From: an uncultured Verrucomicrobiales bacterium
GTDB taxonomy: Bacteria > Verrucomicrobiota > Verrucomicrobiia > Limisphaerales > UBA1100
Assembly (NCBI GenBank): GCA_913048135.1
Contig: CAJWVY010000012.1
Span: 1-37,414, forward strand
Direction of reading: 5' to 3'
DNA length: 37,414 nucleotides
Part shown: positions 1 to 37,414 of the stretch, one piece after another
How the letters are laid out: the number at the start of each line of letters is the position of its first letter
Numbering within the stretch: the first letter of the stretch is position 1
Notes under the pieces: generated by a model
What the model saw: only the letters and a program-made list of their open reading frames with translations
What the model was told of the DNA's origin: nothing
Database searches by the model: none
Made by a program: the position numbers and the translations under genes

Positions 1-141
1 GCCGACGCGGAAGCCGCGCGCGGGACGCTCACCGTCGTGTGCGTGCGCCGCAATGAAGCCGGCGAAATGAAGGCCGCCAGTATTCCGCCGGAGATCGCCG
101 ACCTGATTGAGGTGGCGCCTGCGGATAAGTTGACCGATTAA
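1..141 (+). CDS. Probable hotdog-fold acyl-CoA thioesterase, C-terminal end only
   Basis: The first 46 codons of frame 1 are open and end in TAA at 139-141; the 5' part lies outside the window. The segment ARGTLTVVCVRR followed by IPPEIADLIE resembles the last beta-strand and tail of 4-hydroxybenzoyl-CoA thioesterase-like proteins, where a VCVD-like strand is followed by an 'IPEEI' helix. The catalytic part is not visible, so the assignment rests on the tail alone. It lies just upstream of a membrane protein and an acyl-CoA ligase on the same strand, which fits a role in acyl-CoA metabolism. It could be some other small protein with a similar C-terminus. Confidence 0.45.
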   Translation, partial: ADAEAARGTLTVVCVRRNEAGEMKAASIPPEIADLIEVAPADKLTD

Positions 142-183
142 CGTTTGAAGCACTGCAACCCGAACCCTAGAGTCGAAAAAATT

Positions 184-762
184 ATGGCAGCAACCACCAC
201 CGCATCCGGCATTCCATGGTTTGCCTGGGCACTACTCACCGTCATCTGTTGGGGCACCTACGGCGTGTGCATGCACACCGGCTCCATGAACATGGAAAGT
301 AAAGCGCACGGCCGCATGATGGCCTTTCTGTACGTGGGCCTCGCGTATTTTCTCACGGCCGTCATCGCGCCGCTCATTATCCTCAAGCTCAAGGGCGGGC
401 CGGTGGATTTCTGGAACTATCCGGATGCTGGTTGGAAATGGAGCTTGGGCGCAGGTATTCTGGGCGCCATTGGAGCACTCGGGGTGCTCTTGGCCTTTGG
501 AGCTTCTCCGAATCCGCCGGTGTATGTGCCGATCGTCATGTCCATCATCTTTGCTGGTGCCCCGATGGTGAACGCCATCGTCAACACCACCAAACAAGAC
601 TTGTGGAGTTACGTGCAGCCGCAGTTCATCATAGGGATTATGCTCGCGGCCGCAGGCGGGGTATTAGTCACCTATTATGCGCCCAAACCGCCTCCAAAAG
701 TCGAGGCAGCGGCGCCGGCCGTCACGCAGGACGCCACTCCTTCCGGCGATTCCAAGGATTAA
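184..762 (+). CDS. Five-helix membrane protein, half-size DMT/GRP transporter-like
   Basis: This 192-residue protein has about five hydrophobic segments, near residues 10-30, 46-68, 84-106, 113-132 and 144-166, then a Pro/Ala-rich cytosolic tail. The first segment carries WGTYG, a pattern found in EamA/GRP-type drug-metabolite and sugar transporters. Those families usually have ten helices, so this would be a half-size version that might dimerise. ATG 184 is preferred over an in-frame TTG at 145 because it removes a polar, non-conserved-looking leader; no clear ribosome binding site decides it. The stop is five bases before the next gene, so the two are probably co-transcribed. Substrate unknown. 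Confidence 0.7.
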   Translation: MAATTTASGIPWFAWALLTVICWGTYGVCMHTGSMNMESKAHGRMMAFLYVGLAYFLTAVIAPLIILKLKGGPVDFWNYPDAGWKWSLGAGILGAIGALGVLLAFGASPNPPVYVPIVMSIIFAGAPMVNAIVNTTKQDLWSYVQPQFIIGIMLAAAGGVLVTYYAPKPPPKVEAAAPAVTQDATPSGDSKD

Positions 763-767
763 CCGTC

Positions 768-2036
768 ATGGCCGAGGCGCCGTCAACCGGCCGAGAAGCC
801 ATCCGCTCCGCTCAACTCGGGCGATTGCGCGAACTGCTCCAATCGGTGCGGCCGGCCAACGCCTTTTACGAGGCCAAACTCTCCGCGGCCGGCGTGGATG
901 CATCCATCGGCAGCCTCGAGGAATTCGCCGCGCGTTGTCCAATGACCACCAAGGACGAACTGGCCGCCGATCAAGCTGCGCAGCCGCCTTACGGCACCAA
1001 TCTGTCCTTCCCGCTCGCGCAGTATAATCGCATCCATCAAACCAGCGGCACCACCGGCAAACCCCTCCGCTGGTTGGACACGCCTGAGAGTTGGCAAAGC
1101 ATGCTTGAAAGCTGGCAGACCGTCTATCGCGCCGCCGGAATCACGCGCGAGGACCGCGTGCTCTTTGCATTTTCCTTCGGGCCATTCATCGGGTTCTGGA
1201 TGGCCTACGAGGCCGCTACGCAAATGGGTTGCCTTTGTTTCCCCGGCGGCGGCCTCACCAGCACCACCCGTCTGCGCATTCTTCTGGAAAATGAGGTCAC
1301 CGTTCTGTGCTGCACTCCCACATACGCGCTGCGATTGGCCGAGGTGGCTACTCAGGAAGGCGTGGATCTTTCCAAGGCCAAGTTGAAGACCATCGTGGTC
1401 GCCGGCGAACTCGGCGGTAGCATTCCCGCCACACGCGAACGCATTGAGAACGCTTGGCCCAACGCGCGGGTATTTGATCATCACGGTATGACCGAGGTCG
1501 GCCCGGTGACCCACGAATGGACGGCTGAACCCAACAATCTGCAAATCATTGAGGACGCCTACTTCGCCGAGGTCGTCCATCCGGGCACCAACGACCCCGT
1601 GGCCGAGGGAGAAGAAGGCGAACTGATCTTGACCACGCTCACCCGCACGGCCATGCCGTTGCTGCGTTATCGCACTGGTGATCTGGTGCGGCCGGAGATG
1701 CAGGGCGATGCCTTCGTCCTGCGCGGCGGTATTCTCGGACGCGCGGATGACATGATCATCGTTCGTGGCGTGAACATTTATCCCAGCGCCTTTGAGCATA
1801 TCCTACGACGGTTTGCCGATGTTGCCGAATATCAGGTGGTGGTCACTGAACAAACCGGCATGGCCGAACTTCGCCTTCGATTGGAGCCCGCGCCCGATGC
1901 CGATGCCGCCGCGTTGCAGGCGGAGGTCGCCGGCACCATTCGTCATCAACTGAATCTCCGCGTCCCCGTCGAGCTTGTCGAGCCCGGCAGCCTTCCCCGA
2001 TTTGAATTGAAAGCCAAACGCTGGATTAGAGAATAG
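768..2036 (+). CDS. PaaK-like acyl-CoA ligase (phenylacetate-CoA ligase family)
   Basis: A 422-residue member of the ANL adenylating superfamily, the usual length for phenylacetate-CoA ligases. Visible motifs are the phosphate-binding loop TSGTTGKP at residues 92-99, HHGMTEVGP near 243, the ATP-ribose motif RYRTGDLV near 304, and GRADDMIIVRGVNIYPS at the entry to the small C-terminal domain. The family makes an acyl-AMP from a carboxylic acid and transfers the acyl group to CoA. The frame stays open upstream to 432, but that part overlaps the previous gene; ATG 768 gives a normal family N-terminus five bases after the previous stop. No other phenylacetate pathway gene is visible, so the substrate is open and paaK is not assigned. 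Confidence 0.85.
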   Translation: MAEAPSTGREAIRSAQLGRLRELLQSVRPANAFYEAKLSAAGVDASIGSLEEFAARCPMTTKDELAADQAAQPPYGTNLSFPLAQYNRIHQTSGTTGKPLRWLDTPESWQSMLESWQTVYRAAGITREDRVLFAFSFGPFIGFWMAYEAATQMGCLCFPGGGLTSTTRLRILLENEVTVLCCTPTYALRLAEVATQEGVDLSKAKLKTIVVAGELGGSIPATRERIENAWPNARVFDHHGMTEVGPVTHEWTAEPNNLQIIEDAYFAEVVHPGTNDPVAEGEEGELILTTLTRTAMPLLRYRTGDLVRPEMQGDAFVLRGGILGRADDMIIVRGVNIYPSAFEHILRRFADVAEYQVVVTEQTGMAELRLRLEPAPDADAAALQAEVAGTIRHQLNLRVPVELVEPGSLPRFELKAKRWIRE

Positions 2037-2040
2037 CTCC

Positions 2041-2727
2041 ATGACCGATTCCTCCCCGTTGCTAAAGCTGGAAAATGTTTCCCGCGAATTTCCCTCCGCC
2101 GAAGGCGATCAACCGTTGCGTGTGTTGCGCGGGTTGTCACTGGAGGTGGCCCGTGGCGAATCGGTCGCGGTGGTCGGCCCCTCCGGTTGCGGCAAGAGCA
2201 CGCTGTTAAACCTGATCGGCTCGCTCGATCAACCCACCGGCGGCACACTCACCTTTGACGGCCGCGAACTTGGCGGTTTGGACGACGTCGAGCTTGCCGC
2301 CCTGCGCAATCGCGAGATGGGTTTCATCTTTCAAAGCCATCATCTCCTGCCGCAGTGCACCGTGATGGAAAACGTGCTCGTGCCCACGCTCGCGCATCGT
2401 TCCGCCACCGCCGACGATGAAGACCGGGCTCGACGCCTGCTTGAGCGTGTTGGCCTTGGCGAACGCCTCGCCCACCGGCCCGGCCAACTTTCCGGCGGAG
2501 AACGCCAACGCGCCGCGGTCGTCCGCGCCCTGATCAACGAACCGCAGCTCCTGCTCGCCGATGAACCCACCGGAGCCCTCGACGAGGCCACTGCGGACAA
2601 GCTAGGCCAACTGCTCGTGGAACTGAACGCCGAGGAAAACCTCACCCTCATCACCGTCACCCATTCCCCCGACCTCGCCGCCCGCATGGCCCGCACCGTG
2701 AAGCTTGCCGAGGGACAAATCGCCTGA
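2041..2727 (+). CDS. ABC transporter ATP-binding protein, LolD/YbbA/MacB type
   Basis: A 228-residue ATPase with every nucleotide-binding motif intact: Walker A GPSGCGKST (46-54), Q-loop Q98, signature LSGGERQR (150-157), Walker B LLLADEPTGALDE (170-182) and switch histidine H208. The sequence between Q-loop and signature (FQSHHLLP) is typical of the LolD/MacB/FtsE group, which drives mechanotransmission by FtsX-like permeases rather than ordinary import. It starts four bases after the acyl-CoA ligase stop, and its own stop is one base before the permease start, so coupled translation is likely. It should form a homodimer on the next gene's product at the inner membrane. Confidence 0.92.
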   Translation: MTDSSPLLKLENVSREFPSAEGDQPLRVLRGLSLEVARGESVAVVGPSGCGKSTLLNLIGSLDQPTGGTLTFDGRELGGLDDVELAALRNREMGFIFQSHHLLPQCTVMENVLVPTLAHRSATADDEDRARRLLERVGLGERLAHRPGQLSGGERQRAAVVRALINEPQLLLADEPTGALDEATADKLGQLLVELNAEENLTLITVTHSPDLAARMARTVKLAEGQIA

Positions 2728-2728
2728 C

Positions 2729-5700
2729 ATGACGCGCCTTCGGCTCATCCTGGCCAGCTTGCAGCATCATGCCCGCGCCCACGTGGGCACACTGCTCGGG
2801 GCTGTAGTGGCGGCGGCCGTGTTGACCGGTTCCCTGGTAGTGGGCGATTCGGTGAAACGCACCTTGCAAAATCAAGCCGAACAACGGCTGGGCTATGTCC
2901 AGGCGGCGGTGGAATTGCACGACCGCTTTTTTCGCGATGACTTGGCCGTACGCATGGACTTGGGCGATCAATCCGCCGTGGCCCCCATTCTCCGGCTGAA
3001 CGCCGCCGGGTATCGAGAGAACGAGGACGGTCAAGTGGCCGCCCGAGCAAACAACATCCAGCTGATTGGGATTGATGATTCATTTTGGCGGTTCGCCTAC
3101 CTCAAAGCCAACCGGCCTCCTGCGCTGGAAGAAGGTGAAGCGCTGATCAATCCGCGTCTGGCCAAGCAACTCGGGCTGCAGGCCGGCGATGAATTTCGCC
3201 TGCGCATCGCCAAGCCCAGTGTGCTGCCGCGGGATGCACCGCTCTCGGTGGCGGAAGATCTCACCGTGCGACTCCGGCTCACGGTGGTCAAAGAGATCAG
3301 CCCCAATTCCGAGCTGGCCAATTTCAGCCTGCGCCCCGGTGCTACCGCGCCGTTCAACGTGTTTGTGCCGCTCTCCTGGCTGCAGGAAGAGGCGGAACTG
3401 CCTGAGCGCGCCAACGGCCTGCTGGCATGGGCTGCTCAATCCACTCCCGGAGAGTTGACGGCTCAGGCCAATGACCAACTCCAGAATGTCTGGCGGTTGG
3501 CCGATGCTGAATTGGAGTTGTTGGAAAACGAGGAGGACGACGCTATCGATCTGCGGACCGACCGCATTTTTCTCGATGCCCAAACACTCAAGGCTGCGAA
3601 CGCACCCCTCACGGCACTAACCTACATTGCCAATAATCTTCATCACGGCACCAATGCCACGCCGTACTCGATGATCACTGGGGTCAGCTCCAATTTCCTC
3701 GGGCGCATCACGCCCACCGGCGACAACATGGTCATCACCGAATGGTTGGCCAACGATCTGCAGGTGAAGTCCGGCGATCAGATCACGGTAGATTATTATG
3801 TACTCGGACTGAACCGCCAGCTGGAGGAGCGTCCGCATACCTTCACTGTCAGTGGCATACTGGATACCGAGCAACCCGGCTGGCGCGAATTAATGCCCAA
3901 CTTTCCCGGTATCGTGGATCGCGATAATTTACGCGATTGGAATCCCGGGATTGATTTCGATTCCGGTCGAGTGCGAGATCAGGATGAGGATTACTGGAAA
4001 CAACACCGCGGCACGCCCAAGGCCTTTATTGCTCTGGAAACCGGCCAGAAGCTGTGGGCCAATCGCTACGGCGAAGCGACCACCATGCGGTTTCGGTTTA
4101 ATGCGACCGACCGCACTGAGATCGAGGCGGCGTTGCGCGAGAAATTCGATCCGGCACAAATCGGGTTGCGCTTCCGCGATGTCCGCACCGAAGCGGTCGC
4201 CGGCGATTCCGCCAATGATTTTGGCGGCCTGTTCATTGGCCTGAGCTTTTTTCTCGTGCTCGCTGCGCTCATTCTCATGGGGCTCCTCTTTGTCTTCGGC
4301 GTGGAACAGCGCGCCCCGCAAATTGGCACCTTACTCGCCATTGGGTTCACCGGGAAAACTGTGCGCAATCTCCTTCTAGCCGAGGGCTTTGTGCTTGCCT
4401 TGCTCGGGGCCGGTCTGGGCGCATGGGCCGGCTTGGGGTACACACGCGTGCTTGTGGATCTGCTGAATTCCGATTGGGCCGGGGCGATTGGCAACGGCAA
4501 TATTATCTATCATGCCCAACCGCAAACGGTTGTCTACGGCGTGATCGGCGGTCTGGCCGTGGCATTGTTCACCATTTGGTTGACCGTTCGCAAACTGGCT
4601 CAGGCTCAAGCCATCACACTCATTCAGGGTGCCCCGGCGGCTACCGACACCACCCATGCCGGTCGCAAGGCACTGCTCACGGCCGCGGTGTGCGCCGTAG
4701 GCGCGATTGGGCTGGGGTTGGCCATGAAGGATGCACAGGGCCAGATGAAGGCCGGTGGATTTTTCGGCGCGGGCATGTTGATGCTCGTGAGCTGTCTGTG
4801 CGTGTGCCATGCGTGGCTGGGCAAAATGGCGACAGGCGGCGGCGCATCCTTTGCCACATTAGGCGCGATGGGTTTGCGCGGCAGCGCGCGCCGACGTGGA
4901 CGCAGTCTGGCCTGCATCGGCTTGCTGGCGTGCGGCGTGTTTCTTCTGGTGGCCGTGGGTGCGTTTCGGTTGGATCCGAATGACGGCGCACAGGAACGCT
5001 GGAGTGGCACGGGGGGCTTTGCGTTTTTCGGTCAAAGTGATGTGCCGGTGTTGTATGATTTAAACACCGAAAAGGGCCGCGAGGAAATGGCCGTGAACGG
5101 TGACGTGAGCCTCGTGCAAATGCGCGTGCGCGAAGGAGACGATGCCAGTTGCCTGAATCTTAATCAGACCCGCGAGCCACGGTTGCTTGGGGTTGACCCC
5201 CAACAGCTGATCGACAAAGAAGCTTTTACGTTTGCCAAGGGTGACGGCTGGGAGTTGTTGAACGGAACCGACGGCGGCGCTGTGCCGGCCGTGGTGGATA
5301 TGAACACCGGCATGTGGGCGCTGCACGTAAAGGTGGGCGACGAGATGGAGTACCCAAACGAAGCCGGCGGCACGTTTCCCATCCGCATTGTCGGTTTTCT
5401 CGCCAACTCCATGCTCCAAGGGGACCTGATTATCTCGGAACAAAACTTTGTGAAACAATTCCCCTCCGCCAGCGGCTACCGGGCGTTTCTGATTGATGCG
5501 GAGGATCCTCAGGCTACGGAAGAAGAGTTGAGTTTTGCGCTGGAAGATTACGGACTGGAACTGACCCCGGCCACGCGGCGGCTGGCGGAATTCAGTCAGG
5601 TGCAAAACACGTACCTCGATATTTTCCAAGCCCTGGGCGGATTGGCATTGCTGCTGGGCAGTGTTGGCCTCGGCGTGGTGGTGCTGCGTAATGTGCTGGA

Positions 5701-5989
5701 GCGCCGTGGGGAATTGGCACTGCTGCAGGCGGTGGGTTTTCGGAAAGGATCGCTGCACTGGCTCGTGCTAGCCGAACATGGCGGCCTGCTGGCGCTGGGA
5801 TTGATCGGCGGCGTGGCGAGTGCCCTGCTGGCCGTGGCGCCGTCCCTGACCGGCCCCGGACAAGGTCTACCGCTGGGTCTGCTGAAATGGATCATTTGCG
5901 GCATCCTAGTGAGCGGTCTCTTTTGGACATGGCTAGCGTCCGTGGTGGCCTTGCGCGGCCGCTTATTAACGGCGCTGCGAAGTGAGTAG
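2729..5989 (+). CDS. Large FtsX-family ABC permease (about ten helices, YbbP-like layout)
   Basis: A 1086-residue membrane protein. There is one N-terminal helix (18-40) followed by GDSVKRTL, a long periplasmic region, three helices (about 494-624, typical FtsX block containing GVEQRAPQIGTLLAIGF), two more (644-694), one at 724-745, a second extracytoplasmic region, and a final three-helix FtsX block (960-1077, with RRGELALLQAVGF). This 1+3+3+3 layout matches the duplicated YbbP type rather than the four-helix MacB/LolC type. It is longer than E. coli YbbP (about 800 residues) because of bigger periplasmic parts. ATG 2729 is preferred over a TTG at 2705, which would overlap the ATPase gene. 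Role: probable extraction or export of a hydrophobic molecule; substrate unknown. Confidence 0.88.
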   Translation: MTRLRLILASLQHHARAHVGTLLGAVVAAAVLTGSLVVGDSVKRTLQNQAEQRLGYVQAAVELHDRFFRDDLAVRMDLGDQSAVAPILRLNAAGYRENEDGQVAARANNIQLIGIDDSFWRFAYLKANRPPALEEGEALINPRLAKQLGLQAGDEFRLRIAKPSVLPRDAPLSVAEDLTVRLRLTVVKEISPNSELANFSLRPGATAPFNVFVPLSWLQEEAELPERANGLLAWAAQSTPGELTAQANDQLQNVWRLADAELELLENEEDDAIDLRTDRIFLDAQTLKAANAPLTALTYIANNLHHGTNATPYSMITGVSSNFLGRITPTGDNMVITEWLANDLQVKSGDQITVDYYVLGLNRQLEERPHTFTVSGILDTEQPGWRELMPNFPGIVDRDNLRDWNPGIDFDSGRVRDQDEDYWKQHRGTPKAFIALETGQKLWANRYGEATTMRFRFNATDRTEIEAALREKFDPAQIGLRFRDVRTEAVAGDSANDFGGLFIGLSFFLVLAALILMGLLFVFGVEQRAPQIGTLLAIGFTGKTVRNLLLAEGFVLALLGAGLGAWAGLGYTRVLVDLLNSDWAGAIGNGNIIYHAQPQTVVYGVIGGLAVALFTIWLTVRKLAQAQAITLIQGAPAATDTTHAGRKALLTAAVCAVGAIGLGLAMKDAQGQMKAGGFFGAGMLMLVSCLCVCHAWLGKMATGGGASFATLGAMGLRGSARRRGRSLACIGLLACGVFLLVAVGAFRLDPNDGAQERWSGTGGFAFFGQSDVPVLYDLNTEKGREEMAVNGDVSLVQMRVREGDDASCLNLNQTREPRLLGVDPQQLIDKEAFTFAKGDGWELLNGTDGGAVPAVVDMNTGMWALHVKVGDEMEYPNEAGGTFPIRIVGFLANSMLQGDLIISEQNFVKQFPSASGYRAFLIDAEDPQATEEELSFALEDYGLELTPATRRLAEFSQVQNTYLDIFQALGGLALLLGSVGLGVVVLRNVLERRGELALLQAVGFRKGSLHWLVLAEHGGLLALGLIGGVASALLAVAPSLTGPGQGLPLGLLKWIICGILVSGLFWTWLASVVALRGRLLTALRSE

Positions 5990-6191
5990 CTTTTTGTTTT
6001 GTCGGTTCACTTCGAGGCAGGTTTAATCCACGAAAGTAATTCATTTAATGAAAAGACGTACCTTCCCTTTCATTCTGACCCCCAACCTGCCGTTGGGTGT
6101 TACGGCTCGGGCGAAGAACAACGGCACTTTAGCACGGAACCTGACTGACTTGGTGGTCGCCGCTTTCGAACACGTGAAAAAAACAACTGAC

Positions 6192-6845
6192 GTGACTCGC
6201 AATGTCGTTTTCATTTTGCCGCTGTTGCTGGCCGGAGCCGCCTGTGTAACGCCACCCACGCCGGCCGTGGATGCGTCAACGCTGTTTCAGGAATCATTTG
6301 ATCAACGGCAAACCTTGCCGACGGCCTTTACCCCTGTGAATGGCAGGGCCACCGTGGTGGCCGCTGAAGGCGGGCGACATCTCGAGCTTCCCGCCACGCC
6401 CAAATCGGAGCATGGCGTACTGTTTGGCCCGGCCATGGCGGAGGGCTTCCGGGTCGGTGCCCGTTTCCGTGGTGCTGCCGGAGAACAGGACGAGACCACC
6501 TTCGCTGTCGGACTCAGTGGCCTGGACGGGTATCGGTTGCGGGTGAATCCGGAACGGCAAAAACTGGAGCTGAGCCGAGACACCGCAGTAGTGCAATCAG
6601 TGCCGTTTCAATCCGCACTCGGCCAATGGACCCATCTGCGATTGCAGGTGCGCGCCCTGCCGGGTTTACAATGGGCCGTGCAGGGAAAGGCTTGGGACGA
6701 ATCCCAACAGGAACCAGCGGCATGGATGCTGGAATGGACGGATACCGCCAAGCCAGAGCTAGGCCAAGCTGCCGTTTGGGGCACACCCTTAGGTGGAGAG
6801 CCGGTCGCGGTGGATGATATTAGACTGTGGCTGATTGAGCCGTAG
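6192..6845 (+). CDS. Exported LamG/concanavalin-like protein, possible lipoprotein
   Basis: From GTG 6192 the product is 217 residues and begins with a short basic tip, a hydrophobic stretch (VVFILPLLLAGAA) and a cysteine, a weak lipobox that still fits the general lipoprotein pattern. The mature part starts LFQESFDQ and alternates beta-strands with motifs such as GLSGLDGYRLRVNP and WTHLRLQV, as in LamG or DUF1080-like jelly-roll domains that bind sugars. The frame remains open upstream to ATG 6048, which would add 48 residues with no obvious family features; the signal peptide favours the later start, but no ribosome binding site settles it. No catalytic residues recognised. Confidence 0.65.
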   Translation: MTRNVVFILPLLLAGAACVTPPTPAVDASTLFQESFDQRQTLPTAFTPVNGRATVVAAEGGRHLELPATPKSEHGVLFGPAMAEGFRVGARFRGAAGEQDETTFAVGLSGLDGYRLRVNPERQKLELSRDTAVVQSVPFQSALGQWTHLRLQVRALPGLQWAVQGKAWDESQQEPAAWMLEWTDTAKPELGQAAVWGTPLGGEPVAVDDIRLWLIEP

Positions 6846-6858
6846 ACTGCAGGGCCGA

Positions 6859-7929
6859 CTAAAGATCGATCGGACCGTCGAGGCGTTCGCCGTCCATTTC
6901 ATAGATACCAACGAGATAGCTGTTTTCCAATACCTCGCCGACTTTTAATGTACCGAAAATGGTGACCGGCACATCCATTAGCGGTTTCACTCCCTTGTTT
7001 TTAGGCATTCGCACACTCACCCATTCGTTTATCTTCGGTACGGCGCCGTAGCAACACAAGGATTGGTCGCGTAGAATCAGCAGTTCGGTGATCAAGCCAT
7101 CTTCCACCTTTAGCGGAAGCATAAACCCTTTAAGAGCGACCTTTTGTCCGTCAAATTTTTTGATGCTCTCAGGTATCTCATTGGATTCCAAAATCTTCTT
7201 AGCCTTGGGTTCGGTAATTGGATCATCCGGCACTTCGTAGGCAAAGGAAGATAGCCGATCGAAACCCAGCAGTGAGTAATCACCAATCTTGACGGGCACG
7301 GCAAGTTTGTTGGGTTCAGCCGGCGAGGTGGGGTTGGGCACTTCAGCGGTAAATGCATCGGCAATGCCTAGCTCGGTGATCTCAGCTTGGTAAACTGGGT
7401 TCTCTGGATCCACTTCTACGCCCTGCTTTTTGAAGAGTGCTTGTTGCCCCTTGGTCATTTCCACGGTCACTTTGTCACCCGTAGCAAGGTTCTCTCTGGG
7501 AAACTGTTGTTTGGTCGACACACCATCTAGGTCAGTAAGGGTGATTGTAGTACCTTCCACTGTGTACCGACCCGAGCGCCCAAGTTCATCATGCCAATTA
7601 CCTTCGGCCATAAAGTTGATGGCAACCGGCTTGCTGCCGGGCAGCTTGGCATCGAACACGATCTTGGTGTTCGCGAGGGCGGTGGCCAGCGGGCTATCGT
7701 CCACAGGCAGCTGAAACGGCTCCTTTTCAGATTGTACTTCCGTTTCAGTGTTAACCGAAACTTGCCCAGTATTGGAATAAATTTCCTCAATGAATGGCTT
7801 AGGCTCGGCGTTTTCGCGTATTATCGCTTCACCTCGCTTCACCTTCACATTCGTTTGAGTAGACACCGGTTGACCGCAACCGATTAAACCAACTAGTGCA
7901 AAAAGGCCAATTGTCCTAAAACATTTCAT
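6859..7929 (-). CDS. DUF3299 lipoprotein, last gene of an ABC cassette
   Basis: A 356-residue predicted lipoprotein with lipobox LIGC, cysteine at 18. The middle (about residues 75-200) is a beta-rich domain of unknown family. The C-terminal ~130 residues match DUF3299: VALKGFMLPLKVEDG, then LRDQSLCCYGAVPKINEWVSVRM and the VTIFGTLKVGE strand. The family is periplasmic, of unknown biochemical role, and often lies beside FtsX-type ABC genes. The tandem cysteines in SLCCYG sit where DUF3299 proteins keep a conserved Cys and may bind metal (inference). ATG 7929 is chosen because it starts a proper signal peptide; the frame is open 21 codons further. It lies 16 bases after the His-Asp lipoprotein gene. 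Confidence 0.82.
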   Translation of the reverse strand: MKCFRTIGLFALVGLIGCGQPVSTQTNVKVKRGEAIIRENAEPKPFIEEIYSNTGQVSVNTETEVQSEKEPFQLPVDDSPLATALANTKIVFDAKLPGSKPVAINFMAEGNWHDELGRSGRYTVEGTTITLTDLDGVSTKQQFPRENLATGDKVTVEMTKGQQALFKKQGVEVDPENPVYQAEITELGIADAFTAEVPNPTSPAEPNKLAVPVKIGDYSLLGFDRLSSFAYEVPDDPITEPKAKKILESNEIPESIKKFDGQKVALKGFMLPLKVEDGLITELLILRDQSLCCYGAVPKINEWVSVRMPKNKGVKPLMDVPVTIFGTLKVGEVLENSYLVGIYEMDGERLDGPIDL

Positions 7930-7945
7930 TTGCAACACTCTAGTT

Positions 7946-8437
7946 CTACTTGGAGAATTTGAAAGTAATATTTTGGAGCTTACGATCTTCAATCTGCAGT
8001 TCCTTCAAAGTCACATCGAACTCCGGTGTATCCTTTAACCAATCGATTTGGGCCGTGTAAAGAGAAGTGGCCTCAGTAGCAGGTGCCTCGCCATCCAATT
8101 GTGTAGGGCTGAATATAAAGGCTTTTTCCTCTTCACCAATCTTGGCTGTGGCCTCTACCTGTTCCATGAAAAACTTTAAAGGCCCTTCACTCGGATGGAA
8201 TCGCATAGCGTGCATTTGCAACCTGCCATTAAGCGGATCGACTAAGAATTCCAAATGACAAAATTCATTTTCTACATTCACCAACACTCCGCCATTAGGT
8301 GCATCATGGGAGTGGTCATGACCGCCGCCGTGGTCATGGTCATGGTCATGGTCATGGTCATGGTCATGGTCATGGTCATGGTCTTTTTGGCAGCCCAGAG
8401 ACAGTGTAATGAGTAGAGTTAAGAGGATTAATTTCAT
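7946..8437 (-). CDS. Metal-binding (His-Asp)n lipoprotein
   Basis: A 163-residue predicted lipoprotein (LSLGC, cysteine 16). Just after the anchor come nine consecutive Asp-His pairs, then GGGHDHSHD, and a compact beta domain beginning APNGGVLVNVENEFCHLEFL. The 'HGG-V-hlEl' arrangement is known from small periplasmic proteins and adaptor domains linked to metal homeostasis. Runs of histidine and aspartate normally bind Zn, Ni, Cu or Co; which metal cannot be read here. It sits one base after the permease gene and 16 before the DUF3299 gene, the position ZrgA-like zinc proteins occupy in gammaproteobacteria. I could not establish homology to ZrgA itself. The run is encoded by a near-perfect hexanucleotide repeat. 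Confidence 0.85.
   Translation of the reverse strand: MKLILLTLLITLSLGCQKDHDHDHDHDHDHDHDHDHGGGHDHSHDAPNGGVLVNVENEFCHLEFLVDPLNGRLQMHAMRFHPSEGPLKFFMEQVEATAKIGEEEKAFIFSPTQLDGEAPATEATSLYTAQIDWLKDTPEFDVTLKELQIEDRKLQNITFKFSK
8331..8383. repeat. TGGTCA hexanucleotide tandem repeat, about 8.8 units
   Basis: Fifty-three bases of uninterrupted TGGTCA on the + strand, read as GAC-CAT (Asp-His) on the - strand inside the lipoprotein gene. Every unit uses the same codons, pointing to recent expansion by replication slippage. A unit of six keeps frame, so copy-number changes would alter only the length of the His-Asp run. Confidence 0.97.
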
Positions 8438-8438
8438 G

Positions 8439-9674
8439 TTAACTTTGCGGGGTAAGATTCTTTGCTACATCCGTACCATAAGCTTTGGCTGCGGGAATAA
8501 TACCGACTAGGGCACCAAAGGCAACCATTACAACAGGGACGATTAGCATTACTTTATGCGGCTCCATAGGATGCAAAGATACTCCAATTTCATTTCGCAG
8601 AGTGCCCTCGGCAGCCAATAGGATGATGGCGTAAACGGCAAATCCAATTAGAACCCCCAACGCCGCGATAGTGGCACTTTCCAGAACGATCACGCTGAAT
8701 ATGGTTGAACGCCTAGCACCGAGCGCACGAAGAATAGCAAATTCACGACGTCTTTCATTCATGGTGTTGTAGATACTGGCCAACACCCCTGCTGCTGCCA
8801 CCACCGCGACCAAATACGCTACCCACCGCAAAACCGATTCTGCCCACGCAAACTGGTCGAAAAGACGCGCCACAACATCTTCATTGGATTTCACAAATGT
8901 CAGGTGATCGGTTCCCTTATTGTAAATGCTATCCAAACTATTCATTCCGAATGCACGCGCGGTAGTATTATCGCTCATCTGAATCAGCACCGCACTCACA
9001 TCACCAGCAAAGCGAGGGTCATGACCATCCATCTGCTGGAGGCCTTCAATGGGAATCCAAATCACGCGGTCAGCCGGTGTTCCGGAAGGCTTTAGAATCC
9101 CGGTAACCGAATAAATATCCTTGTGAGGCATCTGCCCCTCGGTGAAATTTAGCCCATGGTAAGGTTGAAACGTATCATTAATCCCAAGCCCCAGCTGGGC
9201 TGCAACTGTGTGACCAATAACAGCTTCCTTGTTCCATTGGGTTGCATTCTGAATAAACTTTTCTCCGGCGGCTAATTCGTATTTTTGGCCTGGCGAATGT
9301 TCAACTTCGAATAGCTCGAGAGTTGTACCTACGATTCGATATCCTTTTAAATTATCACCCACAGCTATCGGCACAGCACGGTTGTAAAAGCGCTTATATT
9401 TTTCACGAAAAAGTCGGTAATCAAATGCTTTCACCAAGCCTGGGGAAGAATCCATGTGGAACAGGCTATTAAGCACAAGTTGCAACTGAGAACCACGAGG
9501 GCCGAGAATGGAATCAAACCCGCCGGTTACATTCTTAAATGCACGTTGGGTTTGAAAGTTTACAACCCAAACCGACATTAAAAGTCCGCAACCCAAGCCA
9601 ATACTCACCGCCGTGATTCCAGTGGAGAGAGCGTGATGTCGAAGGCTGTTCCGAATAATCATCCAGATCGTCAT
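8439..9674 (-). CDS. ABC transporter permease, FtsX/MacB family
   Basis: A 411-residue protein with the four-helix FtsX/MacB topology: one N-terminal helix (about 15-35), a periplasmic MacB_PCD-like domain (40-275), then three helices near 285-310, 330-360 and 380-400. The NERRREFAILRALGARR segment after the second helix is the conserved coupling-helix region that contacts the ATPase. It overlaps the upstream ATPase gene by four bases (ATGA) and is followed after one base by the His-Asp lipoprotein, so the cassette is translated as a unit. Such permeases transmit force to a periplasmic partner instead of forming a channel; here that partner could be either lipoprotein (inference). Confidence 0.9.
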   Translation of the reverse strand: MTIWMIIRNSLRHHALSTGITAVSIGLGCGLLMSVWVVNFQTQRAFKNVTGGFDSILGPRGSQLQLVLNSLFHMDSSPGLVKAFDYRLFREKYKRFYNRAVPIAVGDNLKGYRIVGTTLELFEVEHSPGQKYELAAGEKFIQNATQWNKEAVIGHTVAAQLGLGINDTFQPYHGLNFTEGQMPHKDIYSVTGILKPSGTPADRVIWIPIEGLQQMDGHDPRFAGDVSAVLIQMSDNTTARAFGMNSLDSIYNKGTDHLTFVKSNEDVVARLFDQFAWAESVLRWVAYLVAVVAAAGVLASIYNTMNERRREFAILRALGARRSTIFSVIVLESATIAALGVLIGFAVYAIILLAAEGTLRNEIGVSLHPMEPHKVMLIVPVVMVAFGALVGIIPAAKAYGTDVAKNLTPQS

Positions 9675-10351
9675 TTGGCTACCTCCTTTGCGGCTTTATT
9701 GATCTCCGCCAAATCATGGCAGTCTTCAAACTGATCAAGAACACCCTGATCATGGCTCACTAAAAGTAAGGCCGCGGTATTTTCCCGACAAACCTCGCGA
9801 ATTAACTGCAGGGCTTCTTGGGCATTTTGAGGATCAAGATTTCCCGTGGGCTCATCAGCCAAAACCAGATTGGGCCGGTTAGCCAAGGCACGTGCCACCG
9901 CCACCCGTTGCTGTTGACCTACTGAAAGTTCCCCGGGGCGATAATCCATCCGATCAGCCAAGCCAACACGATTCAGTAGTGCGGTTGCCTGCTGGGTATT
10001 GGCTGGGCCGGAAAAGCTCATGCCCAAAAGCACATTCTCCAGGCAAGTGTACCCCTGCAAAAGGTTGAAGGTTTGGAAAATGTAACCGATGTGTTGGGCG
10101 CGTAGTTCATCGCGTTGGCTTTCGCTGGCAATAGCAATGTTTTGGCCAGCCAGTTCAATGTCACCCGCGTCAGGCCGCAGAATACCGGCGATGCAATTTA
10201 GAAAAGTGGTTTTACCTGTGCCACTGGCACCACGTAAAGCAAGCTGTTGCCCCGCTTCGAGTGAAAATTCCGGCACCTCCAGCACGGTATGCCTAACTCC
10301 CTCAGGGGCTTTATAGCTTTTGATGAGCTGACGGATTTTCAGCAGCGACAC
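9671..10351 (-). CDS. ABC transporter ATP-binding protein, first gene of the metal-lipoprotein cassette
   Basis: A 226-residue ATPase with Walker A GASGTGKT (41-48), Q-loop FQTFNLLQ (92-99), Walker B LVLADEPTGNLD (162-173) and switch histidine H200. The signature is LSVGQQQR (142-149), with Val in place of the first Gly of the usual LSGGQ; this variant occurs in DevA/MacB-like ATPases and should still work. The start is GTG at 10351 with no strong ribosome binding site. It opens a four-gene minus-strand operon. The 151 bases to the divergent gap gene must hold its promoter, but I found no convincing -35/-10 pair or Zur-like palindrome on this strand. Confidence 0.92.
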   Translation of the reverse strand: MSLLKIRQLIKSYKAPEGVRHTVLEVPEFSLEAGQQLALRGASGTGKTTFLNCIAGILRPDAGDIELAGQNIAIASESQRDELRAQHIGYIFQTFNLLQGYTCLENVLLGMSFSGPANTQQATALLNRVGLADRMDYRPGELSVGQQQRVAVARALANRPNLVLADEPTGNLDPQNAQEALQLIREVCRENTAALLLVSHDQGVLDQFEDCHDLAEINKAAKEVAK

Positions 10352-10442
10352 GGCTAGAGGTTAACGTGGTTGGCTTTTGGTGTCCATGCCGGTTTGGTGC
10401 AGTTTGCCGTGAGTTTTTAAACAAAAAGCCCTGTCTTTGACG

Positions 10443-10470
10443 TTGACGCCTCGCTGCCCATCGCTATGAT
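10443..10470 (+). promoter_or_regulatory. Sigma70-type promoter of gap
   Basis: TTGACG at 10443-10448 and TATGAT at 10465-10470 are 16 bases apart and lie 32 bases before the gap start codon. Each hexamer differs from consensus by one base. It is the clearest promoter in the window and fits a strongly expressed glycolytic gene. Confidence 0.6.
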
Positions 10471-10490
10471 GCGCGCCCCCAACTTTTTAG

Positions 10491-11531
<1,041 letters not shown>

Positions 11532-11560
11532 AAACCTTTCGACCCAACGCACAACCCTAT

Positions 11561-11590
11561 GGAAACGGCGGCCTTCGGGCCGCCGTTTCC
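11561..11590 (+). terminator. Hairpin after gap, probable terminator
   Basis: A perfect 13-base stem with a TTCG tetraloop, 29 bases after the gap stop. No long T tract follows (only TGTTT), so termination could be partial or the structure may mainly protect the 3' end of the mRNA. A near-symmetric hairpin of this kind could work from either side. Confidence 0.65.
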
Positions 11591-11674
11591 TGTTTGAGCC
11601 CAGTTCGTTTAGCTTGTCCACCGCGGGGAACAACTAATCCAGCAAACCCGCCCAACCTGTGCAAAGTTGATAAT

Positions 11675-11680
11675 GAGGAG
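11675..11680 (+). promoter_or_regulatory. Strong Shine-Dalgarno site for the small gene at 11689
   Basis: GAGGAG lies eight bases before ATG 11689. Such a clear site is unusual in this window, where most starts lack one, and it supports the reality and start of the small gene. Confidence 0.7.
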
Positions 11681-11688
11681 AATAACCG

Positions 11689-11976
11689 ATGTGGTACCAA
11701 GGCCAACGGGTTCGCTGCACAAACGACCACTTCTCAGGCGCTGTCTGGGAGTGGACATCCGCCCTCCCCAAAGCAGGTGAGACCTACACCATCGCCGCAC
11801 TAAACCGTTTGCCGCAATGGAACACTCGCACACCCATTTTATGCTTCCTCCTTCGTGAAATGGAGCGCGAGACCGACCACGCCTTCTTCTCCGCCTGGCG
11901 ATTTGAACCTGTGGACGATACCCTCTCGTGGGCCAATGGAGCCCCAGTCCACCTCCTGCAAGATCACCGCCCTTAA
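11689..11976 (+). CDS. Small hypothetical protein, 95 residues
   Basis: A short cytosolic protein with no signal peptide or membrane segment. The opening WYQGQRVRCTND followed by GETYTIAAL resembles small uncharacterised proteins, some from phages, that start 'Y-GQKVVCVDD' and have a 'KGRVYTV' strand, suggesting a compact SH3-like beta fold. This likeness is from memory and weak. A good ribosome binding site precedes it and a strong hairpin overlaps its stop codon, so it appears to be an independent unit. Function unknown. Confidence 0.65.
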   Translation: MWYQGQRVRCTNDHFSGAVWEWTSALPKAGETYTIAALNRLPQWNTRTPILCFLLREMERETDHAFFSAWRFEPVDDTLSWANGAPVHLLQDHRP

Positions 11977-12009
11977 GTCAAGGGACGGTTGCAACCGTCC
12001 TCGTGACTT
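11975..12009. terminator. Long inverted repeat overlapping the stop of the small gene
   Basis: The core GGACGGTTGCAACCGTCC is a perfect 18-base palindrome (11983-12000), flanked by matching arms AAGTCA (11975-11980) and TGACTT (12004-12009). As RNA it would fold into a long interrupted hairpin ending the transcript of the small gene. There is no T tract, and the perfect dyad could also be a protein-binding site. Confidence 0.5.
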
Positions 12010-12041
12010 GAACTTTTCCTCGCCGCCCGCAACCTTTCCCC

Positions 12042-12464
12042 ATGCTTTCGCAGCACACCCACACCCTCCGCGTTGCCACCGGAGGCCGGCAGTTTCATGA
12101 TCTGACCCGTGAATTGGAAACGCTGGTCGAACAAGCCGGGTTCACCACCGGTCTGGCCACCTTGCATCTGCAACACACCAGTGCCTCACTGGTCATACAG
12201 GAAAATGCCGACCCCGGCGTGCGGCGTGATCTGGAACGTTTCATGGCGCGCGTCTGCCCCGACGGCGACCCAATGTTTGAGCATGATTATGAGGGCCCCG
12301 ACGACATGCCCGCCCACGTGCGCACCGCCCTCACCGCCGTGAACCTCTCCATCCCTATCACCCAACGCCGACTCGCCCTCGGCACCTGGCAGGGCGTGTA
12401 TCTCTGGGAACACCGCCACCACGATCACCACCGCAAAGTGACCGTACACCTATTGGGAGAGTAA
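12042..12464 (+). CDS. YjbQ/UPF0047 family protein
   Basis: A 140-residue protein matching the UPF0047/YjbQ family end to end: LQHTSASLVIQENADP near residues 46-61, HDYEGPDDMPAHV near 86-98 and LGTWQGVYLWEHR near 112-124. The conserved histidines and acidic residues of the family, which line a small trimeric barrel pocket, are present. Members have been linked to thiamine-phosphate synthase activity in vitro, but the physiological role is unsettled. It stands alone; its stop is four bases from the end of the convergent gene, so both transcripts may run into each other. Confidence 0.9.
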   Translation: MLSQHTHTLRVATGGRQFHDLTRELETLVEQAGFTTGLATLHLQHTSASLVIQENADPGVRRDLERFMARVCPDGDPMFEHDYEGPDDMPAHVRTALTAVNLSIPITQRRLALGTWQGVYLWEHRHHDHHRKVTVHLLGE

Positions 12465-12468
12465 AAGA

Positions 12469-14262
12469 CTATCGCAACTTGGGTGGCGTAGGCATGAATA
12501 ACCGGAAGCGAATACCAGAATCTGAAGTGGTAGCTCCCATGACCGTGTAATGTAAGTACTTTGAAATCTTTTTAAATTCGGGTAACAGCTTAAAATCAAA
12601 CCACTCGTTTAACCTTCCTCCGCCTACTGGCAAGCCGGTCTCAGGATCAATACCCTCAGGCAAATCACCTAAAGCCTCGGATAGCAGGCTCGGATTTTCT
12701 TTAAGTACTGAGAAGATGGCCCCAACCATAACGCGGGAGTTTTCAAATCCAAAAGCGCCACCGTCAAAGCCTCCCACTTTAGCTGCTGCGTGTTCAAGCC
12801 CAGGCAATTTGCGCAAAGGTTTGGCATCTTTCTTGGGCCCATTGAGGTAATCCTTCACTGCCTTCATATCCTGAGATAAAAGTACATACTCACCAACCGC
12901 TACCGCGTGCACGGCCATTTCAGCATCATTGTTGAAATTACCGAATTGATAGGAATACACCGTTCGCCCTTCGATCTCCTCCTCATCAGGAGGTGAATCC
13001 ACCACCATTGAAACCAAATCCTTCATCGCCCCTAGTGTTACCTTTGGTTTGTCGGATTTCATTAGATAGAGACGTGGCGGCGACATGATGGACTGCAAAT
13101 CCTGCCCTCGCGGCGGTTGCTCAATCACAATGAAATCATCAGCCATAGTATCAATTAACTGTGCCTTGAGATTAAAATCAGGATTTTTAGCCTGCACCGA
13201 AGCCTGAAAAAAGGCCATGGCCCCGGCAGCAGCCGGAGTAATCTCATTAGCTGTGTCGATAAGGGTTTTCCACAAGTGCCCTCCACTCTGCCGCCAACGA
13301 CCGAAGCTCGAAACATCCGCAGCCACAAAGGGTAACGGTCCGGCATTCTTAGCTGGAGTCGCTAACATCTCAAATAAACCGCGGCGCTGTGCCTTTGGTA
13401 CATTCAGATTTATTTCTAAAAGACTGCCATCATTCTCACTGGAAGCCGAAACGCTGACACCGTTCAACCCCAACAAGCCGAGTGCCTCCAAAATCCGCTC
13501 AGGCTGAGGCACCAATGGATTGGGTTCAGCATCTGGGTCACGCCGCTTGTCGATTTCATCAATAACCACTTCCATTACCAGCGAAAAATCCAGCCATGCA
13601 TACGCCCACGCATCACCCAATTGAGCTTTCTGTCGGGCAGCGAAACCGGGGTTGTCCTTGAGTGATTTGACCTTGGGTTTCTTCTTATGTAGTTGCACCA
13701 CCTGCTCAGCCAGATCGCGGGTTGAGGTCATGATAAAAAGAGACTTTGTGTGACCAATATACAAACCACGTTGTGGCCGCCGAGGATGCGGAACATGCAA
13801 AAAGTCCGACGCCTCAAGTCTTAAACGCTCGTGATCCACCTGATTATCAACCAAGGTCTCGCGCAAGAGTTGCAAACCTCTCTCCATTTCCTCCGCATGC
13901 TTACCGCTATCCATCAGCACGATTAACCCAGGGTCCGGTCGCCCTGGCTTACGTGTTAGGGCCACTGTTATCTGTCCTTGGGCTAGCTTCCATAATTCGT
14001 CAGGTTGAACAGGGGCTTCATCTCGTATCCGTTTCATGACATTTTTTCGAAATGCCTTTTCAAAGCGATTGGCAAAGGCTTCCATAGATGGATCATTCCA
14101 CATCTGAATAAAGGAGTTCGCCTTAAACAAAGTCCGAGCAGTGTTCATGTCGGGCACGCTGGCCACGGCAATTGTGTTCTGCGGCAGCAAAGACTCTGGG
14201 GGTTGTGCCGCACTCAAAGGGAATACGACCCACATCAATAAAAGGAGAGTAGCTTTTTTCAT
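12469..14262 (-). CDS. Large exported protein of unknown function (DUF3352-like)
   Basis: A 597-residue protein with a clear Sec signal peptide (KKATLLLLMWVVFPLSAAQ), predicted periplasmic or secreted. The body has repeated patterns such as 'LPQNTIAVASVPDMNTARTL', 'AYAWLDFSLVMEVV' and 'YVLLSQDMKAVKDYLNG', which recall DUF3352-type proteins of PVC and cyanobacterial genomes where two similar alpha/beta halves follow each other; I hold this family link only loosely. No catalytic motif is visible. ATG 14262 is chosen because it begins the signal peptide; the frame is open nine codons more. It has no operon partner: mobA lies 79 bases upstream and yjbQ is convergent. Confidence 0.75.
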   Translation of the reverse strand: MKKATLLLLMWVVFPLSAAQPPESLLPQNTIAVASVPDMNTARTLFKANSFIQMWNDPSMEAFANRFEKAFRKNVMKRIRDEAPVQPDELWKLAQGQITVALTRKPGRPDPGLIVLMDSGKHAEEMERGLQLLRETLVDNQVDHERLRLEASDFLHVPHPRRPQRGLYIGHTKSLFIMTSTRDLAEQVVQLHKKKPKVKSLKDNPGFAARQKAQLGDAWAYAWLDFSLVMEVVIDEIDKRRDPDAEPNPLVPQPERILEALGLLGLNGVSVSASSENDGSLLEINLNVPKAQRRGLFEMLATPAKNAGPLPFVAADVSSFGRWRQSGGHLWKTLIDTANEITPAAAGAMAFFQASVQAKNPDFNLKAQLIDTMADDFIVIEQPPRGQDLQSIMSPPRLYLMKSDKPKVTLGAMKDLVSMVVDSPPDEEEIEGRTVYSYQFGNFNNDAEMAVHAVAVGEYVLLSQDMKAVKDYLNGPKKDAKPLRKLPGLEHAAAKVGGFDGGAFGFENSRVMVGAIFSVLKENPSLLSEALGDLPEGIDPETGLPVGGGRLNEWFDFKLLPEFKKISKYLHYTVMGATTSDSGIRFRLFMPTPPKLR

Positions 14263-14341
14263 GAATCCGAATTTAGGTACGCACCACACTAGGATAGGTT
14301 ACCGAGTGAGCTCGTCCTAATGATAACGCCCTCCAATTCTA

Positions 14342-14866
14342 TTACAAGGCCGCGCGTGCCGCGACGAGTTGGGCTGGTGTATTAATATTAGCCAATTGTG
14401 GCCAATCACACCGGGGGATAATCACATGGCATCCGTGCCGACGAGCAAAATCTTGAACAGAAAGTTTCCCAGTCTCAAGGCACTCCTCCACGAAAGGCAG
14501 CACTCCCTTCGAAAGGCAAAATGGAAACCCGGCCATTTTTTTAGATTCAGCAAATACAGCCGAGTGCTCAACCTCTAGCAAACGCTCCACCAGTGCCACC
14601 GTCAAAAAAGGCATATCGCAACTAAGAAACAGAACGCGTGCAGCCCGAGCCCGCCGCAAAGCTGTCTCAACGCCACCCAAGGGACCATTACCCGCGTGGC
14701 GATCCACTCGCACCACACGGCACGCCAGCCCCAAATCCGCTGCCAAGGCCCGCGCATGGCCCAGCATCGAGCGCCGCCCCACTCGCAGGCGCGCCTTGTC
14801 TTCGCCCATCCGCCGACTTTGGCCGCCGGCGAGAATCACAGCTTCAATGGTGTTCTTTTTACTCAT
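14342..14866 (-). CDS. mobA: Molybdenum cofactor guanylyltransferase-like protein (MobA)
   Basis: A 174-residue nucleotidyltransferase. It opens with VILAGGQSRRMGEDKA (residues 9-24), the GTP-binding signature of MobA; GPLGGVETALR and FLSCDMPFL carry the metal-binding aspartate; NINTPAQL near the C-terminus is the typical ending. MobA transfers GMP from GTP to molybdopterin to form the bis-MGD cofactor precursor. The protein is slightly shorter than E. coli MobA (about 194). ATG 14866 is preferred to TTG three codons upstream. No other molybdenum cofactor gene or molybdoenzyme is in the window. The related MocA (CTP-using) is less likely given the motif set. Confidence 0.82.
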   Translation of the reverse strand: MSKKNTIEAVILAGGQSRRMGEDKARLRVGRRSMLGHARALAADLGLACRVVRVDRHAGNGPLGGVETALRRARAARVLFLSCDMPFLTVALVERLLEVEHSAVFAESKKMAGFPFCLSKGVLPFVEECLETGKLSVQDFARRHGCHVIIPRCDWPQLANINTPAQLVAARAAL

Positions 14867-14883
14867 TTTTCTCAAAAAACGGG

Positions 14884-14911
14884 TTGCCTTTTGCTTGGTG
14901 CATGATACTTT
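14884..14911 (+). promoter_or_regulatory. Possible promoter of rpsB-tsf
   Basis: TTGCCT (14884-14889) and TACTTT (14906-14911), 16 bases apart, lie about 150 bases before rpsB and just upstream of mobA on the other strand. Each hexamer has two mismatches, so this is only a candidate. The long leader that would follow suits a regulated ribosomal protein gene. Confidence 0.3.
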
Positions 14912-14918
14912 GCCCGCC

Positions 14919-14945
14919 CTTTTCCCACCGTAAGGCAGGGAAAAG
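14919..14945 (+). promoter_or_regulatory. Stem-loop in the rpsB leader
   Basis: CTTTTCCC (14919-14926) pairs with GGGAAAAG (14938-14945) around an 11-base loop, in the presumed 5' leader of rpsB. A second small hairpin (ATCC/GGAT) lies near 15014-15024. Ribosomal protein mRNAs often carry leader structures bound by the encoded protein; whether S2 binds here is not known. Confidence 0.35.
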
Positions 14946-15057
14946 CCATGGCCCGAAGCATCCGCGCTCGAGTGAACACGGTGGCCTCAAGAACAACTAA
15001 TACAATCCCGTCATCCTGCGGGATGGCCCGCAAGGGTCTCGAACAAGGGAACACAAT

Positions 15058-15876
15058 ATGAGCATAGGAATTCAAGAACTGCTTGAAGCAGGTGTCCATT
15101 TTGGCCACCAAACCCGTCGTTGGAATCCGAAGATGAAGCCCTATATTTTCCGGGCACACAACGGAGTCCACATCATCGACCTCACCCAAACCGTCGACCA
15201 ACTCCAGGCTGCCTGTAATTTTCTGGGCAACACCATTCGGGGTGGCGGCAAGATTCTTTTCGTGGGCACCAAAAAACAAGCCCAGCCCATCGTCCGTGAG
15301 CTGGCCGAGACCCACAAACAACACTTTGTCACGGACCGTTGGCTGGGCGGCATGCTCACCAACCTCAAGACCGTGAAGCAGCGCCTCAAGCGCCTCAAGG
15401 AAATCGAGGCCATGGAAGAGGATGGCAGCATCGCCGGTTACGTGAAACAGGAGCAAGCCTCCATCCGCCGCGAAAAACAACGTCTCGTAAAGAACCTCGG
15501 CGGCATCCGCCACATGGACAGTACGCCGGACGCAATGTTTGTGGTGGATATCAAGCGCGAGCACAACGCCATAGCCGAAGCCCGCAAACTGCGCATCCCG
15601 ATCGTGGCGCTGGTGGACACCAACTGCGATCCCGAGCTGGTGGATTACCCCATCGCCGGCAACGACGACGCCATCAAGGCCATTCAGGTCATTGCCGATG
15701 CCATTGGCGAAACCATTACGGAGGCCAAGGGCGTACAAGCCGCTGCGACTGATGAGCAACCCGCCGAAGCCCCCCAGGACGCTGAGACCGCCCCGGCCCC
15801 TGAGACTACCCTGGCTTCAGCCGAGGAAGCTCCGGCTGAGCCCGCTGCTGAAGAAGCCGCCCCGGCCGAAGCCTAA
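15058..15876 (+). CDS. rpsB: 30S ribosomal protein S2
   Basis: A 272-residue S2. The N-terminus IQELLEAGVHFGHQTRRWNPKM, the segment KILFVGTKKQAQ and the strand RKLRIPIVALVDTNCDP are diagnostic. S2 joins the small subunit late and helps bind S1 near the mRNA exit. After about residue 228 there is an Ala/Pro/Glu-rich tail of roughly 45 residues, beyond the usual end and probably disordered; similar acidic tails occur in several phyla. AAGGGA seven bases before ATG 15058 is a modest ribosome binding site. It is followed after 69 bases by tsf, the standard order. Confidence 0.98.
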   Translation: MSIGIQELLEAGVHFGHQTRRWNPKMKPYIFRAHNGVHIIDLTQTVDQLQAACNFLGNTIRGGGKILFVGTKKQAQPIVRELAETHKQHFVTDRWLGGMLTNLKTVKQRLKRLKEIEAMEEDGSIAGYVKQEQASIRREKQRLVKNLGGIRHMDSTPDAMFVVDIKREHNAIAEARKLRIPIVALVDTNCDPELVDYPIAGNDDAIKAIQVIADAIGETITEAKGVQAAATDEQPAEAPQDAETAPAPETTLASAEEAPAEPAAEEAAPAEA

Positions 15877-15945
15877 CTAAGCCCCAAGAGCTATCGGTCC
15901 AACCGCAATTCACCCTGCAACCATTTAAATTGATTAAAAAATATC

Positions 15946-16782
15946 ATGGCTGACATCAGTGCATCCCAAGTCAAAAAACTCCGCGAACAAACCGGCGCCG
16001 GTCTCATGGACTGCAAAAAGGCGCTCACCGAAAACAACGGCGACCACGAAGCCGCTGTCGAGTGGCTCCGGAAAAAGGGCGCGGCTACCGCCGAAAAGAA
16101 GGCTTCCCGCAGCACCTCCGAAGGCGTCATCGCCCGTCACCTGTCCGTGGACGGCAAGAGTGGCACGATCGTGGAGATCAATTGCGAGACGGATTTCGTG
16201 GCTAAGAACGAAAAGTTCCAGCAGTTCTGCGACGAGATTGCCGCAGGCTACGCTACCGATAGCAGCGCGAATCTCGAGGAGCAACGTACCAAAGCCGTTG
16301 CTGAAATCGGCGAGAACATCCAGTTCACGCGCAATGAAAGCCTCAGCATTGATGGCCCCGGCGCGGTAACGGCCTACATCCACCACGGCGCCAAAGTCGG
16401 CGTGCTGTTGGCCGTAGCCACCAACAAGGATGAGACGACCGGCACCGATGCGTTCAAGGAACTGCTCAGCGACATCACCCTGCAAATCACCGCCGCCAGT
16501 CCCGACGCGCTCGACCGCACCCAGCTAGATCAGTCCAAGCTCGAAAAGGAACGCGAGATTGCCCGCGAACAATTCAAGGACAAGCCCGCCCAAGCGATCG
16601 AGAAAATTGTGGAGGGCAAGATCGAGAAATACTTTGCCGAAGTCTGCCTCGTGGATCAGGACTTCGTGAAGGGCGATACCTCCGTGAAAGATCACGTGGC
16701 CTCCGTGGCCAAGGAATTGGATGATGAAATCGTCATCCAAGCATTCCTCCGCTATCAAGTCGGCGAGACACAGGAAGACTAA
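15946..16782 (+). CDS. tsf: Translation elongation factor Ts
   Basis: A 278-residue EF-Ts. The N-terminal UBA-like domain carries TGAGLMDCKKAL (residues 17-28), the signature that contacts EF-Tu; the core includes VEINCETDFVAKN and the IHHGAKVGVLL segment. EF-Ts exchanges GDP for GTP on EF-Tu. It lies 69 bases after rpsB and is followed directly by an intrinsic terminator, so rpsB-tsf is a bicistronic unit. No clear Shine-Dalgarno precedes ATG 15946, but the family start is fixed by MADISASQVKKLRE. Confidence 0.98.
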   Translation: MADISASQVKKLREQTGAGLMDCKKALTENNGDHEAAVEWLRKKGAATAEKKASRSTSEGVIARHLSVDGKSGTIVEINCETDFVAKNEKFQQFCDEIAAGYATDSSANLEEQRTKAVAEIGENIQFTRNESLSIDGPGAVTAYIHHGAKVGVLLAVATNKDETTGTDAFKELLSDITLQITAASPDALDRTQLDQSKLEKEREIAREQFKDKPAQAIEKIVEGKIEKYFAEVCLVDQDFVKGDTSVKDHVASVAKELDDEIVIQAFLRYQVGETQED

Positions 16783-16798
16783 ACCCACTTTTTCCCAG

Positions 16799-16828
16799 GC
16801 GGCCCGCAATCTGCGGGCCGCTTTTTTT
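16799..16828 (+). terminator. Intrinsic terminator after tsf
   Basis: A perfect 10-base stem GCGGCCCGCA/TGCGGGCCGC with a three-base loop, followed by seven T residues (16822-16828). This is the best terminator in the window. It ends the rpsB-tsf transcript before pyrH. Confidence 0.93.
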
Positions 16829-16838
16829 ATGCATTGAT

Positions 16839-17615
<777 letters not shown>

Positions 17616-17668
17616 CACTCACGGCAATTTTCCTTCCCACCGCCGCCGCCCCTCCCTAGACTGGCTGC

Positions 17669-18232
17669 ATGCCAGTCGATGACATCCTCCTCAATACCGA
17701 GGAGAAAATGCAAAAAAGTGAAGAAGTGGTCGTGGCCGAACTCGCCGGCGTCCGCACCGGCAAAGCCTCTCCCGCCCTCGTGGAAAACATCAATATCGAG
17801 GCGTACGAGGGCAGCAGTATGCGCCTCAAGGAACTCGCCGCCATCACCACCCCTGAGATGCGCACCCTCGTGATCCAACCGTGGGATGCCTCCACCATTC
17901 ACGCGATTGAGAAAGGCATCCAAGCCGCCAACCTCGGTCTCAATCCCTCGGTCGACGGCAAGCTCATTCGCATCAGTCTGCCCGACCTCAGCAAGGAGCG
18001 CCGTCAGGAGATGGTGAAATCCGCCCGCAAACTTGCCGAGGATGGCCGGGTCTCCATCCGTCACGTCCGCCGCGAAGCAATCGAGACACTCAAGGCGGAA
18101 CAAAAAGCCAGCGACATCACGGAGGACGACCTCAGCCATGGCGAAAAGGAAGTGCAAAAACTTACGGACGCCTACGTCAAAAAAGTCGAAGAACATCTCT
18201 CTGCCAAGGAAGAAGACATTCTAACCGTCTAA
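17669..18232 (+). CDS. frr: Ribosome recycling factor
   Basis: A 187-residue RRF, standard length. Recognised by the N-terminal helix with LAGVRTGKASPALV, the domain II strand LAAITTPEMRTLVIQPWD and the motif SLPDLSKERRQEMVKSARKL. The factor works with EF-G to split post-termination ribosomes. ATG 17669 follows the pyrH stop by 53 bases, and frr is followed after eight bases by the YlbF-like gene, so pyrH, frr and that gene probably share a transcript. Confidence 0.97.
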   Translation: MPVDDILLNTEEKMQKSEEVVVAELAGVRTGKASPALVENINIEAYEGSSMRLKELAAITTPEMRTLVIQPWDASTIHAIEKGIQAANLGLNPSVDGKLIRISLPDLSKERRQEMVKSARKLAEDGRVSIRHVRREAIETLKAEQKASDITEDDLSHGEKEVQKLTDAYVKKVEEHLSAKEEDILTV

Positions 18233-18240
18233 GGAATATC

Positions 18241-18690
18241 ATGGAAAACGAAAGCTGCGAGCTAGGAACCGGTGAGCCCAAAAACCATCTGGACATGCTG
18301 CCCATAAAAAAAGGCACCGATCACCTCTGCGAATCCATCATCAACCAGGAAGGGTTTAAGGAATTATACGCCAAGATTGACGCCTTTATCTCAGACGAAA
18401 AACTCAAGTACGAGTACAGCACACTCAATGAACGTGGTGCGTTACTCCAGCAAAAACAACAGACTGGAGCAGAGATCACTGAGGAGGAAATCACAACGTT
18501 TGAGCAATTGCGTAATGACTTTCTCGGAAACGAAGTTGCCACCAACTTCCTCGCTGCTCAAGAAGAAGTGCAGCAAGTGCAGGACCGAATCCATCAAGTG
18601 ATCGCAAAGACATTTGAAGTCGGTCGCGTGCCCGCCCAGGAAGATTTCGATTTCTGCAGTGATGGCTTCGGCGACTGCGGTTGCAGCTAA
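18241..18690 (+). CDS. YlbF/YmcA-family protein with C-terminal cysteine cluster
   Basis: A 149-residue soluble, mostly helical protein. Residues 35-125 fit the Com_YlbF pattern of paired long helices (FKELYAKIDAFISDEK ... AAQEEVQQVQDRIHQVI). In Bacillus, YlbF, YmcA and YaaT form an Fe-S-binding complex that affects RNase Y and sporulation. Here the tail ends C139-x6-C146-G-C148, so an iron-sulfur or zinc site is plausible (inference), with C6 and C30 as possible extra ligands. AAGGA ten bases before ATG 18241 is a reasonable ribosome binding site. It directly follows frr and ends 10 bases before the next gene. The family call is by pattern and moderately sure. Confidence 0.65.
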   Translation: MENESCELGTGEPKNHLDMLPIKKGTDHLCESIINQEGFKELYAKIDAFISDEKLKYEYSTLNERGALLQQKQQTGAEITEEEITTFEQLRNDFLGNEVATNFLAAQEEVQQVQDRIHQVIAKTFEVGRVPAQEDFDFCSDGFGDCGCS

Positions 18691-18700
18691 TACCGGGACA

Positions 18701-19600
18701 ATGAATTCCCTTCACCGCCGCCAATTCCTAACCACCGGAGCCCTTGCCGGTGGCGCCACCGTGCTGGGCGCCCCATTCCAGCGCGCCGGAAAACCCAAGC
18801 TGCGCCTCAGTCTGGCGGCTTATTCGTTCCGCAGTTTTTTCAAATACCAAAAAACCTCCGTGCGCAAGGTCGCCGAACGGCCGATGGACCTGTTCAAGTT
18901 TATCGACTTTTGCGCCGACCACGGCTGCGAAGGCACTGAACTTACCAGTTACTTCTTCCGGCACGAGATCACGCCTAAGTACCTTACGGACCTTAGGAAG
19001 CACGCGTTTCTGCGCGGCGTGGATATCAGCGGCACCGCCGTCGGCAATAATTTTTCCCTGCCAAAGGGCGCGCAACGCGACGCGCAAATTGCCTATGTAA
19101 AGAAGTGGATCGATCACGCTGCCCTCCTCGGTGCGCCACACATTCGCGTCTTTGCCGGCCGCGAAGCCAAGGGCGTGGATCGCAAGCAAGCCGATCAATG
19201 GGCGATCGATTGCTTGCGTGAATGCTGCGATTACGCCGGCAAACGCGGCATCTTTCTCGGCATTGAAAATCACGATAGTATTGGGTCGGCCAAGACGCTG
19301 ATTGAATTTGTCGAAGCAGTGGATCACCCGTGGTTTGCCGTGAATCTGGATAGCGGCAATTTCCGCACCGCTGATCCGTATGCCGACTTTGCCGCCGCCG
19401 CGTCCTACGCGGTGAATGTGCAATTGAAAGTGGAATTGCGCATTGGCAACGAGAAGAAGGAAGCCGATCTCAAACGCTTTGCCGATCTGTTGCGCAAAGC
19501 CAATTATCAGGGCTACGTGGTGCTGGAATACGAGGCGGCCACAGATCCCTACAAAGCTGTGCCGCCGTTGCTAAAGGAACTGCAGAGCATCCTTGCCTGA
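18701..19600 (+). CDS. Tat-exported TIM-barrel sugar isomerase/epimerase
   Basis: A 299-residue protein with a twin-arginine signal (HRRQFLTTGALAGGATVLG), followed by a xylose-isomerase-like TIM barrel. Barrel landmarks are LSLAAYSFRSFF at strand 1, GCEGTELTSYFF, GIFLGIENHDS with the metal-binding glutamate, FAVNLDSGNF, and a closing VVLEYEA strand. Members isomerise or epimerise sugars with a divalent metal; Tat-exported ones are common in Planctomycetota and Verrucomicrobiota near carbohydrate degradation genes. ATG 18701 is chosen because the longer frame (to 18614) overlaps the YlbF gene and lacks the Tat motif at its start. Substrate unknown. Confidence 0.85.
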   Translation: MNSLHRRQFLTTGALAGGATVLGAPFQRAGKPKLRLSLAAYSFRSFFKYQKTSVRKVAERPMDLFKFIDFCADHGCEGTELTSYFFRHEITPKYLTDLRKHAFLRGVDISGTAVGNNFSLPKGAQRDAQIAYVKKWIDHAALLGAPHIRVFAGREAKGVDRKQADQWAIDCLRECCDYAGKRGIFLGIENHDSIGSAKTLIEFVEAVDHPWFAVNLDSGNFRTADPYADFAAAASYAVNVQLKVELRIGNEKKEADLKRFADLLRKANYQGYVVLEYEAATDPYKAVPPLLKELQSILA

Positions 19601-19616
19601 TTCTTTTCCGGCTGGA

Positions 19617-22040
19617 TTACGGGCTGGCCGAAGAGGCGGCTTCGCTTTCGCCCTTCACGTGGGCATCAAACCAATTCACCATTTCAGCCAGCGTATGGCC
19701 GATGCTTTCGCGGGCCTGATAATTATGCGTCTCATGCGGCAGCAACACAATCCGTGCCTTGCCGCCATTGCCCTTGATCGCCCGGAATAAACGCTTGGTT
19801 TGTTCCGGCGTGGTAGCCGGATTTTTATCATTCTCGCCGTGGATCAACAGCAATGGATCCCGAATTTTCGGCACCGCCAAAAGCGGTGACATTTCCAGAT
19901 AGGTCTCCGGGGCATCCCAGAGCGTGCGGCGTTCATCCTGAAATCCAAACGGCGTCAGCGTGCGGTTATACGCCCCGCTGCGCGCAATGCCTGCCCGAAA
20001 GAGATCACTGTTGGCCAGCAACATCACCGCCATAAACGCCCCGTAACTGTGCCCGCCCACACCCACGCGTTGCTGGTCGCAAACCCCCATCTTCACCACC
20101 GCATCAATCGCGGCCTCCGCATTGGCCACGATCTGTTCAGTAAATGTGTCATTGGCCATTTCCGGATCCCCCACAATCGGCATCGCCACCTGATCCAAAA
20201 CGGCATACCCCTGTAGTGCAAGAAAACGTGGGGAAGCTCCCGCAAAGGTAGAGAACCGATGCGGTGAATTGGAAACCTGCCCTGCCATTCGTCCCTGTGT
20301 ATAGGCCCGCGGATACGCCCACAGGATGGTCGGCAATGGCAACGGATTTTCCAAATCATAGCCCGGTGGCAAATGCAGCATGCAGTTGAGCATCACGCCA
20401 TCGGCGCGTTCGTAGGTGATGAGTTTCTTCTGCACCTCCCGCAGCGATTTTGCAGGGTCCATGAATTCCGTCAGCGGCTGGCGTTCCAGTTCGCCCACCT
20501 TGCGGACGAAATAATTGGGGTGCTCGTCTTCGGTTTCATGGCGCGTCACATATTCCGAACCATCATCACTCAGCAACGCCACCACCGCCTCATAGCTGAA
20601 TTCATCACATTTGAACAAGTGTTCGCGCTCAAACTTCACAAGATTGAGCTTATCCAAAAACGGCCGGTCGCCCTCCACCGAAGAGCCATTGCCATTCAGG
20701 AAAATCGAATTGGAATGCACGCGCATCGCCCGCTTACCATTGGGCAACTGCCGCATCAACGGAAAGCCCGGATGCTCATAACGCTCATTCACCGAGTGAC
20801 TCCACAACAGGCGGTCGGGGATATCCGGATTGTCCGGATCCACCAGCCACGTGTTATACCAACTGCGCGAGCTGTCATACTCCCGCACCAGCGCAGTGTT
20901 ACGGGTTTCGCCCCAGTAGATTTTGGAAAACCGGTTTTCCAGGGTAGTAACCCGCTTGGGTCGCCCCGTGAAAGGTGCTTCCAACATCATCACCCGATCC
21001 CGGTTTTCCACCTCACGCGTCGGATCGCCACCATCGAGTGCCTCAATCCAGACAATTGTCGCCGGACCCGTCGGTCGCCAATGATGCCCTCGCGGCTGCA
21101 CTGGCACGCCTCCCGCGGCCACATCCTCCGTAGCAGGTTGAATGGTCACGTGCTTCACCGAGGCCTTGAGATCCCACACCTCCGTGCTACGCGGGAAAAA
21201 CTGGGCGGGCGATTGATAGGAATAAGGCGGATGAATCCGTTCCACCAACACATACCGGCCAAAGGGCGACACATCAAAGCTGCTGAAGATCGAGGGACGC
21301 CCCAAATTCTTTTGCCTGCCTGTCTTCACATCCAGCAAAGTCAACTGCGAGTTCAAATAGTAATCAAACAATTTTTCATCATGATCATTCTGCAGCAGGT
21401 CGGGATAAGTCAGCACCGGTGCTTCCTTGGGGCCCGTCTCCTGGACCACCGGCCCCACCGGAGCCCGCGGCGGCGTGGGTGGGTTACCGCGCTGTTTGGG
21501 GATGGATTGGCAAATCAACCCCTTGCTGTCCGGCAGCCATTGAAAGGTGCGACCAGCGGCCGCATTGAGCCTCACTTGTGGAAAGGATTTGATCTGGCGA
21601 TTTTCCGCTTCGCCCACATGCAGGATCACCGATGCCCGGTCGTATTGCAAAAAGGCGAAGTGCTTTCCATCTGGCGACCATACCGGCAGGCTAAATCGCC
21701 GGCTGCCCGTGGGTAACCGCAATTGATGCCTCGCGCCATTGGCTACCTCCCGCAATTCCATCCGGAAATAATACTGCGGCAGCGCCGGGCCGTTGTTGAA
21801 TGGATTCAGGCGAATGCCCGCCAAGGCCTGTACGCGGGAGGCCAAATCTTCAATCCGCCGAAACCGATACTGCTCCGCCACCAACAAATGCCGGCCATCC
21901 GGGCTCAGGGAGACGCGCGGCATCGGCCGGGAGGCAAACAATTCCTCGGCCTCCTTGGGCGGTTTCAAATACTTCTGCTGTGCTCCGACCGGAACAGTCA
22001 ATAAACACGTCAGAACAACAATGAAAACAAGCGGGTTCAT
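19617..22040 (-). CDS. Secreted prolyl-oligopeptidase-family (S9) serine peptidase
   Basis: An 807-residue protein with a Sec signal peptide (NPLVFIVVLTCLLTVPVGA), an N-terminal beta-propeller (about 30-520, with repeats such as LSPDGRHLLVAE and WSPDGKHFAFLQYD) and a C-terminal alpha/beta hydrolase. The catalytic triad is readable: S665 in GGHSYGAFM, D738 in HGENDK, H772 in PHETHNYQARESI. The 'ESHGY-ARES'-like context of the histidine suggests the glutamyl-endopeptidase subgroup (S9D) over dipeptidyl peptidase IV. Such enzymes cleave short peptides admitted through the propeller, here in the periplasm or outside. It is convergent with the TIM-barrel gene and divergent from the next gene. Confidence 0.93.
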   Translation of the reverse strand: MNPLVFIVVLTCLLTVPVGAQQKYLKPPKEAEELFASRPMPRVSLSPDGRHLLVAEQYRFRRIEDLASRVQALAGIRLNPFNNGPALPQYYFRMELREVANGARHQLRLPTGSRRFSLPVWSPDGKHFAFLQYDRASVILHVGEAENRQIKSFPQVRLNAAAGRTFQWLPDSKGLICQSIPKQRGNPPTPPRAPVGPVVQETGPKEAPVLTYPDLLQNDHDEKLFDYYLNSQLTLLDVKTGRQKNLGRPSIFSSFDVSPFGRYVLVERIHPPYSYQSPAQFFPRSTEVWDLKASVKHVTIQPATEDVAAGGVPVQPRGHHWRPTGPATIVWIEALDGGDPTREVENRDRVMMLEAPFTGRPKRVTTLENRFSKIYWGETRNTALVREYDSSRSWYNTWLVDPDNPDIPDRLLWSHSVNERYEHPGFPLMRQLPNGKRAMRVHSNSIFLNGNGSSVEGDRPFLDKLNLVKFEREHLFKCDEFSYEAVVALLSDDGSEYVTRHETEDEHPNYFVRKVGELERQPLTEFMDPAKSLREVQKKLITYERADGVMLNCMLHLPPGYDLENPLPLPTILWAYPRAYTQGRMAGQVSNSPHRFSTFAGASPRFLALQGYAVLDQVAMPIVGDPEMANDTFTEQIVANAEAAIDAVVKMGVCDQQRVGVGGHSYGAFMAVMLLANSDLFRAGIARSGAYNRTLTPFGFQDERRTLWDAPETYLEMSPLLAVPKIRDPLLLIHGENDKNPATTPEQTKRLFRAIKGNGGKARIVLLPHETHNYQARESIGHTLAEMVNWFDAHVKGESEAASSASP

Positions 22041-22129
22041 TTCGTCGTGAGAAAAATCATTTCAGAACATTCCGTCTGCGGCAAGCCTCCTTGCCTCTCG
22101 CCGCCGGCACGGGTAGTTTCGACTGAACG

Positions 22130-23350
22130 ATGCTCCGTGTTCTTCAGATTTTCTGCATAATTGCCTCAATTGCAGTGATTTGCACCTCCTGTCTCAGCTG
22201 GCCGGAAGCCCCGCCGCCACCGCAGGAGCTGGTTCGGACCTTTGATCAGAGGAAACTCAATGCAATCGGCGTGGCCATTCATCAGGCGCGGGTGGAAAAA
22301 CGCCTGCCGGGCGGTGTGCTTTGGCTGGAGCGGCAGGGCGTGGCCTTTCATCGCGCTTACGGCATGGCCAGTACGCAGCCGGTGAGTGCGGTGGCGCAGG
22401 GCGACACAATTTATGATGCTGCTTCGCTCACCAAAGTTGTTGCCACCACGCCGGCCGTGTTGTTGTTACACGAGCGTGGGAAATTGAATATCGAGGATCC
22501 GGTTCGCAAGCATCTTCCGGAATTCACCGGGCAAGGCCGGGAAGCCATCACCATCCGGCAGCTGCTCACGCACACCAGTGGACTGCGCCCGGATATTTCT
22601 GTGAACGGCTGGACCGGGCATCAGGAGTGCATTGCCAAGTGCGTCGTGGAAGTACCGCGCGCGGCGCCGGATGAACGCTTCATTTACAGCGACATCAATT
22701 TTCAATTACTGGATGAAATCGTCCGGCGCGTCAGCGGGAAACGGCTGGATATGTTTTGTACCGAAGAAATCTTCGGACCGTTGAAGATGCACGACACCGG
22801 TTACAATCCCCCCGTAACCAAGCACGCGCGCATTGCGCCCACCACGGTTACCGACGGCAAGGCACTACGCGGCGTGGTGCATGACCCGCGGGCGCGCAAG
22901 ACCTCCGGCATTGCCGGACATGCCGGCCTGTTTACCACGGCACCGGATCTCGCGCGTTATGCGCGCATGTTGCTGCAGACAGGCGAACTCGACGGGATAC
23001 AATTGTTTAAAGCGGAGACGGTGCAATTGATGACCTCCGTCCAAACGCCCCCCACCCTGCCCGCGCGCCGCGGTTTGGGTTGGGATATTGATACGGGCTA
23101 TTCCAGCCCGCGCGGGCACAAGTTCCCGCTCGGCTCTTTCGGCCACACGGGATTCACCGGCCCATCGCTTTGGATTGATCCATACTCGAAGACGTTTGTG
23201 GTGTTCCTGTGCAACCGTGTACATCCCACCGAACGCGGCCCCAGCGTGGTGCCGTTGCGACGGACCCTCGGCACGTTGGCAGCAGAATCGGTGAAGGGGT
23301 TTGATTTTGAAAATGTCCCGGGCGCCCTACCGCCGTTGAAGCGGGACTAA
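22130..23350 (+). CDS. Beta-lactamase-fold serine hydrolase, lipoprotein
   Basis: A 406-residue predicted lipoprotein (VICTSC, cysteine 21) of the class C beta-lactamase / esterase / D-aminopeptidase family. Visible active-site elements are S99-x-x-K102 in DAASLTKV, the tyrosine motif Y186-S-D188, and HTG in GHTGFTGPS near residue 338. The YSD triplet replaces the YxN of true AmpC enzymes and is common in esterase-like members, so antibiotic resistance is unlikely. It starts 89 bases from the divergent S9 peptidase, and its last four bases overlap the end of the convergent gene. Substrate unknown; peptidoglycan peptides or ester-linked groups are possible. Confidence 0.87.
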   Translation: MLRVLQIFCIIASIAVICTSCLSWPEAPPPPQELVRTFDQRKLNAIGVAIHQARVEKRLPGGVLWLERQGVAFHRAYGMASTQPVSAVAQGDTIYDAASLTKVVATTPAVLLLHERGKLNIEDPVRKHLPEFTGQGREAITIRQLLTHTSGLRPDISVNGWTGHQECIAKCVVEVPRAAPDERFIYSDINFQLLDEIVRRVSGKRLDMFCTEEIFGPLKMHDTGYNPPVTKHARIAPTTVTDGKALRGVVHDPRARKTSGIAGHAGLFTTAPDLARYARMLLQTGELDGIQLFKAETVQLMTSVQTPPTLPARRGLGWDIDTGYSSPRGHKFPLGSFGHTGFTGPSLWIDPYSKTFVVFLCNRVHPTERGPSVVPLRRTLGTLAAESVKGFDFENVPGALPPLKRD

Positions 23351-23889
23351 TATTTCACATCGGTTTCCTGCCAATCCTCTTTGGCCTCGGCCGGCACCTC
23401 GATGCGCAAGCCATCCTCCCACGCGTGAGCCTTGCGATTCACCACCAAACCGCGCGGCAGCAGCTCGATTTCATGCCGGCGCCCTTTGCTGGTGGCGTTG
23501 GCGTCGATGGGAAACAGATCGAAGGTCACCGTCCCAGGCAGATACGTGAGGTCCGCATAAAACCAGTTACCGAAGGGCACAGGTTGCGGCAGATGCACCG
23601 GATCGACGAAATTGGTCTGCACCGTTTCAAACCCCACCGGCACAATCTCGCCCGGAAACACCAGAGTGCAGTTGCGGTACCCGCGCGCGGCCCAGTCGAT
23701 CACCAGCATAGGCGTTCCGTTGGCGTCGGTCTGAAAGGTGACCGTCCACGGGCCGTCCTTTTTGCGCATCCATTGGTCGAAGGAATACACGCCGATATAA
23801 ATGATCACGGCGATCAGGGCCATTTTCACGGTAAAGCCTAGGATGTCATCATCCTTGGGCGGTGGATTATCGGAGGTTTCCTCGGCCAT
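23347..23889 (-). CDS. One-helix membrane protein of unknown function
   Basis: A 180-residue protein with an acidic cytosolic start (EETSDNPPPKDDD), a single transmembrane helix (about 20-38, VKMALIAVIIYIGVYSF) and a beta-rich periplasmic part with many aromatic and proline residues. No family recognised. The ATG at 23889 immediately follows the seven-T tract of an intrinsic terminator, so the gene is either read from a leaderless promoter hidden in the hairpin region or depends on readthrough from the Gfo/Idh gene. Its stop overlaps the convergent hydrolase gene by four bases. Confidence 0.7.
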   Translation of the reverse strand: MAEETSDNPPPKDDDILGFTVKMALIAVIIYIGVYSFDQWMRKKDGPWTVTFQTDANGTPMLVIDWAARGYRNCTLVFPGEIVPVGFETVQTNFVDPVHLPQPVPFGNWFYADLTYLPGTVTFDLFPIDANATSKGRRHEIELLPRGLVVNRKAHAWEDGLRIEVPAEAKEDWQETDVKY

Positions 23890-23930
23890 AAAAAAATCCC
23901 CCGCATCCTGCCGTGAAGCGAATGCGGGGG
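23890..23930 (-). terminator. Intrinsic terminator after the Gfo/Idh gene
   Basis: On the minus strand CCCCCGCAT and ATGCGGGGG form a nine-base stem with a 15-base loop, then A and seven T residues ending exactly at the ATG of the next gene. It closes the long minus-strand cluster upstream, 16 bases after the oxidoreductase stop. Confidence 0.85.
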
Positions 23931-23946
23931 CAAGGTTGCGGGCGGT

Positions 23947-25458
23947 TTAATACTCGCGCTTCTTGGTGATGCCCGGTTGCGGCGTCGGGTAGAAGCCATC
24001 GGCATCGGCTTTGACCGGCGCGGAATCGCCACCCAGCCCCACGAGCTTTTCAATCTCGGGCGCCAACGGATCGGCGTTGAGGGCGTCATCCCACATCACA
24101 CGCTGACCGGTGTGCGCGGCCATGCGGCCCATGTTGCAAACCTGACTGGCAAGTGCGCCGCGTTCGGCTTCGTTGTACGGCTTGTCATTGCGGATGGCGT
24201 CGAGCAGATCTTCCCATTCGTCCTGATAGGGATTGGTCTCGCGCGCCGGGAATTTCCAAGTTTCGTTTTTCGGATTCGGCGTGAGGCCGGAGTACAACGC
24301 GCTGGGTGCGGGCCAGTGGCCGTTCTTGGAGAAGGTGCCAAAGCCCTTGGTGCCGTGGATATAACTAGCGAACTCATTATGGCAGCCCTCGATGGTTCGG
24401 CCGTAGTGCATGAGCTTGGTGCCGTCGGCGTAGGTGTATTCCACCGAATAGTTGTCGAAGTTTTGGTCCACGTACGGCTGGCCCTGCCGGTTCTTGGTGA
24501 AGTGCTTACCCCCAGTGGCTTGTGCCATGATCGGCCAGGTCCATTTATCGAGAGAACCCATCACGTTGAGCGCATCGCCGCCGGTGTGTTCCGGATCGCC
24601 CATGGCAGCGGCCTTCATCCAGCAGCATTCGTCGATGTTGTGAATGTAGTAATCGTTGAAGCAACCGCCACTGGCCCAGATGAAGCTGTGGAAGCGGCGG
24701 ATCTGCCAGCGGATTTCCTCAAGGTCCTTGTACTCATTCCGGAGTTTCTGCGGGATGGACCGCGCGGACGCCACCGGACCGTGCATACGGTAGCTGCGCA
24801 TGAGCACCACATCGCCCACGGCGCCTTCCTGAATTTTGTCGGCCATTGCGCCGCGCGCGCGGCTGTGCCGGCACATGAGGCCCACGCCCACCTTCAGGTT
24901 TTTCTGCTTGGCCATCTTGTTGATCTCAAGGATCTGCTTGGTGCCATAGCCATCGGCGGTCACGGGTTTTTCCATGAACACATTCACGCCTCGCTCCACG
25001 GCGTATTTGTAGAACACCCAGCGGAAGGCCGGCGGCGTGGTGAAGATGGCCACATCGCCCTTGTCGAGATTGCTGATGGCTTCCTTGTAGGCCTCAAAGC
25101 CAATGTAGGCGCGCTCGGGCAAACCGTTTTTGCCGGTCTTGCCGAGATCCACCTTCTCCTTATGCTTTTTGGAAAGGCCGTTGAGGCTGCTCTTGAGTTT
25201 GTCCTCAAAAATATCCGCGGCAGCCACGAGTTTGGTGGGGCCGTGTCCGGCTGAAACGGACAACGCGTTACTGGCGGCGCCTGTGCCCCGGCCGCCGGCA
25301 CCCACGAGCGCCACCTTCACGGTGTCGTTGACGTTTGCGTGCACGTGCGGAATAGCCACGCCGGCCAGCGCGGAGGCTCCGGCTACTTTGCCAGAGGTCT
25401 TGATGAATTCACGACGGTTGGGCGTCTCGGATGAATTGGGTTTCTTGGGCTTCGCCAT
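23947..25458 (-). CDS. Tat-exported Gfo/Idh/MocA-family oxidoreductase
   Basis: A 503-residue protein. A Tat signal (NRREFIKTSGKVAGASALAG) precedes an NAD(P)-binding Rossmann fold starting VKVALVGAGGRGTGAA. The family motif appears as FMEKPVTADG, with the lysine of the EKP triplet expected in catalysis. The C-terminal half matches the long PVC-type members, with GGCFNDYYIHNIDECCW and GDALNVMG. These enzymes oxidise or reduce sugar hydroxyls, usually on cyclitols or glycosides, and the exported ones keep a tightly bound cofactor. ATG 25458 gives the Tat signal at the right depth; six more codons are open upstream. It is the last gene of the cluster before the terminator. Confidence 0.92.
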   Translation of the reverse strand: MAKPKKPNSSETPNRREFIKTSGKVAGASALAGVAIPHVHANVNDTVKVALVGAGGRGTGAASNALSVSAGHGPTKLVAAADIFEDKLKSSLNGLSKKHKEKVDLGKTGKNGLPERAYIGFEAYKEAISNLDKGDVAIFTTPPAFRWVFYKYAVERGVNVFMEKPVTADGYGTKQILEINKMAKQKNLKVGVGLMCRHSRARGAMADKIQEGAVGDVVLMRSYRMHGPVASARSIPQKLRNEYKDLEEIRWQIRRFHSFIWASGGCFNDYYIHNIDECCWMKAAAMGDPEHTGGDALNVMGSLDKWTWPIMAQATGGKHFTKNRQGQPYVDQNFDNYSVEYTYADGTKLMHYGRTIEGCHNEFASYIHGTKGFGTFSKNGHWPAPSALYSGLTPNPKNETWKFPARETNPYQDEWEDLLDAIRNDKPYNEAERGALASQVCNMGRMAAHTGQRVMWDDALNADPLAPEIEKLVGLGGDSAPVKADADGFYPTPQPGITKKREY

Positions 25459-25496
25459 ACGGCGATGGTCGGCCACAGTGTTCTGGGCGTCAACCC

Positions 25497-26909
25497 CTAC
25501 TTTGCCTTCAACACAGCGTGCATGGCCTCGGCGATGTTGGGTTTCTCGAAATGCGCATCCTGATGCGTCTTGGCATATCCGGCCAGAGCGCCGGTGAGTC
25601 GGTGGATAATCTCTTGATGGGCGGGGGATTCGAAGAAGTTTTTCATCTCATCCGGATCCTGCTCCAGATCGAAGAGCCACGGCTTGCCGCTGGCGGCATA
25701 AACCAGTTTGTAGCGGTCGGTCACCGCGCAGAGCCAGCCTTCGGAACTTTTGGACGAGCGCAGGATCGCAATGTCCTCCCATTCGTCACCCCGCACCTGA
25801 GTGAAAAGGCTATCGGCATTTCGGCCATCAACCTTGAGGCGATGCTGCACCCCCATGAGACTGGTCACAGTCGGCAGGAAATCAATGCAACTCAACGCCT
25901 CCTTCACCACCGTACCCGGCGGCACTTTGCCGGGGCAATACAGCAAAAAAGGAATACGCGCCGAACCCTCAAAGGGAACGCCCTTGTTCAGGCGACCGTG
26001 TTCGCCGCAAAGATCTCCATGATCGCTAGTGAAGACAATCAGGGTCCGCTCCAGCTGCCCATTACGACGTAGCGTTGATAAAATGCGACCGATGTTGTCA
26101 TCCAAACATTTCACCATGCCATAATACTTTGGCATGAGTATCCGCACAGTATCCGCAGTAATCTTTGGTGCTTTTGCTGCCCACACCGGCGTTTGCGCAC
26201 GAGTCTTATTAACCGAACGAGGGATCGGCACCTGAACGTGGTCGTACATGGTATCGTACGGGGCTCTGACGGTGTTCGGCCCATGCGGATCTGGATAACT
26301 CACCATGTAACAAAACGGCTGCCCTTTTTTTGCATTCACAAAGTCGATTAACTTATCGGTCAGCCAATCGGTGGCAAAGGTCTCCTCATTCGCATCATCA
26401 AGAGCATAGTTCGGTTCACCGTTTTTACGGGCACCAACTTGAGGTCCATCCTTGGAATCAGTAAATTTTTTCCAGTGACCGCGATTAAACATAAAACGGT
26501 TGTCCTCCCATCCGAACTGCCGAGTCGGCCCCCATTGCGGTTTCCCCTCTCCATCGAGATGCCATTTACCCGCGTAGCCGGTGGCGTATCCATGCCGGCG
26601 TAGTACTTCTGCAAAGGTCACGATCCCATTATCCAAGGGAATGTTGTTGGTACTAACGGGCGTCTTATGAGGATACAATCCGCTCATAAATGCCGCCCGA
26701 GAAGGAGAACAAACGGGCGTGGTGGCATAAAAGCTAGTAGCGATGGCTCCGTGTTGGGCAATCCAATCTATATTGGGCGTTTGCACAACTTTACCGCCAT
26801 AACAACCCAGCGTCTTGAAATGATGTTCGTCGGTTTGGATCACCAACAAATTGTACGGCTTGGCTGTGGCCATCAACGCCGTGACACACAAAAGGAAAAA
26901 CAAACGCAT
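25497..26909 (-). CDS. Secreted sulfatase, formylglycine type (first of two)
   Basis: A 470-residue type I sulfatase with a signal peptide (MRLFFLLCVTALMATA). C67 in VCSPSRAAFMSG is the cysteine converted to formylglycine, with R71 completing CxPxR. The first metal-binding position reads QTDEHH (D27), in place of the more usual DD. TSDHGDLCGEHG near residue 294 provides further metal ligands. The family hydrolyses sulfate esters of polysaccharides or small molecules; TDE-type members are often choline-sulfatase or glycan sulfatase relatives. It is 38 bases upstream of the Gfo/Idh gene on the same strand. No maturation enzyme (FGE or anSME) is in the window. Confidence 0.94.
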   Translation of the reverse strand: MRLFFLLCVTALMATAKPYNLLVIQTDEHHFKTLGCYGGKVVQTPNIDWIAQHGAIATSFYATTPVCSPSRAAFMSGLYPHKTPVSTNNIPLDNGIVTFAEVLRRHGYATGYAGKWHLDGEGKPQWGPTRQFGWEDNRFMFNRGHWKKFTDSKDGPQVGARKNGEPNYALDDANEETFATDWLTDKLIDFVNAKKGQPFCYMVSYPDPHGPNTVRAPYDTMYDHVQVPIPRSVNKTRAQTPVWAAKAPKITADTVRILMPKYYGMVKCLDDNIGRILSTLRRNGQLERTLIVFTSDHGDLCGEHGRLNKGVPFEGSARIPFLLYCPGKVPPGTVVKEALSCIDFLPTVTSLMGVQHRLKVDGRNADSLFTQVRGDEWEDIAILRSSKSSEGWLCAVTDRYKLVYAASGKPWLFDLEQDPDEMKNFFESPAHQEIIHRLTGALAGYAKTHQDAHFEKPNIAEAMHAVLKAK

Positions 26910-26952
26910 GCCGGAGCCTAATCACTCCCTGAACAAGAAACAAATGGAATCC

Positions 26953-27348
26953 CTACGCCGGTTGACGTGCGGGCCGGGCCAGCTTTTGGACACTCTTCAC
27001 CAAATCGCGACGGCTCAGCCATTCATCCAGTTGATGCACCGGCACCCAGCGCCGGGTACGCTGGGCCTTTTCCGGCCAACGCCGCAGTTGTTTGACCACA
27101 CGCATGACATACAAATCCAGAGTCCAGCGGGAACGCTCCAAACGTACACGTCGACTGTTGCGTATTTCCCCAAGCACGCCCGCCTCTTCGTAAGCCTCTT
27201 CCAAGGCCGTGCGCTTCTTGCCGAGCCGTGGAATCAGATTCCCCTTGGGCAACCCCCATCGATTTTTTTTGGTGGAAACCAACAATACCTCGCGAAACCC
27301 ATTGCGAGTCCGTGTAGCCACCACGCCAGTCTTAACCGATTTTTTCAA
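26953..27348 (-). CDS. Nudix hydrolase with altered Nudix box
   Basis: A 131-residue cytosolic Nudix-fold protein: an N-terminal strand (KTGVVATRTRNGFREVLLV), WGLPKGNL, then the helix LEEAYEEAGVLGE. Against the consensus G-x5-E-x7-REUxEExGU, glutamate at the sixth position after G36 is L42, and the arginine is E50, while E51, E54, E55 and G57 are kept. Metal binding may therefore survive with different substrate use, as in DIPP-like subgroups. The start is TTG 27348, supported by a consensus ribosome binding site. It is the only clearly cytosolic protein among neighbours that are exported, lying between the two sulfatases; it may be a passenger. Confidence 0.82.
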   Translation of the reverse strand: MKKSVKTGVVATRTRNGFREVLLVSTKKNRWGLPKGNLIPRLGKKRTALEEAYEEAGVLGEIRNSRRVRLERSRWTLDLYVMRVVKQLRRWPEKAQRTRRWVPVHQLDEWLSRRDLVKSVQKLARPARQPA

Positions 27349-27350
27349 GA

Positions 27351-27358
27351 CACCTCCT
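27351..27358 (-). promoter_or_regulatory. Consensus Shine-Dalgarno site fixing a TTG start
   Basis: AGGAGGTG on the minus strand; AGGAGG ends four bases before TTG 27348. It supports the rare TTG start of the Nudix gene and stands out because most genes here lack a clear site. Confidence 0.75.
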
Positions 27359-27446
27359 GCCGTTAAGCTACTACAACACGCAGCTAAAAATCAACCTCAG
27401 ACCTCGCCTCTTTTTAATTTCCATAGCGCCTTCACGACTTGGCGGT

Positions 27447-28829
27447 TCAATTCTTTGCCGGGCGCGGCATGGGCGCTTTGGTCTCCTTCAGCCATGCCGA
27501 GAGCTTGTCGTTCAGGTGCTTTGCCAATTGTGGTTTATCCTTCGCGCGATTTTTCGTTTCGGCGATGTCGCCGGCCACGTCGTACAACTCGAGCGAGTTG
27601 TCGTCGTAATTACGGATTAGTTTCATTCCATTCCGTGTCACCACCGCTCCACCGAGGCGGTTGCCCATGTGCCAAGCGTAGTTGGGGAAATGAAAAAATA
27701 TCTCACTACGTTTCATCCCGCCTCCGGGAGTATGCGGAGCTTTTTGCTTAAGCAGCGGCAGAATACTCTCACCATCAATGGGTGCCTTCCCCGGTTTGAG
27801 ACCAGCCACCTCTAGGAAGGTGGGGAAAAAATCCATGCTAACCACCGGCCATTCGCAGGTTGTTCCTGCTTTCACCTGCCCAGGCCAGCGTACAATCATT
27901 GGAACACGAATCCCCCCCTCATATAGGTGCCCTTTAGATTCGCGCAATGGCCGACAATCACTCACGCCCGCAAAACCACCATTATCGCTAGTGAAAATTA
28001 GGAGTGTATCCTTCGCCTCACCCATTGCCTCCAGTTCAGCCAACAACCGCCCGATTGAGGCATCCATTGCCTCGATCATTGCGCCGTATCTTGTATCGTT
28101 CAGTCCGGGCCCTTTACGATTCTCATATTTTTTGAGCAACGCCTCAGGTGCTTGCATCGGCCAATGTACGGTATAAAACCACAAGTGCGTCATCCAGGGT
28201 TGATCTTTCTTGGCGCGGATGAACTTGATTGTTTCGTCGACCAAACGATCCGGTAAATACTCGCCTTTGGGTCCGTCACTCAGTTCAGCGTTGCGGTATG
28301 GTGAAAAGAAGCTCGGCGGACCACCATACGAAGTGCCTCCGATATTTACGTCAAACCCCTGCCCCGTGGGAGACAACTCATTCGCCACCCGGCCGCCTCG
28401 CGCCACGCTTGGGGCAATGTGCCATTTACCAAGGAACGCATTCACGTAACCCGCCTCTTTCAGTCGCTCGGCAATGGTCACGTACTCCGTATCTAGTTGG
28501 CCGGTGAGCTTGGCCGGTTGAGGTCGATTATCTTTTGGAAAAAACATTCCTGGTAAATGTGTCGTCAACCCAATCCGCGCTGGGGCCTGTCCCGTCAGCA
28601 CCGCGCACCGCGTGGGAGAACACACCGGTGCCGCAGCGTAAGCTGAAGTGAAACGCATTCCTTGTTCTGCCAAACGGTCTAAGTGCGGTGTCTCAACGAG
28701 TTTATTCCCTTGGCATGCTAAATCCATCCAACCCAGATCATCCGCCATGATAAACAGAATGTTTGGCTTGGAATCCTTGGCCGAAACAATATTGGCCACA
28801 ACCAGAAAAACAAAAATCCAACGATGCAT
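27447..28829 (-). CDS. Secreted sulfatase, formylglycine type (second of two)
   Basis: A 460-residue arylsulfatase-type enzyme with a signal peptide (RWIFVFLVVANIVSA). The metal site starts with IMADDLGWMD (D30, D31), the nucleophile cysteine is C70 in VCSPTRCAVLTG with R74, and FTSDNGGFAGV near 277 carries the DN pair. This is the standard PVC arylsulfatase A-like architecture and differs clearly from the neighbouring sulfatase (CSPTR and DD here, CSPSR and DE there), so the pair is not a recent duplication. It follows the secreted nitrilase gene by 12 bases, suggesting co-transcription. Substrate unknown; sulfated glycans are likely. Confidence 0.95.
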   Translation of the reverse strand: MHRWIFVFLVVANIVSAKDSKPNILFIMADDLGWMDLACQGNKLVETPHLDRLAEQGMRFTSAYAAAPVCSPTRCAVLTGQAPARIGLTTHLPGMFFPKDNRPQPAKLTGQLDTEYVTIAERLKEAGYVNAFLGKWHIAPSVARGGRVANELSPTGQGFDVNIGGTSYGGPPSFFSPYRNAELSDGPKGEYLPDRLVDETIKFIRAKKDQPWMTHLWFYTVHWPMQAPEALLKKYENRKGPGLNDTRYGAMIEAMDASIGRLLAELEAMGEAKDTLLIFTSDNGGFAGVSDCRPLRESKGHLYEGGIRVPMIVRWPGQVKAGTTCEWPVVSMDFFPTFLEVAGLKPGKAPIDGESILPLLKQKAPHTPGGGMKRSEIFFHFPNYAWHMGNRLGGAVVTRNGMKLIRNYDDNSLELYDVAGDIAETKNRAKDKPQLAKHLNDKLSAWLKETKAPMPRPAKN

Positions 28830-28841
28830 TTGAAAAGAAGA

Positions 28842-30149
28842 TTATGGCTGTTTCGGTGGGCGATGGGAAGGAATCTGCGCCTTAAAATCACCTAGGCTAT
28901 GCCAGTGGAGTCGCTTGTTTAAGTCGACCTCCGCAATGGCAACCGTCCCCCATTCCTTGGCCTGCGCTAGTGGACGACCGTTGTGACCATAGATAGCCGA
29001 GATCATCCAATCGCTTGATGCATCAGTGTATGTACTACTGATGACATATACGTGATTTTCGCACGCGCGCGCCGCCCCGAGCATGGGATTGCATCCCCAT
29101 ACCGGCCAAGCGATCACTTCAGCACCATTATTACTAAGATGACGAGCCACTTCCGGGAAGAAGCCGTCATAACAAACCATCATGCCTACCTTACCAAAAC
29201 GCGTTTGGAAAACCGGATAAGTTTTGCCGGGCGAAATACCGCCCTCAATCTCGCCGCGCGGCAGGCACACCTTGCGGTATTTCCCAGCCACCTTGCCGTC
29301 CGGGCCAATGAGCACGGCGACGTTGTAGATGAGATTAGCATCGCGCTCGAGCAAACCGGCCACAAGATAGAGATCATGTTTCCTAGCAAGCTTGCCAAAA
29401 TATTCAGTAGATGGCCCCGGAATGGACTCCGCGCATTGAGCGAAGGTGCGACCACTGTGGTAGTAAGTAAGTGTCTCAGGCAACACCACCAGATCAGCCT
29501 TGCGCTGCGCGGCATCGGCAATGAGTGGAGCAAAGAGCTTACATTTCTCATCATTGGATTTTCCGGCGCGCGGTTGGAAATGAATCGTTGCCAGTCGCAC
29601 CTTACGCGGTTCGGGTTCGGGAACTGGTTTCAATGAAACAAGCCGCCAACTGACCCGCCCCGCATCCAACCAACGGAGGCAAAGCTCCACCTTTGCCTGG
29701 GTCGCTGCTTTGGGAGCCTTAAATACTTCGAGCACCTCCACCCATCCTCCACGCGTCATGGCTCCTGTGACACGGGGGAATTCAGGTTCTGCTCGAGGAG
29801 CAGTGCCAGGACGGTAAGAGGAAAAGGTCGGCTCATCGCGTTTTACTTTATTTCCATCGGCATCCAACCAAATCAAACGTTCGACGATGTGTCGCTGCAC
29901 GTTTTGAATATCGATATCCCATGTTTTGCGGATCGCAGAAAAGCGGTAATGCTGCCCGCCCTTTACTGGAAAGGTTGCCTGCCACTGACCCACTGCGCCT
30001 TTGCGACCATTAGGAAAAATAGTGAGCACATCCCCTTCTTTGCTCCATGAGGGTTCCAGTTCTGCACGGGGCGTGAAGGTCTTCCACTCACCTTGAGGCG
30101 CAGCACTGACACCGAAAGCGAGAAGAAACCATAGAGCGAAGCTTTTCAT
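28842..30149 (-). CDS. Secreted nitrilase-fold amidohydrolase with N-terminal beta domain
   Basis: A 435-residue protein with a signal peptide ([16 protein letters not shown]), a beta-rich N-terminal region (about 20-180, resembling a carbohydrate-binding jelly roll) and a carbon-nitrogen hydrolase domain from about 184. The Glu-Lys-Cys triad is readable: E225 in [10 protein letters not shown]293 in [11 protein letters not shown]326 in [10 protein letters not shown]. The family hydrolyses amides or nitriles, and some members handle N-carbamoyl or acylated substrates. Most nitrilase-fold enzymes are cytosolic, so export is noteworthy. ATG 30149 begins the signal peptide; the frame is open 18 codons further upstream. 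It sits 40 bases after the HExxH gene. Confidence 0.88.
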
Positions 30150-30189
30150 CACGGGCGTTAACCTTCCGTTACAAGGATGAAAACGCAAG

Positions 30190-31050
30190 TCAAAGGTCAC
30201 CAAGTGTCACTCCAAGTAAGCCGGAGATTTGATCAGCAAATGACCGGTGTTCCCTAGGCAAGGCACCTTTCCAACGAGACAAATAGTCGCGAGTGCTCAA
30301 GGCCTGACTTTCCAACCCTTCGTTCAAATAAACCAAAGCAACCAGCTGGTTGGGATCTTTCTGGATCACCTGATAAAACTGATAAGCCACGTATTTATAG
30401 AGATCGTACTTCGGATACCGCTTACCAAGCCGCAGCGCCTTTTCGTTTTTTTCAAACCACGCGGCAAATTCCATACCCTCGGGCTTGGCCTTCTTCGGAT
30501 CCAGAATGCGGTCAGCATAGGAATCCAGATGCTTGGCGTAGCTTTTCCAGTTGCCGTAAGGCGGATGCGTCTTCCATTCCTTACCCATTACCTTCAATGA
30601 ATGGCAGGAGATCGCCTCGCAGAATGCTTCATTGATCCAATGATTCGCTCCGGACCGCGGGCGGCCATGATTGATCACGATGTGTGTAAACTCATGCGAA
30701 AACTGGTAGGCGATCTGTGCCCACCCGAAGCCGTCATCTACGCTCAGCATCACTAGTGTCTCACCTTTTGGCCCCCGGCGATCCAGTTTTACCGGAAACT
30801 GGTGGTTAGCTTTTTCTATGCGGATCGGCTTGAACTTCCGCTCCGGAAAATGCCGTGCCAGACCCATTGCCGCCGAACGGCACACGGCCTCGAAATTCTC
30901 TGGAACGGTCTTGTAATCCTTTTGCGTCAGCCGGATATCCAGCTTGGGCGATACAGGCTGCCCAAAAGTAAAGACCGGCTTCAGGATGATTAAAAGATAC
31001 ACCGATAATCTGAAGAGAACCCTCAGCGAATCATTTTTATGGCAAAACAT
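30190..31050 (-). CDS. Exported HExxH protein, putative zinc metallopeptidase
   Basis: A 286-residue protein with an N-terminal hydrophobic stretch (about 11-30) likely acting as a signal peptide. H119-E-F-T-H123 is a classic zinc site, and N140-E141-A-F-C-E145 some 18 residues later supplies a glutamate as third ligand, the gluzincin arrangement. The surroundings ([15 protein letters not shown] ... [11 protein letters not shown]) resemble peptidase MA-like proteins. No close family recognised. ATG 31050 overlaps the upstream gene's end by 14 bases; GTG 31068 is an alternative start. The tight overlap with the thioredoxin/PDZ lipoprotein gene suggests coupled expression and perhaps a shared process. 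Activity is inferred from the motif alone. Confidence 0.75.
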
Positions 31051-32476
31051 ATTTGAATTGTTGGCCACCGCGAACTGTGTAAGTCACTTCCTGTCCGGAC
31101 TTAAAGTTCAAGCGAAACCACGCGATCAATTGGCGCGTTTCCATGTCCTGAGTCATACCATTGATCTCTATAATTTCCATGTGTGCTCTTAATCCAGTCT
31201 GATATATCGGCCGATCTTTGGGATTTTGCCCCATCCACGGTTTTACTGATAGTCCTTGCCCCTTACCCGATTTGGGCCCCTTGAGCGGAAAGAAGCCCAT
31301 CCCTGGCCCATATACTCCGTCGTATACGGTTTTTCTCCATGAATTTTCCGTCTTTCGCCAACCGGTCTGAACGCGAAGTATCCCCGCTTGAGCTTGGCCC
31401 TCTCGTGTCCAAGCCACTTGTATCAAGTCCTCGCCAATTGCCGACCGATGTAATACTCCACGAAAATCCGCCTGCCCATATAGTCGCATACCGTTTGCCA
31501 TTCCCAGTTGGTCACCCGCTTTGATACCGGCCTCGGCTGCTGGGCTTAGTGGAGTGATTTGTTTCACCAACAACCCATCATCGCGATCGAGCAGGATCCC
31601 AACATTCTCTGGCAACGGCCATTGCCCAGTGAATTGATCCAGATTGAAGGTCCCGTCATCCATAGCCTGTATATTCAACATGTCTCCCACCTGATGACAG
31701 TGGATGCAACTCCCGAAGAGTTGGAATGGTTTTCCCAATTCAGGCCGGATCTTTCCAAGCAACTGGTAACCTTTCAAATCTTTTGGACTAGACTTTGTTT
31801 TTGAAGCAAACCCAACCGGTAAATCCACATTCCATTTTTTCCTGCGTGGATCATAATGATGAGCCAATACCCGTTCCATGCTTTTGACTAAAGCTGACTC
31901 ACTAATTCGTGTAGCGTCGGACACATGGTCCTTACCGCCAAAGACACCGTAATACTCCCCTTCAGAAGAGAGAAAATAGGCCCACCATGAGAGGTCGAGA
32001 TCCTGATGTGTCTTGAAGGGAAAATAACGTTCATCAAGAAAAGCCGCATCGGTAAGGCGGACCGTCACAAACCGTCGCAACAAAGGGTTTAATTTAGGAC
32101 TTCCATCCAACACGCCCTTATCAAACTCGGCACACTGCTTACAGGGTAGACAGCGCCAGGTAACCAGTATCGGACGACGAGTTAATCTTGCCTGTTCCAA
32201 TGCTTTCTGAAAATCACCACCCCATAACACTTTCCCACCCGGATCTGGAGGAATGGCTCCATGAGGTTTGCCTAATAACTCCTTAATATGGGAGTGATCT
32301 ATTTTGGAAAGCTTAGCCGAAACATAGATTCCGGAACCTTCCGTTTCATGCTGCAACTGTTCGGTTATTTTTTCTTCGGTCGTTTCTATCTCTTTGGTTT
32401 TTGAGCTACAGCCGAAAAACACCAAGCCCATGAGGGCTAACACTATCAACATAGGCAAAGAGGTTAGAGTTTTCAT
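31037..32476 (-). CDS. Lipoprotein with thioredoxin-like, CxxCH and PDZ segments
   Basis: A 479-residue predicted lipoprotein (FFGC, cysteine 23). Residues 80-210 look thioredoxin-like: PILVTWRCLPCKQC holds C109-x-x-C112 plus C115. Residues 257-261 read CIHCH in GSCIHCHQVGD, a CxxCH heme c attachment motif. Residues about 290-365 fit a PDZ domain (GLLVKQITPLSPAAEAGIKAGDQL), and a second 'IIEING' segment near the end may be another PDZ-like strand. Such a combination suggests a periplasmic redox or sensing protein. ATG 32476 is chosen because it begins the signal peptide; the longer frame to 32599 adds a non-signal leader. It lies 34 bases after the propeller gene. Confidence 0.78.
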   Translation of the reverse strand: MKTLTSLPMLIVLALMGLVFFGCSSKTKEIETTEEKITEQLQHETEGSGIYVSAKLSKIDHSHIKELLGKPHGAIPPDPGGKVLWGGDFQKALEQARLTRRPILVTWRCLPCKQCAEFDKGVLDGSPKLNPLLRRFVTVRLTDAAFLDERYFPFKTHQDLDLSWWAYFLSSEGEYYGVFGGKDHVSDATRISESALVKSMERVLAHHYDPRRKKWNVDLPVGFASKTKSSPKDLKGYQLLGKIRPELGKPFQLFGSCIHCHQVGDMLNIQAMDDGTFNLDQFTGQWPLPENVGILLDRDDGLLVKQITPLSPAAEAGIKAGDQLGMANGMRLYGQADFRGVLHRSAIGEDLIQVAWTREGQAQAGILRVQTGWRKTENSWRKTVYDGVYGPGMGFFPLKGPKSGKGQGLSVKPWMGQNPKDRPIYQTGLRAHMEIIEINGMTQDMETRQLIAWFRLNFKSGQEVTYTVRGGQQFKYVLP

Positions 32477-32510
32477 AAAAAACAGCTGTTGATGAATTAC
32501 TTTATTAATT

Positions 32511-33497
32511 CTAAAGAGACTTATAAACCCAGGAAAAACGCCCCCAATTCCTTTTGGGGGGCACAATAGATAACGTTTTTTCTCCCGTTTCGGTTTCAAT
32601 CATCACCAAAGGTCCGCCACGCTTCGGTTCAGGGTAGGCCCTCGTCACAAAACCGTCTGGGGACCATGTAGGGTCATCCCCTCGTCCAACTTTCCGGCGC
32701 TGTTTTCCATCATGGCTCACAACCCATACATTAAAGGTCGCAGCGATTTGCTGGTCTCGCTTGGGATTATTGATGCCGGTAAACTTACTCATATGAATCA
32801 TCTCCACTCCCTCCCAATGGGCGATCCACTTGCCGTCCGGCGACCAAACAGGAACCTTTTGCTCGATTGGCGCTTTAATGGCCTCGTGGTATTCCTGCTC
32901 CGGCTTGGAAATTAGTTTGGCACCATCCCCATTGAGATCGCTAACCCAGACTCTCATTTCACCACTTCTATTGGAGATAAAGGCGATCTGGTTACCTTTC
33001 GGCGAAGCCGCCGGCATGGCGTTACTGTGCTTGAGTTGTTCCGGATTGGTAAAGAGTCTGCGATGCTCCCCCGTCGTGACATTCAGAATATGAATTTGAG
33101 AATTGCGGGCCGGATCCTGTTTGGGCTGGGGCTTTACCTTCATCCAAATCAGGTGTTCAGAGTCCGGCAACCACGAGGGCAACATATTCATCCCCTCACC
33201 CACAAGGGTCCTCACCTTCCCTCCGTTCAGATCGGCGAAGCGCAGCGCCATCGCATGGCCCACTTGTTCAACATAAACCAGCTTTTTACCGTCTGAAGAA
33301 CAACTTGGCATCCGACATCCGGTCTTGGAAAACGTGAGTTGCCGACTACCTGTCCCATCCTCTTTCATGCGGTAGAGTTGCAGCACCCCCTGGTCATCGG
33401 TATGGCTGACCACCACTTCACGCAATGCCGCTCCTGCCAGTAAGTGAGCCCACACCCCGATTATCAAGGCCGCCTTGAATGGAAATTTTTTAGTCAT
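32511..33497 (-). CDS. Exported TolB-like beta-propeller protein
   Basis: A 328-residue protein with a signal peptide (about 1-25, FKAALIIGVWAHLLAGAA) and at least five TolB/PD40-type blades. Each has the pattern of a strand, a short 'DG' turn and a second strand, for example CSSDGKKLVYVEQ, SWLPDSEHLIWMK, ASPKGNQIAFISN and WSPDGKWIAHWE. No catalytic domain is attached, so it probably binds a protein or glycan in the periplasm. It is not the Tol-Pal TolB, which has an extra N-terminal domain. It begins nine bases after the DUF4832 gene and ends 34 bases before the thioredoxin/PDZ lipoprotein. Confidence 0.82.
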   Translation of the reverse strand: MTKKFPFKAALIIGVWAHLLAGAALREVVVSHTDDQGVLQLYRMKEDGTGSRQLTFSKTGCRMPSCSSDGKKLVYVEQVGHAMALRFADLNGGKVRTLVGEGMNMLPSWLPDSEHLIWMKVKPQPKQDPARNSQIHILNVTTGEHRRLFTNPEQLKHSNAMPAASPKGNQIAFISNRSGEMRVWVSDLNGDGAKLISKPEQEYHEAIKAPIEQKVPVWSPDGKWIAHWEGVEMIHMSKFTGINNPKRDQQIAATFNVWVVSHDGKQRRKVGRGDDPTWSPDGFVTRAYPEPKRGGPLVMIETETGEKTLSIVPPKRNWGRFSWVYKSL

Positions 33498-33506
33498 CGA
33501 TTAATT

Positions 33507-34862
33507 CTAATTTGAGCCCACCTCAACTTGACCCAGGATTGACCAACCACTTTGTAAGGTTAATTCATTAGCAAATCGAATTGCAGGTTTCTTTTTCCAA
33601 GGATCAATCACTCCGACACCCAATTGGTAGATACCCGTTTGCTCTGGGACACTTAATACCGTCCCAAATTGAAATTTACCGGGCAACCATTTTCGAATGT
33701 CGTCCTGCAGTTTGATCTCAGATACTAAATTCCCTTTTGTATCCAACCATGCCAACTTCACCGGCCAACGGTAATAAAAAGGGGCTACGCCTTCATTAAC
33801 CCCTCGCACCAAAACAACACAACCTTTTCCTAGAGCAACTCTCTTTGAATGACGGACCTCAGTTAACCGAAATTGATAACCCATCTTTCGGACCAACTGG
33901 TCACTACGAGCCTGTAAATTAAGTGAAACATTCTCGTCCAAAGCCGGTCCATAAGGGCCAATCCAGGAAAAGTGAGAACGGCTAATCATCTCCTGAGTAT
34001 GAGCCCATTGATTCCCCAACCATTTCTGCGCGGCGTGCGGCACCATTTCGCCGCCGACCACGTTCTGTTTCCAACCATCAGCATGACCGCCCCTACGCAT
34101 GCGCGCCAAAAACGACCAATCCTCTCCATTATCCGTATCCTCGGGAAACATATCGTCGTGAAACCCGATCCCTTTGTATTTGGCCAGCACTCCATCGGCA
34201 TATCGAGCCATCAGTTGCTTGTCAGGAAAAGCCTTTTGGTACGCCTTTAGAATTCGATGTTGGGTCGCTTCGGAAGCAAATAATTCCGCCCGCGGATACG
34301 TGTGCCATTCCCCCCAAAAACCCAGTAACCCCAATTGAACGAACGCCACCCGTGGATGCGAATTGTAGCGCCGCCCCATAGCCGCGATCAACCGCTCCAT
34401 GGCCTGCACCATCTTCGGGTGATTATAGTTCGGACTGTTCCCACCGCCATAATCCCGATAGGAAGTTTCCTGAACCCCTTGAGCCCGCAGCCAATCGGGC
34501 AGGCCGGAGGGTTTACTAGGGTAATCCACATACACCCGAAGCACCACGTGCTTATCTTTTGCCCGGGCATGGTCCCACGCCTTCTTCTCCCAGGCCTCAA
34601 AGGCAAATTTTCCCTCCGCCGCCTCCAATTCCTTCCAGGAAACATACTGAAACACCATGGAGTAAGGCCGATGAATCTTCCCGGCATTCGTGTAGAGGCA
34701 ATACCCCTTGAGCGGATTATCAAGCGCCCCCAAAGCCGCCGCCGGTCGATGAACCACAAGCCCGCTCCCAGACTGTTGAGCCCCTTCGGCAGGCCCAACA
34801 GCACTCAGAATCAAACCCACGAGAATGGTTCTAAAAAAAAGAATCGGCGAATTGCACCTCAC
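33507..34862 (-). CDS. Exported DUF4832-type protein, possible glycoside hydrolase
   Basis: A 451-residue protein with a signal peptide (FFRTILVGLILSAVGPAEG). The start of the mature part, ALDNPLKGYCLYTN, then FQYVSWKELEAAEGKF, VVLRVYVDYPS and QLGLLGFWGEWHTYP match DUF4874/DUF4832 proteins, which have a TIM barrel like glycoside hydrolases and a C-terminal beta domain. The carboxylates in WGEWH and HDDMFPEDTD are candidate catalytic residues. The start is GTG 34862 with no ribosome binding site. It is the first gene of the long minus-strand cluster, preceded by 220 non-coding bases that contain repeat copy A. Substrate unknown. Confidence 0.8.
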   Translation of the reverse strand: MRCNSPILFFRTILVGLILSAVGPAEGAQQSGSGLVVHRPAAALGALDNPLKGYCLYTNAGKIHRPYSMVFQYVSWKELEAAEGKFAFEAWEKKAWDHARAKDKHVVLRVYVDYPSKPSGLPDWLRAQGVQETSYRDYGGGNSPNYNHPKMVQAMERLIAAMGRRYNSHPRVAFVQLGLLGFWGEWHTYPRAELFASEATQHRILKAYQKAFPDKQLMARYADGVLAKYKGIGFHDDMFPEDTDNGEDWSFLARMRRGGHADGWKQNVVGGEMVPHAAQKWLGNQWAHTQEMISRSHFSWIGPYGPALDENVSLNLQARSDQLVRKMGYQFRLTEVRHSKRVALGKGCVVLVRGVNEGVAPFYYRWPVKLAWLDTKGNLVSEIKLQDDIRKWLPGKFQFGTVLSVPEQTGIYQLGVGVIDPWKKKPAIRFANELTLQSGWSILGQVEVGSN

Positions 34863-34906
34863 AACCCGAAGAGGTTAGAGGGTATTGTTGAACCAGTCAC
34901 TTTGAA

Positions 34907-35038
34907 ATTGGCTCCAGAGTTGGAATCCTCTGTCCATTTCCTGGTCATTGGGGCGATTTTAAGACAAGCAGATTACGCTAGGAAGTCCTCCAAGGGCCCT
35001 TCAAGTTGAGATGCTTCAACTTCCAGTCCCGCGCCCTA
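34907..35038. repeat. Diverged intergenic repeat, copy A
   Basis: Bounded by ATTGGCTCCAGAG (34907-34919) and CCGCGCCCTA (35029-35038), both found again in the same order at 36363-36477. The inside is poorly conserved. It contains a seven-base hairpin AAGTTGA/TCAACTT at 35003-35022. It fills most of the 220-base gap between 34863 and 35082; no other feature was seen there. Confidence 0.5.
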
Positions 35039-35082
35039 GTTCACACGAGTTTCCCCATTGTATTAATAGGCAGAAGTTCAGG

Positions 35083-35322
35083 TTAGGCGCCTTTTTTCTT
35101 CTCCGCCTCGATTTCGGCTTGGAGCTCCGCCTCAAACTCCGCCTCGATTTTAGCCTTCAACTCGGCTTCAGCCTGCTTGGCAGCTTCCTCAGCCGCCAAA
35201 GCGGCAGCCGCCTTCTCAGCAGCTAGTTTTTCGGCCTTCGCCTCTTCGCGAGCCCTGCGCTTTTCCGCTTTCTTAAATTCGCGCTCTCTGCGCTTGTAAT
35301 CTTTACTTGGTGTTTGGGCCAT
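35083..35322 (-). CDS. Small Ala/Glu/Lys-rich helical protein
   Basis: A 79-residue protein made almost entirely of Ala, Glu, Lys and Arg, with a basic first third (KDYKRREREFKKAEKRR) and repeated EAKAEKLAAEKAAAALAAEE-type heptad-like runs. It should be a single charged alpha-helix or coiled coil. AAGGA seven bases before ATG 35322 supports translation. Low-complexity reading frames can arise by chance in repetitive DNA, and no family was recognised; it could be a nucleoid- or envelope-associated small protein. The 159 bases upstream (35323-35481) show no clear feature besides this site. Confidence 0.6.
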   Translation of the reverse strand: MAQTPSKDYKRREREFKKAEKRRAREEAKAEKLAAEKAAAALAAEEAAKQAEAELKAKIEAEFEAELQAEIEAEKKKGA

Positions 35323-35481
35323 CGGGTTGTCCTTAAAAGTTGTGGAAGCACTTATCCCTGACGTTTCAGCGACATTACAAATCCATAACGCGCTGCACGT
35401 TAATCCAAACGGACTTTCACGGCGAACAAAAACTGTTTCTTAAGGTTGCTGCGGATATCCCCCCGCGGTAAAGCCTGAGCT

Positions 35482-36246
35482 CTAGGACTTTTTGCGGGAT
35501 GATTCGTCCACTTTTCCAGGTATGGATTGGCGCCAACCGATTACAAGGGTTGCCGCAACAAAGAGTAGTGGGACAAACCATTTATCCACGGCAAACTCCT
35601 TAAGAGTGATCACCATATCGGCAATTGGATGAGTTAAATGCACTATGAACTGCCCCATTACCTTCCAGAGAGATTGATCATTCAACTCCAATGGACTGGG
35701 TAACGGCCAACCTGAATCCGGGATCCATTCTACCACCAGTCGAGACAGGGAATATAAAACTCCCAGCATGAGTACAGGCAGCAGGGTAATGGAAAGATCT
35801 TTACCAAAATGCCTCGGGATCAAGCGAAGAAGCGGCATCAAGCCATAAACAATAAAACTGAAGATAAGCCAAAGTACGGTGGAGAACTTAGCTATATTTC
35901 GCCCCACAGCGATCCATCCACGCCTAGACTCTTCCCCACCTTCATCCCACGCTTTCTTTTCTTTTTCGTAAGCCTCCACCTTTTCATCGTACTCTTTAAA
36001 AGCTTTCTTCTCCTCCTCAACTGACTCGTAATTCGCACGATAATCACGCTGCGGCTGTTCTGGTTTTTCGTAAGGCAGTCCGTACCCCAGCAGTAGGGCT
36101 AAGAGCAAAATCAGCATGAAAGCTGCATGACCGTATGGCAGCCAATCAGGCCATAATCCAGGCGTAGCTTTTAAAGCTTTGGGACTCTCAATATCCACCG
36201 GATCACCAAGCTTCGAATCGTGCGATTCTCCTTTTTTTATTTCCAT
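35482..36246 (-). CDS. Four-helix membrane protein with cytosolic charged helix, unknown function
   Basis: A 254-residue protein with an acidic start, a first transmembrane helix (about 40-58), a strongly charged helical segment (60-108, YESVEEEKKAFKEYDEKVEAYEKE-like) and further hydrophobic segments near 118-138, 145-166 and 215-236. No domain family recognised. The charged segment could form a coiled coil with a partner. ATG 36246 is chosen; an alternative ATG at 36282 adds twelve residues (MQFIGCTEVQSF). It is flanked by non-coding gaps on both sides, so it may be transcribed alone. Confidence 0.7.
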   Translation of the reverse strand: MEIKKGESHDSKLGDPVDIESPKALKATPGLWPDWLPYGHAAFMLILLLALLLGYGLPYEKPEQPQRDYRANYESVEEEKKAFKEYDEKVEAYEKEKKAWDEGGEESRRGWIAVGRNIAKFSTVLWLIFSFIVYGLMPLLRLIPRHFGKDLSITLLPVLMLGVLYSLSRLVVEWIPDSGWPLPSPLELNDQSLWKVMGQFIVHLTHPIADMVITLKEFAVDKWFVPLLFVAATLVIGWRQSIPGKVDESSRKKS

Positions 36247-36559
36247 AAAACTCTGGACTTCAGTGCATCCTATGAACTGCATCCCAGCAATCTGATTCTC
36301 TTAACAAAGGAAACATTACACTACCCCAATTTGAATCTGTGCGTTTTATAGGGCTGGTTATGATTGGCTCCAGAGGTAGGACTCGGCGATAATTGCTGCC
36401 AATCTGTGGTTAAGATAACCCGTGATTTTCGACTAATCAAGGGAGCTTAACGACTAACCTCTTACTGCCGCGCCCTACTCTTTGCTGGCAATTCTGCTGA
36501 CAGTTGACTTACTGCTTTGCGCTATAAATAACACACCATTAGGGAAAGGCTCATTCAAG
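36247..36559. other. Intergenic gap, 313 bases
   Basis: No open frame with family likeness, no tRNA and no clear terminator was seen. The main feature is repeat copy B at 36363-36477. The local base composition looks AT-rich compared with the gene clusters to the left. Confidence 0.5.
36363..36477. repeat. Diverged intergenic repeat, copy B
   Basis: Starts with the same 13-mer ATTGGCTCCAGAG (36363-36375) and ends with the same 10-mer CCGCGCCCTA (36468-36477) as copy A, in the same orientation, 115 bases in all against 132 in A. Confidence 0.5.
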
Positions 36560-37414
36560 CTAACGCATCTTCTCGAGCCCAATGTGAGGGAGGTCGGCAT
36601 CTAGTGAATCGGGGTGCATGTATCCCGAATTCTCCCTTGCGTTGTTTCGTGTCATCAACCCCACGTGGCAATCTGCAAAGATGACGTGCGCAGAAGGGGT
36701 ATTGCACACCTCCAATATTCGGTCTCTTGTCATTTTTCCATCGACCACTTCTTTACTCAGCCCAAGGAAGTCATCCATATGCCGGAATGTTACAACGTCA
36801 TCCCAATCACCGAAATAAGCGTCATTAATCCCATACTCTAAATCTCGTTTCCCTCCCCCAATATATCGCCCGGTACGCGGATCGATTTCCTCTGCATACC
36901 AGTTGTTGCGATAACCCGCTATCTGGTTGCTTCCATCAACTGCAGTGCACCGATCGTTAAGATCGTATTGACATGCTTCCTCCATTAGCACAGCCATGTT
37001 TTGAGCACTGGAAAAATTTGCAACACGGCCAACCAAATGGGCATTCATAGAGTAGCTAAATTTGAAGTTACGCCGCTTGGCATGGGTGTCTGCCGGATGG
37101 CGGAATAGACGCTCCAACTCCCTACCGTCCTTAGATCCCAAATAATCGAGAATTTCACTATCTTTCGGCGAAACTGGGTTCAGCCACATTCGGCGACCCG
37201 CTTGATAGCCACGATAATTCTCCGGATACATCCCGTCATTGTTATCCACGTAAAGCTGCATCGCGAGCGCGATTTGCTTCATATTGCTTCGGGCTTTAAC
37301 ATTCATGGCCTTCTTTTTGGCCTTTGCCAATACCGGCAATAACATTGCCGCCAACATCCCAATGATCGCAATCACCACCAGCAATTCAATGAGCGTGAAG
37401 CCTCTTTTACTGAA
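36560..37414 (-). CDS. Type II/IV pseudopilin-like protein, 5' end outside window
   Basis: The frame is open to the window edge and gives 284 residues. Its visible start FSKRGFTLIELLVVIAIIGM carries the prepilin peptidase site (cleavage between G and F) and the hydrophobic N-terminal helix, followed by AMLLPVLAKAKKKA, a typical PVC continuation. The C-terminal part contains SAHVIFADCHVG, similar to the 'H-x9-DG' region common in planctomycete and verrucomicrobial pseudopilins. These proteins are processed at the inner membrane and form secretion pseudopili or unknown surface structures; PVC genomes hold many copies away from secretion operons. Few codons are missing, probably only the short leader. 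Confidence 0.92.
   Translation of the reverse strand, partial: FSKRGFTLIELLVVIAIIGMLAAMLLPVLAKAKKKAMNVKARSNMKQIALAMQLYVDNNDGMYPENYRGYQAGRRMWLNPVSPKDSEILDYLGSKDGRELERLFRHPADTHAKRRNFKFSYSMNAHLVGRVANFSSAQNMAVLMEEACQYDLNDRCTAVDGSNQIAGYRNNWYAEEIDPRTGRYIGGGKRDLEYGINDAYFGDWDDVVTFRHMDDFLGLSKEVVDGKMTRDRILEVCNTPSAHVIFADCHVGLMTRNNARENSGYMHPDSLDADLPHIGLEKMR

Follow-up and report, generated by a model that had tools for sequence, protein, structure and literature searches.

The window, which is the whole stretch of 37,414 nucleotides that was analysed, contains at positions 6,859 to 10,351 a cassette of four minus-strand genes encoding an ABC ATPase, a MacB/FtsX-type permease, a small histidine-bearing lipoprotein (HisLP), and a second lipoprotein carrying a DUF3299 domain. 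The tight packing of these genes described in an earlier note made from the sequence was borne out when the coordinates were checked: the ATPase and permease genes overlap by 4 bases, the permease and HisLP genes are separated by 1 base, and 16 bases lie between the HisLP gene and the DUF3299 gene when the latter is started at the ATG at 7929. The features referred to below are as follows.

9671..10351, minus strand: ABC ATPase in the ZrgC position; 226 aa, GTG start; PF00005, E 6e-34
8439..9674, minus strand: MacB/FtsX-type permease, ZrgB-like; 411 aa; MacB_PCD and FtsX domains (Pfam)
7946..8437, minus strand: His lipoprotein (HisLP); 163 aa, lipobox Cys16; candidate counterpart of ZrgA, to which it shows no homology
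8330..8383, minus strand: (DH)9 tract within HisLP, a six-base tandem repeat; residues 19-36
6859..7929, minus strand: DUF3299 lipoprotein, ZrgE-like; 356 aa, lipobox Cys18; PF11736, E 9.6e-7
6880..7302, minus strand: DUF3299/OB-fold domain of the DUF3299 lipoprotein, from invariant alignment columns and AlphaFold2
about 7045-7056, minus strand: invariant CCxG motif in the DUF3299/OB-fold domain, from alignments
7363..7689, minus strand: N-terminal beta domain of the DUF3299 lipoprotein; AlphaFold2 pLDDT about 80; close relatives only
10352..10502, no strand: intergenic region between the ATPase gene and a divergent GAPDH gene, with a short conserved promoter-like segment beside the start codon

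An alternative in-frame TTG for the DUF3299 lipoprotein, at 7992, would overlap the HisLP gene. The GAPDH gene is the divergent upstream neighbour and is kept in the window's family; downstream lies a convergent, unrelated gene (6048-6845) for which Pfam gives no match. DUF3299 is present in a single copy in the window's genome.

The cassette was compared with the ZrgABCDE system of Vibrio cholerae and V. parahaemolyticus and with PA4063-PA4066 of Pseudomonas aeruginosa. There is disagreement over how Zrg-type systems work and in which direction they operate. In Vibrio, where zinc acquisition is favoured, zinc limitation strongly induces the zrg operon (PMC9817125) and growth without zinc requires zrgA (PMC9820375), whereas the Pseudomonas genes have been interpreted as a cobalt-pyochelin exporter (PMC11481552). 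The likeness to the Vibrio genes that the earlier note had drawn was correct, zrgE being annotated as a DUF3299 gene and ZrgB being a MacB-like permease (PMC9817125, PMC9820375). By sequence and profile comparison, the ATPase, permease, and DUF3299 lipoprotein of the window are homologous to ZrgC, ZrgB, and ZrgE, respectively, and in both cases they are encoded in a single operon together with a His-rich candidate for a periplasmic metal-binder. A canonical operon in Phaeobacter consists of genes for Fur, DUF2796 (ZrgA), ATPase, permease, and DUF3299, and one genome of the window's class carries the series Fur, ZIP, ZrgA, ATPase, permease, two DUF3299 genes, and CobW. The window operon differs from Zrg in having no ZrgD (DUF2607) gene, which some Vibrionaceae also lack (PMC9817125).

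The assignment of the permease was based on BLAST comparison, in which Phaeobacter ZrgB was matched with 30% identity (431 aa, E 1e-44) and the matches to LolE (E 8e-9) and MacB (E 6e-6) were far weaker. The window permease forms its own well supported clade, distinct from that of Zrg at about 26-30% identity. Plasmid records retrieved with the window permease (119) and with canonical ZrgB (118) were nearly the same set, with the same main genera. The type VII (mechanotransmission) transporters MacAB-TolC and LolCDE share the permease architecture of MacB_PCD plus FtsX. However, the best NCBIfam match of the ATPase, LolD, reached 192.7 bits against a cut-off of 307.75, the permease scored 57.5 bits against the curated lolCE model (cut-off 362), and a domain search of the four operon genes found no MacA-type adaptor. 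ZnuABC likewise has a His-rich periplasmic component and probably a metal in common with the window operon, but the latter has neither an ABC-3 permease nor a cluster A-I binding protein, there being no match to PF01297 (ZnuA-type) in the four proteins. Models of defence systems gave generic ATPase and permease matches only.

The relationship of the DUF3299 lipoprotein to ZrgE was found both by sequence and by structure prediction. Its sequence retrieved PDB entry 4hsp (PA4066, the ZrgE of Pseudomonas) with E 6.7e-5, the best fold match of its AlphaFold2 model was the same entry (E 1.3e-7), and alignment of the DUF3299 profile with ZrgE from canonical operons using hhalign gave a probability of 97% (E 2e-11). 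The invariant CCxG motif corresponds to ACIH in ZrgE (ACIHxPPPP in Zrg) and to CPFC in relatives linked to a phosphatase gene. The N-terminal beta domain is absent in most relatives. An NlpE-like architecture was also considered for this protein and was judged too weak (fold match E 3e-3, TM about 0.27).

The remaining gene product, HisLP, carries exactly nine Asp-His pairs. This tract had been the headline feature of the earlier note; it turned out to be a repeat that varies at the species level and lies outside the conserved part of the protein, with 5 DH units in the closest relative (94% identity) and 0-2 in most others. An alignment of 47 relatives shows full invariance of the lipobox Cys16, H42, H44, G49, G50, and E63, and near invariance of H81, L134, and F159. 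Residues 49-161 were modelled by AlphaFold2 as a confident all-beta core (pLDDT mostly >90). No significant PDB match to this model was found with Foldseek (best E 0.023), no relative of known structure was found by sequence, and Pfam and NCBIfam likewise yielded no counterpart. A plasmid search with the core of a relative's HisLP likewise found no match. HisLP was also considered as a ZrgA homologue and rejected: its matches to the ZrgA model of NCBIfam (21.6 bits, cut-off 185) and to PF10986 (ZrgA, DUF2796) of Pfam (15.2 bits, cut-off 27.4) cover the His tract only, and hhalign against a two-sequence ZrgA alignment gave a probability of 1%. ZrgA itself has been described as a non-canonical ferredoxin-like alpha/beta protein (PMC8561739), whereas HisLP is predicted to be all-beta. 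The proposal that ZrgA is replaced here by a different small candidate metal-binding lipoprotein therefore stood, and HisLP would be a His-bearing periplasmic partner like ZrgA, non-homologous to it as far as these tools tell. The operon is accordingly a Zrg variant that is set apart from the Zrg members, because the core is shared but HisLP is not recognised as ZrgA.

A generic MacB-type exporter of peptides or lipids, with no metal function and with the His-Asp tract as a neutral microsatellite, would accommodate both the variation of the tract between species and the many substrates of MacB-type pumps. This explanation is very improbable, given that the HxH motif, E63, and H81 of HisLP are kept in relatives without the tract, that the DUF3299 protein is ZrgE, and that metal genes adjoin the operon's relatives.

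Conservation was examined in 236 sampled genomes of the class, in which DUF3299 was present in 50, the permease in 44, and HisLP in 31. The parts co-occur: 30 of the 31 genomes with HisLP have the permease, the same fraction (30/31) have DUF3299, and DUF3299 was found in 43 of the 44 genomes with the permease; the Fisher values calculated for these associations take no account of kinship. The HisLP and permease genes are adjacent in 19 of 30 genomes, and the remaining 11 carry the permease at another place in the genome; in most relatives the lipoproteins are thus not found apart from the ABC genes. Where HisLP and DUF3299 do stand apart from the ABC genes, a permease of the family (48-79% identity) was present in all 18 genomes checked. 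In one congener, equated with the genome of locus L097 through identical contig coordinates, HisLP lies in a Fur-HisLP-DUF3299-MerC cluster and the ABC genes lie together with DUF3299 elsewhere.

All 80 named loci obtained in a DUF3299 scan look like Verrucomicrobiota, deviating group names having been taken as mislabelled metagenome bins. Upstream sequence of 3 kb or more was available at 64 loci; the permease was found at 41 of these, HisLP at 43, and both at 31. The order ATPase-permease-HisLP-DUF3299 also occurs in distant families of the phylum (L210, L213, and L214), and since the same order recurs in many families it is beyond chance. Together with the co-occurrence of the parts, this conserved order bore out the suggestion that the four genes act together. 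At four loci (L096, L118, L150, and L155) HisLP is missing between the permease and DUF3299, and because the ABC pair and DUF3299 also occur in some relatives in which no HisLP is recognised, this protein is less indispensable than the core. It seems that the transport core can exchange its metal-binding partner.

Several relatives lie beside genes of metal metabolism or uptake. A ZnuA-type binding protein gene (PF01297, E 2.6e-65) is located just upstream of the ABC pair in L214, a CobW gene just downstream of HisLP in L218, and a MerC gene beside DUF3299 in L086. The order Fur-HisLP-DUF3299-MerC is found in L061, the same parts are present in L062, and the Fur gene adjoins HisLP in both. TonB-dependent receptors of a single family are encoded next to the operon in L083, L086, and L089, which belong to three different families. 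Such neighbours occur at a minority of the loci inspected, yet the contexts are separate ones and all have metal or uptake functions. Because the Zrg-like core is conserved and metal genes lie beside relatives, a role in the handling of zinc or a similar metal is likely. The possible new zinc or other metal system of the earlier note is hence not wholly new, being a Zrg variant instead; its metal role is upheld as likely, and homology points to zinc as the likeliest metal.

It appears reasonably probable that the operon encodes an envelope system of the Zrg type that handles a transition metal, with zinc the likeliest. Both lipoproteins would be located in the periplasm, where HisLP, as a putative metal-binding protein, may use its N-terminal His residues together with its beta-sandwich core to capture or buffer the metal. 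The OB-fold, Cys-containing DUF3299 lipoprotein (CCxG) could then couple the metal to the permease's large domain in the periplasm, and ATP hydrolysis by the ATPase would move this domain and thereby pass the metal along, probably from the periplasm inward. It seems rather unlikely that the ABC pair is instead a MacB-like exporter pumping a metal complex or metallophore out, with the lipoproteins supplying or sensing periplasmic metal. In favour of this, the window permease has the MacB periplasmic domain, a model of PA4064-PA4065 presented them as an exporter of the MacB type, and excess cobalt accumulates in PA4065 mutants in a manner that depends on pyochelin (PMC11481552). However, Vibrio genetics favour zinc acquisition (PMC9820375, PMC9817125), and the operon contains neither an adaptor gene nor genes for a metallophore. 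The TonB receptor adjoining it in three families is an uptake component, although it would also fit a metallophore cycle.

The proposed Zrg-type envelope system can further be compared with a cassette on plasmids of Deinococcus, Allomeiothermus, and Paracoccus (L176-L178), which has in common a ZrgB-like permease, an ATPase, and a DUF3299-like small secreted protein. This cassette has neither ZrgA nor HisLP, its DUF3299-like protein carries the CPFC motif, and a gene for a PhoA-type alkaline phosphatase (PF00245) lies upstream. Its layout is consistent with a system confined to the envelope, which would load or extract the metal of lipoproteins and pass it to metalloproteins of the periplasm or outer membrane without moving metal across a membrane. 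The resemblance of the permease and ATPase to force transmitters of the LolCDE type agrees with this, as does the Gln or Gly that follows the lipid-bearing Cys in both window lipoproteins; these residues direct lipoproteins to the outer membrane in Escherichia coli, a rule that may not hold in Verrucomicrobiota. Confinement to the envelope is nonetheless improbable for the window operon, which has no substrate enzyme, and it is hard to square with the zinc-limited growth phenotype of Vibrio zrgA mutants.

As a more tentative and general possibility, the conserved machine may consist of the ABC pair and the OB-fold DUF3299 protein, with the metal-binder as a plug-in. In that case HisLP would represent a new class of metal carriers in the periplasm, and the core would be a general force-driven machine for metal transfer rather than a classical importer. 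On this reading the metal-binder would be ZrgA in Proteobacteria and HisLP in Verrucomicrobiota, and neither is present in the phosphatase-linked form of Deinococcus and Paracoccus. The operon is a natural version of Zrg with a different candidate metal-binder, and it shows that the ABC pair and DUF3299 are kept everywhere and that the metal-binder is replaceable. HisLP is an uncharacterised protein family that offers clear residues to mutate, and the operon points to metal handling in Verrucomicrobiota. A Verrucomicrobiota form of Zrg was not found in the open-access literature searched.

Regulation was considered from the upstream sequence. The earlier note had suggested a Zur-motif scan there; a scan of the whole window for Zur-like palindromes with up to 3 mismatches was negative, although the operator of this phylum may differ, and the operon may be unlike Zrg in this respect. 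No regulator gene lies beside the window operon. The upstream inverted repeats are short and scattered, promoter-like sites occur at chance level, and the conserved upstream segment looks constitutive. Because the window's genome also encodes a ZnuA-type ABC system, the PF01297 protein of which is located on contig C15, the Zrg-like operon is not its sole candidate for metal transport.

Phosphatase-linked ABC cassettes were located at three plasmid loci:

L176 3776-6083, Deinococcus radiodurans pMP1
L177 3806-6089, Allomeiothermus pMESIL01
L178 3728-6149, Paracoccus methylovorus p2

In these cassettes, a PhoA-type alkaline phosphatase gene lies ahead of a DUF3299-like secreted protein and a ZrgB-like ABC pair (ATPase and permease), and both ZrgA and HisLP, the His lipoprotein in its place in the window operon, are absent. 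The DUF3299-like protein contains a CPFC motif and was aligned with DUF3299 by hhalign at 94%, with no Pfam match. The adjoining of a zinc enzyme, the phosphatase, to a Zrg-type core is suggestive.

HisLP was also found in a cluster in two genomes of the window's genus, where the ABC pair is located apart from it:

L061 6627-8727, Fur-HisLP-DUF3299-MerC cluster, from which the gene order was read
L062 1389-3509, the same components

A complete canonical operon was present at a locus that shares its class with the window:

L088 2737-9004, Fur-ZIP-ZrgA-ATPase-permease-2xDUF3299-CobW

TonB-dependent receptors of a single receptor family adjoin the operon in three different families:

L083 8302-10512
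L086 10119-12362
L089 1925-4354

Small secreted proteins (~110-124 aa) without a Pfam family are encoded close to these receptors, and similar Cys/His small secreted proteins occur at L213 and L214.

Further features were recorded in the window:

7363-7689, beta domain at the N-terminus of the DUF3299 lipoprotein
6048-6845, convergent conserved protein 3' of the operon, no Pfam match
2041-5989, second ATPase and 1094-aa MacB/FtsX permease

The beta domain is restricted to close relatives; its structural echo of NlpE was too faint for a claim. Synteny of the convergent protein is kept in L096 and L193, and the 1094-aa permease has no close kinship with that of the operon.
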